From a marine bacterium B5-7 (GTDB taxonomy: Bacteria; Pseudomonadota; Gammaproteobacteria; Arenicellales; CAJQKF01), in contig BQJD01000016.1 of the NCBI GenBank assembly GCA_021604525.1, forward strand, positions 1 to 64,000: a DNA stretch of 64,000 nt. Direction: 5' to 3'. The position numbers were made by a program, and so were the translations under genes. The stretch's first letter is position 1, and every line of letters begins with the position of its first letter. Shown in pieces: positions 1 to 64,000 of the stretch. The notes under the pieces are model-generated. The model saw only the letters and a list, made by a program, of their open reading frames with translations, did not search any database and had not been told where the DNA came from.

Positions 1-611
1 CCGAAGAAAAACGGATCGCCACAGGTATCGGCGGGAGAGATGCCCGTTATCCAGTCGCTGCCCCAGGATTTGTCGTTAGCCTGCACGTTTGCGTGAACCG
101 TACCCTGCCAGAGGATCTCGGATGTGCAAGTCATCTGAGGCCTGTCGCCAGCTTGGCCAGCTTGAGCCGGTCCAACCAGGGCATCCAACAGGTCTTGTTT
201 CAACTGTTCGTTCTGGCCATCATTGTAGTTATCTTCAAAGCGGTGGAGTATCTGAATGAACCAACTATCGCCACCGGCGGGCTCGGCATAACCCAAGAGG
301 TTATCCATCAGCATTTTCATCTTGGGTTGTTCTTGTCCCGCATGGGCAGGCGAAATGAGTTTGTCGATAATGGATTTGTTTTCAGTGGAGCTTTCCACAC
401 GTGCATAAGAGTCGAATCGATTGCTGTTGTTTTGGCCAAGCAGCAAAGTGGTGCCGCCTGAAAGCGGGCTTCCCCCGGTGGTCTGGGCATGTGCCGGCAA
501 CAGTACGGATTCAACTGCCGGGGTTGACCATGCTGTGGGTAGTTTGCTGGCTGCAACCGCGCCGCCGCCTGCGGTGAGAGCTTTGAGCAGTGTTCTTCGG
601 TTCGATTTCAT
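1..611 (-). CDS. Tat-exported protein of unknown function, N-terminal part (cut by window edge)
   Basis: Reading the minus strand from the ATG at 611 gives an open frame that runs off the left edge (about 203 codons). A ribosome binding site (GTGAGG) lies about 9 bases upstream. The protein begins MKSNRRTLLKAL, a twin-arginine signal, followed by an Ala/Gly-rich stretch and then PAVESVLLPAHAQ, so export through Tat is likely. Related short blocks recur: LPAHAQ (near residue 40), SPAHAGQ (near 88) and GPAQAGQ (near 148). Two Cys residues are visible near the truncated end. I do not recognise the family. The PAHAQ ending of the signal region resembles small Tat-exported proteins of unknown role in gammaproteobacteria, but that is a recollection, not a search result. 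The product beyond residue 203 is unseen. Confidence 0.75.
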   Translation of the reverse strand, partial: MKSNRRTLLKALTAGGGAVAASKLPTAWSTPAVESVLLPAHAQTTGGSPLSGGTTLLLGQNNSNRFDSYARVESSTENKSIIDKLISPAHAGQEQPKMKMLMDNLLGYAEPAGGDSWFIQILHRFEDNYNDGQNEQLKQDLLDALVGPAQAGQAGDRPQMTCTSEILWQGTVHANVQANDKSWGSDWITGISPADTCGDPFFF

Positions 612-915
612 GGGATTAGCCTCACTTTTCAGTGATTATTGGTCGAGATGCCTTAAACGCGATATATAGTGTCGCCTTGATGACGGATTGTTAATAGTTT
701 ACAGAAAATGTCTAGTCAATACACTGGTTTAGGGAAATGAATCTCTTGTGTAAAAATTCTGATTTGACGGAACGCCCTCTCATCTGCCCTCGGGGATTGA
801 TGTACTGTTTTTTTTGCAATTGAGTCGCGGTGTCTCGCATACAGGTATTACAGCTTGTAGTGACGTTGTGTGAACACTATGATTCCGCGAATTCACAACT
901 AACAGGATGCCTGCA
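612..915. other. Intergenic region with divergent promoters expected
   Basis: This is the space between the divergent Tat gene and the GlcG-like gene. It is AT-rich around 660-800 (runs such as the T-tract near 810). On the minus strand a TTAACA element followed about 18-20 bases later by an ACTATATAT stretch (about 665-690) could be a promoter for the Tat gene. I see no convincing plus-strand promoter and no RNA gene here. Confidence 0.35.
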
Positions 916-1347
916 ATGTCGAGTAGTACCGTGTTGAGCCTGCAAAGCGCTCAGAAAATTATTGATACCAGCCTCACCAAGGGGCATGAGTTGAAATTGA
1001 AGCCATTAACCGTGGTAGTACTGGATACAAGTGGGGCGATCAAGGCCTGCGCTCGTGAAGATAACGCCACCTCACTGCGTCCGGACATCGCCATGGGTAA
1101 GGCCTCCGGTGCACTTTCCATGGGTGTTTCGTCACGCGCCCTGGGCGAGATGTCACAAGCCCGACCGCAGTTTTTTAGTGCCCTGGTTGCTACTTCACAA
1201 GGACAGATGATCCCCGCTGCCGGTGGCGTGCTGATCCGATCCGGCGATCTTGTGATCGGTGCGGTTGGGATAACGGGGGATACATCGGATAACGACGAGG
1301 CCTGCGCGATTGCAGGGATTGAGGCGGCTGGCTTTCAGGCCGGCTGA
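916..1347 (+). CDS. GlcG/HbpS-family heme-binding-like protein
   Basis: This is a small (143-residue) single-domain protein of the GlcG/HbpS family (DUF336/PF03928). Family members bind heme or cobalamin-type ligands or sit beside glycolate-oxidation and corrinoid genes; the substrate here is unknown. Family features visible are the early segment with VVVLDTSGAIKAC and the C-terminal glycine-rich core IPAAGGVLIRSGDLVIGAVG followed by DNDEACAIAGIEA. An ATG also exists at 907, but AGGA sits about 8 bases before the ATG at 916, so 916 is preferred. No signal peptide is seen, so it is probably cytoplasmic. It stands alone and is followed by a strong hairpin. Confidence 0.85.
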   Translation: MSSSTVLSLQSAQKIIDTSLTKGHELKLKPLTVVVLDTSGAIKACAREDNATSLRPDIAMGKASGALSMGVSSRALGEMSQARPQFFSALVATSQGQMIPAAGGVLIRSGDLVIGAVGITGDTSDNDEACAIAGIEAAGFQAG

Positions 1348-1357
1348 TTTGGGTCTG

Positions 1358-1401
1358 CACGACAATAATCCACCGCAAATCTGCGGTGGATTATTATCGT
1401 G
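1358..1401. terminator. Long near-perfect hairpin, probable bidirectional terminator
   Basis: Two 20-base arms (1358-1377 and 1382-1401) are reverse complements with a single mismatch, separated by a 4-base loop. The AT-rich ends (ATAAT/ATTAT) give U-rich flanks on either strand. It lies 10 bases after the plus-strand gene ending at 1347 and 1 base from the stop of the minus-strand ORF at 1403, so it would serve both. Confidence 0.8.
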
Positions 1402-1402
1402 C

Positions 1403-1594
1403 CTAGTTGTAAGCCAGAAAGGCGACCCGGGGGGAGATATCCGTGGATTCGTTGGTGTCGCTTGGTAGCAACTCCGTGAGTCCTCCCCGCCCAATTTTTT
1501 TCTGATCACCTTCATGCGATGTGCCTTCATCCGCTGTCTTGCTGGATTCGGTCCCACCGCCGCTTGTCTGCCCCACCTTTGTTGTTTTGCTCAT
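1403..1594 (-). CDS. Small hypothetical protein (63 aa), Ser/Thr/Gly-rich
   Basis: A 63-codon frame starts with ATG at 1594 and stops at 1403, immediately against the 1358-1401 hairpin. That placement is the main reason to believe it is transcribed. The N-terminal half is polar and rich in Gly, Ser, Thr and Lys (MSKTTKVGQTSGGG). The C-terminal half ends ISPRVAFLAYN. There is no Cys, no signal peptide and no membrane segment. A leader-plus-core layout like a modified-peptide precursor can be imagined, but no maturation enzyme gene is adjacent, so this is only a thought. No clear Shine-Dalgarno is seen. Function unknown; it may be spurious. Confidence 0.4.
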   Translation of the reverse strand: MSKTTKVGQTSGGGTESSKTADEGTSHEGDQKKIGRGGLTELLPSDTNESTDISPRVAFLAYN

Positions 1595-1865
1595 GTCTGG
1601 AAAAACCCGTTTGGTTTCAACGTTGTAATAATGAATATTAATAAAAATAATGAAGAATATCTACAAGGTTATTCAGAAATAGCGACTAAATGCGGTTTAA
1701 AATTACGTAAATGCGTCACATTTGTGATTGGTGGCTCAATAAAATTGTCCATATTCCTAATCTGAGACCGCAATAGGTCGTTGAGATTCAATGACTTTAC
1801 GTTATCAAATCATTAATAATGATCAATGGGGCAAATCTGCAGAATCGGGGCTACATCTGGCGAAA
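1595..1865. other. AT-rich intergenic patch
   Basis: The stretch 1620-1770 is strikingly AT-rich compared with its surroundings. On the minus strand, TTGTAG followed after 17 bases by TATTAA (about 1640-1670) could drive the small ORF at 1403-1594. A 44-codon plus-strand frame beginning ATGAATATT at 1631 exists but has no ribosome binding site. I see no RNA gene. Confidence 0.35.
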
Positions 1866-3644
1866 TCATGGTTGAACAAGCGGCTCGCCGAGATCCTGTT
1901 CAACCCGCACTACGGCATCGCGCTGTTGCTGCAGTCGCCACAGTTTGGCGTACTCGCCATCAAGGGTCAGAAGTTGGTCATGAGTACCGCGTTCGACGAT
2001 TCTTCCATGTTCGATCACGATGATCTGATCGCTATCCACCACGGTCGATAACCGATGGGCGATGACCAGTGTGGTGCGATCCATGGAAATCTCATTGAGC
2101 GCATGCTGGATGCTTCGTTCCGACCCGGAGTCGAGCGAAGAGGTGGCTTCGTCAAGAATGAGGATGGGCGGGTTTTTTAACAATGTCCGTGCGATTGCCA
2201 CACGCTGCTTCTCACCACCTGAAAGTTTCAAGCCGCGTTCGCCGACCAGGGTTTCAAGTCCGGCCGGAAGATTGCCGACAAACGATTCAAGGTGGGCAAG
2301 ACGCACGGCAGCGTTGATCTCCTCTATGCTGGCGTCGGGTCGTCCGTAACCAATGTTGGCCAGCAATGAATCGTTAAACAACACGGTGTCCTGGGGAACG
2401 ATGCCAATGGTTGCGCGCAGGCTATCGATGGTGACATCACGAATATCGGTGCCGCCTATCGTTATGTGCCCGCGCGTGGTGTCATAAAACCTGAACAGTA
2501 ATCTTGCAAGGGTTGATTTGCCTGCGCCACTGGGACCCACCACGGCGACCTTCTTGCCGGCCGGAATGATGAAGTCGATATCGTGCAGGATGTCGCGATT
2601 CGCGTCATAGTTGAAATCGACGTGCTCGAAACGGATGTCGCCGTCACCCGATTGAAGTGGCTTGGCATCGTCGGCTTCCTTGACCTCCGGGTCGACATCC
2701 ATTAACGAGAACATCCGGTCCATGTCGGTCAGACAGTGCTTGATCTCGCGAAACACCGAACCGAGAAAATTAAGCGGCAGGTATATCTGGATCATGAAGG
2801 CATTGACCATGACAAAATCACCCAATGTCATTACGCCATCGACCACCTGGCGCGCGGCCATGATCAATAAAATCGTCAGGCCGATACCGATGATAAAACC
2901 CTGACCGGTATTGAGTAACGCCAGCGATACCTGGCTTTTTACAGATGCCTTTTCCCAGACTTTCAGATTGCGGTTGTATTTGTCTGCCTCAAGGCGTTCG
3001 TTACCGAAATATTTGACCGTCTCGTAGTTGATCAGAGAGTCGATCGCCGTGGTGTTGGCTATGGAATCCGCCTGATTCATCTCGATGCGGAATTTAAGAC
3101 GCCATTCGGTGACTTTCCAGGTGTAAAGAAAATAAATCACCACTGTGACCAGCGTCACCACGCTGAACCAGATGTCGAAGCGGGTGAATAAAATGGCGCA
3201 TACCACGATAATCTCGAACATCGTGGGAAGGATACTGAACACCAGATAATTAAGTAGCTGAGTAATGCTGCGGCTACCACGTTCCATATCTCGCGATACG
3301 CCGCCAGTCTGACGATCGAGATGAAAGCGTAGCGATAACGCGTGCAGATGTTCGAATACTTTAAGCCCGATTTCGCGAGTTGACTGTTGCGCGGCTTTGG
3401 CGAAAACCGCATTGCGTAGTTCCTGGAAGACGCTGGTGGACAGCCGCAGCAGGCCATAGCCAACCAGCAGTGCGATGGGTATGACGACGATGCCGGCTTG
3501 TACCGTGGATGCATCGAGGCTATCGACAATTGACTTCAAGGCAAGTGGAACGCCGATATTGGCGAACTTGGCGAGAATAAGAAACAGTAATGCGAGACCG
3601 ATACGCCAGCGATGTTGCGAGAGATACGGCAACAGGGTTTTCAT
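1866..3644 (-). CDS. ABC transporter, fused permease/ATPase, Atm1/HMT1 type
   Basis: This is a half-size ABC exporter (about 592 residues) with an N-terminal six-helix transmembrane domain (about 1-310) and a C-terminal ATPase. Visible motifs are Walker A GPSGAGKST, signature LSGGEKQRVAIART, Walker B ILILDEATSSLD and the H-loop IAHRLSTV. The transmembrane part (YETVKYFGNE, LNTGQGFIIGIGL) matches the Atm1/HMT1 group, which exports glutathione-linked or metal-chelate compounds; the exact substrate is not readable. I chose ATG at 3644 (MKTLLPYL); an in-frame TTG at 3698 would add 18 residues but neither has a clear ribosome binding site. It is the last gene of the minus-strand cluster beginning at 6801, 85 bases after the NDUFA9-like gene. 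Confidence 0.9.
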   Translation of the reverse strand: MKTLLPYLSQHRWRIGLALLFLILAKFANIGVPLALKSIVDSLDASTVQAGIVVIPIALLVGYGLLRLSTSVFQELRNAVFAKAAQQSTREIGLKVFEHLHALSLRFHLDRQTGGVSRDMERGSRSITQLLNYLVFSILPTMFEIIVVCAILFTRFDIWFSVVTLVTVVIYFLYTWKVTEWRLKFRIEMNQADSIANTTAIDSLINYETVKYFGNERLEADKYNRNLKVWEKASVKSQVSLALLNTGQGFIIGIGLTILLIMAARQVVDGVMTLGDFVMVNAFMIQIYLPLNFLGSVFREIKHCLTDMDRMFSLMDVDPEVKEADDAKPLQSGDGDIRFEHVDFNYDANRDILHDIDFIIPAGKKVAVVGPSGAGKSTLARLLFRFYDTTRGHITIGGTDIRDVTIDSLRATIGIVPQDTVLFNDSLLANIGYGRPDASIEEINAAVRLAHLESFVGNLPAGLETLVGERGLKLSGGEKQRVAIARTLLKNPPILILDEATSSLDSGSERSIQHALNEISMDRTTLVIAHRLSTVVDSDQIIVIEHGRIVERGTHDQLLTLDGEYAKLWRLQQQRDAVVRVEQDLGEPLVQP

Positions 3645-3729
3645 GGTGGCGAAGTCGTTGCGATGTTCGCTCGGCAGTTCGGTGCGGCTAATTCTCAATT
3701 AAGTATGTCCGTAGTATCAGTTTGGCGTA

Positions 3730-4677
3730 CTAGCCATGAATGGCCCGGCCTGGGTCTTTGAGATAGTCAAGATGTTTGCTGTCGAACGGCGTCAGATCGA
3801 TTTTGAACATCCCGGCTATTTCACTGGCATTGGCGATATTGCCCTGCATGAGCAGGGTGACTTGATCAGCAGTTAACGGAAACCAGTCAAACCGTTGAAA
3901 TACTTTTGCAACGCTGCGAACACCCCAGGCCGGTGCCGGCAACAGCCATTTGCCATCGCGACCGCTGGCCCAGGCAATGGTGCGTATGATGTCCTTCCAA
4001 TAAACACGATTCGGCCCGCCTAACTCGAAAATTCGTCCGTAACTTGCCGGCGTATCGACGCTGGCGACAAAGGCTTGCGCGACATTGTCGACATGCACCG
4101 GATTCATTTCCTGTTTGCCTGCCGCCAGCACGTTCAGCCCCGGAAAAAACACGGCGGCGGGAATCGGCGGATCCACGAGCTGGTGCTTGAGTTGGGTGCA
4201 GAACTCCATCCGCCCACGGGGGTCGCCGAAGATGACGCTGGGCCGGAAGACGGTCCACTGGCAATCGGATTCGGCGAGCAGCTCTTCGGCGTGGTGCTTG
4301 GTTCGCTGGTATGAGGTCGCGCCGGCATCGACACCGTTTGCACTCATCAGAATAATGCGCCCGATACCGCTGTCACGGGCGGCTTCGAGCGCGTTGCTGA
4401 AACCCTGGTACTGAATCGCTTCGAAGGTTATGCCGCGTGATGGAAACTCGCGCAGTATGCCCGGCAGGTAGATCATCGCCCGGGCTCCGCTCATGACTTC
4501 CTTAAGTGCATCGGAATCGTCAATGTCGCCCGGCACGATTTCGCAGGCATCCCGCTGTACGACTTTACCCTCACTACCCTGGCGGACCAGCAGGCGGGGC
4601 GTGTGTTCGGCAGCGATGAGCCTGTCAACGATGTAACTGCCGACGAAGCCGGTCCCACCGATGACGCTAACTTTCAT
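3730..4677 (-). CDS. NAD(P)-binding atypical SDR, complex I NDUFA9-like
   Basis: This 315-residue protein opens with the Rossmann motif GGTGFVGSYIV (residues 7-17) and continues as an extended atypical short-chain dehydrogenase of the NDUFA9/NmrA-like group. Visible landmarks are LMSANGVDA, the YQRTKHHAEE segment (Tyr and Lys spaced as in SDR proteins) and the TVFRPSVIFGDPRGR block typical of NDUFA9-like bacterial proteins. Family members act as NAD(P)H-binding chaperones or reductases linked to membrane or quinone metabolism; a specific reaction cannot be assigned. The ATG at 4677 overlaps the end of the upstream UDG-fold gene by 11 bases, suggesting translational coupling. Confidence 0.88.
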   Translation of the reverse strand: MKVSVIGGTGFVGSYIVDRLIAAEHTPRLLVRQGSEGKVVQRDACEIVPGDIDDSDALKEVMSGARAMIYLPGILREFPSRGITFEAIQYQGFSNALEAARDSGIGRIILMSANGVDAGATSYQRTKHHAEELLAESDCQWTVFRPSVIFGDPRGRMEFCTQLKHQLVDPPIPAAVFFPGLNVLAAGKQEMNPVHVDNVAQAFVASVDTPASYGRIFELGGPNRVYWKDIIRTIAWASGRDGKWLLPAPAWGVRSVAKVFQRFDWFPLTADQVTLLMQGNIANASEIAGMFKIDLTPFDSKHLDYLKDPGRAIHG

Positions 4678-5287
4678 TGATATTCTCCGAATCGAGTATT
4701 TCGCTTACGCGTATCCGTAACATGGGTACGACTTGCGTCTCAAACCAGTCGTTATTGCGAAGCCAGGCTGTATTTCTCGGAGAAGGATGCGGCAGCGGCA
4801 GATATTCCGGCTGATAATCACGCCATGCCTGAACGGTTTCGGTAAGGGTTTTCTTGCGTGTCTTACCCAGGTAGTAGCTTTGCGCATACTGACCAATAAG
4901 AAGGGTCAGACGGATGTCGGTTAGTAACGGCCGCAGGCGCCCGTGCCACAGAGGCGCACATTCCGGGATGGGCGGCAGGTCGCCACTTTTGCCCTTGCCT
5001 GGATAACACAGCCCCGCCGGGACGATAGCAATGTGGTGGTCGTCATAGAACTTGTCTTCAGACAAGTTCAGCCATTCGCGCAGGCGTCGCCCACTGGCAT
5101 CGTTCCACGGAATGCCGGTTTCGTGAACGCGGGTTCCGGGTGCCTGACCAACGATAAGAATACGTGCCGAGGCGCGTGCGCGAATGACGGGCCTTGGACC
5201 GAGCGGCAGGCGGTCCGCACATAATCGACAGCCTCGCGCCGCCTTGACGCAACGCTCGACGGTGTCGTGTTTGCCTGCCTCGCTCAT
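4667..5287 (-). CDS. Uracil-DNA glycosylase superfamily protein (COG1573-like)
   Basis: This 206-residue protein has the UDG-fold signatures LIVGQAPG (about residues 44-51), GIPWNDASGRRLREWL, and the late PLPHPSPRN motif that carries the catalytic-type histidine region. The N-terminus has a Cys cluster (CRLCADR) of the kind seen in this COG1573 group; whether it holds an iron-sulfur cluster as in family 4 UDGs is not clear, because the full four-Cys pattern is not evident. It would remove uracil or act on another damaged base. Its ATG at 5287 overlaps the choline-sulfatase stop by 4 bases and its 3' end overlaps the NDUFA9-like gene, so all three are probably cotranscribed. Confidence 0.88.
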   Translation of the reverse strand: MSEAGKHDTVERCVKAARGCRLCADRLPLGPRPVIRARASARILIVGQAPGTRVHETGIPWNDASGRRLREWLNLSEDKFYDDHHIAIVPAGLCYPGKGKSGDLPPIPECAPLWHGRLRPLLTDIRLTLLIGQYAQSYYLGKTRKKTLTETVQAWRDYQPEYLPLPHPSPRNTAWLRNNDWFETQVVPMLRIRVSEILDSENINES

Positions 5288-6801
5288 TCCTCTTTAGGAA
5301 AACGCGCACGAGACTCCACTACATTGAGGTCCATGTGGTTGCGCATGTAGCGATCATGGCTGCGCTTATTGGGTTCGAAATCCCAGGGGTGTTGCCGTCC
5401 CTTGACGAGCGCCTCATACACCGCGTGCCGGCGTGCCTGGCTTAAACGCACATCACGGTCGAATTGCGCAAGATCCCAACGTGCATGGACGTCTTTGAGA
5501 AATGCTGTGAATCGCTCGCTGTGGTCAGGATGATCAGCCAGGTTGGTCGATTCTGCGGGATCAGTTTCAAGGTCAAAAAGTTGGGGTGGATCTTCTGTGC
5601 AGTAGTTGAACTTATAGCGTCCGTCACGAATGCTGACCATGGGCGTGACAGTGCCTTCGGCGGCGTATTCCATCAGTACCGGCGTATGACGACGGCCGCC
5701 GTTCATGAGTGGTAACAGACTTTCGCCATCTATCGACAGGGGAAGCTCGCTTGAGTTGACTGAAGCCAGATCAACCAGTGTCGGCGCGACATCAAGTAGC
5801 GATACCGGCGTATCGATCAGGCCTGCTTCGATGCCGGGTCCGGCGATCATTAAAGGCACCCGTGACGATCCCTCAAAGAAACTCATCTTGAACCACAGGC
5901 CACGCTCTCCCAGCATGTCGCCGTGATCGGCGCACAGCACGATATGGGTATGATCGGTCATACCGCACCGGTCGAGTATGGCAAGCAGCTTGCCGATCTG
6001 TTCATCGAGGTACGACAGGTTGCCGAGCCAGGCGCGACGTGAGCGACGTATGTCCTCAGGCGTTATAACAAAGCGGGTATGGTCGTTGGCGAGATACAGG
6101 CGTTTGCTGTGGGCATCCTGCTCATCGAATTCGATCGCTGCGGTGATGGGTTCGAGCAGGTCGGAATTCTCATACAGATCCCAATAACGTTGTCGGGTGA
6201 CGTAGGGATCATGAGGATGGGTAAAGCTGGCGGTCAGGCACCAGGGTCGGTCGTCCAGTCTCCGCGCCAGGCGCAGCAGTTCGGCCTCGGCATGAAAGCC
6301 TGTCTCGTCATCGAATTCAAGCTGATTGCTGGTTTCAGCGACTCCCGCACCGGTAACCGAGCCGAGGTTGTGATACCACCAGTCGACTCGTTCACCGGGT
6401 TTTTGATAATCGGGCGTCCAGCCGAAGTCGGCAGGATATATGTCGGTTGTCAGACGTTCTTCGAATCCGTGCAGTTGGTCAGGCCCGACGAAGTGCATCT
6501 TGCCCGACAACGCGGTGTAGTAGCCAGCGCGTCGAAGGTTATGTGCAAACGTGGGTATGGATGCCGGAAACTCTGCTGCATTATCGTAGACGCCGGTACG
6601 CGACGGTAGCAGTCCCGTCATGAACGCCGCGCGTGCCGGCACACAAAGCGGGCTGGGTGTGTAGCAATGACTGAAACGCTTTGAGCGCTCGGCCAGGCGT
6701 TTCAGGTTCGGGGTATGCAAAGCGTTTAATGGACCATCGGGAAATAGCGTGCCGGTTGCCTGGTCGAGCATCAGGACAAGAATGTTGGGAGTACGATTCA
6801 C
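5284..6801 (-). CDS. betC: Choline-sulfatase
   Basis: This type I sulfatase would hydrolyse choline-O-sulfate to choline and sulfate, feeding glycine-betaine synthesis. The start used is GTG at 6801 with AAAGGG about 10 bases upstream; an ATG at 6876 would add 25 residues lacking family similarity. Counting from the GTG, the N-terminus reads PNILVLMLDQATGTLFPDGP, typical of choline-sulfatases. The formylglycine site is Cys53 in LCVPAR, and a metal-binding ADHGDMLGERG motif appears later. The C-terminal tail contains RDVRLSQARRHAVYEAL, matching the choline-sulfatase C-terminal domain. No signal peptide is seen, so it is cytoplasmic. It is the first gene of the cluster running down to the ABC exporter. 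The betaine-synthesis genes betA and betB are not in the window. Confidence 0.88.
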   Translation of the reverse strand: MNRTPNILVLMLDQATGTLFPDGPLNALHTPNLKRLAERSKRFSHCYTPSPLCVPARAAFMTGLLPSRTGVYDNAAEFPASIPTFAHNLRRAGYYTALSGKMHFVGPDQLHGFEERLTTDIYPADFGWTPDYQKPGERVDWWYHNLGSVTGAGVAETSNQLEFDDETGFHAEAELLRLARRLDDRPWCLTASFTHPHDPYVTRQRYWDLYENSDLLEPITAAIEFDEQDAHSKRLYLANDHTRFVITPEDIRRSRRAWLGNLSYLDEQIGKLLAILDRCGMTDHTHIVLCADHGDMLGERGLWFKMSFFEGSSRVPLMIAGPGIEAGLIDTPVSLLDVAPTLVDLASVNSSELPLSIDGESLLPLMNGGRRHTPVLMEYAAEGTVTPMVSIRDGRYKFNYCTEDPPQLFDLETDPAESTNLADHPDHSERFTAFLKDVHARWDLAQFDRDVRLSQARRHAVYEALVKGRQHPWDFEPNKRSHDRYMRNHMDLNVVESRARFPKEE

Positions 6802-6985
6802 TGATATAAACCCTTTAGGTTGGCGCTGAGTATTTGGAATTGTCGGGGAATTGGCGGTCACCGGCCAAGGGGACATTATAGGTCAGCCATGGACCACAAC
6901 GGTTATCGCGGACCGATAAAATCATCCACCCGCGAACCACCGCTGCGAGTGCTAAAATGGCAACTCTTTCATGGTTGGGATACTC

Positions 6986-9900
6986 ATGCAATGTGAGGTG
7001 TGTGGTGCAGAAAACAGATCGCAACGGCGTTTCTGTCATAGCTGTGGCGCGGCGCTCATGCGTCGTTGTGACGTATGTGAATTCGACAACGAAGGCGATG
7101 CGAGATTTTGTGGTGGTTGTGGTATTTCACTTGAGGTAAAGCCGGCACCCGCTGTGTCGGAGTCATCGCCTTCAGTGACGACGCCAATGGCGGATGCCAC
7201 GAGTGATGCTGGCGACCGCGACGATGCCCCGGAATCTGTCGCGGAACGACGCCAGCTTACGGTCATGTTCTGTGATCTGGCCGATTCCACCGCGCTGTCC
7301 AACCGTATCGATCTCGAAGAACTCAATCGACTGAATCGTACCTACCAGCAATCCTGCACTGAGATTGTCGACGCCTATCACGGTTTTGTCGCCCGTTATA
7401 TGGGTGATGGATTGCTATGCTATTTCGGCTACCCCAAAGCGCATGAGAACGATGCCGAAAATGCCGTTCGATGCGCGCTCGAAATTATCGAACGGGTACC
7501 GCCATTGCTTGAACTCGATGACGGCACAACCGGGTTTGTGGTGCGTATTGGAATTGCCACGGGTCCTGTTGTGGTTGGTGAGGTGGTCGGTGAAGGCGAT
7601 GCGCGTGAAAGCACGGCGGTGGGTCGAACACCGAACCTTGCCGCACGACTTGAATCCCTTGCGGTGGGTGGTGGCGTGGTTATCTCTGAAGAAACCCATC
7701 GGCTCATCGGCGATCTATTTGTCTGTCAGGATGCCGAGAGCAATTTGCTCAAAGGTTTCGATAAGCCGATACGTAGCTGGCGTGTCATTGGGCGAATGCA
7801 GTCCGGGACCCGCTTCGAAGCAACATCGGGTGTGCGCCTGACGCCGTTTGTGGGTCGACAACGGGAGATCGATTTGCTGGACGATTGCTGGCGTGAATCC
7901 TGTGCCGGCAGGGGACAGATTGTGTTGCTTAGCGGTGAACCGGGCATCGGCAAATCGCGCCTTGTCCGCAGTGTGATCGATCGCACCGCGGATGCTGGCG
8001 TTAACGTTTTACAGTGTTCGCCGTACCATCGCGACAGCGCCTATTTTCCGGTAATCGAACAACTGGAACGGGATTTTCGCGCAACCGCAGGCAGTGATCT
8101 CGGGCACTGGCTAATAGCAGAATTCGAAGAACGCGGAATCGATATCGACGACACAATAAATGTGTTACGAAATCTGATAGAACCGGGATCGGTTGTAGCG
8201 TCCTCGACGGCGCCGCCCCTTACCGGTGCTGAGGCGAAACGCCAGATGCTGGAATTGTTGCAACGCTGGTATCTATCGAGCGGTGAAGGCGCAGCCAGGT
8301 CTCTGGTGATCGAAGATCTGCACTGGATAGACCCCAGTACCCAGGAGCTTGTCGATTTGCTGTCAAGTCGTGTCAACAATGTCGCCTTGTTGATGGTATT
8401 GAGTTTTCGACCTGAATATTCGGTGCCATGGGTCGATTTTCCTTATGCCCACCTCGTCAATCTGAATCGCATGACGCCAGGGCAGTGTGAAGACATGGTG
8501 CGGGAAGTGCTGGGTGACTCCCTGTCTGCCACCATGGTCAAGAAGATAGTCGAGCGTACCGATGGCATTCCCTTGTTCGTGGAAGAGTTGAGTCGCATGC
8601 TTGCGATGGCTGACAGTAAACTTGATGAGGGTCAACTTGAAATTCCGGCGACTCTTGCCGATTCCCTGAATGCGCGTCTCGATGCATTGGGCGATGTTCG
8701 CCGTACCGCGCAAGCTGCTGCAGTTATCGGGCGGGAGTTTGATGTATCGCTAACGGCTGTATTGACCGGACTTGAATCTGACGACTTGAATCGACATCTC
8801 GATCAACTGGTGGCGTCAGGATTGGTGTTCCGCTTTGGTAGCGGCGAGGATGCGCGATACCAGTTCAAGCACGCGCTGGTACAGGATGCAGCTTATGCCG
8901 GTTTGCTTCGCGAGAGACGTGAACAGTTTCACCGTCGCGCGGCGATTGCCCTTGAGGAGCGTTCAACCACACGCTCTGTTCAGCCCGATCTGGTAGCGCA
9001 CCATTTTGAGAATGCAGGGGAGTTGGCCCAGGCGATTAAATATCGGTGTATAGCCGGGCAAGCAGCACTTGATCAGTCTGCAACGACAGAAGCATTGTCG
9101 AATTTCAAAAAGGCGCAAACATTGCGGGCCGACTCACTTGATGCAGATGATGCAATGGATTTGTCTATTCAAATGGGGTTGTCGGCAAGCTATCGATTTG
9201 CCGATAACTACCAGGATGCACTGGGCTGTCTCGATAAGGCCGAAGTGCATGCCACATCGATTGAAGATATCGAGGCATTGAACGACATATGCAATCTGCG
9301 GGGAAATATTTATTTCCCGCTGGGCAACCTTGAAGGTTGTATCGAGCAACACGGACGATCTCTTGAGTATGCGAAAGAACTTGGCTCGCTTGAAAGACAG
9401 GCACGCGCAATCGGCGGGTTGGGAGATGCCCATTACCTTCGTGGTGAGATGAAAACCGCAACTGCCAGGTTCATCGAGTGCTGCAAGATCAGTGAACGCA
9501 ATGGCTTCGTTTTTCAAGATGCCGCCAATCGCGCGATGATTGGCTGGAGTCGCCTGTATGAACTGGAGATCGAACAGGCATACGACAACGCCATGGATGG
9601 AATCCAGCTATGTATTCGTTGCGGACATTTGCGTGGACAGATGATTGCCGAATCGCTGGCTGTCTTTACTCTTAACGAGATGGATCAAGCTGAACGTGCG
9701 GCGGGTCATGCGGCAACCGCACGACAGCTTGCACAGCAAATCGGTGCACGCAATTTCGAAGCGGCCATTGTATTTTTTGCAACGCGCTTTACCGATCCGG
9801 ATAGTGATTGTGAATTGCAGCGTGAATCAATTATCCAGGCTGCGGACAGAAGTCGGGAGCTGGGTTTTGGATATCACGGACCGGCCATTATTGGAGGACT

Positions 9901-10258
9901 ACTAAGTCTGACATCTGATGCTGCGAAACGCGCGCGTCTGTCGCAGGAGGCGGAGGAAGCACTGGCATCGTCATGTGTCGGTCACAATTACTACTGGTTC
10001 TATCGACATGCCATGGATGCGGCATTGCATTATCAGGACTTCGATAGCCTGAAACGGTACAGCGATGCTTTGACTCGTTATGACAAGACAGAACAGTCTG
10101 CCTGGACACGATTTTTTTGTGAACGTGCAGAGGTGCTTGGTGCACTCACTAAAGGTGAGTGTGATAAAGCTCTTCTGGCAAGACGTGATGCTTTGCTGCA
10201 GGAAGCGATGAGCAAAAAACTCAAGCAAGCGGCGAAAATGCTGGAAAGCATCATGTGA
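6986..10258 (+). CDS. Zinc-ribbon/class III nucleotidyl cyclase with AAA-type ATPase and TPR domains
   Basis: This 1090-residue multidomain signalling protein starts at ATG 6986, with GGGA about 6 bases upstream, rather than the ATG at 6971. Two zinc ribbons lie at the N-terminus: CEVCG...CHSCG and CDVCE...CGGCG, within about the first 60 residues. A class III cyclase domain follows (about 85-265) with the metal-binding FCDLADST and YMGDGLLCYFG motifs. An ATPase module comes next, with Walker A GEPGIGKSRL and a LVIEDLHWIDPSTQELVDLL Walker B region. The remainder is helical TPR-like repeats. It should make cAMP or cGMP in response to a protein or ligand signal; the substrate residues cannot be called safely. 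It is monocistronic and divergent from the choline-sulfatase cluster. Confidence 0.9.
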   Translation: MQCEVCGAENRSQRRFCHSCGAALMRRCDVCEFDNEGDARFCGGCGISLEVKPAPAVSESSPSVTTPMADATSDAGDRDDAPESVAERRQLTVMFCDLADSTALSNRIDLEELNRLNRTYQQSCTEIVDAYHGFVARYMGDGLLCYFGYPKAHENDAENAVRCALEIIERVPPLLELDDGTTGFVVRIGIATGPVVVGEVVGEGDARESTAVGRTPNLAARLESLAVGGGVVISEETHRLIGDLFVCQDAESNLLKGFDKPIRSWRVIGRMQSGTRFEATSGVRLTPFVGRQREIDLLDDCWRESCAGRGQIVLLSGEPGIGKSRLVRSVIDRTADAGVNVLQCSPYHRDSAYFPVIEQLERDFRATAGSDLGHWLIAEFEERGIDIDDTINVLRNLIEPGSVVASSTAPPLTGAEAKRQMLELLQRWYLSSGEGAARSLVIEDLHWIDPSTQELVDLLSSRVNNVALLMVLSFRPEYSVPWVDFPYAHLVNLNRMTPGQCEDMVREVLGDSLSATMVKKIVERTDGIPLFVEELSRMLAMADSKLDEGQLEIPATLADSLNARLDALGDVRRTAQAAAVIGREFDVSLTAVLTGLESDDLNRHLDQLVASGLVFRFGSGEDARYQFKHALVQDAAYAGLLRERREQFHRRAAIALEERSTTRSVQPDLVAHHFENAGELAQAIKYRCIAGQAALDQSATTEALSNFKKAQTLRADSLDADDAMDLSIQMGLSASYRFADNYQDALGCLDKAEVHATSIEDIEALNDICNLRGNIYFPLGNLEGCIEQHGRSLEYAKELGSLERQARAIGGLGDAHYLRGEMKTATARFIECCKISERNGFVFQDAANRAMIGWSRLYELEIEQAYDNAMDGIQLCIRCGHLRGQMIAESLAVFTLNEMDQAERAAGHAATARQLAQQIGARNFEAAIVFFATRFTDPDSDCELQRESIIQAADRSRELGFGYHGPAIIGGLLSLTSDAAKRARLSQEAEEALASSCVGHNYYWFYRHAMDAALHYQDFDSLKRYSDALTRYDKTEQSAWTRFFCERAEVLGALTKGECDKALLARRDALLQEAMSKKLKQAAKMLESIM

Positions 10259-10446
10259 GTTAGCAGGGCGTTGATCGGGGTGGCCTGATGTACCGGCGTT
10301 GCGTACTATACTGGTTATGCAGTATCGGTCGATGGCAGACTCACTGGAAATTATTCAGATTCTCTATCGGTTGATCCTCTGCGCCAGTACCCATGCGGTT
10401 GTATGTGGGCAAGATCAATTTGATATTTACTGCTGTTTGAATCCCC

Positions 10447-11337
10447 ATGTCCCAAGTACGTATCCAGTTCACCCTGTTCTCTGCCTTTTATTCGCCGTTG
10501 ATCGTCACCATGGCAGGCGGATTTCTTCGTGATGAGGGTATCGATTATGAATGGTCAGTCGCGCCCCCCGGGCATTCAGCTATCGAAGCGGTCGTCAGCG
10601 GTTCTGCCGATGTGATTCAGTCGGCGCCAAGTCAGGCATTTACAAGTCTTAACCAGGGACGAAAACCGCCTGTGGTGCACTTCGCCCAGATCAATGAGAT
10701 GGACGGATTTTTTATCACCGCTCGTAACCCCGATGAGAATTTCGACTGGAATGTGCTGGAGGGCTCGGAAGTCGTTCTGTTTGAAAGTGGTCAGCCCAAT
10801 GCAATGTTTCGTTATGCCTGCCACAAGGCAGGTATAAATCATGATGAGATCAAGGCAATCCATCCCGGTGGTGCCGATGCCATTGATCGTGCCTTTCGGG
10901 AAGGCCAGGGCCGCTTCGTACAGCAACAAGGACCCTATCCGCAACAGCTTAAGTCAGAAGGCCTTGGTTCTATCGTCGCCCAGGTGGGTCCTGTGATCGG
11001 CAGTTGTGCGTTTTCGAGCCTCGCCGCATCACCCGAATGGCTGGACACGCCGGAAGCGGTTGCGTTCACACGTGCTTATCGCGCCGCACGTCGCCATCTT
11101 AACGATGCATCGGCGGATGAGATTGTCGATCTGACACAGTCGTGGTTTCCCGGAATCGATCACCTGGCATTGAAAGATTGTATCGCTTCCTATCAGTCGC
11201 TTGGCTGCTGGACGCCGCACATCGAGATTCGCCGTGAGGCATTCGATGTCATCAATGATGTATTTCAATACACTGGTGCGATATCGAGGCGTTATGATTA
11301 TGACAAGGTTTGCTGCCTACCGCCGGATAGTTGTTGA
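10447..11337 (+). CDS. NMT1/THI5-like substrate-binding protein, no signal peptide
   Basis: This 296-residue protein resembles the periplasmic-binding fold of NMT1/THI5-like and SsuA-type proteins. Typical blocks are the N-terminal FYSPLIVTMAGGFLRDEGI, SAIEAVVSGSADVIQSAPSQAF and a later SGQPNAMFRYACHKAGI. There is no signal peptide or lipobox, and no ABC permease or ATPase gene nearby. It may therefore act in the cytoplasm, as a THI5-like biosynthetic protein or a sensor, rather than in uptake. The C-terminus contains two adjacent Cys residues (DKVCCLPPDSC). The start is ATG 10447; the ribosome binding site is weak. The ligand is unknown. Confidence 0.75.
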   Translation: MSQVRIQFTLFSAFYSPLIVTMAGGFLRDEGIDYEWSVAPPGHSAIEAVVSGSADVIQSAPSQAFTSLNQGRKPPVVHFAQINEMDGFFITARNPDENFDWNVLEGSEVVLFESGQPNAMFRYACHKAGINHDEIKAIHPGGADAIDRAFREGQGRFVQQQGPYPQQLKSEGLGSIVAQVGPVIGSCAFSSLAASPEWLDTPEAVAFTRAYRAARRHLNDASADEIVDLTQSWFPGIDHLALKDCIASYQSLGCWTPHIEIRREAFDVINDVFQYTGAISRRYDYDKVCCLPPDSC

Positions 11338-11370
11338 TGTCGGATAGTACGGAGTAATCAAAATCGCACA

Positions 11371-11676
11371 GTGATATCCCCGATCGATTTTCTGCTGGCT
11401 GTCATCGCAGTTATGGCGGCGGGATTTATCTGGACGAATCTCAAGTTTCGTGAACACGCCAACCGCATAGCCGGTGAATATTGTCGCGAGGCCGAAGTTC
11501 AATTTCTTGATGGATCGGTAAGTTTCGGTACCTTTGGAATCGTTCGAAACCGCAACTGGTTTCGGTTGCGGCGGGTGTATGTGTTCGAATACACCAGACA
11601 GGGTGTGACCCGTCATCATGCCGCTATCGTATTTATCGGTCGTGAATTCACAAATCTTCTGTTGATTGAACCATGA
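11371..11676 (+). CDS. DUF3301 family membrane-anchored protein
   Basis: This 101-residue protein has one N-terminal membrane segment (FLLAVIAVMAAGFIW) and a short soluble domain. The pattern REHANRIAGEYCREAEVQFLDGSV followed by RLRRVYVFEYTRQGVTRHHA matches DUF3301, a family of unknown function found in gammaproteobacteria. The start is GTG at 11371 with GGAG some 16 bases before. Its last codons overlap the next gene by 4 bases (ATGA), so the two are cotranslated. Confidence 0.85.
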   Translation: MISPIDFLLAVIAVMAAGFIWTNLKFREHANRIAGEYCREAEVQFLDGSVSFGTFGIVRNRNWFRLRRVYVFEYTRQGVTRHHAAIVFIGREFTNLLLIEP

Positions 11677-12542
11677 ACCATTTGAAAATCGCAGTCACGT
11701 TGCTTGTTCTCGCAGGTATTGCAGCGTCCACTACTGTGATTGCCGAAATCGATGGTTCCAGTGTCTGCGCATATCGTCAACGAATTGATCTGATATTGAA
11801 TACGCGCATCGTGCCCGGTGTTCAGGATGAGTTACACGAGATTGGTCGACATGACTTGGTCACACAAATATTCGACATCATCCAGCCATGGGCAATTTCG
11901 ATAGCCGTTGGTGACTATTACCTGGCGCGCTCCCAAAGTGGACTTGTGATTACGGGTCTTGAGGGCTTGTTGAGTGAGCTTGAGCCGAAGGTTGCAGATA
12001 ACCGTCAAGCGAGGTATGCGCATTTACTGCTGACCGCAACCCTGGCGCGTGTGAACCTGGTTAACTATGAATGGGGTCGCGCAATTCACTATGGTCATTT
12101 GGCGCGAGAGGATCTTTTCTGGTTCGAGTCGAGATATCCCGATGACTCGCGTTCACTGATTTTTCGCGGCATGTACGAGTACTATGTCGGTGTTGCGCCC
12201 GTATGGCTCAAAAGTGTCGGTTGGTTGCTTGGTGTTAACGGTAATAAATCTGAAGGAGTGAGATATCTGGAAGCGGCGGTAACGGCCAATGGACCGCTCG
12301 CGCCGGAGGCGGCGCGGATGCTGTTCGCAGAAGTGCGAAACGCTGATCGCGAGTCCTGCCGATACCTGGGTCTGGCCGCTGACCTGACCGAGTTTTATCC
12401 GGATAACGCCGAATTTCAGTGGTACCTGGTACGGGAACTGCGTCGCTGCGACGCGCTGGAAACGCCGATCAAGGATGCCCCGCGACTCGATCCACCCTGT
12501 ATTTCAACCCATCGACAGGTTTCGGCAGACAGGTCGTTCTAA
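11673..12542 (+). CDS. Secreted helical protein of unknown function
   Basis: This is a 289-residue protein with an N-terminal signal peptide (hydrophobic LKIAVTLLVLAGIAAST, cleavage expected after the VIA of VIAEIDG). The rest looks helical, with TPR-like character (LLLTATLARVNLVNYEWGRAIHYG, EGVRYLEAAVTANGPLAPEAARML). Two Cys residues lie near the C-terminus. It is coupled to the DUF3301 gene by an ATGA overlap and converges on the peptidoglycan-binding gene with only 22 bases between stops. I do not recognise a named family. Confidence 0.75.
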   Translation: MNHLKIAVTLLVLAGIAASTTVIAEIDGSSVCAYRQRIDLILNTRIVPGVQDELHEIGRHDLVTQIFDIIQPWAISIAVGDYYLARSQSGLVITGLEGLLSELEPKVADNRQARYAHLLLTATLARVNLVNYEWGRAIHYGHLAREDLFWFESRYPDDSRSLIFRGMYEYYVGVAPVWLKSVGWLLGVNGNKSEGVRYLEAAVTANGPLAPEAARMLFAEVRNADRESCRYLGLAADLTEFYPDNAEFQWYLVRELRRCDALETPIKDAPRLDPPCISTHRQVSADRSF

Positions 12543-12564
12543 TCACCTCAGGGCTTCGCATCAC

Positions 12565-13896
12565 TTACTCTACCGTGAAATTGCGCAACAGCACCATGGT
12601 TTCATTGTTATCGTCCGTCAGGCTGATCTCGTTTTCAGAGTTCATCACGTATCGATAGGTTTCAGGTTTTGCTGAACCCTGGGCGGTGAGATACAGGGTG
12701 TCAGCGGTTGCTTCAACCATTCCGGTCTCGAGAACGGCGCCATTTTCTGTGGCCATGTGAAATTCCCCTGCATTGTTAATACCCAGCAGGATGATGTTTT
12801 CTTCGCCCGGTTTCATCCAGTACCAATGCCCCGACAGTGACTGCGTGACCGACGATGGGGCAGGTGGGGGTAACGTCGGACTCGGCCCGGCTTCGGGCTT
12901 TGTAGCGATGCTGAGGTTATTGCTTAAGGATTCATGGCCGGTGGTGTTGTTCTGTGGTGGGGATGAAGTTATCGCTGGTAACTGCGGCGCAGGCGGTGGT
13001 GAGGATTGTGTGCTATTCGATGCATCAGGCCTGGGCGGGGTTATTGACGAACTCTGGCTTACCGCAGCGGGTGTTGAAACAACCGGGACTGAAAGCGTCG
13101 GTGCAGGAATGGGTAATGCGCCTGGTGCCAGAGCCGCAATCGTTAGCCTGTGCATCTGTGCCAGCCATTGACCGGTAGCCGGATCGCAGCGCACCACCTG
13201 GGGCCACACACGAGCCAGTTCCGCATCGTAGCGGGCGGCAATCTCACTCTGGTATCGAGGAGTTAACTGTTGTGCGGTCAGGAGTAACTCATTGCGAAAT
13301 CGTCCATCCCGCGAGCCACTACATACTGCCTGATGGGCATCGGCCGCAGCGGAATAGACGCTGGCGCTGAGTAGTTGCTGCAACTCAGGTGGCAGTGTCG
13401 ATAACTCGGCAAGAGATGGTTGGCCAGCAGCCGGTGTTGTCGTTGGTATCGTAGTGGGGACTGTAACCGGCTGTGTTCGCCGGGTGGCGGTATCACGCAG
13501 GCGGGATAGCAGATAAGGCGAGATCCGGCCATCCACCGGCATATTGTTTTGCCGCTGGAACAGACTGATGGCCTGGGTGGTACGAGGCCCGGATCGGCCA
13601 TCAACAAGTCCCGGATCGTAACCGAGATGACTGAGCAGTTGCTGGACTTCGTACACTTCAGGGCTGGTAGTGGACGCCGCATTACCCTTGAACATGCCCT
13701 TGAAGCGGTCAAACAGGTTTTTGCCGCGACTGGCGGCACGATCGATCCCTTCAATGGCACGGTCGGTTGTGTCGAGTGTCTGGTTAGCATCGTTGATGGC
13801 ATCCGCCAACGTTGTTTGTGCAGCGAGCATCATGATTACCAGCAGGATTGCCGATGTCCGAATGGCGCTTTGAAGATGTGAGATGGCTTGTGGCAT
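12565..13896 (-). CDS. Exported peptidoglycan-binding-domain protein with Pro-rich linker
   Basis: This 443-residue protein begins with a signal-like hydrophobic stretch (AILLVIMMLAAQTTLADA). A PG_binding_1 domain covers about residues 78-135 (VQQLLSHLGYDPGLVDGRSG...TTQAISLFQRQNNM). A middle segment of about 100 residues rich in Ala and Leu has no clear family. A long Pro/Ser-rich, probably disordered, linker follows (about 255-345). A compact C-terminal domain of about 90 residues starts at SGHWYWMKPGEENIILLG. GGAGG lies about 6 bases before the ATG, a strong ribosome binding site. It sits 57 bases downstream of the large Sel1/TPR gene, probably in one operon. It probably binds cell-wall glycan in the periplasm. 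Confidence 0.82.
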   Translation of the reverse strand: MPQAISHLQSAIRTSAILLVIMMLAAQTTLADAINDANQTLDTTDRAIEGIDRAASRGKNLFDRFKGMFKGNAASTTSPEVYEVQQLLSHLGYDPGLVDGRSGPRTTQAISLFQRQNNMPVDGRISPYLLSRLRDTATRRTQPVTVPTTIPTTTPAAGQPSLAELSTLPPELQQLLSASVYSAAADAHQAVCSGSRDGRFRNELLLTAQQLTPRYQSEIAARYDAELARVWPQVVRCDPATGQWLAQMHRLTIAALAPGALPIPAPTLSVPVVSTPAAVSQSSSITPPRPDASNSTQSSPPPAPQLPAITSSPPQNNTTGHESLSNNLSIATKPEAGPSPTLPPPAPSSVTQSLSGHWYWMKPGEENIILLGINNAGEFHMATENGAVLETGMVEATADTLYLTAQGSAKPETYRYVMNSENEISLTDDNNETMVLLRNFTVE

Positions 13897-13953
13897 GAAT
13901 CAACCTCCTTCCATCGTTACTAATTCACTCCTGTTAATGGACTTATGTGGCGA

Positions 13954-16900
13954 CTAATTCATGACCTTGCTCAACGCCTTGTTCAGGTCATTGGCGAGTC
14001 GCCTTCCCTCATCCGACAGCTTGTAATAGCCGATTTTCTGCATCTCCTCATAGGCGCCTTCATAGTCGCCCATTTGCATGAGTTCCTGGGCCAGATAAAC
14101 AATCGCATCCCCTGCCGCCTCACCCGCTTCGCCGGCAAAATTACTGTCGCCACTTGCCGATGCGATACGTGGTATGCCGACTGCCGGACCGAGACTGGCT
14201 GCCGCCCGCAATGCGGCGATGGCTTCTTCCCGCCGACCTGATGCCTTAAGCACGAGGGCAGCATCACGCCAGGCAGAAGCGACGAGTGTGGCGGCATTGA
14301 CTGGGGCGGGGGGTTGAGTGCCTGGATCGCGTATGTCAGGTAGCATGGCATTAAACAGCTCATCAGATTCCCAACCCGGTGGAAATCGTGACACGTCAGC
14401 AATCGTGCCTTCAGCAAGAGAGAGTTGATCGTCTCCTCCTATGCCGGTATTCGTGACGAGTTGTCCAAGGCGTGCCCGCAGAGCCATGATTAATCCGAAA
14501 TCTCTGGCATCGCGGGGAATCCTGGCGGTGACGTCAGCGGGTTCATCCAGTTCGATACGTGTCTGTTCCATGGCCAGGGCCATTCTCCATGCTGCTGCGG
14601 CACCGGCATAATCGCCCTGAGCCTCGCGAACAGCGCCGAGATAGGCAGGGACCCGGGCATCGGCGGGGTCGAGTTCTGCAGCCCGTTCCAGGTCCACAGT
14701 TGCCGCTTTCCAGCGGGTCGTCGCCATGTGATCCCAGACCCGTTTAAGCAATGGTGCAGCGGTGGTTTGATAGAAGCGATTCACCAGGATTTGTTGCTCG
14801 ATCTGTTTGTCTGTCATGCCCAACTGATCATAAAGTCGTTCGAGGTGCTCATAAGCCTCGACACGTTTCGGTTGTGCTTCTATCGCTTTTTTCAAGCTCG
14901 ATTCCGCATCGTTTGCCCTCCCGGACCACAGTGCCGCCTCTGCTTCGAGAAGTAATCCATCATAGGTTCCACGGGTGGCGGCAATCGCACGTTGCATCGC
15001 TTTAATGGAATGACTCCTGAGCTGTTCGGCCTGTGCATCGAGTTGGTTGGCACGATTCAGATCGGCAGCCGTGGGCGGGTAACAGGTTGTGGTAGTGACA
15101 TCCCATACGCCGTCATAACGATGTTCGGTATGGGTCGATGATGAGCAGGTATCCTGTCGCAAGCGATGAGCCTCCGCGTTCATCCAGTTGGCGCGCCGGC
15201 CCTTGTAGAAGGCATATAACGACAAGGCCTTGGGATCGTTCGGTGCAATGGCAATCGCATCATCGGCAAGTTTTTCAGCTTCGTCCGTGCGCCCAAGACG
15301 CGACAGGACGGCAGCCTTGTTGAGCATCGCGCCGACATGGCGCGAATCGATAGCCAGCGCTTCATCATAGTGTTTAATGGCGTGTTGCAGTTCGCTCGCT
15401 TCCGAACTCTGCCAGCGGTAGTTGATCCGTCCTCGGCGCGGTTCCACCGATTCACCCCGTGGATAGGCCTCGTCGGCGAGAAAGCGGCCGATGGCCACAT
15501 GCGCGTCCGGATTGTCCGGCTCGGCATCCACTGCGGATTCCAGTTGTCGCAAGCGCGCCTGATACCATTCGTCGTAACGAATGCGTTCCGCAGCGGCGTT
15601 TCGCTGAAGTCGTCTTGCATAGGGTAACAATGCTTTCACGCCGGACGTGCGGGCCGCTGCCGCCAGATCACGCCACCAGCGCATGGCCGGCAGGGTCGGT
15701 GACAGTCTGGCAAGTGCCTCGTCGACTTCCCCTTCGGCGATGGCTACCGACTCGGGGTCGAGGTTGCGTGCCACTTCAATATCATGATGAGCCTGATCGG
15801 CATCGCCCATTCTTGCCGCGCTGAGTGCCCGCCATGCGTAGCTGTCAGCGACGTCCGGGTTCATGGTCAATGCGATGGTGAATTGCTTACGGGCGCTTTG
15901 CGATCGTCCGAGTTCCAGCCAGCAGAGTGCGAACAGGGCTGCCACCTCGGAATTGTCCTTAAGGCTGCGCTGGGCGAAATCCGCATATTCCATCGCCTCC
16001 TGATAGCGTTTTTCTTCGAGCAGCTTCCAGGCTCGATCCAGTTGTTTTTCGGCGAGTCCGGGTTCCGACATATGGCGGTTGGCAAACCAGCTTGCGGCTC
16101 GTTTTCTACGCTTGCTGACTTCAATAGCCGACACCCCCGACTTGCCGCAGCGCTGGTCGGCATAGGATGCAGCCATCTGGTAAATCAGGAAGGAGGCATA
16201 GGCAGTGGTGTAATCCGTTCCACCCTGGATGACATGGCCCGGCACCGATACCGCGGCAGCGACAGTACAATCCGGCGTTGCCGCTTGCTCACCCTGAAGG
16301 CTGCGTGGTACTGGAATCGAATGTGCCTGACTCACCCGACCGCTCATGGTTTCTGATACATAGGTCCACAACTTCGCCTCACGACCGGTTCCGCCCAGAA
16401 GTCCATAGCGGTTGAAATCCGCTTCACTCTCGGTGTAACGCCCGTTAAAAACCCGGGCAACGCCCCGTGCCAGTATCAGGGTGGCGTTATCACCGGTTTG
16501 CGACAGTGCCGTGTCAAAGAGAGATTCGGCGGCTTGGTATTCACCGGAGCGAAGCGCTTCGAGACCCAAAAGATAAGATTCAATAAAGTCGTCACTGTTG
16601 TCCGCAGAAGCGGAGGCAGTGGTGTTTTGTGTAGATGCGGATGAACTTAGCCGTTGTTGCGCCTGCTGGTTGCCGGCATCGGCAGCCGCCTTGAACCAGC
16701 GCTGCGCGGTTTGTGCATTTTTCTCAACGCCGGTTCCCGCGTCAAACAAACGCGCCAGGTTGTACATGCCATCGGCATTACCGGCATCGGCGGCTTTTTG
16801 ATACCAGGAGGCAGCCAGTTGCGGGTCTTTATTGACGCCATACGCTTTTTCGTAACTGTAACCGAGCGCAACCATGGCGCCGGCATGATTACCTGATGCC

Positions 16901-17187
16901 GCGCGCTGATACCAGGAGGCGGCAAGCTGATGTTGAACGCCGCCCTCAAAATAACCGAACGCATAGGCAAGGCCATAACAGTATTGATCGATGGGGCGAT
17001 TGCCGACCTGTCCGGTTCGTTTATATTCCGGCAGTACCGTATTGGCGCAATGACGCCAGTCCGATTCGATATCGGCGATTGCGGTTGGGGATATGACGAG
17101 GATTACCAGCACACAGACGAATGCCAATGACCGTTTTATAAAATACGATCCGCGAATCCCACCTGTAGCCATTGCGTTGTTGTTCAT
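13954..17187 (-). CDS. Large exported Sel1/TPR-repeat protein
   Basis: This protein of about 1077 residues starts at ATG 17187; a GTG three codons upstream is also possible. The N-terminal hydrophobic stretch (SLAFVCVLVILVISPTAIADI) is a signal peptide. At least three Sel1-like repeats follow at about 75-190 (for example AASWYQRAASGNHAGAMVALG). Several TPR-like blocks fill the rest (EAMEYADFAQRSL, AIKHYDEALAIDSRHVGAMLN, AYEHLERLYDQLGM). A motif with three Cys (about residue 680) interrupts the helices. Such proteins usually scaffold envelope complexes, but no partner is named here beyond the PG-binding gene immediately downstream. It is divergent from the glyQ operon. Confidence 0.85.
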   Translation of the reverse strand: MNNNAMATGGIRGSYFIKRSLAFVCVLVILVISPTAIADIESDWRHCANTVLPEYKRTGQVGNRPIDQYCYGLAYAFGYFEGGVQHQLAASWYQRAASGNHAGAMVALGYSYEKAYGVNKDPQLAASWYQKAADAGNADGMYNLARLFDAGTGVEKNAQTAQRWFKAAADAGNQQAQQRLSSSASTQNTTASASADNSDDFIESYLLGLEALRSGEYQAAESLFDTALSQTGDNATLILARGVARVFNGRYTESEADFNRYGLLGGTGREAKLWTYVSETMSGRVSQAHSIPVPRSLQGEQAATPDCTVAAAVSVPGHVIQGGTDYTTAYASFLIYQMAASYADQRCGKSGVSAIEVSKRRKRAASWFANRHMSEPGLAEKQLDRAWKLLEEKRYQEAMEYADFAQRSLKDNSEVAALFALCWLELGRSQSARKQFTIALTMNPDVADSYAWRALSAARMGDADQAHHDIEVARNLDPESVAIAEGEVDEALARLSPTLPAMRWWRDLAAAARTSGVKALLPYARRLQRNAAAERIRYDEWYQARLRQLESAVDAEPDNPDAHVAIGRFLADEAYPRGESVEPRRGRINYRWQSSEASELQHAIKHYDEALAIDSRHVGAMLNKAAVLSRLGRTDEAEKLADDAIAIAPNDPKALSLYAFYKGRRANWMNAEAHRLRQDTCSSSTHTEHRYDGVWDVTTTTCYPPTAADLNRANQLDAQAEQLRSHSIKAMQRAIAATRGTYDGLLLEAEAALWSGRANDAESSLKKAIEAQPKRVEAYEHLERLYDQLGMTDKQIEQQILVNRFYQTTAAPLLKRVWDHMATTRWKAATVDLERAAELDPADARVPAYLGAVREAQGDYAGAAAAWRMALAMEQTRIELDEPADVTARIPRDARDFGLIMALRARLGQLVTNTGIGGDDQLSLAEGTIADVSRFPPGWESDELFNAMLPDIRDPGTQPPAPVNAATLVASAWRDAALVLKASGRREEAIAALRAAASLGPAVGIPRIASASGDSNFAGEAGEAAGDAIVYLAQELMQMGDYEGAYEEMQKIGYYKLSDEGRRLANDLNKALSKVMN

Positions 17188-17429
17188 CGGAGCCACCCAA
17201 CCGGGTTACACTTGGCAAGTTTACTCCCAAAATACCGTTTTACAGAAGTACCTGATCGGTCGCTGGCAGTCATGAGTGCCAGTGCGAGGGGATCTCTGCG
17301 GTTGTTTGTCGATGAGACGAGGCATTGTCGATATAATTGAGCGCTTTTTTGAATGCCCCACCATCGACGGCACGCATAATCACGCCATCTTTTAAGGGCT
17401 TATCTTCAACGGATCGCACAAATCACGCC

Positions 17430-18317
17430 GTGAACTTTCAGGAACTTATACTCTCTTTGCAGCGCTACTGGGCCGACCAGGGGTGCGTTATCCTGCAACC
17501 CTACGATATGGAGGTGGGCGCCGGTACGTTCCATACTGCAACCTTTCTGGCCGCCATTGGCCCGGAACCGTTTCACGCTGCCTACGTCCAGCCATCGCGT
17601 CGTCCCACCGATGGGCGTTACGGCGAGAACCCCAATCGTTTACAGCACTACTATCAGTATCAGGTGGTGTTCAAGCCATCGCCGGATAATTTTCAGGATC
17701 TCTACCTGGGGTCACTTGCGGCTGTCGGCATCGACTTTCTAAAAGATGACGTACGCTTCGTGGAGGATAACTGGGAGTCGCCAACGCTGGGTGCCTGGGG
17801 ACTTGGCTGGGAGGTCTGGTTAAATGGCATGGAGGTGAGTCAGTTCACCTATTTTCAACAGGCCGGCGGAATTGAATGTCGGCCGGTGACTGGCGAACTC
17901 ACCTATGGTCTGGAGCGCATCGCCATGTATATCCAGGGTGTCGACAACGTGTTCGATCTGGCATGGACCGATCGTTATACCTACGGTGACATCTTCCGCC
18001 AGAACGAGATTGAGCAGTCGGCCTATAACTTCGAACACGCCGATGTCGATAACCTGCTCAGCCAGTTCGTCAATTACGAAAAAAACTGTGAGTACCTGGT
18101 GGAAAAACAACTACCGCTACCGGCCTACGAACAGGTGCTCAAGGCATCCCATGCCTTTAACCTGCTCGATGCGCGGCATGCCATCGGTGTCACCGAGCGG
18201 GCACGTTATATCGGTCGGGTGCGCGCCATGGCACGGGCGGTCGCCCATGAATATTACGCCAGCCGCGAACGCCTGGGATTTCCCCGAAGTGACGCTAATC
18301 CCGGGGTGTCGTCATGA
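17430..18317 (+). CDS. glyQ: Glycine--tRNA ligase alpha subunit
   Basis: This subunit charges tRNA-Gly together with GlyS as an alpha2beta2 enzyme. The sequence opens [19 protein letters not shown] and contains [14 protein letters not shown], the invariant N-terminus of GlyQ. I therefore set the start at GTG 17430; a frame opening at TTG 17337 would add 31 unrelated residues. Length about 295 residues matches the family. The gene heads a tight operon and overlaps glyS by 4 bases. The divergent gap (17188-17429) holds the operon promoter, which I could not define with confidence. Confidence 0.96.
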
Positions 18318-20449
18318 ATGCCGGCAAGCGCGCCAGTGCGCCGCGGGATTTGCTGGTGGAACTCGGCACCGAAGAGCTGCCACCCAAAGCGCTTAAACGT
18401 CTGTCGGTCGAATTCGCTTCGGGAATTTTCAACTGGCTAAAGGAGCAGGGATTTGTAGAAGCGAATACCGAATCGGAATCGAACCAGTGGCAGTGGTATG
18501 CGTCACCCCGGCGTTTGGCAGTGGTGATTGAAAAAGTAATATCCAGGCAGGGCAATCAGGTTATTGAAAGACGCGGACCGGCGCTCGCTGCGGCCTTCGA
18601 CAAAGATGGTCAGCCGACACGGGCGGCGACGGGTTTTGCCGGCTCCTGCGGGGTGGAGGTCGGTGCCCTCGAAACGCTTAAAACCGACAAGGGTGAGTGG
18701 CTCGTTCATCGTAGCGAGACGCCCGGCAAGTTGCTTAACGATGTAATCGAGGAATGTATCGTCGATGTTATCGGTCGCCTGCCTATTCCAAAGCGGATGC
18801 GCTGGGGCAGCGGCGATGCTGAATTCGTCCGTCCGGTTCACTGGCTGGTAGTGCTGCATGGAGGCGACCTTCTCGACGCCAACGTGCTGGGTGTATCGTC
18901 CGGCCGCTATTCCCAGGGCCACCGCTTTCATGCACCGGGCCGGCTCAATATTACCAGCGCTGCTCGCTATGCCGAGATCCTGAAAGACAAGGGTTCGGTG
19001 TGGGCCGACTTTGAAGAACGTAAGCTCGAGATCTATCTGCAGGTCGAAAAACTGGCGGCGAAGCTGAAAGGCCAGGCGGTCATCGACGATGTGCTGCTGG
19101 ATGAAGTGACCGGTCTGGTGGAACGGCCCGAGTCGATTTGTGGACGATTCGACGAGGCTTTTCTCGAAGTACCCACCGAATGCCTGGTGTCGTCGATGAG
19201 CGACCACCAGAAGTATTTCCATGTGGTCGATAAATCCGGCAGCCTGATGCCGTTTTTTATCACCGTCAGCAATATCAGGAGCAGCGACCCGGCGCGTGTA
19301 CGCACCGGCAATGAACGGGTACTGCGGGCGAGATTATCCGATGCTGATTTTTTCTGGCGAGGAGATCTTGCACATACCCTGGAATCACGGCTTAGCGAAC
19401 TCGAAGGCCTGATGTTTCATAATGCCCTGGGCTCTGTTGCCGACAAGACCCGACGCATCGTCGAGATCGCCCGTAAAGTTGCCCGGCAAGTGGAGGGCGA
19501 TGTCGATGCCTGCGCGCGCGCGGCGCTGTTGTGCAAGGCGGACCTGGTCACCGCAATGGTCGGGGAATTCCCCGAGCTTGAAGGAATCATGGGGCGTTAC
19601 TACGCCATTAACGATGGTGAAACCACCGATATTGCGCGAGCCATCGAGGAGCATTATCGCCCACGTCACGCGGGTGACGCGCTACCGGCCGAGCTGACCG
19701 GTCGCGTGGTCGCGATGGCCGACAAGATCGATACTCTGACCGGTATTTATGCGACTGGCGAAGAGCCAACCGGCGACAAGGACCCCTATGGGCTGCGTCG
19801 TACGGCACTGGGTTTGATCCGAATCATTATCGAAGATGGCATCGATCTCGATATCGCCCAATTGGTTGAATTCAGCGCAGCGCAATTCGAACGACAGGAT
19901 ATTAAAGTGTCACGCCAGGCGCGCCAGCGTGCCGTGGCGTTTGTCGTCGATCGTTATCCGGCACACTTTGCAGCCAGCGGTTTCGCAGTCGATGAGATAG
20001 CCGCAGTGGGCAGTGTTCGTCCGCTAAGGCCGCTCGATGTTGAAAAACGGCTCCGTGCCATCGCGGCATTTCGCACGCTGCCGGCGGCGGTCAGCCTGGC
20101 TGCGGCCAATAAGCGTATCGCCAATATTTTGAAAAAAGTGGATGCCTCCATCGAGCGGAGCATGGATTTCGATCGCCTGGTGGAACCGGCAGAAACCGCG
20201 CTTGCCGAACAGTTGGTGCGCGTCAGTTCGCAGGTGGCGTCACTGGTGCAACGTAGCGATTATGACGATGCGCTGGAAGTTCTTGCCGGCTTTCGCGAAA
20301 GCGTCGACCGGTTTTTCGATGAGGTCATGGTGATGGACCCGGACCCCTCGTTGCGCGACAATCGATTGGCGTTGCTGATGCAATTGTCCGGTTTGTTTAT
20401 GGGTATTGCCGATTTATCAAAACTTCAATCTACAGAGCGTAGCCAGTGA
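18314..20449 (+). CDS. glyS: Glycine--tRNA ligase beta subunit
   Basis: This 711-residue subunit is the tRNA-binding partner of GlyQ. Typical landmarks are the N-terminal [36 protein letters not shown], the [17 protein letters not shown] block and [12 protein letters not shown]. An HD-like central part ([20 protein letters not shown]) and the C-terminal DALR-type anticodon-binding region ([23 protein letters not shown]) complete the family layout. It starts with the ATG that overlaps the glyQ stop by 4 bases, as is usual for this pair, and its own stop overlaps the next gene by 4 bases. Confidence 0.96.
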
Positions 20450-20793
20450 GCACCGCCGACGGACCCCATTCCGATCGCTATGCCGACATGCTGGCGGCAG
20501 TGCGTGCCTTTCACGAAAAGCACGGCTTCCGCGACAAGGGCGGTGAAGACCTGCCGTATCGGGTGGCCCTGATGGCAGAAGAACTGGGTGAGATCTCCGC
20601 CTGCATTACCAAGGGGAAGGATCGCGAGGCACTTGCCGAAGAATGCGCTGATCTGCTGATTTTATTGATTGGCACCGCGATTGCCGCCGATTTTAAACTC
20701 GATACGGCATTCTGGGAAAAGATGGATATCCTGTCGCGGCGTGACAGCCGCATGATCGAAGGCCGTATTCGGGTCTCGGAGTTTCGCGAATGA
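20446..20793 (+). CDS. MazG-like nucleotide pyrophosphohydrolase
   Basis: This is a small all-alpha NTP pyrophosphatase (115 residues). The MazG metal-binding pattern is visible: MAEELGEISACITKG followed by LAEECADLLILL, giving the EExxE and ExxD acidic sets. It should hydrolyse (d)NTPs to the monophosphates, but the exact nucleotide is unknown. It uses a GTG start inside the glyS stop region and overlaps gmhB by 4 bases. A single-domain MazG in a glyQS-gmhB-plsC operon suggests housekeeping nucleotide sanitation rather than a toxin-antitoxin role. Confidence 0.88.
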   Translation: MSTADGPHSDRYADMLAAVRAFHEKHGFRDKGGEDLPYRVALMAEELGEISACITKGKDREALAEECADLLILLIGTAIAADFKLDTAFWEKMDILSRRDSRMIEGRIRVSEFRE

Positions 20794-21434
20794 ACCGGAT
20801 GGTCATACTCGATCGCGATGGCGTTATCAATCAGGACTCTGATCGCTACATTCGATCGATCGACGACTGGTTACCGATACCGGGCAGTCTCGAAGCCGTT
20901 GCACGGTTGTCGCGAGCCGAGTACCGGGTGGTGGTTATCACCAATCAGTCGGGACTGGCCCGCGGTTACTTTGACATGGAAACGCTGACCGCCATTCATG
21001 AAAAAATGCTGCGCCTGTTGAATGACAAGGGCGGCAAGATCGAAGCGATTTTTTTCTGTCCCCACGGCCCTGACGATAATTGCGAATGCCGCAAACCAAA
21101 GCCTGGCATGTTTGCAGAATTGGCGGCGCGTAGCGGGCAGAGTCTGCGCGGTATTCCGGCGGTTGGAGATTCCCTGCGCGATCTCAAGGCGGCTGCATCG
21201 GTCGGCGCGTTGCCGGTGCTGGTCAAGACAGGCAAGGGGCGTGACACCATGAAAGAACTCGCCAAGGATACGGCTTTCTCAGGCAGTGTACATGTGCCGG
21301 TGTACAAGGATCTCGGTGCGTTTGTCGACGAGTTTCTCGAAGGCGGACTTGAGCACGAGATCCAGGCCCTGGGTGGCGATCTTGTGTCGGCAGCATCTGA
21401 CGACAGCGCCGTCAAAGAAGTACCGCCGAAGTGA
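20790..21434 (+). CDS. gmhB: D-glycero-beta-D-manno-heptose 1,7-bisphosphate 7-phosphatase
   Basis: This HAD-superfamily phosphatase of LPS heptose synthesis removes the 7-phosphate from heptose bisphosphate. Motif I is ILDRDGVIN (Asp nucleophile and second Asp). The zinc-site Cys/His set lies in FFCPHGPDDNCECRKPKPG, motif III includes the KP pair there, and the GDSLRDLKAA block is motif IV. Length is 214 residues, about 20-25 longer than the usual enzyme; the extra C-terminal tail (after about 185) is charged and of unknown use. It overlaps mazG and plsC by 4 bases on either side. Confidence 0.92.
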   Translation: MNRMVILDRDGVINQDSDRYIRSIDDWLPIPGSLEAVARLSRAEYRVVVITNQSGLARGYFDMETLTAIHEKMLRLLNDKGGKIEAIFFCPHGPDDNCECRKPKPGMFAELAARSGQSLRGIPAVGDSLRDLKAAASVGALPVLVKTGKGRDTMKELAKDTAFSGSVHVPVYKDLGAFVDEFLEGGLEHEIQALGGDLVSAASDDSAVKEVPPK

Positions 21435-22162
21435 CGCTGCTCCGGTCGATTGTATTTTTCATCGGCATGTGTGTGTCGATCGTACTCTATTGGCCGATTA
21501 CCATGCTGGCCTGGCCGCTACTACCGCTGACACGCTCGCGCATTCTTGGTGGGTGGGCGGTATTCACTTTGTGGTGGTTAAAAGTAACCTGCAATCTCCG
21601 CCATCGTGTTAGCGGCCTCGAAAATCTTCCCGACCGCCCGGCGGTATTGTTATGCAAACATGAGTCCGCCTGGGAGACCATTTCAACCCAGGCCATTTTT
21701 CCACCGCAGGCCTGGGTTCTGAAGCGCGAGCTATTATGGATACCGTTTTTTGGCTGGTCGCTGGCGGCGTCGAATCCCATAGCAATCAATCGCTCAGCGC
21801 GGGTCCGGGCACTCGATCAACTCATCAGGGAAGGGCGTGATCGCCTTCGTGAAGGTCGCTGGGTGGTGGTCTTCCCCGAAGGTACGCGAACCGCACCGGG
21901 AGAGATGGGCGAGTTCAGTCCTGGCGGCGCGATGCTGGCGGTCAAGAGCGGGGCGCCGGTCGTGCCGGTGGCTCACAATGCCGGCACATTCTGGCGTCGT
22001 CGCGGTATTTTGAAACATGCCGGCGTAATCGATGTTCGGGTTGGACCGGTTATCGAAACCGCAGGACGCAAACCCCGTGATGTTAATAACGCCGCGCACG
22101 CATGGATTGCCCAAGCGGTTGCCGATATGGCAGCGAACCGGGACGAGCAAGCGCCGCACTAA
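21431..22162 (+). CDS. plsC: 1-acyl-sn-glycerol-3-phosphate acyltransferase
   Basis: This 243-residue membrane-associated lysophosphatidate acyltransferase (PlsC/LPLAT family) makes phosphatidate for membrane lipid synthesis. The N-terminal hydrophobic helix (FFIGMCVSIVLYWPITMLAW) anchors it. The acyltransferase motif I is CKHESAWET (a variant of the usual NHxSxxD, with His kept and Glu in place of Asp), the glycerol-phosphate-binding motif is VVFPEGTRTAPG, and PVVPVAHNAG follows. It starts at GTG 21431, overlapping gmhB, and ends the glyQ operon. The gene then converges on the methyltransferase at 22282. Confidence 0.9.
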   Translation: MTLLRSIVFFIGMCVSIVLYWPITMLAWPLLPLTRSRILGGWAVFTLWWLKVTCNLRHRVSGLENLPDRPAVLLCKHESAWETISTQAIFPPQAWVLKRELLWIPFFGWSLAASNPIAINRSARVRALDQLIREGRDRLREGRWVVVFPEGTRTAPGEMGEFSPGGAMLAVKSGAPVVPVAHNAGTFWRRRGILKHAGVIDVRVGPVIETAGRKPRDVNNAAHAWIAQAVADMAANRDEQAPH

Positions 22163-22281
22163 CAGCTATTGTTGAATTGTGCTGCGTTTAGCGCCTCGCA
22201 GGTTACCTGGTCCCGCGAGTTCCTGGCATTTAAGCGGTATTGGGAGTCGGCCATTTTGGGTCAGGTTCCAAACAGGTCGGT

Positions 22282-24618
22282 TTAGTGCTTGGCTGAAATC
22301 TTTTTACGTATGGCGCTCAAGGTACGCCATGTGGTGGAGGATTTGATCGATTCGATCTCCGAGGTGAGGCGCTCTATAACCGTGCTGCGACGATCGAGTT
22401 CCGACTCAAGCGCTTTTATTCGTTGCCCAAATGCCTGTTCCTTGACGAGGAAATCACTCAGGGCGAGTCGATATTCGCGGCTGGCGTTAAAGCGAATGTG
22501 AATATCCACTCTCAAGGTCCGGGTCGCTATGCTGTCGATACGAATTGACGGTTGAAAGTGCATGGAAGGCCGGTCACCGGCCACAGCCAGCAAGCGCTCA
22601 TCGCCGGCGATCAAATAATTAATGCCGTCAAACTTCGTCTTGGCGATGATGATTTCCTCGCCTTCAAGCGACCACAACACCGACTCACTACCGTTGTGGG
22701 TGGTCATGACCTTGATGCTGTCGATGTTAAAGAAACCTGTATCAAGGGGGCGATTAGCATCACATGGCTGGAACGTCAGGGTATCAATCGATATGTCGTT
22801 ATTGGTTGCCTTGTCATCGGTCGAATCAGGCAAGTCCGGTTTAAATGTCAGGGTGGTCCAGTCCCGACCCGGTGTCAGAGGTTCCGTTGACACGATCACG
22901 CATGCGTCACCATCACCAAGGGTGAGTTTAATGCGCGGATTGACCATTGCCCTCACCGGGCTTTCCACCAGCGGCGTTGCCAATACGGATCGGGTATCGA
23001 TATCTCGTTGCAGCAAAATGCGGTTCTGAAAATCATCCTCGAGCTGACAAAATTCTTCCGGTAAACGATTGCCGCGACGACCCATGGTCAGACAGTGGCG
23101 GATAAACTCACCGACATCATATGTATCGAAACGTCTGGCGAACTGGCGCAGTGCCACACGGTGATTGTTGGCGAAAGTCAGCGCTGCTCGAAACAACAGG
23201 TAGTCAATGTCGGTGCTATCGTCTGTCTGCCATTCCTGGTCGAAGATGCGAAAGTCACCGGCCGCATCGACGATGATATTGTTCGGCAACAAATCCATCG
23301 GCAACGGGCCTTGCAGCGCCTGGGCTTCAAGGAAATCGACATACTGAATAATATGCTGATTGAAGTCGTCCAGACTCGATTCAGTCATGATGGTACGGAC
23401 CCAACGCGACGACAGCAGTGTCCCTTCAATATAAGGTTCACTACCGAGGCGATGACTGCTCGATGCATCATTGCCGTTATCGCTGCGAAGGGCGCTGCGC
23501 CTGACGACTGAACTGCCGCGTAATTTACTGATTATCGTGCACAGGTGTCGCTTGCGTCGGAAGTCCGGCAGATGGACAAAGTCTATGTCGTTATACGCTT
23601 CAAGATTGTCGGCAGTGCCGAGAACAACCAGAAATGAGTTGGATAAATCGGCGAGTACACCGGCAGCGTTGTAACCCTGCCAGGTCAGCGACTCGGGAAT
23701 GGCGGGGTCGAACAGGAAGGTATAGTCGGTCGAGTCGATACCTTCAAGATGACACCACGCGTTATCGTCGCGGTAGATAAAATCATCGCCCAGATAGACC
23801 GTTGGAATCTTGTAATCCGGAAACGGATACAGGAAGGTGTGATGATCGAAACCGCCATCATCGGCTATGCCATGCCATTCCCGTCGGGTATAGGTTCGAA
23901 TACCGGCGGAGTCGGGATAGTTGTCGATACCGACGAAGCGTTTTGAATAGTGATCTTCAAAGGCGCCGTGCAGATACTTCATGCCGGTACGATTTTCTAT
24001 CGCCACCAGCACCTGACCACCCGGAGCAAGCGATTGCTTGACGCGTCCAAGCAGATCGATCAGCGCGCCGCGATCGCTGTCACCGTTGGGTGTGAATCGA
24101 CGCGCGTATTCTGCAACACCAACCAGTAGCACATAATCGTACTCACCATCGGGCAAGGTCAGCAGGTTGAAGTTGGCCTCAACGATCGTCACCGTTTCAA
24201 GATCACGGCAGCGCATCGCTGCCAGTCGCGCACGGATCGCACTGCCTTCGATGGCGTCCACGTTAAAACCAGTCTCACCAAGATAGCGAGTGATGGCACC
24301 ACAGCCGCAGCCGAGTTCAAGAACCCGTGAGCCGGGTTCAAGCGGCAGCGGACGTAGCAGGTTGGCGCGTTTTGAGCTTAAGTGATATTCAGACGGCCAG
24401 TCTTTTATCGCCAGGTGTAGTGTTTCAGAATCGCTTGAAAGATCTTCACTGCGTTGCAGCACATCAAACAGATAACGCTCAGCTTCACTGCCATCGGAAT
24501 AACCGAAATCAGCCTCCACGCAATCGGGGTTGCTGTATACACCGGCAACGTCAGCGACAAGTGCGTTGGCGGTAATGAGTGGGGATTCAGGTTTCACTTG
24601 GGCTGTGGGTCTGGACAC
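22282..24618 (-). CDS. Large multidomain protein with N-terminal class I methyltransferase domain
   Basis: This 778-residue protein starts with GTG at 24618. Residues about 80-260 form a Rossmann SAM-methyltransferase domain (RVLELGCGCGAITRYLGETG, then YDYVLLVGVAEYARRF). The remaining ~500 residues include a middle part of about 300 residues rich in Asp and aromatics with DFLEAQALQGPLPMDLLPNNIIVD and FRIFDQEW, a kinase-fold-like substrate block reminiscent of aminoglycoside-phosphotransferase-type proteins. A C-terminal coiled coil (RIKALESELDRRSTVIERLTSEIES) ends the protein. Such layouts occur in O-antigen or capsule modification loci, but no glycosyltransferases lie nearby here. The target is unknown. 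Confidence 0.8.
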   Translation of the reverse strand: MSRPTAQVKPESPLITANALVADVAGVYSNPDCVEADFGYSDGSEAERYLFDVLQRSEDLSSDSETLHLAIKDWPSEYHLSSKRANLLRPLPLEPGSRVLELGCGCGAITRYLGETGFNVDAIEGSAIRARLAAMRCRDLETVTIVEANFNLLTLPDGEYDYVLLVGVAEYARRFTPNGDSDRGALIDLLGRVKQSLAPGGQVLVAIENRTGMKYLHGAFEDHYSKRFVGIDNYPDSAGIRTYTRREWHGIADDGGFDHHTFLYPFPDYKIPTVYLGDDFIYRDDNAWCHLEGIDSTDYTFLFDPAIPESLTWQGYNAAGVLADLSNSFLVVLGTADNLEAYNDIDFVHLPDFRRKRHLCTIISKLRGSSVVRRSALRSDNGNDASSSHRLGSEPYIEGTLLSSRWVRTIMTESSLDDFNQHIIQYVDFLEAQALQGPLPMDLLPNNIIVDAAGDFRIFDQEWQTDDSTDIDYLLFRAALTFANNHRVALRQFARRFDTYDVGEFIRHCLTMGRRGNRLPEEFCQLEDDFQNRILLQRDIDTRSVLATPLVESPVRAMVNPRIKLTLGDGDACVIVSTEPLTPGRDWTTLTFKPDLPDSTDDKATNNDISIDTLTFQPCDANRPLDTGFFNIDSIKVMTTHNGSESVLWSLEGEEIIIAKTKFDGINYLIAGDERLLAVAGDRPSMHFQPSIRIDSIATRTLRVDIHIRFNASREYRLALSDFLVKEQAFGQRIKALESELDRRSTVIERLTSEIESIKSSTTWRTLSAIRKKISAKH

Positions 24619-24664
24619 TTTGATCGGCTGGTAAGGTTTTCATGGGATCGCGCATTGTATTGCG

Positions 24665-25495
24665 CTAGCTATCAGTCAGGGGTCCGTCAACGAGTTCGAT
24701 TGCGCGTGTCAGGCGAACAAAGTCTTCGACACTCAGCGTTTCGGCGCGACGTGCGGGATCAATTTCTGCACGCTCAAAAGCCGACGGGCCTGCCAACTCC
24801 TTGAGGGCGTTTCTCAAGGTCTTGCGACGCTTGGCAAATGCGGCGCTGACGATGCGATTCAGTCGTTGGCCATCGATAACGCCGCCAAGCGGCTGGTCGC
24901 GCGGGCGCAATCTTAGCATGGCGGACATCACCCGTGGTGGTGGCGTAAATGCTGTCGGCGGAATTAAAAAATCCACCTCGGCAGTGCAGTAACGTTGTAT
25001 TAAAACGCTTGGCTTACCGTAGGTACGGCCACCCGGTGTCGATGCAATTCGATCGGCCACTTCCTTTTGAAGCATCAGGTACATGTCGTCGATCACATCG
25101 AGGCTATCGAGCAGATGAAACACAATGGCTGATGCGATGTTGTAGGGCAGGTTGCCGATAATTCGTAGTCGGCCGTCTGCGGCGAGGGCGGTAATGCTGG
25201 TATTTAAAATATCGTCCTCGATCAGTTCGAAGCGGGGATTGCCGGCAAAGCGCTGTTTGAGAACCACATGCATGTCGCGATCAAATTCAACAGCCGTCAA
25301 GTGGACACCGGCATCAAGCAGCGATGCGGTGATCGCACCCGTGCCCGGACCGATCTCAACTACCCGGCTGTCGGGTCTCAGTGCGAAACGTTGAATGATC
25401 GATCTGATAACGCCCTCATCGTTGAGAAAATGCTGACCCAGACGCTTCTTGGCACGCGGTGCCGCGTCTCGACGTGCGTTAGCGTACGTTGGCAC
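24665..25495 (-). CDS. rsmA: 16S rRNA (adenine(1518)-N(6)/adenine(1519)-N(6))-dimethyltransferase
   Basis: This enzyme (KsgA) dimethylates the two adjacent adenines near the 3' end of 16S rRNA. The signature opening RAKKRLGQHFLND, the SAM motif VVEIGPGTGAITASLL, and the catalytic NLPYNIAS motif are all present, with the usual length of about 276-280 residues. The first possible initiators are TTG 25507, TTG 25501 and GTG 25495; none has a clear ribosome binding site, and GTG 25495 is chosen as the commonest type. The gene overlaps the 3' end of pdxA by 17 bases, the conserved pdxA-rsmA order. Confidence 0.95.
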   Translation of the reverse strand: MPTYANARRDAAPRAKKRLGQHFLNDEGVIRSIIQRFALRPDSRVVEIGPGTGAITASLLDAGVHLTAVEFDRDMHVVLKQRFAGNPRFELIEDDILNTSITALAADGRLRIIGNLPYNIASAIVFHLLDSLDVIDDMYLMLQKEVADRIASTPGGRTYGKPSVLIQRYCTAEVDFLIPPTAFTPPPRVMSAMLRLRPRDQPLGGVIDGQRLNRIVSAAFAKRRKTLRNALKELAGPSAFERAEIDPARRAETLSVEDFVRLTRAIELVDGPLTDS

Positions 25496-26465
25496 GGGCA
25501 AGGTCAATGGCGCTGTCTATGGCACGGATGAGTGAATCGGCATTGCCGCGACCGCTGCCGGCAAGATCCAGCGCGGTGCCGTGATCTACGGAGGTGCGGA
25601 TGATGGGCAGGCCGAGGGTAATGTTGACGATATCGCCGAAGCCGGCGTGCTTGATCACCGGCAACCCCTGATCGTGATACATGGCCAATACCACGTCGCA
25701 GTCATTCAAAACATGGCGGGTAAACGCGGTGTCCGCCGGTAGCGGTCCGATCAGATCAAGACCGTCTTTCAGCAGTGCGTCAACGACAGGTTTGATGATC
25801 TCGATTTCCTCATCGCCAAGATGCCCGCCTTCGCCGGCATGGGGATTGAGGCCGCATACCACGATGCGTGGCGCATCCATGGAAAACCGCTTCTTGAGAT
25901 CGCCGTCGATAATCCGAATGACCCGCTCAAGCAGTGTCCTGTTAATAGCTGCGGGCACCGCTTTCAGGGGCAGATGGGTGGTCGCCAGGGCTACTCGCAA
26001 TCCGTTGGTCGCCAGCATCATCACCGGATAGCCACCGGTACGTCCAGCGAGATATTCGGTATGCCCGCTAAAGGCGATGCCAGCATCGTTGATCACCGAC
26101 TTTTGTACCGGACCGGTCACCATGGCATCGAATTTCCCGCTACTGCAGCCATCACAGGCGATATCCAGGGTTTCGAGTACATAGCGGGCGTTTTCGGGGT
26201 CGGGAAAACCGGGGCGCGCAGCTCTCGCCATGGAAACCGGAACCACGGCGAGGGTGCCTGATTGATGCGCCAAACCGTCGTCGGCAACCAGGGTGATATC
26301 GACATCGAGGATCCTTGCCGCAGCCTCGATCAGCGCAGGATCGCACACGGCGATCAACTGTGCCGGGATATCACGTAACGCTGCCTTGACCAGCAGTTCG
26401 GGGCCGATACCGGCGGGTTCACCGGGTGTCAGCGCGATACGCGGTAGTCCTTTAGATGAGCTCAC
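25479..26465 (-). CDS. pdxA: 4-hydroxythreonine-4-phosphate dehydrogenase
   Basis: This enzyme of the DXP-dependent pyridoxal-phosphate pathway oxidises and decarboxylates 4-phosphohydroxy-threonine. The opening PRIALTPGEPAGIGPEL, the zinc/phosphate-site segment SGHTEYLAGRTGG, CGLNPHAGEGGHLGDEE and YHDQGLPVIKHAGFGDIVNITLGLP are diagnostic. Length is 328 residues from the GTG at 26465 (a TTG two codons upstream is also in frame). It precedes rsmA in the same direction; the usual surA neighbour is absent and a CDGSH gene lies upstream instead. Confidence 0.95.
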   Translation of the reverse strand: MSSSKGLPRIALTPGEPAGIGPELLVKAALRDIPAQLIAVCDPALIEAAARILDVDITLVADDGLAHQSGTLAVVPVSMARAARPGFPDPENARYVLETLDIACDGCSSGKFDAMVTGPVQKSVINDAGIAFSGHTEYLAGRTGGYPVMMLATNGLRVALATTHLPLKAVPAAINRTLLERVIRIIDGDLKKRFSMDAPRIVVCGLNPHAGEGGHLGDEEIEIIKPVVDALLKDGLDLIGPLPADTAFTRHVLNDCDVVLAMYHDQGLPVIKHAGFGDIVNITLGLPIIRTSVDHGTALDLAGSGRGNADSLIRAIDSAIDLARANVR

Positions 26466-26492
26466 AGGCAATATTTTCGTATGTTGGCTCGA

Positions 26493-26735
26493 TCAACTTT
26501 CAAGGGTTTTGTGAGTGCCGTCGCAGTAGGGCCGGTTGGCGGACTGCTTGCAGCCACACAGCGGCACCGTACCGGTTTCAGTTACTTCCACCTTGATCGG
26601 CGTGAACTCGGTGCCTTTATGTGAACCATCGCAAAATGGCTGGTTGGCAGAGCGACCGCACTGACACCACCAGTAATTGCCGGGTGATAACGGCACGAGA
26701 TAAGGACCTCTCTGGGCGATTTTCGGCGTCGACAT
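26493..26735 (-). CDS. CDGSH iron-sulfur domain protein with two zinc-finger-like motifs
   Basis: This is an 80-residue double-CDGSH protein, expected to bind two [2Fe-2S] clusters. The motifs are CQCGRSANQPFCDGSHKG and CGCKQSANRPYCDGTHKT, each with the three-Cys-one-His pattern. Family members are redox or iron-handling proteins; the partner is unknown. The ATG at 26735 has GGAGG about 10 bases upstream. It lies 27 bases before pdxA and may be the first gene of that transcript. Confidence 0.92.
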   Translation of the reverse strand: MSTPKIAQRGPYLVPLSPGNYWWCQCGRSANQPFCDGSHKGTEFTPIKVEVTETGTVPLCGCKQSANRPYCDGTHKTLES

Positions 26736-26821
26736 GGGCTTTATCCTCCGTCAGTTGAACAGGTACCGACATTGTATTGCACTTCGCGCATGATCATTTC
26801 ATCAAGGAATCGGCAATATGT

Positions 26822-26851
26822 AAAAAGGCCCTGATTCATCAGGGCCCTTTT
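26822..26851 (-). terminator. Rho-independent terminator after phaB
   Basis: Arms at 26822-26834 and 26839-26851 pair with one mismatch around a 4-base loop. On the minus strand the stem is GC-rich and is followed by a short T tract, downstream of phaB (stop at 26891). The AT-rich arm ends would also allow partial activity on the other strand. Confidence 0.8.
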
Positions 26852-26890
26852 ACATAGCGTTTTCCTGCCCGGGTTATCCCGGGCAAATCT

Positions 26891-27637
26891 CTAGAAAGAC
26901 ATGAAAAGGCCGCCGTTGACCGGTATGTTGGCACCGGTAATGTAATCGCTTTTTTCATCTGTCAGAAAAGCGATGGTGCGGGCAATGTCCTGCGGCTCGC
27001 CCATTCTGCCGACCGGGATGCCGGCGACGATATCATTGCGGACTTCTTCAGGAATCGCGTTGGTCATGCTGGTGGCAATGTATCCCGGTGATACCGAGTT
27101 GACCGTCACGCCCTTGCGCGCCGCTTCCTGTGCCAGTGCCATGGTGAAACCATGCATGCCGGCCTTGGAAGCAGAATAGTTTGTCTGACCGAACTGACCC
27201 CGTTGGCCGTTGACAGAGGATATGTTGACGATACGGCCGAAACCGCGCTCGGTCATTCCCTCGATAACCTGGCGGGTAACATTGAACACGCTTCCGAGAT
27301 TGACTTTGACAACGCTGTCCCAGTCGTTTTCATCCATTTTCCGCAACGTGGCGTCGCGGGTAATGCCGGCACAGTTGATCAGAATATCGACCCAGCCGTA
27401 GTTTTTTTCGATTTCGACGATCATGCGGCGGGTATCTTCGAATGATGATACGTCACCGGCTGTGATCTTGATGTCGTAACCTTCGTCCTTCAATTGTGCC
27501 TGCCAGACACCGGCTTCGGTCGATTCTTCCGGCAGATGGCAGGCAATGACGATATCGCCACGATCGGCGAGTGTCTTGCAGATTGCGGTACCGAGTCCCC
27601 CAGTACCCCCCGTTACCAATGCTGTTTTATTTTGCAT
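26891..27637 (-). CDS. phaB: Acetoacetyl-CoA reductase
   Basis: This NADPH-dependent SDR (248 residues) reduces acetoacetyl-CoA to (R)-3-hydroxybutyryl-CoA for polyhydroxybutyrate synthesis. The cofactor motif is TGGTGGLG (about residues 9-16), the catalytic set is NISSVNGQRGQFGQTNYSASKAG (Ser, Tyr, Lys), and the C-terminus reads GANIPVNGGLFMSF as in PhaB. The GDIV segment after the first strand carries the usual PhaB pattern. AAGGTG precedes the ATG. It stands alone with its own promoter and terminator; phaA, phaC and phaP are not in the window. Confidence 0.92.
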   Translation of the reverse strand: MQNKTALVTGGTGGLGTAICKTLADRGDIVIACHLPEESTEAGVWQAQLKDEGYDIKITAGDVSSFEDTRRMIVEIEKNYGWVDILINCAGITRDATLRKMDENDWDSVVKVNLGSVFNVTRQVIEGMTERGFGRIVNISSVNGQRGQFGQTNYSASKAGMHGFTMALAQEAARKGVTVNSVSPGYIATSMTNAIPEEVRNDIVAGIPVGRMGEPQDIARTIAFLTDEKSDYITGANIPVNGGLFMSF

Positions 27638-27690
27638 AATTCACCTTGAAAATGAGGACCAGTCAACCCAGGTGCACGGAACACATGGTG

Positions 27691-27745
27691 TTGCGCCGCA
27701 CCAATGGTGCACCGCAAAATAAGCCTTTTTACATCCTTCTGTCAA
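27691..27745 (-). promoter_or_regulatory. phaB promoter with overlapping palindromic operator
   Basis: On the minus strand TTGACA (27740-27745) is followed after 17-18 bases by TTATTT/TATTTT (27716-27722), a near-consensus sigma-70 promoter upstream of phaB. A 27-base inverted repeat at 27691-27717 (arms TTGCGCCGCACCA and TGGTGCACCGCAA, 11 of 13 pairs) overlaps the end of the -10 and covers the expected transcription start. That is the classic place for a repressor; a PhaR-type regulator is a guess, and its gene is not in this window. Confidence 0.65.
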
Positions 27746-28023
27746 TGTAATCTGTGGCGGTCCTTATTAAATATTTGGTCGTATGACCATCGTAATTGGA
27801 CAACTACCAGGTGTGATCGAAGACTCGATACAGGGATAATCCCCGAATTATCACGGTTATCTGGTGAAGTCATGGTGTAGCGGAGGTAACGCCACCACCT
27901 TGCGCAACACGTTACAATAGCGAGTTAGCCGGCATTCAGCCGGAATATCGATTGATCCTCAGGTCAGCATGGCCCGGATCGTTACTTTTACCTCTCGACA
28001 TTACATCCTGCCAGCATTCAACA
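27746..28023. other. Intergenic region upstream of the RND adaptor
   Basis: This is the divergent gap between the phaB promoter and the RND adaptor. It contains short inverted repeats, such as GCCGGCATTCAGCCGG near 27930, but I see no confident promoter and no RNA gene. An in-frame extension of the adaptor from 27952 reads through here without a plausible start. Confidence 0.3.
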
Positions 28024-29277
28024 ATGAAATTGCTTATCAAGATCCTGTTGCCAATTATCATTATTGGTGCAGGAATTTTTTTGTTCACCCAGCTCAAGGC
28101 ATCGCGTCCCGAGCCGGTGGCGTTACAGGCGCCTGAAAAGCAGTGGGTGGTCAAGGCGGCTGAGGTGACACCTGGCAGATTTACTCCATTGGTGAAGCTC
28201 TACGGTCGCATCGAGTCGCCGGTAATGAGTACCTTGACGGCGGCCGTGGCCGCCAATGTCGATCGGGTGATGGTTCGTGAGGGTGATTTCGTTACCCCGG
28301 GCGGGTTGCTGGTGGAACTGGACGATACCGATCTGAAATTCATGCTGGTACAACGCGACGCCGAGATTGCCGAGCTCAAAGCCAGTCTCGACAGCGAGAA
28401 TAATCGCTATCGCGCGGATACGGCCGCGCTTAAGGATGAACAGGCGCTGCTAGATCTGGCGCAGCGCAATCTGGGTCGCGCGAGGCAACTCGCCAGCACC
28501 CGTGCCGGCTCTGAAGCGGCCGTGGACGATGCTCTTGAGATCATTCGTAACCGCTCACTGGCTGTGGTCAAGCGGCAGCTTGATATTGACGATCATCCGG
28601 CGCGCCTTGCACGGCTTCAGGCGTCACTGGACCGCGCTGGCGCCGCTCGTTCGATGGTGGAGCGAGATCTTCAACGGAGCCGAATCGAGGCGCCATTCAC
28701 CGGCCGCATCACGTCGGTTGAAGTCGCTGAAGGGGAGCGGGTACGGGTCGGCGACGATCTCGTCAACCTGTATGACGATAGCCGTCTCGAGGTTCGTGCA
28801 CAGGTGCCTGATCGCCATGTTGCCGAGGTGCGATCGAGTCTCGCCGACGGCGGCCTGAAAGCCGTCATGCAATTCGATAATAGCCGTCTGGATCTTGAGC
28901 TGGTGCGTTTATCCGCTGCCGTTCGTTCGGGCCAGGGCGGGCTGGATGCGTTTTTCAGGATCGTTGATGGTGCAAACGGCAATGCCGGCATACCGCTTGA
29001 GGTCGGTCGGGTCGCCCGGGTCGAGCTTCAATTGCCGCTGATAGACAATGCCATTTCGCTGCCACTGGCTGCTTTGTATGGATCTGACACCGTTTATCGA
29101 ATCGAAGAAGGGCGGTTGCTGACTACGCCGGTGCGATATATCGGCGAGCATCGAACTGCTGATGGCGAGCTCAATGCGCTGATCAAATCAGATAGTCTGA
29201 GCCCCGGTGATACGGTTGTAACCAGTCAGATACCGGCTGCGGTGGATGGCCTCAAGGTTGAGGTCAGCGCACGTTGA
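28024..29277 (+). CDS. RND efflux periplasmic adaptor (membrane fusion protein)
   Basis: This HlyD/AcrA-type adaptor (417 residues) links an inner-membrane RND permease to an outer-membrane channel. The N-terminal hydrophobic segment (LLIKILLPIIIIGAGIFLF) anchors it. The lipoyl-type half (VMVREGDFVTPGGLLVELDD) and a long helical hairpin (about residues 110-225) are followed by the second lipoyl half (SRIEAPFTGRITSVEVAEGERV). The ATG at 28024 is chosen because the upstream extension from 27952 is not protein-like. It ends in the TGATG overlap with the permease gene. No outer-membrane channel gene is adjacent. Confidence 0.92.
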   Translation: MKLLIKILLPIIIIGAGIFLFTQLKASRPEPVALQAPEKQWVVKAAEVTPGRFTPLVKLYGRIESPVMSTLTAAVAANVDRVMVREGDFVTPGGLLVELDDTDLKFMLVQRDAEIAELKASLDSENNRYRADTAALKDEQALLDLAQRNLGRARQLASTRAGSEAAVDDALEIIRNRSLAVVKRQLDIDDHPARLARLQASLDRAGAARSMVERDLQRSRIEAPFTGRITSVEVAEGERVRVGDDLVNLYDDSRLEVRAQVPDRHVAEVRSSLADGGLKAVMQFDNSRLDLELVRLSAAVRSGQGGLDAFFRIVDGANGNAGIPLEVGRVARVELQLPLIDNAISLPLAALYGSDTVYRIEEGRLLTTPVRYIGEHRTADGELNALIKSDSLSPGDTVVTSQIPAAVDGLKVEVSAR

Positions 29278-32200
29278 TGGATCGCTCGCCTGAAGGTTTC
29301 ACCCATCGCAACGACCTGGTGGGGCTGTTTACCAATCACCCGGTAGCGTCGAATCTGCTGATGATAATGATGCTGCTGGCGGGCGCTTACGGTCTGTCAG
29401 GCCTGAACACCCAGTTCTTTCCAACCTTCGACCTGGATTTCGCCAGCGTACGGGTGGTGTGGACCGGCGCCAGTGCCGAAGATGTCGAGGATTTGATCAC
29501 TACGCCGCTGGAGCAGGAGCTCGCCAACGTCGACGACGTTAAACAGATGACTTCAACATCAGCCGACGGCGTGTCTTCGATCTCTTTGGAGTTTGATGAA
29601 GGCACCGACATGGGATTGGCGGTCGATCAGGTTAAAGAGAAAGTCGGTCTGGTGCGCAATTTACCGGCCAGTGCCGAGACGCCGGAGATAAACCGGGTGG
29701 TGCGGTATGAACCGGTCGGAACGGTTGTGCTGAGCGGACCGGATTCAGTGCGTGAACTCAGCGAACTGGCGCATCGGTTCGAACGCGAGCTGCTCGATCG
29801 GGGCATGACCCGGGTGACCATTGTGGGGCTGCCCGAGGAAGAAATCGCCATCATGGTATCGCCGTCGGCGAGTCGTCGCCTGGGTTTGTCCATTGCGGAC
29901 GTTGGTCAACGGGTCGAGGCGGCCTCGCTGGATATTCCGGTGGGCACGGCCGGTCGGGATGATGTGGCAAGGCAACTCCGATTCATCGACCAGCGACGCA
30001 CCGGTCTCGAGTTTGCCGATGTGCCGATCAGGGTGGACGCATCCGGTCAGCGGGTTACGCTGGCTGATATTGCCGAGATCAAACGTCGTCCCCGTAATGG
30101 CGAGGTCACATTAGGCTACAAGGGACGACCGGCGGTGGAGCTTGCGCTTGCCCGTGCCGAGAATGGCGACAGCCTGCGTTCCGCGACCATTCTGGATGAG
30201 TGGCTTACTGATACCCGTCCGACATTGCCGCCCGGCATTGAACTTCATACCTACAACGAGAACTGGAAGTTACTGAAGGGTCGAATTGATCTGTTGCTCA
30301 AGAACGCGGTGACCGGCCTGTTGCTGGTGGTGGCGATTCTGTTTTTATTTTTAAGTGGCCGCATCGCATTCTGGGTCACGGTGGGTATTCCGGTGTCGTT
30401 CATGGCGACACTGGCGATACTTAACCTGATCGGCGGTTCCATCAACATGATCAGTCTTTTTGGCTTGATCATGGCGCTCGGTATTATCGTCGATGATGCC
30501 ATCGTGGTGGGTGAGGATGCCGAGGCGCACTTTCGTGAAGGCGATGCGCCACTCAAGGCTGCCGAGATGGGTGCGCGCAGGATGCTGGCGCCGGTTATGT
30601 CGTCATCGCTCACGACCATCGCTGCATTTCTGCCGCTGCTGCTGGTGGGCGGGATAATCGGCAGTATTCTTTCCGCCATACCGGTGGTGATCATCTGTGT
30701 CATCCTCGCATCGCTGGTGGAGTCGTTCCTGGTCCTTCCCGGACATCTCCGCGGCGCGCTACAGCACATGCAGCCCGGTCGTGAGAGCCGGGTACGAAGG
30801 ATATTGAACAACGGCTTCAATCGCTTTCGCGATGGCTTGTTTCGTCCACTGGTAACGGCGGCGATCGAGTACCGCAGTATTACAATCGCATGCGCGTTGT
30901 TCACCATCCTGGCCACTGCCGGCTGGATGGCGGCGGGTCGCATGGCATTTACATTCTTTCCGGTGGCCGAGTCGACCACGGTGTACGCCAACGTTGCCTT
31001 CGTCGCTGGCACGCCCGAAGCGCGTACGCGAGCATTTCTTCAGCACCTTGAAGATGCCTTGTGGGCCACCGAGGCATCTTTTGGCGAGTCGCTGGTCAAC
31101 ACCGCAATTGCTCGCTATGGCACGCTGGTGTCGGCCGAGAATCGAGGCTCCGCGAACGGCGATCAGTTTGCTTCGCTATTCGTGGAATTGACTGAGCCTG
31201 ACCAGCGCTCGGTGCGTAATCGCGACTTTATAAAGGCCTGGAAGTCGCGTATTGATAGCGTCGCCGCCATTGAAAATCTGACCATATCCGAGCGTCGCGG
31301 TGGGCCACCCGGTCGGGATATCGATGTGCGGATAACAGGCGGTGATACCAGTGCGGTAAAGGCGGCCGCCGAGGAATTCAAACAACTGCTCGCCACCCAG
31401 GTTGGCGTGTCCGGCATCGAGGATGATCTGCCCTTTGGCCGCGAGCAACTGGTGTTGTCGCTGACTCCGCTGGCCGAGTCGTTGGGACTGACGGTGCGTG
31501 AAGTCAGCCGCCAACTCCGCGCTGCGTACGATGGCTACCTGGTGCAGATACTGGCCGATGGTGAAGACGAGGTTGAAGTACGGGTGATGCTGCCGGATGA
31601 CGAACGCGATCACCAGGCAGCGTTTGGCGATTTGGAGATTATTCTTGCCGACGGCACCGCCGTTCCACTGGACAACGTGGTAAGTACCACTACTCGTCGC
31701 GGCTTCGATTCAATTCGTCACGCCGATGGCCGTCTGGCAGTCACCGTGACAGCCGATGTCGATTCCGCAGTTGCCAACGCCAACGATATCGTCACCAATT
31801 TTCGTCAGGGAAATATGGTCGATCTGTCGAGCCGCTACGGAGTCAATTTCTCGATGCAGGGGCGCCAGGCGGATCAACAGGAGACCGTCGGAGATATGCA
31901 GCGCGGCGCATTGCTGGCGCTGGCGCTGATCTATCTGGTGCTGGCCTGGGTATTCGGATCGTATGGTTGGCCGCTGGTAGTCATGGCAATCATCCCCTTC
32001 GGCTTGGTCGGCGCGTTCTGGGGGCACGTTGTGATGGGTCTCGATCTCACCATATTGTCGCTATTCGGATTTTTTGGTCTGGCCGGCATTGTGGTCAACG
32101 ATTCGATTATTCTGGTGGTGTTCTACAAGCACCTTCGCGAGCAGGGAATGCCGATGCGCGAAGCCCTGGTTGAGGCATCCTGTCGTCGTCTGCGCGCAGT

Positions 32201-32420
32201 TCTTCTGACCTCCCTGACAACCATCGGCGGTTTGTTTCCGTTGTTATTTGAAACTTCGCTACAGGCGCAGTTCCTCATACCCATGGCAACATCGATCGCC
32301 TTCGGTCTTGGCTTTTCAACGTTGCTGGTGCTGGTGTTGGTGCCGTCGTTGCTGTGCTATCACGAACAGCTTGCGTCCCATGTATCGCGCCGTTCACGAA
32401 TGCACAATGCGACAACGTAA
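29277..32420 (+). CDS. RND efflux transporter permease
   Basis: This inner-membrane proton-driven pump of the AcrB/MexF superfamily has about 1047 residues, the usual family length. It has the N-terminal amphipathic lead into the first transmembrane helix (FTNHPVASNLLMIMMLLAGAYG). Two repeated halves of six helices each flank the large periplasmic porter loops. Family motifs include SLFGLIMALGIIVDDAIVVGEDAEA, with the charged residues used in proton relay, and LSLFGFFGLAGIVVNDSIILVVFY in the second half. The substrate is not readable. ATG at 29277 overlaps the adaptor stop by 1 base, so the pair is translated together. Confidence 0.94.
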   Translation: MDRSPEGFTHRNDLVGLFTNHPVASNLLMIMMLLAGAYGLSGLNTQFFPTFDLDFASVRVVWTGASAEDVEDLITTPLEQELANVDDVKQMTSTSADGVSSISLEFDEGTDMGLAVDQVKEKVGLVRNLPASAETPEINRVVRYEPVGTVVLSGPDSVRELSELAHRFERELLDRGMTRVTIVGLPEEEIAIMVSPSASRRLGLSIADVGQRVEAASLDIPVGTAGRDDVARQLRFIDQRRTGLEFADVPIRVDASGQRVTLADIAEIKRRPRNGEVTLGYKGRPAVELALARAENGDSLRSATILDEWLTDTRPTLPPGIELHTYNENWKLLKGRIDLLLKNAVTGLLLVVAILFLFLSGRIAFWVTVGIPVSFMATLAILNLIGGSINMISLFGLIMALGIIVDDAIVVGEDAEAHFREGDAPLKAAEMGARRMLAPVMSSSLTTIAAFLPLLLVGGIIGSILSAIPVVIICVILASLVESFLVLPGHLRGALQHMQPGRESRVRRILNNGFNRFRDGLFRPLVTAAIEYRSITIACALFTILATAGWMAAGRMAFTFFPVAESTTVYANVAFVAGTPEARTRAFLQHLEDALWATEASFGESLVNTAIARYGTLVSAENRGSANGDQFASLFVELTEPDQRSVRNRDFIKAWKSRIDSVAAIENLTISERRGGPPGRDIDVRITGGDTSAVKAAAEEFKQLLATQVGVSGIEDDLPFGREQLVLSLTPLAESLGLTVREVSRQLRAAYDGYLVQILADGEDEVEVRVMLPDDERDHQAAFGDLEIILADGTAVPLDNVVSTTTRRGFDSIRHADGRLAVTVTADVDSAVANANDIVTNFRQGNMVDLSSRYGVNFSMQGRQADQQETVGDMQRGALLALALIYLVLAWVFGSYGWPLVVMAIIPFGLVGAFWGHVVMGLDLTILSLFGFFGLAGIVVNDSIILVVFYKHLREQGMPMREALVEASCRRLRAVLLTSLTTIGGLFPLLFETSLQAQFLIPMATSIAFGLGFSTLLVLVLVPSLLCYHEQLASHVSRRSRMHNATT

Positions 32421-32435
32421 TCGCATTGACAGGCC

Positions 32436-33368
32436 ATGAACTATATTAAAGATCATTGGTGTGGGCGGCACTCATTGGTGCGGGCCTTCTGGATCAATTT
32501 TCTGCCGCTATTTTTATTGCTGTGGTGGGCAATAGATCCCTTGGTGACTGTGTTTCAGGATGATGCGCCACGTGCGTATGTCATTGCGATGAGTTATTCC
32601 ATCGTCGCATTCGGCATCATACTGCCGTGGCAGGTGGTCGGTGTGTTACGAACCTCGGAACGATACCTTGTGGACTATGGCAACCCGCTTTGGGGACGTG
32701 CAGCACAGGCGCTTGTGATCATTGCCACAATGGCGGCGCTGATTGTGATAACCGGTGCAGTCCAGCGTATCGGCGCGCGTCAGTCGTATCATGAGTTTGG
32801 TAAACGCTGGGAGGCTGCAACCAGTCGCGTATACGATGTCACTCAAGTGCCCGGAACCACCCTCGCGCGGCTTGTGGGGGATATGCAGAACGGTACCACC
32901 CGTGTTCTGGAAAAGTGGTTCATCGAGCATCCCAACATCACCGGCATCATCCTCGACAGTACCGGCGGTCGCGTTTACGAAGGTCGCGGGGTTGCCCGGC
33001 TTGTCCGTGAAAAGGGTCTTGATACGTACACCATGACCGGTTGTTATTCAGCCTGCACCATCGCGTATATCGCCGGTGTTAAACGTTTCGTCGTCGACGG
33101 TGCAAAGCTTGGTTTTCACCAGTACACCTATGCGACGGCCAAAAATCTCGGGTATCTCGATTCAAGTGCTGAGCAGGACAAGGATTTGTCTTCATATCGC
33201 TCGCGTGGCATCGATGAGGGTTTTATCGAACGGGTATTCGATGCATCCAGCAGCGACATGTGGTTCCCCGATTACGATCAGTTAATTGCATCACGGGTTA
33301 TCGACGCTGTAGTCGATGATTCGTTCAACGAGCTGACTCGGCACCCGGCCAAATCTGTTTCCGATTAG
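32436..33368 (+). CDS. Membrane-anchored ClpP/SppA-fold serine protease-like protein
   Basis: This 310-residue protein has three predicted transmembrane helices in the first ~110 residues (around 18-37, 48-70, 93-110), then a soluble domain of the ClpP/crotonase fold. Active-site-like features are the oxyanion strand ILDSTGGRVYEG, the nucleophile motif GCYSACTIAYIAG (Ser205) and the His of KLGFHQYTYA (His228). It starts 15 bases after the RND permease stop and is probably part of the same operon. The protein may process or degrade membrane or exported proteins, including components of the pump; no substrate is shown by the sequence. Confidence 0.82.
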   Translation: MNYIKDHWCGRHSLVRAFWINFLPLFLLLWWAIDPLVTVFQDDAPRAYVIAMSYSIVAFGIILPWQVVGVLRTSERYLVDYGNPLWGRAAQALVIIATMAALIVITGAVQRIGARQSYHEFGKRWEAATSRVYDVTQVPGTTLARLVGDMQNGTTRVLEKWFIEHPNITGIILDSTGGRVYEGRGVARLVREKGLDTYTMTGCYSACTIAYIAGVKRFVVDGAKLGFHQYTYATAKNLGYLDSSAEQDKDLSSYRSRGIDEGFIERVFDASSSDMWFPDYDQLIASRVIDAVVDDSFNELTRHPAKSVSD

Positions 33369-33455
33369 CAGCGAACACGTTGTGTAATCGATACAGCGCA
33401 TACTAACCGGTGAGTGCGTGACGATGACCTTCATCCGTTTGAGACGTCATTTTGA

Positions 33456-34118
33456 ATAAGAGAGTTTCAAGGTATCAGCGGCCTGCATTTTCATACCCTG
33501 TGTGAGCAGGGGTTTGAACCATTGGCGCAGACACTGGCAGCCATCGAAGACAAGTTCGGCGATCTTCTATGCCAGATGAGCTGGGTCAATTTTGGTGGCG
33601 GTCATCACATTACCCAACCCGGTTACGATGTTGACGGCCTGATTGAGGCGATCAAGGATTTCGCAACAAAATATGCGGTCAACGTTTATCTTGAACCAAG
33701 TGAGGCCATCGCCATCAATAGCGGTATATTGGTCAACGAGGTATTGGATATCGGCTGGAATGATTTGCCCCAGGCCATTTTGGATACATCTGCAACGTGT
33801 CATATGCCCGATGTGCTGGAGATGCCGTATCGACCCGACGTGTGGGGTGGCGGTAAGCCGGATGAGAATCCCAACTGTTATCGACTGGGCGACATGACCT
33901 GTTTGGCGGGTGATGTCATTGGCGATTACAGCTTTCGTGATGAGTTGAATGTGGGAGACCGCCTGATGTTTATGGATATGAGCCACTACACCATGGTAAA
34001 GACCACTACATTCAACGGGATTCGCCTGCCGTCTATTGCCATCTGGAATTCAGATACGGATTCGCTAACCGTGATCAAGGAATTTGGCTATGACGATTTC
34101 TGCAATCGCCTGTCCTGA
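33456..34118 (+). pseudogene. nspC: Carboxynorspermidine decarboxylase remnant, 5' truncated
   Basis: The frame is open from 33456 to 34118 and encodes only the C-terminal ~215 residues of an NspC-type PLP decarboxylase, normally about 365-400 residues. Visible motifs are SGLHFHTLCEQ, FGGGHHITQPGYD, YLEPSEAIA, TCHMPDVLEMPYRP and CLAGDVIGDY. The N-terminal half, with the PLP-binding lysine, is missing. A stop at 33453 closes the frame just upstream, and only 87 bases separate it from the ClpP-like gene. A TTG at 33522 could start a 198-residue product, but it would lack the lysine. I therefore call it a decayed gene from a lost carboxyspermidine route. Confidence 0.75.
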
Positions 34119-34386
34119 GCACTACGCCGCTAATGCGGGACGTCAGGTTATTTATTAGAGTAGTATCCGGAACTATTACTTTCCGCAGGGTATCTGCAAT
34201 AGAAGTATGCCTGCAATCCGGGAACTGACCCGGATAGCTGCTTGCGTGTCCACCAGGTCGACACGCAGGACCGAGGATCGATTGACACACACATGGCGCC
34301 AATAACTACCTATTGAAAGTATGGCAGGGTTTACAATGTACACCGTGCTTTTGAAATCAACTTCTGGATGATGTAAGAGAGAGAAT

Positions 34387-36660
34387 ATGCATTCGTATCA
34401 ATCGACGTTTAGTATCAAAAGGCTGTGGTTGATCCTCTCCGTTGGGATGATCGTCATGTTCGGAATCCTGCTGTTTATGGGGCAGCAGATTTATCAGCAG
34501 GCGCCACCGATTCCGGAGGCGGTAAAATCTGTAGCGGGTGAAATATTGTTCACTCGCGATGATATTGAGACTGGCCAGAATGTCTGGCAGTCCATCGGCG
34601 GAATGGAGCAGGGCTCGATATGGGGGCACGGCAGCTACCTGGCGCCCGATTGGAGTGCGGATTGGCTCCACCGTGAGGCGGAAGCACTACTGACGTTGTT
34701 GACAAATGATCCGATACCCGGGCTTTCTCCAGCGCAAAAAACAGCGCTGCAAAAAGTGGAGCTGCAGGAAGAAATGCGCAAAAACACCTACGATCCGGCT
34801 ACAGGTGTGATTGTAGTCAGTGAGAACCGTGCCAAAGCCATAAAACAAGTGGAAGGGCACTATTTGAGTCTCTATGAAGGCGATACCGCCGAGTCCCTCG
34901 CATTACGGCGTGACTACGCCTTTCCCGTTCATGGCTTGCTGACTCGAACGCAAGCCGAGCAGCTCTCCGCCTTTTATTTTTGGACAGCATGGGGTGCGAC
35001 GACCAATCGGCCGGGGCAGAATATCACCTACACCAGCAACTGGCCGCACGAGCCACTGGTTGGCAATAAACCCACAACCGGCACATTGATGTGGAGCATT
35101 GCTTCAGTGATATTTTTGCTCGGCGCTATTGGCGCGCTGATCGCTTACTACGCCAAACAGTTTGATGTATGGCGTGTAGACATGTTGCCTGAAGAAGGGA
35201 TTGCGACATCTGATATTTTGGGTAGTGCCGTTATCACGCCCTCAATGCGAGCAACGGCGAAATATTTCTGGGTCGTCTGCGCGCTGTTTCTGGGACAGGT
35301 ACTGCTTGGCATCGTGACTGCACATTATACCGTTGAAGGTCAGGGATTATATGGTTTGCCATTCGCCGATTACTTCCCCTATACAATAACGCGCACCTGG
35401 CATACACAGCTTGCCGTGCTTTGGATTGCAACTGCCTGGCTTGCAACAGGTCTTTATGTGGCGCCGATGTTGACCGGGCATGATCCGAAGTTTCAGCGCT
35501 TTGGCGTAAACTTTTTGTTTGTAAGCTTGCTCATTATCGTCATCGGTTCATTTGCAGGACAATGGGCGGCGGTCCACCGCTTCTTCACTGATCTGACTAT
35601 GAATTTCTGGTTTGGTCATCAGGGATATGAATATGTCGATCTAGGCCGTTTCTGGCAAATTTATTTGACTATCGGACTGCTGCTCTGGGTCTTTCTGGTC
35701 GTACGTGCCTTGTGGCCGGTCCTGAAGCAGAAGGGTGGCAAGTCGCTAATCTATCTTGTTCTTGTATCGACGCTTGCGATCGGTCTGTTATATGCAGCGG
35801 GTTTAATGTGGGGTGAGCATACTCATATTTCGATTATGGAATATTGGCGCTGGTGGGTAGTTCATCTTTGGGTAGAGGGCATTTTTGAAGTCTTTGCTAC
35901 CGCTATCATCTCTTTGCTATTTGTTCGCATGGGAATCCTGCGAACATCAACTGCGACTGTAATGGTTCTATTTGCTACTATCATCTTCCTGTTTGGAGGT
36001 GTGTTGGGCACATTTCATCACCTTTACTTTAGTGGCACACCCACCTCGACTATCGCTGTTGGCGCGATGATTTCGGCGCTTGAAGTAGTACCCCTGTTGG
36101 TTGTCGGCTTTGAAGCCTATAACCGCTACAAAGTTGAACATCTGGAGGAATGGCAGCTTACCTACCACTGGCCATTCAAGTTTTTTGCGGCGGTCTTGTT
36201 CTGGAATCTCGTGGGGGCAGGCCTGTTCGGATTTTTGATCAATCCACCGATTGCACTTTATTATATGCAGGGCCTGAATACGACCGCAAACCACGGCCAC
36301 GCTTCTCTGTTCGGTGTTTATGGAATGCTCGGGTTGGGTCTGATGCTGTATTGCATGCGAGGACTGACTGATGTGTCGCTTTGGAGTCAGAAGCTGCTGA
36401 ACACGTCATTCTGGTCGCTGAATATCGGGTTGGCAATGATGACCTTTCTGTCCTTGCTACCGATCGGCATTTTGCAGACGTATACCAGTATTGAACAAGG
36501 GTATTCATTCGCCCGATCCGCAGAGTATATCCACAGCCCAATTATGCAAGCGTTGGTTTGGGCTCGCGTACCCGGCGACATCGTATTCAGTGTCGGCGTA
36601 TTTGCCTTCGTCTGGTTTATTTTTAAAGCGTTTGCTGCTCAAAGGCAATCGATTGCCTGA
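34387..36660 (+). CDS. norB: Quinol-dependent nitric oxide reductase
   Basis: This is a single-chain quinol NO reductase (qNOR/NorZ type) that reduces NO to N2O at the inner membrane using quinol; it serves detoxification or denitrification. Its 757 residues are the length of the fused qNOR, in contrast to the ~450-residue cytochrome-c-linked NorB, and no norC is present. The N-terminal extension contains GQNVWQSIGGMEQGSIWGHG. Heme-copper oxidase-like segments include HTQLAVLWIATAWLATGLY, WWVVHLWVEGIFEVFA (metal-site His and the Glu near FeB) and LGTFHHLYFSGTP, with NHGHASLFGVYG near the end. GAGAGA precedes the ATG. The 268-base upstream gap shows no Dnr/NsrR box I would stand behind. Confidence 0.93.
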   Translation: MHSYQSTFSIKRLWLILSVGMIVMFGILLFMGQQIYQQAPPIPEAVKSVAGEILFTRDDIETGQNVWQSIGGMEQGSIWGHGSYLAPDWSADWLHREAEALLTLLTNDPIPGLSPAQKTALQKVELQEEMRKNTYDPATGVIVVSENRAKAIKQVEGHYLSLYEGDTAESLALRRDYAFPVHGLLTRTQAEQLSAFYFWTAWGATTNRPGQNITYTSNWPHEPLVGNKPTTGTLMWSIASVIFLLGAIGALIAYYAKQFDVWRVDMLPEEGIATSDILGSAVITPSMRATAKYFWVVCALFLGQVLLGIVTAHYTVEGQGLYGLPFADYFPYTITRTWHTQLAVLWIATAWLATGLYVAPMLTGHDPKFQRFGVNFLFVSLLIIVIGSFAGQWAAVHRFFTDLTMNFWFGHQGYEYVDLGRFWQIYLTIGLLLWVFLVVRALWPVLKQKGGKSLIYLVLVSTLAIGLLYAAGLMWGEHTHISIMEYWRWWVVHLWVEGIFEVFATAIISLLFVRMGILRTSTATVMVLFATIIFLFGGVLGTFHHLYFSGTPTSTIAVGAMISALEVVPLLVVGFEAYNRYKVEHLEEWQLTYHWPFKFFAAVLFWNLVGAGLFGFLINPPIALYYMQGLNTTANHGHASLFGVYGMLGLGLMLYCMRGLTDVSLWSQKLLNTSFWSLNIGLAMMTFLSLLPIGILQTYTSIEQGYSFARSAEYIHSPIMQALVWARVPGDIVFSVGVFAFVWFIFKAFAAQRQSIA

Positions 36661-36689
36661 TGAGTTGTGATCCGTTCGCACTGCCTGCA

Positions 36690-36812
36690 AGCTGGCTAAC
36701 TGCAGGATCTGATTTTGCAATTGTGCCTTCGGTTATGGGTTCGCGAAATGCGCGTTTACTCTCTCATTTGCCTTGTCCTGGCGGCCTTCGCTCACTTTGA
36801 GACAGGTTTTAA
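36690..36812 (+). repeat. Dispersed repeat copy 1 (direct orientation)
   Basis: This copy lies between the NO reductase and the transporter. Its segment 36759-36790 matches the reverse complement of 37800-37831 in 30 of 32 positions, and the wider ~120-base region aligns with copies 2 and 3 with gaps. The centre is altered: the TTTAC-4-GTAAA palindrome present in the other two copies is missing. The right end reads CTTTGAGACAGG. Confidence 0.7.
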
Positions 36813-36830
36813 CATGACCGACAACTGAGC

Positions 36831-37760
36831 ATGCCGTTTACCCGCAGGGTAAAGTTCAACAGCGCACATGTGCTGGCCGGTTCGGTACTTGTGGGTATCC
36901 TGGTTCCGCCTCTTAGCCAGTTGTGCCGACCGTTGGTCTTTCCCAGCATTTTCTTTCTCATGCTCCTGTCATTGATGCAGATGGATCTGCCGGCGCTATG
37001 GTTGCGCTTCGGCGCGGATGCCCGTTCTCTTGCATTGATCGTTTGTTGGCAAATGGTGCTGTTGCCGGTAGCAATTATTCTCATACATCGGTTAACACCC
37101 CTCGGTGGCGAGTTTACGGAAATCGCATTCTTTACCGCCTGTGCATGCAGCATCTTCGGTTCCGCGGCGTTTGCGCGGTTGATGGGTCTTGATGACGGCA
37201 TGACGCTGAAGGCGACGCTGCTTTCAGTGCTGGTGATGCCAATTACCCTGCCGTTTCTTGCGGCGTGGGTCCGTGAGGATGGATTCGCGTTTGACTACGT
37301 GGGTTACGGTTGGCGATTGATCATCTATCTGCTGATTCCGCTGGCATTAGCCTGGTGGTACAACCGTCGGCCACGACTGCGCGAAGCAATCGGATCGCAT
37401 TCAATCATTCGTCACGGGCCGGTTATTTTCCTCTCCCTGTTCGCCATCGGGGTGATGGATGGCATAGGCGTCCTCATCCTCAATAAGCCGCTCGATATGG
37501 CATCATTACTGGCGCTTGCCTTCGCCATTCATCTGGGCCAGTTTGTGGCCGGGTCGCTGGTGTTCGCCTGGCGCGGCAGGAATTACGCCCTGACAGTGGG
37601 ACTGTTGTCCTCGTATCGCAACCTGGGTTTGCTGACTGCGGTGGCGGGTGACTTGCTGCCAGCGCAGTTTATTGTCTTCCTCGGCATCTGGCAGATACCC
37701 ATGTATTGCATGCCATTGCTGCTTGGAAAGATGGGCTTTCGCAGGATGGACGAGCGATAG
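36831..37760 (+). CDS. Bile-acid:sodium symporter-like (SBF/BASS fold) membrane transporter
   Basis: This 309-residue integral membrane protein has about eight to ten transmembrane helices. The arrangement fits the SBF/BASS or AEC-type fold: a first helix with AGSVLVGILVPPLSQL, the FFTACACSIFGSAAFARLMG motif and the LLSSYRNLGLLTAVAGD segment, which resembles the crossover helix with a Gly/Asn-rich unwound part. The substrate is not readable. The gene is bracketed by two inverted copies of the dispersed repeat (36690-36812 and 37789-37912). No ribosome binding site stands out before the ATG. Confidence 0.75.
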   Translation: MPFTRRVKFNSAHVLAGSVLVGILVPPLSQLCRPLVFPSIFFLMLLSLMQMDLPALWLRFGADARSLALIVCWQMVLLPVAIILIHRLTPLGGEFTEIAFFTACACSIFGSAAFARLMGLDDGMTLKATLLSVLVMPITLPFLAAWVREDGFAFDYVGYGWRLIIYLLIPLALAWWYNRRPRLREAIGSHSIIRHGPVIFLSLFAIGVMDGIGVLILNKPLDMASLLALAFAIHLGQFVAGSLVFAWRGRNYALTVGLLSSYRNLGLLTAVAGDLLPAQFIVFLGIWQIPMYCMPLLLGKMGFRRMDER

Positions 37761-37788
37761 CCTGACCCATCGTTTGTCGAGAACTTAT

Positions 37789-37912
37789 CTCAAGTTAAAC
37801 GAAGGCTGCCAGGACAAGGCAAATGGGAGAGAAAACGTCCGGTTTACAGGTGTAAATGCGCGATTGTGCGAGCATTTAACACCGGCGGGTTGCAGCCAGT
37901 TTGAGACTGATT
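37789..37912 (-). repeat. Dispersed repeat copy 2 (inverted orientation)
   Basis: Read on the minus strand, this copy begins TCTCAAACTGGCTGCAACC, contains the palindrome TTTAC-AGGT-GTAAA (37843-37856 on the plus strand), and ends with CTTGAGA. The ends form an imperfect terminal inverted repeat. It shares a 32-base block with copy 1 (30 matches) and, with copy 3, a 21-base block containing CGTTTTCTCTC (20 matches). It abuts the stop of the aldo/keto reductase at 37913. Confidence 0.75.
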
Positions 37913-38905
37913 CTAGTCACGCTCGGAATCGATTGACGCCATCAGGTTGTCGGTATAACGGGTGCCAACGACGGTTGATTCATTAATCAGTTGGTCGAGT
38001 TCATCAACCGTTTCCGCGTCCAGTTTGATATCACCGGCGCCGGCATTCTCGATCATGTATTCCATGTGCTTGGTACCCGGAATCGGTACGACATGATTTC
38101 CCTTGGCAAGTACCCATGCGAGCGCGAGCTGTGCCATGCTGCAACCGACACGTTCGGCGATCGCCTTGTAGGGTGTTAACAACTCGGTATTTTTTGCGAA
38201 CACCTCTGGTTCGAATCGTGGTCGGGCATTAGTGCAGCGGATGTCATTATCGGGCAGTTGGCTGTTATCACTCCCCTTGCCGGTGAGGAATCCGCGGGCC
38301 AGGGGCGAGAATGCGACGAAGGCGATATCGAGTTCGGTACAGGTGGCGAGTATCCGTCTCTCGGGTGTGCGCGACCATAACGAGTATTCGGATTGCACCG
38401 CCGTTATCGGATGTACTCTATGGGCACGCAACAATGTTTCGGTGGAACATTCTGATAAACCGATAGTACGAATCTTGCCGGCGGTGATGAGATCGGCCAA
38501 TGCGCCAACGCTGTCCTCCACAGGCACCTTTGAATCAATCCGATGCAGGTAGTACAGATCGATGACATCGGTCTGAAGTCGCCTCAAGCTATCTTCGCAG
38601 GTTTTAACGAGAACCTCGGGTCGGCCATTGATTTCAGATTTGCCTTCAGCGTTCCGGAAGACGCCGCATTTACTGGCAAGAACATATTCGTTGCGGCGAT
38701 GGGCCAGGGTGCGGCCGATCATCGATTCGCTGTGACCCATGCCATACATGGCAGCGGTATCGAACAGGGTATATCCATGGTCCAGCGCGGCATTCAGCAT
38801 TCGTTCCGAGGCGTCGTCGTCGCCCTTGCCATAGCCCATGGAAACGTTCATGCAGCCGAGGCCTAAGGCGGAGACTTCAAATGGTCCGATTGATCGTGAA
38901 TGCAT
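37913..38905 (-). CDS. Aldo/keto reductase
   Basis: This 330-residue NADPH-dependent (beta/alpha)8-barrel oxidoreductase of the AKR superfamily reduces aldehydes or ketones; the substrate is unknown. Catalytic residues are visible as Asp49 and Tyr54 (FDTAAMYG), Lys79 (ASKCG) and a His in DLYYLHRID. The VGCSMAQLALAW and VVPIPGTKHMEYMIENAG blocks mark the cofactor pocket. The protein resembles the AKR11/YajO-like group. Its stop abuts repeat copy 2, and the gene is not obviously in an operon. Confidence 0.92.
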   Translation of the reverse strand: MHSRSIGPFEVSALGLGCMNVSMGYGKGDDDASERMLNAALDHGYTLFDTAAMYGMGHSESMIGRTLAHRRNEYVLASKCGVFRNAEGKSEINGRPEVLVKTCEDSLRRLQTDVIDLYYLHRIDSKVPVEDSVGALADLITAGKIRTIGLSECSTETLLRAHRVHPITAVQSEYSLWSRTPERRILATCTELDIAFVAFSPLARGFLTGKGSDNSQLPDNDIRCTNARPRFEPEVFAKNTELLTPYKAIAERVGCSMAQLALAWVLAKGNHVVPIPGTKHMEYMIENAGAGDIKLDAETVDELDQLINESTVVGTRYTDNLMASIDSERD

Positions 38906-39083
38906 GCTGGATACCGTTGATTGATGACTTCGATTTAAACTGATCGATAGCGATGATGTATGGATGTTGTTTACACGCCAAGGGTACCGGAAATCCGTGC
39001 GATATTCATACCCTTGTGTTTCACGTGTATTACCTGTGTGAAGCCCTCAGCGTGAATAAATTTTGCTTCATGGCCGTAGCTGG

Positions 39084-39953
39084 CTATGGATTGATGAACT
39101 CGATGATGTCTTTACGTGTCGGCGCAATAAACGTCAGCGGATCGGCGATTGAAATGAGTATTCGGGAGTGACCGATGTTCGGATAAAAAATTGTCCGTGC
39201 CTCGCCACCGCGGCTGGTCATTTTATCGGCGAGTCGTTGGCTGTTACCGGGATCAACCACATGATCGGCCTTTCCTGTAATTAGCAATAGCGGAGGTTCG
39301 TCACCATCGATATAAGTAATCGGTTGTGTCGCTTCAGGCGTATCCGCTGTTGAGAAAATATCCCTTATGGTTTCAGTATTAAATGGCAGGAAATCATAGG
39401 GTCCGGCCAGCCCGATCATGCCGGCGATTCCTTCCGGGCCGAGAAAATCCCGGTTAAGCGCCAGCATGGCCGCGATATGGGCGCCGGCGGAATGACCAAT
39501 AAGGTAGATGGCATTTGGATCGCCGCCGTACTCGGCGATGTGTTGGCGTACCCATTTCACTGCTCGCGCACCGTCTTCTATAAACACCGGATAGTGTGCT
39601 TCGGGATACACGGCGTAATCCGGAATAACCGTGACAATGCCGGCGCGAGTCAGGGACTCGGCAACGAACAGGTAGTCCTGTCGTTTTCCCGACTGCCAGC
39701 TACCGCCATAAAAGAAGATCGCAACCTTGGCGGGTTGCTGCAAGTTCCGGGAGGTTGGTTCATACACATCGAGTTTCTGCCTCGGGCCGGGTCCATAGGC
39801 GATATCCTGGTTTACGGTGAAATTTTGATCTGACGTGACTGAATTGATCAGTGCAAGCGGTGAGCAGCCGCCGAGCATTAACAGTGCGGCAATAAGGAAG
39901 GCCGCCGGCACAGTCAGTACGTATCGAGTAAGTGGTGATGAGGTTTTATTCAT
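39084..39953 (-). CDS. Lipoprotein alpha/beta-hydrolase (esterase-like)
   Basis: This protein of about 289 residues starts at ATG 39953. The N-terminus is a lipobox signal (VPAAFLIAALLMLGGC), so it is probably a lipid-anchored envelope protein. The alpha/beta-hydrolase core shows an oxyanion-hole segment FFYGGSWQSGKRQ, the nucleophile elbow IGHSAGAHIAAM and late Asp/His elements (ITGKADHVVDP, NIGHSR). It belongs to the BD-FAE/carboxylesterase-like group. The 178 bases between it and the aldo/keto reductase start show no clear second gene. Confidence 0.88.
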   Translation of the reverse strand: MNKTSSPLTRYVLTVPAAFLIAALLMLGGCSPLALINSVTSDQNFTVNQDIAYGPGPRQKLDVYEPTSRNLQQPAKVAIFFYGGSWQSGKRQDYLFVAESLTRAGIVTVIPDYAVYPEAHYPVFIEDGARAVKWVRQHIAEYGGDPNAIYLIGHSAGAHIAAMLALNRDFLGPEGIAGMIGLAGPYDFLPFNTETIRDIFSTADTPEATQPITYIDGDEPPLLLITGKADHVVDPGNSQRLADKMTSRGGEARTIFYPNIGHSRILISIADPLTFIAPTRKDIIEFINP

Positions 39954-40030
39954 GCACACGTGTCGTTAATCGATAGCCGTGTTGTGCCTGTTTTTTTATG
40001 ATGCGGGTGGAAGAATAAAATGACGCGCAA

Positions 40031-41554
40031 CTATAGTCCAAGGTCGGACCAGAATAGTGTCGAGATAAGCCGTTCCACCGGGGCATGGTTGTCGGTTAGG
40101 AGCACAATGTCTTCCATCGGCGTGCCGATGGACTGGACAGGCTCGGAGAAATCGTACCAGGTTCGTGGTATGCCGTTACGTGCAGTGACCTGCGGTGGAA
40201 AAGCGTCCCCGTTGGTGGCGGTAATGACGTATGTGAGTCGGCGTTGCTCGCTCGGTGGTTGTTCAAGCCACACCTGAACCGTGTTGAAGTGCTGCTGCAG
40301 GGTCCTGATCAGCCCTTTGACCAGTTTCGAATCGGGGAACACGTCAATAACATTGACAAGATACAGGCCACCCGGCTTGAGTCGGGACTTTACCAACCCG
40401 GCGAACTCGGTAGTCGTCAGATGCCAGGGTATGGCGACATCGTGAAACACATCGGTGACGATCGCATCAAAAGATGCAGGTGCGCTTCTGCCCAGTTGAA
40501 CGCGGGCATCATTGTGATGGACTGTCATTGTCGATATGTCGACGTATAGCGACTTTACTGCGGCCGCTGTTACTTGTGGATCCAGTTCAGCGACTTCGAT
40601 GTGGGCGTTGGGCAATCGATGAGCCAATGCCCTCGGTTGGGTATATGCGCCACCGCCCGCAAAAAATACGTCGGCAGAACTGCCCGCCGGATAACGTAAT
40701 CGCAAAAGTTCATCCATGGCATGGGTGTATTCCGTGATCATGAACTCCGGATCGTCACGATGGTTGATGCTGTGAACCATGTGATCCAGCACCATGGACC
40801 GTGCCACGCCGTAAGGCGATGGCTCATCAACCACGCGAATACAATAATAAAGACTCTCGCTATCGCAAGGGTTACGCAGGCCATTACCGCCGAACAGAAC
40901 GCCGAGTGATGCCGCTACTGCGGCCACGGCCAGCACGGCGCTCTTCGGTCGCTTCAATAAAAATACCAGTCCCATAATTGCCAACACAATGCCGGTTGCG
41001 ACAATGATGGATCGCGTGCCGAACCACGGCACCAATATGAATCCGGCTGCGAAAGTTCCACAGATGCTGCCGAGCGCAGCCAGCGCGTGCAATGTCCCGA
41101 CCACATGCCCGGTTCGGGAACTGATGGTCAAGGCGAGTGTCGTCAATAATGGTGTAATGATGCCGAGTACCAGCGCGGGCAGGAAAAACAAAGCCAGGAC
41201 GAATAGCAGGCTTGCCTGAAGCAGGCTGACAGGCTGTGCCTGGATACCATCGGCGATCAACACCAGCAATTGGGGAATCATCAGGGTCACGATGCCGCTG
41301 GCAACCAATGTCCAGCCAGCCGTCAGACGACCCGCGCCGCGATCGGCAACAACACCGCCGAGCCAATTACCCAACGACAGTCCGGCGAGGATGACACCGA
41401 TGATCGCTGTCCATGTGTACAACGATACGCCGACGTAGGGCGCCAGCAGGCGGCTGGCGACAATCTCGAGAATCAGCAGGCAGGCGGAGCTTATGAAGAT
41501 AACCAGCCCATAGCTGATCAAAGTGGTTGTTGCGCGATGTGTTGGAGTAACCAC
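40031..41554 (-). CDS. Membrane-fused spermidine-synthase-like protein
   Basis: This 507-residue protein fuses six to eight N-terminal transmembrane helices (LVIFISSACLLILEIVASRLLAPYVG and onwards) to a C-terminal spermidine-synthase-like Rossmann domain. That domain has VFFAGGGAYTQPRALAHRLP and HIEVAELDPQVTAAA, the SAM-type glycine-rich loop and acidic residue. It matches the 'fused MFS/spermidine synthase' group of unknown substrate. The start is GTG 41554. Despite the nearby nspC remnant, nothing proves that this gene makes a polyamine. Confidence 0.87.
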   Translation of the reverse strand: MVTPTHRATTTLISYGLVIFISSACLLILEIVASRLLAPYVGVSLYTWTAIIGVILAGLSLGNWLGGVVADRGAGRLTAGWTLVASGIVTLMIPQLLVLIADGIQAQPVSLLQASLLFVLALFFLPALVLGIITPLLTTLALTISSRTGHVVGTLHALAALGSICGTFAAGFILVPWFGTRSIIVATGIVLAIMGLVFLLKRPKSAVLAVAAVAASLGVLFGGNGLRNPCDSESLYYCIRVVDEPSPYGVARSMVLDHMVHSINHRDDPEFMITEYTHAMDELLRLRYPAGSSADVFFAGGGAYTQPRALAHRLPNAHIEVAELDPQVTAAAVKSLYVDISTMTVHHNDARVQLGRSAPASFDAIVTDVFHDVAIPWHLTTTEFAGLVKSRLKPGGLYLVNVIDVFPDSKLVKGLIRTLQQHFNTVQVWLEQPPSEQRRLTYVITATNGDAFPPQVTARNGIPRTWYDFSEPVQSIGTPMEDIVLLTDNHAPVERLISTLFWSDLGL

Positions 41555-41671
41555 GAAATCAATCAGACCATGCGCCTTGAACAGTGACCATGCTCATTAT
41601 GGGTAAGTTTCATGCCCGCTGAACCGGCGGTATCAGCGAGCGCGAACTTGAATGGGAAAGTATTGAACCGG

Positions 41672-42763
41672 CTACTTTGGCAATTCCCCTTGTACACCTT
41701 CAACATACCAGTTCATGCCGAGTAATTCTTCGTCACTCAATGTGGTTCCTTCGGGTACCACCGTCTCGCCTGCCTGATTGACAATCGGTCCCTGGAATGG
41801 ATGCAGTTCGCCGGTGCTGATGGCTTTGGCGACGGCATCGGCATCGGCGCGAACATCATCGGGCACCGCATCGCCATAGGGCGCAATCTCCACCATCCCC
41901 GAAGCAATGCCGCCCCATGTGTCAGTGGATTTCCAGGTGCCGTCCATGACAGCACGAGTGCGATCCCTATAGTAGGAATCCCAGTTATCCACGATGGCGG
42001 TAAGTTGTGCCTTGGGTGCGAACGCGCTCATGTCGGAGGCCTGTCCAAAGCCGTGAACACCACGCTGCTCGGCGACCTGCAATGGTGCCGGCGAGTCGGT
42101 GTGCTGGGCAATAATATCGGCACCCTGATCGATCAATGCCTTGGCGGCATCACCCTCGGTGCCGGGATCGTACCAACTGTTAACCCAGACTACTTTGACT
42201 ACGGCATTCGGATTGACCTTGCGCATGGCGATGGTAAACGCATTGATGCCACGCACGACCTCGGGAATCGGAAAAGATCCCACGTAACCGACTATGCCGG
42301 TTTTTGTAAGGTGGCCGGCAATGTTTCCGATTACTGCACGGCCTTCATAAAAACGTGCTGCATAGGTGCTCAGATTATCGGCCCGCTTGTAGCCGGTGGC
42401 ATGTTCGAATTTAACCTTGGGGAATTGTTTGGCTACTTTGGCAGTCGCATTCATGAAGCCGAACGATGTCGTAAAAACAAGATCGTGACCGCTTGAAGCA
42501 AGCTTGCGAATCACCCGTTCGGCATCGGCGCCTTCGTTGACACTTTCCACATAGGTTGTTTTGACCTTATCGCCAAACTCGGCTTCCACTGCTTTGCGGC
42601 CGGCATCGTGACGAAAGGTCCAGCCGTGATCGCCGACCGGGCCGACATATACAAAACCGACTTTGGTGACTTCGTCGGCATGACTCATGCCGACACCGAT
42701 AAAGCTCATCAAGCAGGCCGCGACGGTGCCGCACAAGGCTTTCAATAAAGTCCGATTACCCAT
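41672..42763 (-). CDS. BMP-family ABC transporter substrate-binding protein
   Basis: This 363-residue periplasmic binding protein of the BMP/PnrA family captures purine nucleosides or related ligands. The N-terminal signal peptide (LLKALCGTVAACLMSFIGVGMSHA) precedes VGFVYVGPVGDHGWTFRHDAGR, then FTTSFGFMNAT and YVGSFPIPEVVRGINAF, which are family hallmarks. GAGGAG precedes the ATG. It is the last gene of the importer operon (44853-46400, 43778-44866, 42855-43781, then this), with a 91-base gap before it. The purine assignment is by family only. Confidence 0.92.
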   Translation of the reverse strand: MGNRTLLKALCGTVAACLMSFIGVGMSHADEVTKVGFVYVGPVGDHGWTFRHDAGRKAVEAEFGDKVKTTYVESVNEGADAERVIRKLASSGHDLVFTTSFGFMNATAKVAKQFPKVKFEHATGYKRADNLSTYAARFYEGRAVIGNIAGHLTKTGIVGYVGSFPIPEVVRGINAFTIAMRKVNPNAVVKVVWVNSWYDPGTEGDAAKALIDQGADIIAQHTDSPAPLQVAEQRGVHGFGQASDMSAFAPKAQLTAIVDNWDSYYRDRTRAVMDGTWKSTDTWGGIASGMVEIAPYGDAVPDDVRADADAVAKAISTGELHPFQGPIVNQAGETVVPEGTTLSDEELLGMNWYVEGVQGELPK

Positions 42764-42854
42764 GGGTTAGCTCCTCAATATGATTTAAAAGTCCGACGCA
42801 TTTTAAGAGGCACGCGACGAGTGCCGCGCGGTTCGATAAGGCTGCAAGAGTGTA

Positions 42855-43781
42855 TCACGCACTCGGATGAAATGGCTTGCCGATACAGGCCGGGGCATTC
42901 TGGCGAATACGCGACTCGTCACGTGAAATCACCACCAGCACCACGATCGTTGCGAGGTAGGGCAGCATGGTCATGAACTGCGATGGGACCGCGATGCCGA
43001 ACGCCTGGGCGTATAACTGCAAGATGGTGATGCCTCCAAACAGGTAGGCGCCGAACATCACCCGCCACGGCCGCCAGGTGGCGAATACTACCAGCGCCAA
43101 CGCAATCCAGCCGCGCCCGGCGCTCATGTTTTCCACCCACATGGTTGAATACGATAGCGACAGGTAGGCGCCGGCGAGTCCCGACATTGCGCCGCCAAAC
43201 AGGGTCGCCATATAACGAATGGCAATCACCGGATAACCAATGGCATGCGCCGCATCGTGAGAATCGCCCACCGCGCGCAGGATCAGACCGGCGCGGGTAC
43301 GATACAGAAACCAGGCCACCGCCGCCGGCAGCACGAACGACAGATACACCAGCGCGTCGTGATGAAACAGCAATGGACCAAGTACGGGTAAGTCCGACAC
43401 GATCGGTAGCTGCAGTTTGGGTAGCCCGGCGTAAGCGATCCCCACCATGTCCTGGCCGAGCAAGGCAGACAGGCCGATGCCGAACAGGGTCAGAGCGAGT
43501 CCAGTGGCTACCTGGCTGGCCTGTAAGCCGAGTACCAGGAAGGCGAAGATCAATGCCGTCAACATGCCCGCAGCCATCGCTGCAAGGCAACCCAGGATAG
43601 CGCTGTCGGTGACCACCACGGCGGCAAAACCGGTTACCGCGCCGGTCAGCATCATGCCTTCCACACCGAGATTCAATACGCCGGATTTCTCGGTGACCAA
43701 CTCGCCCATGGCGGCGAACACCAGCGGTGTGGCTGCTGTGATGATGGTTAATAAGGTCGGCAGGTAAAGATCGAAGTTCAC
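42855..43781 (-). CDS. ABC transporter permease (nucleoside/BMP importer type)
   Basis: This 308-residue inner-membrane permease of the BPD_transp_2 family has about eight helices. Marks are LVTEKSGVLNLGVEGMMLTGA near the start, ALTLFGIGLSALLG, and GGAMSGLAGAYLSL. It forms the translocation pore with the other permease and the ATPase gene. Start GTG 43781 overlaps the upstream permease stop by 4 bases. Confidence 0.92.
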   Translation of the reverse strand: MNFDLYLPTLLTIITAATPLVFAAMGELVTEKSGVLNLGVEGMMLTGAVTGFAAVVVTDSAILGCLAAMAAGMLTALIFAFLVLGLQASQVATGLALTLFGIGLSALLGQDMVGIAYAGLPKLQLPIVSDLPVLGPLLFHHDALVYLSFVLPAAVAWFLYRTRAGLILRAVGDSHDAAHAIGYPVIAIRYMATLFGGAMSGLAGAYLSLSYSTMWVENMSAGRGWIALALVVFATWRPWRVMFGAYLFGGITILQLYAQAFGIAVPSQFMTMLPYLATIVVLVVISRDESRIRQNAPACIGKPFHPSA

Positions 43782-44866
43782 GCCGTATTTCCTGCATCAA
43801 TCTTACTGACTATCGGGCCGATGCGTATGCGATAGCGGATCAGCACATCGCAGGCCAGCAGCATGAATAACAGCAGGCCCTGAAATACGCCGGTCACTGC
43901 GAGCGGCAGGTTCAGGCTGATCTGGGCATTCTCGCCACCAAGATAAGACAGCGCCATCAACAGGCTCGCCAGCAACACGCCCACAGGATGCAGCCGGCCG
44001 ACGAATGCCACGATGATGGCAGTAAAACCATAACCCGGTGATATGGATGGCAGCAGTTGGCCGATGGGACCGGACACCTCGATAACACCGGCCAGGCCTG
44101 CAGCGGCGCCAGCGAACAGGAGGGTCATCCAGATCAGTTTCTTGTGACTGAAGCCGGCATAGGCGCCGGCGCGCGGTGCACGGCCGATAACCTGTATCTG
44201 GAAACCAATCAGCGTGCGGGAGATGACAAACCATGCAGCGACGACAACGAATAGCGCCAGGGCAAAGCCGATATGCAGGCGCGAATCGGGGAAGATAATC
44301 GGCAGGCTGGCGGCGTCATGGAACATCCGTGATTCGGGAAAGTTGAAACCATCGGGATCACGCCATGGACCGTGCACCAGGTAACTCAATAGCAGGGTCG
44401 CAACGTAGGTAAGCATCAGGCTTACGAGAATCTCGCTTGTATTAAAGCGGGTGCGAAGGAATGCCGGAATGGCCGCCCAGAGCATTCCGCCGAGCATGGC
44501 CGCCAACAGCATAGCCGGCAACACCCACTTCGAATCGACGTCATATAGCAGCAGCCCCACCCCGCCGCCGAATATTGCCCCCAGGGTGAGTTGGCCCTCA
44601 GCGCCGATGTTCCAGACATTGGCACGAAAGCCGATGGCAAGGGCAACACCAATGAGAATAAGTGGTGTTGCCTTGACGCCGAGTTCGGTCAGACCGTATA
44701 GCGAAGATAACGGTTCAATGAAAAAAGCATATAAAGCGTCACCGGCTGGTACACCCATGATCTCGAACAGGACAACACCGGCCACCAGGGTCAAACCGAG
44801 CGCGAACACCGGCGACAGGTAAATCATGGCTCTTGATGGCTCAGCCCGAGCTTCAAGCCTCAGCAC
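43778..44866 (-). CDS. ABC transporter permease (nucleoside/BMP importer type)
   Basis: This 362-residue second permease of the same importer belongs to the BPD_transp_2 group. The LILIGVALAIGFRANVWNIGAEGQLTLGAIFG block and the later GGAAGLAGVIEVSGPIGQLLP are characteristic. The GTG at 44866, preceded by GGAG, overlaps the ATPase gene by 14 bases. Confidence 0.92.
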   Translation of the reverse strand: MLRLEARAEPSRAMIYLSPVFALGLTLVAGVVLFEIMGVPAGDALYAFFIEPLSSLYGLTELGVKATPLILIGVALAIGFRANVWNIGAEGQLTLGAIFGGGVGLLLYDVDSKWVLPAMLLAAMLGGMLWAAIPAFLRTRFNTSEILVSLMLTYVATLLLSYLVHGPWRDPDGFNFPESRMFHDAASLPIIFPDSRLHIGFALALFVVVAAWFVISRTLIGFQIQVIGRAPRAGAYAGFSHKKLIWMTLLFAGAAAGLAGVIEVSGPIGQLLPSISPGYGFTAIIVAFVGRLHPVGVLLASLLMALSYLGGENAQISLNLPLAVTGVFQGLLLFMLLACDVLIRYRIRIGPIVSKIDAGNTA

Positions 44867-46400
44867 GATCCATCTCCATGTCTGCCCCTGCCATCAGCAG
44901 GCCGATCTGTTCGACGCTGGTTGTTGCAACAGGCAACACGTCGGATAGCCTGCCTGCACAAATTGCTGCGATGCGGTTGCAGATCAGCATCAATTCATCA
45001 AGATCCTGGGAGATGACCAGCACTGCGGCACCGGCTTCGGCCATTTCGACCAACGCCTGCTGAATGGCTGTGGCTGCTCCGGCATCGACGCCCCAGGTCG
45101 GCTGGCAGACCACCAGCACGCCATGACGTTGACAGATCTCGCGGCCGACAATAAATTTCTGCAAATTGCCACCTGACAGACTGGATGCCGTCGATTGGTG
45201 TCCACCAGCCTTGACCCGGAATTGATCGATCACGCGGTTGCTGAACGCATTGCGCAGACGGCGACGAATCAAACCATAGCGAGTCAAACCCATACGATGG
45301 TGCGCAGTCAGATAGGCATTTTCGGCAAGACTCAGGTCGGCTATTGCGCCATGCCCAAAACGCTCCTCGGGTATGCTGCCGAGCCCCAGTTCACGCCGAA
45401 ACTCAGGCCCTCGATGACCGCAGGCAACCTGATCGATAACGATGGTATCGGCTTGTTGGCAACGGCGTTCACCCGCCAGGGCATTGGTCAATTCAATCTG
45501 ACCATTGCCGGCCACGCCGGCGATGCCGAGAATCTCGCCACGACCCACCGTGAAACTGATGTTCTTGAGATCGACGCCGAATTCATCCAGCGCACGCAGC
45601 GACAGATCGTTCACCACCAGTCGCGGCGGGCTGTCAGATTGGGTAAGCGGCGGTCGCGAGGGCAGTTCAAGCTCCTCACCCATCATTATCGCTGCCAGCG
45701 ATCGGGCGGTATGCGTGGTTGGATCCGTATCGGCAACCACCCGGCCGTTACGCAGAATGGTTGCCTGATGACACAACGTGCGAATCTCATCCAGCTTGTG
45801 GCTGATATAAAGAATCGACATCCCCTGGGCCGCCAGTCGTCGCAATGTGGCAAAGAGCTGTTCGATCTCCTGAGGTGTCAATACCGAAGTCGGCTCATCC
45901 ATGATGAGTAACTTTGGTTGTTGCAACAGGCAGCGAATGATCTCGATTCGCTGGCGCTCGCCGACCGACAGTGAATGCACATGGCGATCCGGATCGAGTA
46001 ATAAACCATAGCTTGTGGATACCTCGCGAATACGCGCCTTCAAGGATTCCATGTTGCCAGGCGAATCCATGCCAAGGGCGATATTCTCAACCACTGTCAG
46101 GGATTCAAACAGCGAGAAGTGCTGAAACACCATGGCGATACCCAGGCGACGCGCGGTCGACGGACTATCGATGGTCACAGGCTCGCCGCACCAGCGAATG
46201 TTGCCGCTATCCGCCCTGAGGATGCCGTAGATGATCTTCACCAGGGTGCTTTTGCCAGCGCCGTTTTCACCTAGCAACGCATGGATTTCGCCGCGACTGA
46301 TGGCAAAGTCAACGTGATCGTTGGCAAGGCAGCCGGGATACGATTTGGTGATGGCGCCAAGCGCGAGCAGCGGTGTTTTGGCATCGGGTTGTTTGATCAC
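44853..46400 (-). CDS. ABC transporter ATP-binding protein, duplicated ATPase (nucleoside/BMP importer type)
   Basis: This 515-residue protein carries two tandem ABC domains, the layout of nucleoside and sugar importers. The first domain has Walker A GENGAGKSTLVK, signature LSVGERQRIEIIRCL and LLIMDEPTSVLTPQE. The second shows VAGNGQIELTNALAG and the signature LSGGNLQKFIVGREI. It energises uptake through the two permeases just downstream. The start is GTG 46400 with GGAG upstream. It is the first gene of the operon. Confidence 0.92.
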   Translation of the reverse strand: MIKQPDAKTPLLALGAITKSYPGCLANDHVDFAISRGEIHALLGENGAGKSTLVKIIYGILRADSGNIRWCGEPVTIDSPSTARRLGIAMVFQHFSLFESLTVVENIALGMDSPGNMESLKARIREVSTSYGLLLDPDRHVHSLSVGERQRIEIIRCLLQQPKLLIMDEPTSVLTPQEIEQLFATLRRLAAQGMSILYISHKLDEIRTLCHQATILRNGRVVADTDPTTHTARSLAAIMMGEELELPSRPPLTQSDSPPRLVVNDLSLRALDEFGVDLKNISFTVGRGEILGIAGVAGNGQIELTNALAGERRCQQADTIVIDQVACGHRGPEFRRELGLGSIPEERFGHGAIADLSLAENAYLTAHHRMGLTRYGLIRRRLRNAFSNRVIDQFRVKAGGHQSTASSLSGGNLQKFIVGREICQRHGVLVVCQPTWGVDAGAATAIQQALVEMAEAGAAVLVISQDLDELMLICNRIAAICAGRLSDVLPVATTSVEQIGLLMAGADMEMDRAEA

Positions 46401-46520
46401 GCTGCTCCGTATGTGTTGGCAGGGTCCATTCGGACTATCCGGCTAGTACAGGTTTGGTTTGTATGCTGTAAAAGGTGGGGAGATTATGCCATGACCAGAC
46501 GGTCTGGCTTACCATATGAG

Positions 46521-46546
46521 TGTGGGGCGGATTTCTCCGCCCCACA
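46521..46546 (-). terminator. Perfect 11-bp hairpin after the BCCT gene
   Basis: Arms at 46521-46531 and 46536-46546 are perfect reverse complements with a 4-base loop (TTTC). It lies 34 bases beyond the BCCT stop on the minus strand. There is no strong T tract afterwards, so it may be a stabilising hairpin or a weak terminator. Confidence 0.6.
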
Positions 46547-46579
46547 ATGTGAAGTTACAAGATATCAGGGAACGCGACG

Positions 46580-48181
46580 TTAACGGTTCAGGAACTCCAG
46601 CTCCCGCTTGTCTTCGACTTTGGGTACCGGGAAATCTTCATGTAACGTTTTCACCATGCCATAACCCATGAATAGCAACATCACTGCAATCGGCAAGCCC
46701 GCGACAATTGAGGCCGTCTGAAGCGCGGTCAAACCGCCCGCCAGCAAGAGCACGCCAGCAACAACACCAGAGGTGATGCCCCAGAAAAGGCGGAACTTGA
46801 TTGGTGGGTTCTCATCACCCATGGAGAGCATCGTACACATCACCAGCGTACCCGAATCGGACGATGTGACGAACCATGACACCAGCAAAACTGTGACCAG
46901 AATGGTAATTGGTGTGATCAGGGATTCGTAGCCAAACCCTGCAATTGTCTGGAATACTCCCGACGCATAATCCGCGTTGACCGCATCAATCACGCCGCCA
47001 TTGTTGAAGAAATCGACGCCGATGGCGGCACTACCGAATATGCCCATCCACAAAACAACAACAGAAACCGGGACAAGAAGAACACACAGGCAGAATTGAC
47101 GGATAGTACGACCTTTGGAAACGCGTGCGATAAACAAGCCGACAAATGGGCACCAGGCGATCCACCAACCCCAATAAAAGATTGTCCACCAGCTCTGCCA
47201 TTGACGCTCAGGATCGCCGTCAATCCAGAATCCCATGGGGATGACATTCCAAAGGTAGTCACCCGCGCCGGTAATCGTCATGCCCAGGATAAAGGCTGTT
47301 GGTCCCAAAACCAGGAAAAGCACAAGCAACCCGAGACTGGCCCAGACATTTATCTCGCTCAGTATACGTACACCCTTTCCGACACCAGAGACAGCGGAGG
47401 CTGTGCCCATTGCGGTAATAACCGCGATAAGGATCAATTGGTTGGTTTGGGTATTTTCCATCCATCCCAGTTTTTCCATGCCGGCCGCGATGGGCGAAAT
47501 ACCCAAACCCAGTGAGGTTGCAAGACCAAAGATTGTCCCGAACACACCAAGAAGATCAATCAGGTGCCCCCAGGGTCCATACACTTTATCTTTCAGGACG
47601 GGATACAGGGCGGAACGCAGGGTCAGCGGTAATCCCTTTCGGTAGGAGAAGTACGCAAGGCTCAAGCCCACCAGCACATAGAGTGCCCAACCATGCAGCC
47701 CCCAATGAAAAATGGTGACTCGTATGGCGGTCGCAGCGGCTTCCACGCTGCCCGCTTCTACTCCGGAACGCGCCAAAAAGGGGTTATCCTGAATATGGTA
47801 GATTGGCTCCGCGACGCCCCAATAGATCAGGCCTGAGCCTAACCCCGCACTAAACAACATGCAGATCCACGAGAATGTCGAAAAATCCGGTTCTTCGTCA
47901 ACTTTACCCAGTTTCACATCGCCAAAACGGCTCAGCATTAACCAAAAGACGAAAAACAGTACCAGATTTACTACCAGGACATAAAACCAATCCATGGTGA
48001 CAATGATGAAGTCTTTCCCTGCGGAAAAGACCTCGCCGGAATAGTCAACATCCATAATGGTGAAGGCGACAAACCCCAGGATCATGATCATGGATGCGAT
48101 GGCCATAACGGCACTCATCCCGGCAAATAGCCCAGATTTCGAGACTAGGTCCTCTGGCCGCATAAGGGTCTTGTTACTCAT
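46580..48181 (-). CDS. BCCT-family betaine/carnitine/choline transporter
   Basis: This 533-residue inner-membrane secondary transporter of the BCCT family has about 12 helices. The signature is WWTIFYWGWWIAWCPFVGLF (Trp box), and GVAEPIYHI and ARVSKGRTIRQF also fit. The family imports quaternary ammonium osmolytes or related amines, coupled to sodium or proton; the ligand is not readable. GAGAGGA lies before the ATG. It sits 35 bases after the binding-protein gene and probably shares its transcript. No long C-terminal osmosensing domain of the BetP type is evident; the tail is short. Confidence 0.93.
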   Translation of the reverse strand: MSNKTLMRPEDLVSKSGLFAGMSAVMAIASMIMILGFVAFTIMDVDYSGEVFSAGKDFIIVTMDWFYVLVVNLVLFFVFWLMLSRFGDVKLGKVDEEPDFSTFSWICMLFSAGLGSGLIYWGVAEPIYHIQDNPFLARSGVEAGSVEAAATAIRVTIFHWGLHGWALYVLVGLSLAYFSYRKGLPLTLRSALYPVLKDKVYGPWGHLIDLLGVFGTIFGLATSLGLGISPIAAGMEKLGWMENTQTNQLILIAVITAMGTASAVSGVGKGVRILSEINVWASLGLLVLFLVLGPTAFILGMTITGAGDYLWNVIPMGFWIDGDPERQWQSWWTIFYWGWWIAWCPFVGLFIARVSKGRTIRQFCLCVLLVPVSVVVLWMGIFGSAAIGVDFFNNGGVIDAVNADYASGVFQTIAGFGYESLITPITILVTVLLVSWFVTSSDSGTLVMCTMLSMGDENPPIKFRLFWGITSGVVAGVLLLAGGLTALQTASIVAGLPIAVMLLFMGYGMVKTLHEDFPVPKVEDKRELEFLNR

Positions 48182-48216
48182 TGATTTATCCTCTCTCGAT
48201 CACAAACTTCTGTGGG

Positions 48217-49362
48217 TTATCGAACGGTTCCGGAAGCGCCTTTCTGTGCAGCTTTTGAGATCCACGCATCGAACGCTTCTTCCAAAGCGGCATGGTTTCT
48301 TGACCACCATTCGGCATCGGATAGAATTGAAAGTTGCTCACTATAAGCTGGCCCATTTGGTATCTGCTTAAGTACATCATCGGACAGAAAAGCCAGCGAT
48401 GATTTTCTGGTCGGACCGTTGGGTAAATTGGAAACCATATTGGCCAGAGATCGGGAACTGCTCGCGAACCGGATGAACTCTATTGCTTCATTCTTGTAGC
48501 GGCTGCCTTTCGGGATACCGAACAGATCGAGCTCAATCACTCGGCCATCCCACACAACGGAAAAATTCGCTCCTTCCTCCTTTGATGCTACGGCACCCGT
48601 TGTCGCCCAAATCATGGTCATGGGCACGTCGCCAGCGTTCAAGAGGCGAATGGGCTCCCGCCCGGTGCTCCAAAGTTTGATGCCGGGTTTGATCTCATCC
48701 ATCTTTGCCAGGGCACGTTTGATTCCTTCAGGCGTCTCAAGGGTGGGATAGACATCCTCGCGTGCGACGCCATCCGCCATTAATGCCCACTCCATAATCA
48801 CAGTAGGGTCATTGCGGATAGCACGCGGGCCGGGAAATTTATCGGTGTCGAAAAAGTCTGAAATTGTCGTCGGCTTGTCAGTCCCATACGCATCGTGACT
48901 ATAGGCGAAGGCCGTCGCCCAGACGATAACGCCAACACCACAAGAATTTAGCGCACCGTCGACAAAATCATCCCGGTAATTACTTCCATCTGCCCCGCCT
49001 GGTAGTCCTATATCCTCAATATTTTCCAACAACCCTTCGTTGCAGGCACGTAATGAATCCGACTGCGTCAAGTCAACAACATCCCAGAGTACATTCGCCG
49101 ATTCGACTTGATCGCGAATTTCGGCAATGCCGCCGTTATAACTCGCCACATGAACCCGGATGTTATTTTGTTCTTCGTAGGGGCGCACAAATCCCAGCAT
49201 CTGGCTGCGCATATAGGGTCCTGGCCATGAAGTAAAAGTGATTTCATTTCTTGCAGGTGAGGTACTTTGCTGGGCATGTGCTCCGGGTGCGGCGATTGCC
49301 GATACCACCAATCCAAAAGCGACAAGTGGGCTACTAAGGTACCTTAAACAGTTTGGCGCCAT
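48217..49362 (-). CDS. PotD-like ABC-type substrate-binding protein, no ABC partners
   Basis: This protein of about 381 residues starts at ATG 49362, chosen because AGGAGG sits 8 bases upstream; a longer frame begins at 49428. A signal peptide (SSPLVAFGLVVSAIAAPGAHA) precedes a PotD/PotF-type (polyamine/extracellular solute) binding domain with EITFTSWPGPYMRSQM, WDVVDLTQSDSLRACNEGLL and GDVPMTMIWATTGAV. No ABC permease or ATPase lies next to it; its only close neighbour is the BCCT gene 35 bases downstream. It should be periplasmic. The ligand may be a quaternary amine or polyamine. Confidence 0.9.
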   Translation of the reverse strand: MAPNCLRYLSSPLVAFGLVVSAIAAPGAHAQQSTSPARNEITFTSWPGPYMRSQMLGFVRPYEEQNNIRVHVASYNGGIAEIRDQVESANVLWDVVDLTQSDSLRACNEGLLENIEDIGLPGGADGSNYRDDFVDGALNSCGVGVIVWATAFAYSHDAYGTDKPTTISDFFDTDKFPGPRAIRNDPTVIMEWALMADGVAREDVYPTLETPEGIKRALAKMDEIKPGIKLWSTGREPIRLLNAGDVPMTMIWATTGAVASKEEGANFSVVWDGRVIELDLFGIPKGSRYKNEAIEFIRFASSSRSLANMVSNLPNGPTRKSSLAFLSDDVLKQIPNGPAYSEQLSILSDAEWWSRNHAALEEAFDAWISKAAQKGASGTVR

Positions 49363-49390
49363 GCTCTTCTCCTCCTTTGTATTTATTTGA

Positions 49391-49428
49391 AGCAACATCA
49401 TTGTTGCTATATCTAATATCACTGTCAA
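49391..49428 (-). promoter_or_regulatory. Promoter with overlapping palindrome for the SBP-BCCT operon
   Basis: On the minus strand a perfect TTGACA (49423-49428) is followed after 17 bases by AACAAT (49400-49405). An 18-base palindrome AGCAACA-TCAT-TGTTGCT (49391-49408, 7-base arms) covers the -10, a position where a repressor would block RNA polymerase. The regulator is unknown. Confidence 0.6.
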
Positions 49429-49635
49429 ACAGCTATGAAATGGTGAAGCAATATCGGCAAGGTGGCAAGAGCATTGAACACACGTCCCGGGAAATCGTTA
49501 AACTATGAAGCTCCGCCTGATTATTTTTATGCATGTGTTGCGTTGATCGGTTGAATCCGCCGTCTTAAGCGGGTCCAATAACAATACGGATTAAACCGAT
49601 CGTTCAACCCGGCGCATCTCACGGAGCAATAATTC

Positions 49636-49977
49636 ATGAGCCAGATTACCACTCATATACTCGACACGGCACGCGGCTGTCCCGCACCTGGCGTGCGGGT
49701 CGTGTTATCCCATGCCAACGACAACGGCTTTATCGAGATTGGCGAGGACGTAACTGATCAGAACGGCCAGGCAACGGCGCTGCTTGACGAGGGTCAGGCG
49801 TTGGATGCCGGGGTGTACCAGGTTCGGTTTGAAGTGAGCGGATATTTTCGCAATCGTGGCCACAATCATTTTTATCCCTACGTCGACGTTGTTTTCAACG
49901 TCGAAGGTGATAGTCGGCCGCATCATATCCCCTTGCTGCTATCTCCCTATGGCTACTCTACATACCTCGGTTCATGA
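49636..49977 (+). CDS. uraH: 5-hydroxyisourate hydrolase
   Basis: This 113-residue transthyretin-like enzyme of urate breakdown converts 5-hydroxyisourate to OHCU. The N-terminal THILDTARGCPAPGV and the late NHFYPYVDVVF match the family. The C-terminus ends YSTYLGS, a variant of the usual YRGS active-site signature. GGAG precedes the ATG. The other uric-acid genes (urate oxidase, OHCU decarboxylase) are not in the window. Confidence 0.92.
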   Translation: MSQITTHILDTARGCPAPGVRVVLSHANDNGFIEIGEDVTDQNGQATALLDEGQALDAGVYQVRFEVSGYFRNRGHNHFYPYVDVVFNVEGDSRPHHIPLLLSPYGYSTYLGS

Positions 49978-49997
49978 GTGCTTTTTAAAGACATCGA

Positions 49998-51119
49998 ATG
50001 AGACATGTATCGTTCCTGGCGGGCAACATCCTGGCAACGCTTGTTGTGGTTGGACTGCTTTCCTGCTGTTTGTATGCCGGTCAAGCTTCAGCAGACGATA
50101 ACGCTACGCCACAAACTTTATCCAATCAATTGTTCGGTGAAGCCAGTACCACCAGTCGCAACAGCGTGGTTCGTTATCTGACATTACGCAATCGTACCGG
50201 CGATAACGCAGCGGAGAATTTTTACGGCGATGAACGAGATGCCGTTCACGCCGGCGAATGTCATGTCAGATGGACGCCCAATATCGTTCTCGACAAGCTG
50301 GCGCAGAATTCACCGCTCTATATTCCCAACGAGGAAGTTGAAATCGAACGCATTGAAGAGATCGATGCAGACGATTTCTTGGACAGGTTCGTTACACTGA
50401 ATAATGGGCAGCGACCGCTGGTGTATGTCCACGGCTACCGTGTAGGTTTTGAGAAAGGCTGTCTGCGCGCAGCGCGATTCAGCGATAACCTGAACCTTGG
50501 TGACCGCCTGCTGTATTTTAGCTGGCCGTCGGACGGCGCAGTTTTCAACTATACCCATGACGAAGCCGACGCAGCCTGGAGCGTTAATTATTTCATCGAT
50601 GTCCTGAAACACCTGGAGAAGCTGTTTGGTCGCGGTGGCTTCGATGTCGTCGCCCATAGTCTTGGCGCACGCATTGCGACATTGGCAATCGTGGGCCTGA
50701 ATGAAGAATCTCCGGATGCAGAACCATTGGTGGACAGGCTGGTGTTGGTGGCTGCGGATATCGATGCCGATATATTTTCCCAGTTACTACCGACTCTGAG
50801 AAAACGTGTGCGACAGATCAGTATCTATGTGTCCAGGCACGACAGCGCACTCATGCTGTCACGTGAGGTGCATGGCTATCCCAGACTTGGTGAGTTGGGT
50901 CCGCATCTCATAGGACTGACCGGTATTGAATCCCTCGATGTGTCGGATCTGGATCTTCGTCGGGTATCCGGACATCTTTATCACCTGTATAACGATGAGG
51001 TTGTCGGCGATCTCAACGAGTTGATCAACCAACATCGCACGGCGCCGGAACGCGGTCGGCCTGTTCGTATCGATCCCACGGTGCCGGGTTACTACCGGCT
51101 CGTCGTGCCGCCACATTAG
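49998..51119 (+). CDS. Exported DUF900-type alpha/beta-hydrolase
   Basis: This 373-residue protein has a hydrophobic N-terminal segment (FLAGNILATLVVVGLLSCCLYAG) that could be a signal or a lipobox. The DUF900 hydrolase core follows: PLVYVHGYRVGFEKGCLRAARF, LLYFSWPSDGAVFNY and the nucleophile elbow VAHSLGARIATLA. Its function is unknown; members are serine-hydrolase-like proteins in the envelope. It starts 20 bases after uraH and may be cotranscribed. The repeat copy 3 starts at its stop codon. Confidence 0.85.
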   Translation: MRHVSFLAGNILATLVVVGLLSCCLYAGQASADDNATPQTLSNQLFGEASTTSRNSVVRYLTLRNRTGDNAAENFYGDERDAVHAGECHVRWTPNIVLDKLAQNSPLYIPNEEVEIERIEEIDADDFLDRFVTLNNGQRPLVYVHGYRVGFEKGCLRAARFSDNLNLGDRLLYFSWPSDGAVFNYTHDEADAAWSVNYFIDVLKHLEKLFGRGGFDVVAHSLGARIATLAIVGLNEESPDAEPLVDRLVLVAADIDADIFSQLLPTLRKRVRQISIYVSRHDSALMLSREVHGYPRLGELGPHLIGLTGIESLDVSDLDLRRVSGHLYHLYNDEVVGDLNELINQHRTAPERGRPVRIDPTVPGYYRLVVPPH

Positions 51120-51238
51120 AGCCTGTTTCAACATGGCTGCAACCCACCCATACGGTGCTAACTGCTACGCTCAAATTCTCATTTACCCATGTAAACTGGG
51201 CGTTTTCTCTCACATTTGCCTGGTACTGGTTCCACAAA
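51119..51238 (+). repeat. Dispersed repeat copy 3
   Basis: This copy starts at the stop of the DUF900 gene. Its 5' half contains GGCTGCAACCC, the palindrome TTTAC-CCAT-GTAAA (51182-51195), then CGTTTTCTCTCACATTTGCC. It shares the block 51201-51221 with copy 2 (20 of 21). The right end appears shorter than in copy 2, so this copy may be partial. Confidence 0.7.
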
Positions 51239-51305
51239 CTGCCGGAGATTGTTGTGATAAAACATTACACTGAGGCGAAAGATGTTCAGGAGATTATATT
51301 AAGGG

Positions 51306-51935
51306 ATGCGAATTGTGAATGAAGCCAGCATCATCGGAATTGTCGGCAGTTATCGTATCGGTGGCGTGATCGATTCGGTTATTACCACCGTGCTTGACAG
51401 CGCACGCACGTCCGGCGCACGGGTGGAGAAAGTTTATCTCAAACATCTCGACATCGGTTTTTGCACCAACTGTCGCGGTTGTATGCAGGACCCTGGCGCC
51501 ACACGCAGGCCGTGTACGGTCTATAACGACGATATGGAACCTCTGCTTGCACGAATCGACAACAGCGATGCCGTCGTCATCGGTGCGCCGGTGAATGCCG
51601 GTAGTGCCAATGCGCTGACCCAGCGTTTTGTCGAACGCTGCGCGGGTTATTACTACTGGCCATGGGGTGCACGCGCGGCACCACGTCTGCGCACCGAAGA
51701 AAAACACCACAAAGCGGTGCTGGTATCGAGCAGTGGGTCACCGGCATTCATGAATACGGCGTGGTTCGGCGTCGGCGCAATACACACCCTGAAAACTTTT
51801 GCCGATGTGATCGGTGCTGATGTCGAGGACATCATCAAGGTCGGCATGATCACCCAACTGGAAATCGAGTTATCGGATCGCACAACGCGCAGCGCCCAGC
51901 GACTCGGGCGGCGGCTGGCGGCACTGCGTCATTGA
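51306..51935 (+). CDS. NADPH-dependent FMN reductase/flavodoxin-fold protein
   Basis: This 209-residue protein opens with IIGIVGSYRIGGVIDSV, the flavodoxin-like FMN phosphate loop, and has VVIGAPVNAGSANALTQRFVERC in the middle. Four Cys residues lie in the FCTNCRGCMQDPGAT...PC block, typical of iron-sulfur flavoprotein-like NADPH:FMN reductases. The reaction is probably FMN- or quinone-linked. ATG 51306 is used; GTG at 51315 with AAGGG about 10 bases upstream is an alternative. It converges on the EEP gene with 5 bases between. Confidence 0.85.
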   Translation: MRIVNEASIIGIVGSYRIGGVIDSVITTVLDSARTSGARVEKVYLKHLDIGFCTNCRGCMQDPGATRRPCTVYNDDMEPLLARIDNSDAVVIGAPVNAGSANALTQRFVERCAGYYYWPWGARAAPRLRTEEKHHKAVLVSSSGSPAFMNTAWFGVGAIHTLKTFADVIGADVEDIIKVGMITQLEIELSDRTTRSAQRLGRRLAALRH

Positions 51936-51940
51936 TATGA

Positions 51941-52822
51941 CTAACTCGAATCTGGTTCTGACAACTCCAGCCACACCGGTTGGTGATCAGAACCGACTGC
52001 GTCATTGTCGATACGGCAGTCGATGATATTGGGCGTCAATTCAGGACTCAGGAAGATGTAATCAAGGCGCAGCAACTCGCCATGGACATCACTGCTATAC
52101 CCTTCGCTTTCATTATGTCCGGCAGCAACCCAGGCATCGGCAAACAACGCCGGATTGGTTACCCGGCCGCCGTATTCCGACCATGGACCAACAATGTCGG
52201 TGTACTCGGCCGATGCCGGCGACAAATTGAAATCACCCATCATGATCGTCTGCGTGGGCGCCGCCGGTAAGGCATCGTCGAGCTTCCAATAGGTTGGTTC
52301 AAGATCGCCGGTCACCGGCTCGCCTTCCAAAACTGCATCCCGATGCAGTCGCTTCAGCCAGGCAATTTGCGGTGCACGCGTTGCGCCAGTCAAATGCGTC
52401 AAGTGGGTGTTGATGATACGCAGGCAGCCAAGTGGCGAGTCGATCACACATTCAAGCGCAGATCTTTGAATACTGATCGGCCCGGTACTGGCGTATTTGG
52501 GTAACGGATGATGGCGTATATAGCGGATCGGATAGCGGCTTATGGTCAGGTTGCCGAACTGACGTCGGCGATGAATGATAGTTCCATCCGCATTGTTGTG
52601 ATCTATCGGTATGTTGATACCGGCTCCATACTCCACATGATAGCCGGCAAAGCGTCTGGTGAATTCGGCAACCTGGTCTACATTGCCCGATCGTGACCAG
52701 TAGCGGTCGACCTCTTGAAATGCGATCAGATCGGCGCCTTCAACTTCACCGGCAATACGATCGAGATCGTTGCATTCATCCTTGCCCCGTCCGAACTGGA
52801 TGTTGTAGGTCACAAGCTTCAT
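51941..52822 (-). CDS. Endonuclease/exonuclease/phosphatase family protein
   Basis: This 293-residue metal-dependent phosphoesterase of the EEP superfamily shows the motifs TYNIQFGRGKD, IAFQEVDRYWSR, TIMMGDFNLSP and SDHQPVWLEL, covering the acidic and His active-site residues. It could cleave DNA, nucleotides or lipid head groups; substrate not assigned. GAGGAG precedes the ATG. No signal peptide is seen. Confidence 0.9.
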   Translation of the reverse strand: MKLVTYNIQFGRGKDECNDLDRIAGEVEGADLIAFQEVDRYWSRSGNVDQVAEFTRRFAGYHVEYGAGINIPIDHNNADGTIIHRRRQFGNLTISRYPIRYIRHHPLPKYASTGPISIQRSALECVIDSPLGCLRIINTHLTHLTGATRAPQIAWLKRLHRDAVLEGEPVTGDLEPTYWKLDDALPAAPTQTIMMGDFNLSPASAEYTDIVGPWSEYGGRVTNPALFADAWVAAGHNESEGYSSDVHGELLRLDYIFLSPELTPNIIDCRIDNDAVGSDHQPVWLELSEPDSS

Positions 52823-52923
52823 TTTATATATTGCTCCTCAATCTTTTTGTAAATATAAACAGGTCAATGGTCAATCCGTAGTGGCGTGTTGTCGGGACCT
52901 GTTCATGGCAATGAATCCCGGGA

Positions 52924-53319
52924 TTATTCCGGACCCTCTTCAAACCGGGTCACCCCATCCGGGATTACGTCCCACGCGGCTTTGGATCCGGTGTAGATAT
53001 GCATCCCGATCTCAATCTGCGGATCTTCGTTCAAGCAACCCAGGGTGATCCCGTGTACTTTACCGCGATATGTACCACACAGGGTTGATCCACAACGACT
53101 GCAAAACTGCAGACCGAATTCCTGGTTGCTCTCATAAGAAGTCAACAAATTCTCACCCGATAGCCATTGAAATGTTCCCGGTTCGACTTCGGCATAGGCG
53201 GATGCCTGGGAACTGAAAACTTTTCGACACCGTGAGCAGTGGCAGGATCGGGCATCACCAAGTTGACCATCGATTTTGTAGGTCACTTCGCCACAAAAAC
53301 ACTCACCGGTTAATGTCAT
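52924..53319 (-). CDS. GFA-family (glutathione-dependent formaldehyde-activating-like) protein
   Basis: This 131-residue protein of the GFA/CENP-V fold has the zinc ligand pattern GECFCGEVTYKIDG, CHCSRCRKVFSSQA and FCSRCGSTLCGTYRG. Family members bind zinc and glutathione adducts or act as small C-S lyases; role not established. GGAG precedes the ATG. It lies 101 bases upstream of the EEP gene on the same strand. Confidence 0.9.
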   Translation of the reverse strand: MTLTGECFCGEVTYKIDGQLGDARSCHCSRCRKVFSSQASAYAEVEPGTFQWLSGENLLTSYESNQEFGLQFCSRCGSTLCGTYRGKVHGITLGCLNEDPQIEIGMHIYTGSKAAWDVIPDGVTRFEEGPE

Positions 53320-53685
53320 CTTTTTATCTCCTGATTCTTGTGCTGTTGTCTAAATGATGCTGAGTCCATAATAATTCCGTGACGACTTATGCTTGATGAG
53401 TTGCCGTCATTCAACCGACCCGCTATCGGAGTTTTGATCATTACATATTATGCCAATGGATGAACGGTGGTTGGAGAACAGATAAACGGACGTTCATCCG
53501 GCAAATCAATATAAAGGTCGGGTTTGAATGCGTGAATACCCATGAGCGATTACTATTCATACATGGGTCGATACGGATGTGGACTGATCGGGCGATGTTA
53601 CGGACTGCAGGATGGAACCCCTGTTAACAACGCTGTGGCAGTCGATTCGCTATTACAGGCAAGCGGAAATCATCCGGAGTAACTT
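53320..53685. other. Intergenic region upstream of SulP fusion gene
   Basis: This is a 366-base divergent gap. A short inverted repeat (ACCCATGAGCG...ACATGGGT near 53538-53570) is visible. I see no tRNA, no riboswitch fold I could name and no coding frame. Confidence 0.3.
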
Positions 53686-55965
53686 TTGAACGAAGACATT
53701 ACCCGTAGCGACCCAGGCGCGGCTTCAGTCGTTGACCGTACGGCTCGTGTTGTCTCAGTGAAGCGACGTCAACCGTTCGATAGTCACCTGCTGCTTCCAG
53801 CGCTGGCATCCGGACTGATTATCGGCGTCTCTATCGTACTCTGGTCGTTTACTCTGGCGTCGCTGGTGTTTAGCGGCGAGCTTGCGCCATTTATGCAACA
53901 GGGTGCAGGGTTTCTGCTTACCGGGTCCGCCGTGCTGGTACTGGTGATGGCGTTGACCAGTTCCTATCGCGGCACCGTCGGCATGTCTGACGAGGCGGCT
54001 GGCGTCATCTTGAGCCTGGTCGCTTCGAACGTAGCCATTACGCTCGGTGCAAACTTCGATCCGCATGTTGCATTTGCAACTGTTATGGCCGCCGTTGTCC
54101 TGTCGACATTACTTTGTGGCCTGACATTTATTGGCCTCGGTTACTTCAAGCTGGGTAATCTGGTGCGGTTCATTCCTCATCCGGTGGTTGGCGGTGTCGT
54201 GGTTACCATGGCATGGCTTCTGGTCATCGGCGCACTATCGGTAATGACCGATATCGAGCCGGGATCAGTTGGCGTTGAAATCATCCGTTCACCGCAACTC
54301 GTGGTGCGATGGCTGCCCGGTGTCGTGTTTGCCCTAACTCTTTTGATTGCAATGAGACGCTGGGATCATTTCCTGACCCTGCCGTTGATGTTCCTCGGCG
54401 CCATCGGGCTTTTTTATACGGTCGTGTCATTGCTCGATATCCCATTGGACAGCCTGCATGCGAACGGCTTTTTGATGGGTCCGTTTCCGGATCAGGACAT
54501 GATTGCCTTTGGTGATATGGAACTGGTTCGTCAAGTCGAATGGTCTGCGCTGGTTAATGCCATTCCTGATCTCATGTCTCTGATACTTCTTTGTGTTTTG
54601 GGATTATTACTGACGGCTACTGCCCTTGAAGCCGCGGTGAACAGCGATATGGATTTGAATCGAGAACTGAAGTCTGCAGGCGTGGCCAATTTGCTGACCG
54701 GCTTATTCGGTGGCATTACAGGATGCCACTCGCTTGAGGATTCCCTGGTTGCCCGGGAGATCGGCGCGCCCACCCGACTGGTCGGTGTAGTTGCATGCCT
54801 TGTATGTCTCGCCGTACTTGGCTACGGGGCTGAGGCGCTATCTTATCTCCCCAAGTCATTGCTCGGTGGATTCATACTGTATTTCGGTTTGATTCTCCTC
54901 CAGAAGTGGGTGGTCGAGGCATGGTTCCGTGTGCCGAAAGCGGACTACTTCATCGTCATCACCTGTTTACTGGTGTCTGTCAGCGCCGGTTACATTGAAG
55001 GTATCACCGTCGGTATCGTCGCCGGCATTGCCATCTTCGTAATCAACTACAGCCGCATTGACGTTATCAAGCACGCACTGTCAGGTGCAGAGTTTCGCAG
55101 TCATGTGGAGCGCGATGCGTCATCGAAAGCCTATCTGCATGCTCACGGGGAGGCAATTCATATACTGAAGTTGCAAGGTTTTATTTTCTTCGGTACCGCC
55201 CACAGGATCTACCAACAAATTGTGAGTCGGGTAAATGATGCGTCACTTATGCCAATCCGGTTTGTGGTACTTGATTTTCGTTCGGTCAGTGATATGGACA
55301 TGTCGGCAATTGCCAGCTTTGAGAAGATTCGCCAATTGGTAGAGCATCATTCAACGAACCTCGTTGTTGTCGATGTAAATGAAACGGTCACCGCCAAGTT
55401 TGAACGAAGCAGCCTGATTGGTTTGAATGATAAGTCTGTTGTTCAATTCAGTGACGTGGATCTGGGTCTTGAGTGGTGTGAGAACCAGTTGCTGGAAGAC
55501 ATGCAAGGCAAGCCCGATACAGATGATCGGCCGTTAGCGAAACGCATGCTGGATTCATTTCCAGAACCGGCACTGGTGCCTGAGTTGATGGCCCGTCTTG
55601 AAAGAATCACGGTCGAGGCAGGTAGGTTGCTAATACGTCAGGGCTCACCCTCAAGTGATCTTTATTTTATTGAAACGGGGCGTATCGCAATCATGCTCGA
55701 GATTACCGGCCGCAAGCCGGTTCGCTTGCGCAGTATGGGTCCAGGGACCGTGGTCGGTGAAGTTGCCTTGTATTTGCAGTTGCCTCGTTCCGCGTCGGTG
55801 ATTGCGGAATGTGACTCTGTAATATACCGATTGACGCGTGAATCGCTTGATCACATGAAGCAACAACATCCTTCACTGTCCGCATCATTCAATGAGTTTA
55901 TTGCACGGCTTCTGGCTGCCAGACTGTCGGATACCAATATCATGTTGAGTGCGCTACTGGAATAG
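53686..55965 (+). CDS. SulP-family anion transporter with STAS and cyclic-nucleotide-binding domains
   Basis: This 759-residue fusion starts with TTG at 53686 (GGAG about 8 bases before). The membrane part (about residues 35-460) is SulP-like, with GLGYFKLGNLVRFIPHPVVGGVV and TGLFGGITGCHSLEDSLVAREIGAPTRLVGV. A STAS domain follows (about 490-590; FVVLDFRSVSDMDMSAIASFEKI). A cNMP-binding jelly roll closes it (about 635-750; LLIRQGSPSSDLYFIETGRIAIM, GEVALYLQLPRSASVIAE). It should import or exchange an inorganic or carboxylate anion under cyclic-nucleotide control. The anion is unknown. Confidence 0.92.
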   Translation: MNEDITRSDPGAASVVDRTARVVSVKRRQPFDSHLLLPALASGLIIGVSIVLWSFTLASLVFSGELAPFMQQGAGFLLTGSAVLVLVMALTSSYRGTVGMSDEAAGVILSLVASNVAITLGANFDPHVAFATVMAAVVLSTLLCGLTFIGLGYFKLGNLVRFIPHPVVGGVVVTMAWLLVIGALSVMTDIEPGSVGVEIIRSPQLVVRWLPGVVFALTLLIAMRRWDHFLTLPLMFLGAIGLFYTVVSLLDIPLDSLHANGFLMGPFPDQDMIAFGDMELVRQVEWSALVNAIPDLMSLILLCVLGLLLTATALEAAVNSDMDLNRELKSAGVANLLTGLFGGITGCHSLEDSLVAREIGAPTRLVGVVACLVCLAVLGYGAEALSYLPKSLLGGFILYFGLILLQKWVVEAWFRVPKADYFIVITCLLVSVSAGYIEGITVGIVAGIAIFVINYSRIDVIKHALSGAEFRSHVERDASSKAYLHAHGEAIHILKLQGFIFFGTAHRIYQQIVSRVNDASLMPIRFVVLDFRSVSDMDMSAIASFEKIRQLVEHHSTNLVVVDVNETVTAKFERSSLIGLNDKSVVQFSDVDLGLEWCENQLLEDMQGKPDTDDRPLAKRMLDSFPEPALVPELMARLERITVEAGRLLIRQGSPSSDLYFIETGRIAIMLEITGRKPVRLRSMGPGTVVGEVALYLQLPRSASVIAECDSVIYRLTRESLDHMKQQHPSLSASFNEFIARLLAARLSDTNIMLSALLE

Positions 55966-55973
55966 ATATAACC

Positions 55974-56636
55974 ATGTCAGACCATAATAAGTTGTTCGAT
56001 ACACCAAAGGATGCAAAGGCAACCCTGGTGCTGGCCCATGGTTCAGGCCAAGCCATGAATTCAGCATTCATGAACGAGATGGCAGCAAGAATTTGCGCTG
56101 ATACGAACTATCCAGTCGAAGTCGTCCGCTTTAATTTTCCCTATATGATTCTTGCAAGCGAAAGTGGTCGGCACAGACCGCCGGACCGTGCGCCGGTACT
56201 TTTAAGTGCCTGGCGTGAGGTTATCGATTCGGTACGCCCGCGTGCGCATCGATTATTTATTGGCGGCAAGTCATTGGGTGGGCGCGTTGCCACCATGCTT
56301 GCCGACGATGCCGGCATAATTGAAAACGTCGACGGGGTGGTGTGTCTCGGCTATCCATTTCATCCACCGAAAAAGCCGGAGAAATTACGCACGACGCATC
56401 TCAAGACGCTGCAAACCCCGACGCTGATCGTGCAAGGTGAACGAGATCCATTCGGTAATCGGGAAGAGGTGGCGAATTATTCGTTGTCGAGGAACATAAG
56501 GTTTGAATGGATGACCGATGGCGAACATGGTTTCAAGCCGAGGAAATCATCAGGCACGACGCTTGAAGATAACCTTGACGCCGCTGCCGCGGCAATCATT
56601 CGCTTTATGGCAGATATTAATCAGGCAACAAATTAA
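55974..56636 (+). CDS. Small alpha/beta-hydrolase, KANL3/Tex30-like
   Basis: This 220-residue hydrolase has the TLVLAHGSGQAMNSAFMNEMA segment, FIGGKSLGGRVATMLADDAG as nucleophile elbow and LIVQGERDPFG with the acidic residue, then DGEHGF with the His. It fits the dienelactone-hydrolase-like KANL3/Tex30 group. The gene starts 8 bases after SulP and probably shares its transcript. Its 3' end overlaps the convergent AraC gene by 4 bases. Substrate unknown. Confidence 0.87.
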   Translation: MSDHNKLFDTPKDAKATLVLAHGSGQAMNSAFMNEMAARICADTNYPVEVVRFNFPYMILASESGRHRPPDRAPVLLSAWREVIDSVRPRAHRLFIGGKSLGGRVATMLADDAGIIENVDGVVCLGYPFHPPKKPEKLRTTHLKTLQTPTLIVQGERDPFGNREEVANYSLSRNIRFEWMTDGEHGFKPRKSSGTTLEDNLDAAAAAIIRFMADINQATN

Positions 56637-57577
56637 TTCTGGTTGTCCGGCAACCTGTTTCTTAATTCTTTTGGCGTTAGTTGATAGCATCGTCGGAATG
56701 CTTTGGAGAGCGATCTCGATGATGCAAAACCAACGTTATCGGCAATCTGTTCCAGAGGCATGCAAGTATGCTTGACGAGGTTGTATGCCTTGGCAAGTCG
56801 CCAGTTCAGAATATAGGTCATGGGTGCAACGCCAACGGTATCTTTAAAGTGACGCACGAGGGTCGCACGAGACATGCCAACACGTTCGCCGAGTAACGAT
56901 AGCGACCAGTCAAAGGCAGGTTCGCGATGGATCAGCATGAGCGCATGTTGTACGCGTCGATCCCGTAATGCGGCCAGGAAACCGGTCGCATCCTGATTAC
57001 GTTCCACATAACAATTGAGGAGTTGCAGAAACAGGACTTCGGTCAGCCGGTCGACTATGGATCGGGTGCGGTCATTCACGCTGCGCATCTGTGCATCAAT
57101 CAATGTCACGGTTATCCAGATAGGCTCGGTTGGTTCAAACTCCGGGAAGCTCAGAATCTTCGGCAGTGAATCAAGCAGGGGATGGGGTGAATCCTGATCG
57201 TAATGAACGATTCCACACATGATCCGATTAGTAATCTTACCTTGTTGAAATAGAGGGTTATTGAGTTCACAGGCTTCACCGGCGCGCGCACTGGCAACCA
57301 GCTCCCGACCCGGCTGGTCCGCGATCCAGTGGGAGTTATCGACTGGCAGCATGACAATACCCATCTCCCGAACTTCAAGATCATCAAAGTCATCGCCGCC
57401 CACATAGCAACTTCCTGACAGTGCAATGTGAAACCGGGGAAGCCCTACCGGATCCAGAAAAATTCCCCACGGTGCAGCCAGTTCCGAGCGAAAAAAAATG
57501 GTGCCCCTGAAACGCAATGTTTCAAGCACATCGCCAAGCACATCGAAGGCGACATCATCATTGCGTCGATCAGGCAC
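56633..57577 (-). CDS. AraC-family transcriptional regulator
   Basis: This 314-residue regulator has an N-terminal cupin-like sensor (about 1-190; FHIALSGSCYVGGDDFDDLEVREMG) of the AraC_binding_2/cupin type. A C-terminal double helix-turn-helix follows (about 205-310; LGERVGMSRATLVRHFKDTVGV and IADNVGFASSRSLSKAFRRCY). The start is GTG 57577. It is divergent from the cytochrome P460 gene across 131 bases, so it may control that gene; the effector is unknown. Confidence 0.9.
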   Translation of the reverse strand: MPDRRNDDVAFDVLGDVLETLRFRGTIFFRSELAAPWGIFLDPVGLPRFHIALSGSCYVGGDDFDDLEVREMGIVMLPVDNSHWIADQPGRELVASARAGEACELNNPLFQQGKITNRIMCGIVHYDQDSPHPLLDSLPKILSFPEFEPTEPIWITVTLIDAQMRSVNDRTRSIVDRLTEVLFLQLLNCYVERNQDATGFLAALRDRRVQHALMLIHREPAFDWSLSLLGERVGMSRATLVRHFKDTVGVAPMTYILNWRLAKAYNLVKHTCMPLEQIADNVGFASSRSLSKAFRRCYQLTPKELRNRLPDNQN

Positions 57578-57708
57578 TTTTCTGAGCCGCCGTGATACCC
57601 GGTTCTTTGGATAGTGTTTTCATAATGCTCACTCTGGAAGCCTGTAGCAGAACATCAGTTTCTGCTTCCGGCAATTTCGCAGTACTTGTCAACATGGGAA
57701 TAGTAAAC

Positions 57709-58332
57709 ATGATCAACTTGAACAGTAATCTATCATCGTCCTGTCGTGTCCTGTTAGGACTCGTCCTGCCATTGATTGGCACCAGTGCTATCGCGGATGA
57801 ATTTTTTACCATCAAGGATGGACAGCTCGAACGTCCCACAGGTTACCGCGAGTGGGTATACGTAGGCACGCCAGTCACACCTGATGAACTAAATAATGGT
57901 AAAGCCGCGTTCCCGGAGTTTCATAACGTTTATATCGATCCTGAAAGTTGGGAAAACTGGAAAGCCACAGGAGAGTTTCGTGACGGCACCATTCTGATCA
58001 AGGAACTGGTCAGAGTGGGAGCAAAGTCGGCGGTCAGTGGCAACGGATATTTCGAGGGTGATTTTCTTGGCCTTGAAGCAACCATCAAAAGCAAGAAACA
58101 CTTCGCCGATGAACCGGGCAACTGGGCATACTTCAGCTTTTCAACGCCAGATCATAAAACTCTGACGACCACCGCCAAGGCCTTCCCTGCTGCTTCATGC
58201 AATGCCTGTCATGCCGGTGCTGCCGCCGATGACTTTGTATTTACCCAGTACTACCCGGTGTTGCGTGCAGGTAAAGCAACGGGTGAGCAAGCCGTCGGTG
58301 GCGTAAACTCTGATCTTTCTACAGCGAACTGA
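57709..58332 (+). CDS. Cytochrome P460 family protein
   Basis: The start is ATG 57709 with GGGAA about 9 bases upstream; two earlier in-frame starts lack a ribosome binding site. The 207-residue product has a signal peptide (VLLGLVLPLIGTSAIADE), so it is periplasmic. A single CNACH heme-binding motif is at about residues 164-168. The body (GYREWVYVGTPVTPDELNNG, GTILIKELVRVGA) matches the cytochrome P460 family, which includes hydroxylamine- and NO-converting enzymes and related cytochromes c'-beta. Whether the unusual lysine cross-link exists cannot be told. Confidence 0.9.
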   Translation: MINLNSNLSSSCRVLLGLVLPLIGTSAIADEFFTIKDGQLERPTGYREWVYVGTPVTPDELNNGKAAFPEFHNVYIDPESWENWKATGEFRDGTILIKELVRVGAKSAVSGNGYFEGDFLGLEATIKSKKHFADEPGNWAYFSFSTPDHKTLTTTAKAFPAASCNACHAGAAADDFVFTQYYPVLRAGKATGEQAVGGVNSDLSTAN

Positions 58333-58377
58333 ACAGGCTGCACCGCTGCAAAAAAATCATCCTGGATAAATGAATAT

Positions 58378-58411
58378 ACCCGCCTCTTCAGTTTTGAAGG
58401 GACGGGTTTTT
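58378..58411 (+). terminator. Rho-independent terminator after cytochrome P460
   Basis: A 13-base stem (58378-58390 with 58395-58407, 11 of 13 paired) with a 4-base loop is followed by a run of five T. It lies 46 bases after the P460 stop. Confidence 0.85.
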
Positions 58412-58467
58412 ATCAAATGAATTCGAAATGATGTTTTTGTTTGATAGGGGTAGCGCTGTGATCTGGT

Positions 58468-59268
58468 TTACAGGATTGTTATCAGGGCATCGAGCATTTT
58501 ATCCGCTCGTTCCGCCATCAGGGTGTGCCCCGAACCCTTGAGTATTTCAATACGCACATTGGTAAGCAGTGATTTCAGCAGACCGCTGTTGCGTGGCGGG
58601 GTCATCATGTCCTTGTCACCCAAAATCATCAGCGCGGGAACATCGATGGGTGATTCCTGTTCGGCATTAATCCTGTATCGATTGCAGGCGGAAAGATCCG
58701 TGTGCAGTACACCTGGCGCTGCCCGTTCAAGTAATCTCAAGGTGCCGCCAGCCATCCACATGCCGGGTGTTTCACTGCCACCTAGTTGCGCGGCGCGACT
58801 GTAACCCCAGTAAGTGAGCATGTCGATGGCATCGTGACTGTCTTGTTGCGAGGCATTGAGTAGCGGATCGCTGACAGCCATTGGCAGGGCACTACCCACC
58901 AGCGCCAGAGCTGATACACGAGTGGCATGACGGCGGGCAACATCGAAGGCCACCAGCGAACCCATGCTGTGTCCAACCAGAGACGCTTTATCGATGTGGA
59001 GCGCATCGAGCAGCGCCGCAATGAAATCAGCCATGGCTTCGATGCTGTCGAGCGGTGTACCGCCCGAACGTCCATGCCCGGGCAGATCGACAGCAATGAC
59101 GTTGTATGCGTGACGGGCAAAGTAACGTGCCGGTAATACCCACACGCTGTGATCCATGGCGGCGCCGTGAATGAATACGATGGCCGGTCGCGAGAGATCG
59201 AACGGTCGACCGCCGGTGTAGACGAATGCCGGCTCGTCATTGACGTCGATGATAAAGTTGCCGCTCAT
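58468..59268 (-). CDS. Alpha/beta-hydrolase
   Basis: This 266-residue protein has the hydrolase pattern PAIVFIHGAAMDHSVW, the nucleophile elbow LVGHSMGSLVAFD, LMILGDKDMMTPP with the acidic residue, and GSGHTLMAERADKM with the catalytic His. Its substrate is unknown. It overlaps the stop of the metY gene by 4 bases (ATGA), so the two are cotranslated. Confidence 0.9.
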   Translation of the reverse strand: MSGNFIIDVNDEPAFVYTGGRPFDLSRPAIVFIHGAAMDHSVWVLPARYFARHAYNVIAVDLPGHGRSGGTPLDSIEAMADFIAALLDALHIDKASLVGHSMGSLVAFDVARRHATRVSALALVGSALPMAVSDPLLNASQQDSHDAIDMLTYWGYSRAAQLGGSETPGMWMAGGTLRLLERAAPGVLHTDLSACNRYRINAEQESPIDVPALMILGDKDMMTPPRNSGLLKSLLTNVRIEILKGSGHTLMAERADKMLDALITIL

Positions 59269-60563
59269 GTTTTTGACGCTGCGTAGAGGGCACGGGCAAG
59301 ATCTTCGATCAAATCGTCGGCATCCTCGAGACCGACCGACAGTCGGATGAGTCCTTCGGATATGCCGGCAGCCTCAAGAGCAGCGGCGTCCATGCGGTGG
59401 TGAGTGGTACTGGCGGGATGTATCACCAGAGATTTTGCATCGCCGACATTGGCCAGATGAGAAAACACTTCGAGCTTTTCGATAAAGGTGCGACCGGCAG
59501 CACGGCCACCCTTGATGCCGAAGCTGAATACGGCACCGGCGCCGCGTGGCAGTAATATTTTCGCCAGTTCATGGTCCGGGTGGTTTTCGAGTTCAGGATA
59601 ACTCACCCACTCGACAACCTCGTGGTTATTAAGGAAGGCGACAATCTTGCGGGTGTTTTCGACATGCCGTTGCATTCGCAGCGACAGCGTTTCCATGCCC
59701 TGCAAAATAAGGAATGCGGTATGCGCGCTCATGCACGCGCCGAAGTCACGTGCGCCTTCCTTGCGGGCGCGGGTGATGAATGCCGCCGGGCCGAACTCCT
59801 CGGAAAAATTCATGTCGTGAAAACCATCGTAGGGTTCGGTCAGCGTGGCAAATCGTCCAGAGGCATCCCAGTCGAAGCGGCCGCCGTCGACCAGTAGCCC
59901 GCCGATAACCACGCCGTGACCGCTTAGGAATTTGGTCGCCGAATGAAAAACGATGTCGGCACCGAAATCGAACGGCTTCATCAGGAAAGGGGTGGTGAAG
60001 GTGGCGTCAATCATCAGTGGCAGGCCGGCATCGTGGGCAAGAGCGGCGACCTTGGGAATATCGAGGACTTCGAGACCTGGATTGCCGAGTACCTCGCCGA
60101 ACACCAGTCGCGTCTCGGGACGGATGGCATCAGCGAATGCCTTATGATCGCGGGGATCGACAAAAGTGGTGGTGATGCCGAAACGCGGCAGGGTATAGGC
60201 GAGCAGATTATGGGTGCCACCGTACAGCGATCGTGAGGCGACGATGTGGTCGCCGGCACCCGCCAGGGTGCTGATGGCGAGGAAGCCGGCTGCCTGACCA
60301 CTGGCGGTGGCAATCGCGCCGACGCCCCCTTCAAGGGCAGCAATGCGTTCTTCGAGTACCGCATTGGTCGGATTGGTGATGCGTGAATAGACGTGACCGG
60401 TGCGTTCGACATTGAATATCGAGGCGGCGTGATCCGTACTCTTGAATACGTACGAGGCTGTCTGGTAAATCGGTGTTGCACGGGCCCCGGTGGTCTCATC
60501 GGGATGTTGTCCGGCGTGCAGACTCAAGGTGTCGAAATTAAATCCCTTGGGGATGGTTGCCAT
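59265..60563 (-). CDS. metY: O-acetylhomoserine aminocarboxypropyltransferase/sulfhydrylase
   Basis: This 432-residue PLP-dependent enzyme makes homocysteine from O-acetylhomoserine and sulfide. The family opening FNFDTLSLHAGQHPDETTGARATPIYQTASYVF, the PLP-site YSRITNPTNAVLEERIAALEGG and the lysine segment FHSATKFLSGHGVVIGG are present. Length fits MetY rather than the shorter MetZ. It is followed by the overlapping alpha/beta-hydrolase gene. It could participate in methionine synthesis or sulfide assimilation. Confidence 0.93.
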   Translation of the reverse strand: MATIPKGFNFDTLSLHAGQHPDETTGARATPIYQTASYVFKSTDHAASIFNVERTGHVYSRITNPTNAVLEERIAALEGGVGAIATASGQAAGFLAISTLAGAGDHIVASRSLYGGTHNLLAYTLPRFGITTTFVDPRDHKAFADAIRPETRLVFGEVLGNPGLEVLDIPKVAALAHDAGLPLMIDATFTTPFLMKPFDFGADIVFHSATKFLSGHGVVIGGLLVDGGRFDWDASGRFATLTEPYDGFHDMNFSEEFGPAAFITRARKEGARDFGACMSAHTAFLILQGMETLSLRMQRHVENTRKIVAFLNNHEVVEWVSYPELENHPDHELAKILLPRGAGAVFSFGIKGGRAAGRTFIEKLEVFSHLANVGDAKSLVIHPASTTHHRMDAAALEAAGISEGLIRLSVGLEDADDLIEDLARALYAASKT

Positions 60564-60677
60564 GAGATTGATCCGGGTTGATGTTGTGTTTACGTTTAAC
60601 GAAGTGAATCGGGTGGCGACGTGCGCTTGATCGAATTGTAATCGGGATGCGCACGGTTGTCGGTGCGCACGGTCAGC

Positions 60678-62729
60678 TCAGGTCGGCCTGATCCACACTG
60701 CGGTATCGTGGAACACCGCACCGCCCGCCGGCGGCGCCGCCTCTGCGCTGACCAGGGTATTGATGCCACGCGCGCCACTGAAGTCGCGGTTCGGCCAGAC
60801 GCTTTCGACAATGATTACGCCCCGCTGAACTCCATCGAATGACTGGCAGGCAAGCGTCACCGATCCGAGTTTATTGCCAAGCATCACACTATCGCCATCG
60901 ACCACACCGATATCGGCAAGATCCAGCGGATGAATTTTTACCTTTGGATGTCCTTCGCGGCGGCGTGATTCAGGACACTCGGTGAAGGACGTATTTAAAA
61001 ACCAGCGTGACGGCGCGGTCACCATGCGATACGGATGTGTGTTATCGGCATTGTCGATAATGTCGTAATGATCGGGCAGCTTCGGCATGTCGTCGCGATA
61101 GCTGTCGCATTTCTGCCAATCGGCATAAAAGTGAAATCGTCCGTCGTCGGTGGGGAAGCCATTCAGGAAATGCATGTCCTCGAAGCTGCCGGCACAATCG
61201 ATCCAGTTATCCTCATCGAACGCCGACAGACCTTTGTAGCCCGAGCGTTTCAGGCAGTCGTCGATGAGTTCGAGTTCGCTCATGTCAAAACCGGGATGTG
61301 ATGCACCGAGTCGAGTCGCCAGTCCTTTAAGAACTTCGTGATTGCTGCGGCATTCACCCGGCGGCTCGATTATCTTACGGCCCATTTGTACAAAGGTATG
61401 ACCGCTGGCGGTATAGATATCGTCATGTTCCACGAACATGGTGGCGGGCAGCACGATATCGGCCATGGCGGCGGTTTCGGTCATGAACTGTTCGTGTACG
61501 CAGACAAACAAATCGTCACGCATAAAGCCGTCGCGGACTTTGGCAGCCTCCGGCGCAACCGCCATGGGATTGGTATTTTGAATCAACAGGGCTTTGACCG
61601 GAGGACCACCGCCAATATCCTTGGGGTCGTTGGTCAGCACCGGGCCGATGCGCGATTGGTCGAGCAATCGAACACTTCTGTCGAGCCGGTCGAGACCCAT
61701 TATCATCGTTTCATCAAGACCGGCCAGCGACGAGTTGCCATACAGCGCACCGCTGCCGGGATGACGCCAGGTACCGCTGACCGCCGGTAGACAGCTCACC
61801 GCATGCATGTTGACGGCGCCGTTACGGCTTCGCGAGAAACCGTGCTGTGCGCGGATAAAGCTGCGCGGAGTACTCGCATAAAGACGCGCGAAGTCGACTA
61901 TCCTGTTCGCGTCGAGGCCGGTGATGTCAGCCGCCCAGCGAGGATCGCGTGTGGCGAAGTGGCGAGCCGCATCATCGTTGAAATCGGTCAATGTGTTGAG
62001 GTAGTCGAGATCGGCCAGGCCTTCATCGAGCATGACGTGAATCATGGCCGTTGCCAGCGCGCCATCGGTGCCAGGGCGCAGCATGATATGCAGATCGGCC
62101 TTGTCGGCGGTGGCCGTTCGGTAGGGGTCGACCACGACCAGTCTGGCGCCACGCTCACGCCGTGCTGTGGCGAAGTGATGCATCACATTGACCTGGGTAT
62201 GCACCGGGTTGCCGCCCCAGACAATCAGCAAATCGGTGTCGGCAATCTCGCGACCGTCGAGACCGCGCTTGGAACCGACCCCGGCATTCCAGCCGGCGTC
62301 TGAAAGGGCAACGCAAATAGTCGACTTCTGCCGCGAATAACCGAGCACATGACGGAACCGTTCGATTCCGTCGCGCTGCACCAGGCCCATGGTGCCGGCA
62401 TAAAAATATGGCCAGATCGCTTCCGGGCCATACGCCTGATCTATTCGACTGAAGTTTGCAGCGACATCATCTAGCGCCTCATCCCAACCAATTTCGACGA
62501 ACGCGCCGCCTCCGATACCACGCGGGCCGACTCGTTTCAGAGGTTGGGTAAGTCGATCGGGATGATGAGCACGTTCGGCGTAGCGCGATACCTTGGCGCA
62601 GATGGTGCCGGCGGTGTAAGGCTGGCCGCGAGCCCCGCGAACTTTGCCGATGGTGAAGTCGTCGATCCGCTCGACTTCCAGGGCGCAGACGCTGGGGCAG
62701 TCATGGGGGCAGGTGGTGTAGTGGCGCAT
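60678..62729 (-). CDS. Molybdopterin-dependent oxidoreductase with [4Fe-4S] cluster
   Basis: The start is ATG 62729; a TTG 10 codons earlier lies in a less plausible context. The product has about 683 residues. The N-terminal cluster motif is CPHDCPSVCALEV with a fourth Cys in TICAKVSRYAERAHHPDR, then ALSDAGWNAGVGSKRGLDG. The DMSO-reductase-type molybdopterin body follows, with IVWGGNPVHTQVNV, and the molydopterin-dinucleotide-binding C-terminus. No Tat signal is seen, so it is probably cytoplasmic. The substrate is unknown. Confidence 0.9.
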   Translation of the reverse strand: MRHYTTCPHDCPSVCALEVERIDDFTIGKVRGARGQPYTAGTICAKVSRYAERAHHPDRLTQPLKRVGPRGIGGGAFVEIGWDEALDDVAANFSRIDQAYGPEAIWPYFYAGTMGLVQRDGIERFRHVLGYSRQKSTICVALSDAGWNAGVGSKRGLDGREIADTDLLIVWGGNPVHTQVNVMHHFATARRERGARLVVVDPYRTATADKADLHIMLRPGTDGALATAMIHVMLDEGLADLDYLNTLTDFNDDAARHFATRDPRWAADITGLDANRIVDFARLYASTPRSFIRAQHGFSRSRNGAVNMHAVSCLPAVSGTWRHPGSGALYGNSSLAGLDETMIMGLDRLDRSVRLLDQSRIGPVLTNDPKDIGGGPPVKALLIQNTNPMAVAPEAAKVRDGFMRDDLFVCVHEQFMTETAAMADIVLPATMFVEHDDIYTASGHTFVQMGRKIIEPPGECRSNHEVLKGLATRLGASHPGFDMSELELIDDCLKRSGYKGLSAFDEDNWIDCAGSFEDMHFLNGFPTDDGRFHFYADWQKCDSYRDDMPKLPDHYDIIDNADNTHPYRMVTAPSRWFLNTSFTECPESRRREGHPKVKIHPLDLADIGVVDGDSVMLGNKLGSVTLACQSFDGVQRGVIIVESVWPNRDFSGARGINTLVSAEAAPPAGGAVFHDTAVWIRPT

Positions 62730-62814
62730 GGTCAGGATGGTATCACTGCTTTGCGGCAAACAGCATTAGCTTGCCATGGCCGATCATTGCCGGGTCATCA
62801 AATAGTACGGCACG

Positions 62815-63462
62815 CTACTCGGCGTCCGGCTGGTTGGCCGGGGCGGCACGGGAGAACGCGTCGATCGCGTTTAAGGCCTGATCGATCTCCACAAGCCGTG
62901 GAAAATCATCGAGCGGCACATCGAATCGACGCGCGTTGAACATCTGCGGCACCAGGCAGATGTCTGCGATGGTTACTTGCTCACCTAGGAAATAGGGCCC
63001 CTTGTCAGCATCATCTTTCGCCCATGCTTCAAGTGCCGGAAAGTTTTCCAGAATCCAGTGGTGATACCACTTCAGCTTACCGGCTTCATCGATACCCATA
63101 TCGCGTGTCAGGAAGCCGAGTACACGCAGATTGTTCAGCGGATGAATATCGCAGGCAATGGCCAGCGCTGCCTGCCGGGCCCTGGCTCTGTTGGCCGGAT
63201 CACACGGCAGTATCGGAATCTCCGGATACGATTCCTCAAGGTATTCGAGGATGGCTATGGATTGGCCGATACGGACGTCGCCATCGACCAGCGTGGGCAC
63301 CAGTTTCTGTGGATTGATGCCGGTATATTCGGGCATCTTCTGCTGACCGCCATCGCGGGTTAAGTGCACGGCGACATGCTGATAGTCGAGGCCTTTCAGG
63401 TTCAGTGCAATACGTACGCGATAGGCAGCAGTGGAGCGCCAGTAGTCGTAGAGAATTCTCAT
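62815..63462 (-). CDS. maiA: Maleylacetoacetate isomerase
   Basis: This 215-residue zeta-class glutathione transferase converts maleylacetoacetate to fumarylacetoacetate in tyrosine/homogentisate breakdown. The opening YDYWRSTAAYRVRIALNLKG includes the family's catalytic SxxxYRVRIAL motif, and the C-terminal domain retains GEQVTIADICLVPQ. It sits 85 bases downstream of the fumarylacetoacetate-hydrolase gene, the next pathway step. Confidence 0.93.
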   Translation of the reverse strand: MRILYDYWRSTAAYRVRIALNLKGLDYQHVAVHLTRDGGQQKMPEYTGINPQKLVPTLVDGDVRIGQSIAILEYLEESYPEIPILPCDPANRARARQAALAIACDIHPLNNLRVLGFLTRDMGIDEAGKLKWYHHWILENFPALEAWAKDDADKGPYFLGEQVTIADICLVPQMFNARRFDVPLDDFPRLVEIDQALNAIDAFSRAAPANQPDAE

Positions 63463-63547
63463 GGCTTTTTCGGGCTTGGGCTAAATTTAAGGTTCAAGGG
63501 AGTTGGCTGGATATCGATGCGAACCTGTGAATCAGGATGCCTCGTCA

Positions 63548-64000
63548 TCAGGTTGCAGACAAAGGTTTAACCTCCTGATCGATCTGCCCGAAAATGCTGT
63601 CTCCTCTGGCGTCGAACATTTCGATTTGAACGCGATCGCCAAAGGACATGAACGGGGTGGATGGCTTGCCGTCGGCAATTGTCTCAAGACAACGCACCTC
63701 GGCCAGGCAACAGGAGCCGTCTTCGCTGCCGACGTTGGAGACCGTGCCGGATCCGACCACCGTGCCGGCCATGAGTCCACGCGATTTGGCGGCATGAGCG
63801 ATTAATTGCGTGAAGTCGAAGGTCATGTCGCGACCCGCATCAGGGGCGCCGATGCGACGTCCATTGAGCGTGGCAACCAGGGGTCGATGCAGTTTGGCGC
63901 CATCCCAGGCTTCGCCGAGTTCGTCCGGGGTGACCACAACCGGCGAAAAGGCGGTGTGGGGTTTTGACTGGTAAAAACCAAACTGTTTCGCGAGCTCGGC
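63548..64000 (-). CDS. Fumarylacetoacetate hydrolase family protein (3' part, cut by window edge)
   Basis: The frame is open to the right edge and ends at 63548. The visible C-terminal ~150 residues read FSPVVVTPDELG, TFDFTQLIAHAAKSRGLMAGTVVGSGTVSN and GDRVQIEMFDARG, the FAH-family core. It would cleave fumarylacetoacetate or a related beta-diketo acid, with maiA directly downstream. The N-terminus and start are outside the window. Confidence 0.88.
   Translation of the reverse strand, partial: AELAKQFGFYQSKPHTAFSPVVVTPDELGEAWDGAKLHRPLVATLNGRRIGAPDAGRDMTFDFTQLIAHAAKSRGLMAGTVVGSGTVSNVGSEDGSCCLAEVRCLETIADGKPSTPFMSFGDRVQIEMFDARGDSIFGQIDQEVKPLSAT

Follow-up and report, generated by a model that had tools for sequence, protein, structure and literature searches.

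The window, that is, the whole 64,000-nucleotide stretch analyzed here from contig BQJD01000016.1 of the marine bacterium B5-7, carries two closely spaced genes on its minus strand. The first (48217-49362), an open reading frame that starts with ATG and encodes 381 amino acids, specifies a PotD-like periplasmic substrate-binding protein (SBP; Pfam SBP_bac_8, E 5e-36), and the second (46580-48181; 533 amino acids) specifies a BCCT carrier (Pfam BCCT, E 1.5e-172). The two are separated by exactly 35 nt (48182-48216), with a purine-rich, ribosome-binding-like GAGAGGAT ahead of the BCCT start. No potABC genes adjoin the pair in a Pfam check of the window neighbors, confirming what the preliminary description had read from the DNA: a PotD-like SBP without ABC partners, 35 bases ahead of a BCCT gene on the same strand. 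BCCT and SBP_bac_8/SBP_bac_1 are the only Pfam families in the two proteins. By the same search, the pair lacks a DctM/DctQ membrane subunit and a DctP or TAXI SBP, which excludes it from the TRAP transporters; it lacks TctA/TctB subunits and a Bug-type SBP, which excludes it from the TTT family; and it lacks the TAXI SBP with GltS that defines a third class (PMC12344293). What it does contain is an SBP and a carrier in a conserved gene pair free of ABC parts, the arrangement that marks an SBP-dependent secondary transporter.

Downstream on the same strand lies an operon (41672-46400) that encodes every part of a BMP-type ABC importer, including an SBP of the PnrA/BMP type. We rejected the idea that the PotD-like SBP is a part of this importer: the operon supplies a PnrA-like SBP itself, it is missing beside relatives of the pair, and a strong hairpin separates it from the BCCT stop. 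This near-perfect 11-bp hairpin (46521-46547, minus strand; MFE -29.5 kcal/mol, z -3.3) is possibly the transcript end; it has no T run and was not called in a terminator scan. On the other side, a 5-hydroxyisourate hydrolase gene (49636-49977, plus strand) diverges from the pair and, together with the BMP-type importer, gives the look of a purine-catabolism neighborhood, which is not conserved with the pair. Elsewhere in the window, a 198-amino-acid open reading frame (33522-34118, plus strand) looks like a carboxynorspermidine decarboxylase reduced to its C-terminal half, perhaps through breakage or a frameshift.

The BCCT domain of the carrier is full-length, spanning residues 28-515 and profile positions 3-484 of 485, and TIGR00842 scores above its cut-off. 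The protein carries the betaine-carrier aromatic-box motifs FHWGLHGWALY, FYWGWWIAWCPFVG and FVTSSDSG, and comparison with the aligned BetP, TmaT and choline BCCT sequences locates both the Trp/aromatic substrate box and the Na2-type Thr-Ser, residues whose roles in betaine carriers are established. It is the single BCCT gene in the whole genome. BCCT relatives that are 50-53% identical to it occur without an SBP (L168-L177), suggesting that this type of carrier can probably act alone and that the SBP could be an accessory. Among BCCT residues that might split SBP-linked from solo carriers, position 164 alone passed (TM4, in the HGW motif, near the substrate box by homology): it is Gly in the SBP-linked carriers of groups A and B, defined below, and mostly Ala in their solo sister carriers. 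We considered this too weak for use and set it aside.

The SBP has a plausible Sec signal peptide, with cleavage likely after AHA. Its closest solved structure is 8jv1, 'SAR11 PotD in complex with GABA' (E 2e-42), and its AlphaFold model, in which the core exceeds a pLDDT of 90 and residues 373-381 fall below 50, resembles both 8jv1 (TM 0.81/0.86) and MotA. The protein thus has the family profile and the two-lobe fold of the PotD type.

The preliminary description had named conservation of the gene pair as a check on its reading and a lack of co-conservation as grounds for refuting it. We found that alpha- and gammaproteobacteria both keep the pair, and unbiased samples agree. The main scan, which took one genome per species and was seeded on short peptides, yielded 80 relatives of the SBP. 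In the tree set, the SBP adjoins a BCCT gene in 52 loci besides the window, distributed over Rhodobacteraceae, Hyphomicrobiales and Gammaproteobacteria. Relatives more than about 43% identical to the SBP lie beside a BCCT gene wherever the contig permits; those below about 43% (from Pseudomonas and others) mostly lie within potA-SBP-potB-potC operons, and no SBP of the BCCT-linked clade adjoins potABC in any sampled locus. Three arrangements recur. In group A (the window, Roseovarius, Ruegeria, Roseobacter, Nitratireductor and other alpha- and gammaproteobacterial genomes), the SBP gene precedes the BCCT gene, and most of the gaps measure 29-39 nt if the short start is used. In group B, from gammaproteobacteria, the BCCT gene comes first. 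In group C (L180-L182), the SBP gene is followed by a CaiT-like BCCT sharing only 33-34% identity with the carrier of the window. Outside the pair no neighbor recurs, as the flanks vary from locus to locus. Because the flanks are not conserved and the gene order flips while adjacency is kept, the two genes form a conserved unit rather than a chance association. No natural SBP-BCCT fusion was present among the fetched loci.

Because the main scan had been seeded on short peptides, we repeated the test on drawn genomes. Within the window's order, 13 of 24 SBP matches at E<=1e-70 adjoin a BCCT gene, 10 adjoin potABC and one adjoins a CLC gene. In the family to which one Roseovarius-like genome belongs, all four matches at 67-73% identity adjoin a BCCT gene and carry the C-terminal tail described below, and all six matches at 40-43% adjoin potA/potB and are without it. 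In a phylum sample, 24 of the 29 loci that we read were potABC-linked, and the pair is uncommon when gammaproteobacteria are taken as a whole. A plasmid collection yielded solely ABC-type relatives of the SBP at less than 40% identity, including one from Vibrio with potAB downstream. In addition, three genomes carry a PotD-like SBP from a different small clade directly after a gene of the CLC family (chloride channel/antiporter) on the same strand, again without an ABC partner (L063:7213-10060, L193, L276).

Three marks distinguish the BCCT-linked lineage, the first two taken from a comparison of alignment columns between BCCT-linked SBPs (42 from group A, 10 from B and 3 from C) and 42 ABC-linked SBPs. 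On helix 1, which the model places at residues 49-66 (49165-49218, minus strand), R52, M55, L56 and V59 are fixed in groups A, B and C and replaced by other residues in ABC-linked SBPs; they form a candidate docking face. Position 252 (48607-48609, minus strand) is Trp in all BCCT-linked SBPs of the three groups versus Ala or Tyr in the ABC-linked ones, and W252 is possibly a residue of the ligand pocket. Finally, the protein ends in a tail, G375-A-S-G378-T-V-R381 (48220-48240, minus strand), that lies flush with the stop codon and is a candidate docking peptide. The GxxGxxR-stop pattern occurs in 53 of 53 group A and B SBPs (50 that adjoin a BCCT gene and three whose contig stops just past the SBP) versus 0 of 42 ABC-linked SBPs, the genome's own PotD among the latter, and in none of the 24 potABC-linked SBPs of the separate phylum sample. 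Group C SBPs lack GxxGxxR and end instead in an alternative conserved extension, IDR-x-VRF. The invariance of the tail is striking, since groups A and B share only about 42-46% identity overall. Its Gly and Arg codons vary freely while the amino acids do not, so selection acts on the protein. The tail is also present whether the SBP gene comes first or second, and we therefore rejected a translation-coupling or RNA signal as its explanation. Predicted to be disordered and yet invariant, it matches what one would expect of a docking peptide, and the persistence of the helix-1 and tail residues across deep divergence suggests that they have a functional role. Part of the contrast with ABC-linked SBPs reflects shared ancestry, because the tail and the helix-1 residues were gained on one or a few branches.

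In the SBP tree, BCCT-linked and ABC-linked proteins lie on opposite sides of one branch; a careful tree of 52 proteins places the BCCT-linked set together with a further group, D, on one side of this branch with support of 100/98; on that side, group C may lie nearer either to A+B or to D. In the BCCT tree, all group A carriers are SBP-linked, group B carriers are nested among the solo carriers (L168-L177), and group C carriers lie far off, indicating that one SBP lineage goes with more than one BCCT lineage. Group D SBPs (L227:5828-8265, L228:6810-9267, L259 and also L226) are on the BCCT-type side of the tree and have a tail of their own, ...RPVRVPRALPH. In three of the four loci their gene directly follows a porin-like gene; no BCCT gene adjoins the SBP gene, yet several are found elsewhere in the three genomes that we checked.

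The nearest solved relatives of the SBP bind GABA (SAR11 PotD, Atu4243) or opines (MotA, AgtB), all zwitterionic amino compounds. Gene neighbors, of which we examined 30, were rejected as a guide to the substrate: none recurs, and they offer only scattered hints of quaternary amines, namely a GbdR-type regulator near the pair in L054 and a betaine-aldehyde-dehydrogenase-type gene after the pair in L196. Because no neighbor recurs, we claim no substrate from context. The substrate is likely to be a betaine-like zwitterion, with GABA-like or betaine-type zwitterions (gamma-butyrobetaine, carnitine, glycine betaine and DMSP) as candidates. Two solo BCCT genes whose products are 51% identical to the window's carrier (L229, L230) lie beside a gene for an 837-838-amino-acid protein with a double CoA-transferase domain and further genes for an iron alcohol dehydrogenase and an MMSDH-type dehydrogenase, a set that we take to resemble a dddD-type DMSP cluster. 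BCCTs of Roseovarius nubinhibens have been reported to import DMSP and betaine (PMC10030565) and may or may not include the SBP-linked one at L048.

As far as sequence can tell, then, an exported SBP of the PotD/GABA/opine family and a full-length BCCT are a conserved two-gene unit, and the SBP belongs to a distinct lineage. We consider it probable that the products of the two genes together form a single secondary importer for betaine-like zwitterions that depends on a binding protein, in other words an SBP-dependent BCCT. The preliminary description had raised a binding-protein-assisted BCCT as an unusual possibility; conservation of the gene pair and the absence of an orphan ABC partner among the PotC-like loci found in the genome both speak for it. 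In the proposed cycle, the periplasmic SBP would capture a scarce betaine-like zwitterion at high affinity and close around it. The loaded SBP would then use its helix-1 face and its flexible C-terminal tail to dock on the BCCT from the periplasm and pass its ligand to the aromatic (Trp) box, which faces outward; from there, the carrier would move the ligand inward. Na+ coupling of this step is probable because the Na2-type Thr-Ser motif and the Trp box are retained. By analogy with what SiaP does for SiaQM, transport would gain in affinity and specificity from the SBP, and the dependence of the BCCT on it may be strict or merely an enhancement.

Among the alternatives, the one that we take most seriously, though we hold it to be unlikely, is that the BCCT acts alone and that the co-expressed SBP never docks on it, but only buffers substrate, hands it to a sensor or chemoreceptor, or is dispensable. 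Close relatives of the carrier do occur solo, group D SBPs of the same clade adjoin a porin-like gene rather than a BCCT gene, and examples of sensors supplied by binding proteins are known. However, genes for receptors or sensors do not recur around the pair. The SBP is strictly paired with BCCTs from two subfamilies, whichever gene comes first, a pattern that singles out the carrier as its partner; the constancy of the helix-1 face and of the C-terminal tail also suggests that the SBP engages another protein. That the genes are adjacent by accident, or hitchhike in a mobile or clonal segment, is scarcely credible. Related genomes inherit neighbors jointly, but nothing specific favors this reading, and the flanks are shuffled, the order flips while the gap is kept, and SBPs down to about 42% identity stay paired.

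The SBP could also serve an ABC permease encoded elsewhere and merely share regulation with the BCCT, an outcome that the preliminary description had named as fatal to its proposal. The family is otherwise ABC-linked, and several SBPs can share a single ABC core (Chen et al. 2010, as cited in PMC4744692): in Pseudomonas, the quaternary-amine SBPs CaiX, BetX and CbcX are encoded away from the ABC core that they serve, CbcWV. By contrast, the constant neighbor of the window's SBP clade is a BCCT gene, the lineage lies beside potABC in no sampled locus, and its helix 1 and tail differ from those of PotABC-linked SBPs. The genome itself encodes 16 SBP_bac_8 proteins. A search with its own PotC as the query found 11 PotC-like permease loci, of which 10 lie no more than about 5 kb from an SBP_bac_8 gene; the eleventh and last candidate, on contig C18, has its own PotD-like SBP. 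An orphan PotABC was therefore rejected for every PotC-like locus found, in a search below whose limit more divergent permeases may sit. With all 11 loci owning an SBP, a distant ABC partner is quite improbable, markedly more so than a BCCT that acts alone, and an SBP-dependent BCCT stays the preferred reading.

Several known systems resemble the proposed SBP-dependent BCCT in part. TmaT, BetP, DddT, the choline BCCTs and CaiT resemble the window's carrier in full-length homology and in their aromatic-box and Na2-type motifs; known BCCTs are described as single-subunit (PMC10030565), whereas the window's has a dedicated SBP gene conserved alongside it. PotD-family ABC importers (PotABCD and systems for GABA, opine and polyamine uptake) have the SBP fold and family in common with the window's SBP, but they possess an ATPase/permease partner that it lacks, and it forms its own lineage with its own helix-1 residues and C-terminal extension. 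TRAP and TTT transporters would operate alike, with a soluble SBP and an ion-driven carrier, and differ in both SBP and membrane families. TRAP transporters are elevators, and BCCTs are LeuT-fold carriers of the rocking-bundle type. Indeed, all the secondary carriers so far linked to an SBP (TRAP, TTT and TAXI-GltS) are either known or predicted to be elevators.

The closest parallel is TAXI-GltS of Bordetella pertussis, in which genome context likewise tied an SBP to a carrier thought to act alone (PMC12344293). It uses a TAXI SBP with GltS, a predicted elevator, in place of a PotD-like SBP with a BCCT; its SBP has measured ligand binding and natural fusions exist (PMC12344293), two lines of evidence that set it apart from the window's pair. 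The preliminary description held that secondary transporters rarely rely on SBPs outside TRAP and TTT. These two are indeed the established cases, but the statement is slightly outdated, as TAXI-GltS was proposed in 2025 as an SBP-dependent secondary carrier, with uptake still unproven (PMC12344293). We found no description of an SBP-linked BCCT in the open-access literature, a scope that leaves aside subscription journals and preprints.

The pair likely adds to SBP-dependent secondary transport, so far comprising TRAP, TTT and TAXI-GltS. The authors of the TAXI-GltS study proposed that an elevator mechanism is perhaps required for ligand delivery by an SBP and that further classes would test this idea (PMC12344293). 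Because BCCTs are not elevators, SBP dependence here would be a direct test. If our reading is correct, an SBP of the type that serves ABC pumps has switched to an ion-driven BCCT family thought to work alone, creating a two-part importer, and many genes annotated as 'ABC transporter substrate-binding protein' are not parts of ABC transporters. BCCTs are often described as low-affinity carriers (PMC10130141), and the pairing would explain how marine bacteria could turn such a family into a scavenger of dilute osmolytes.
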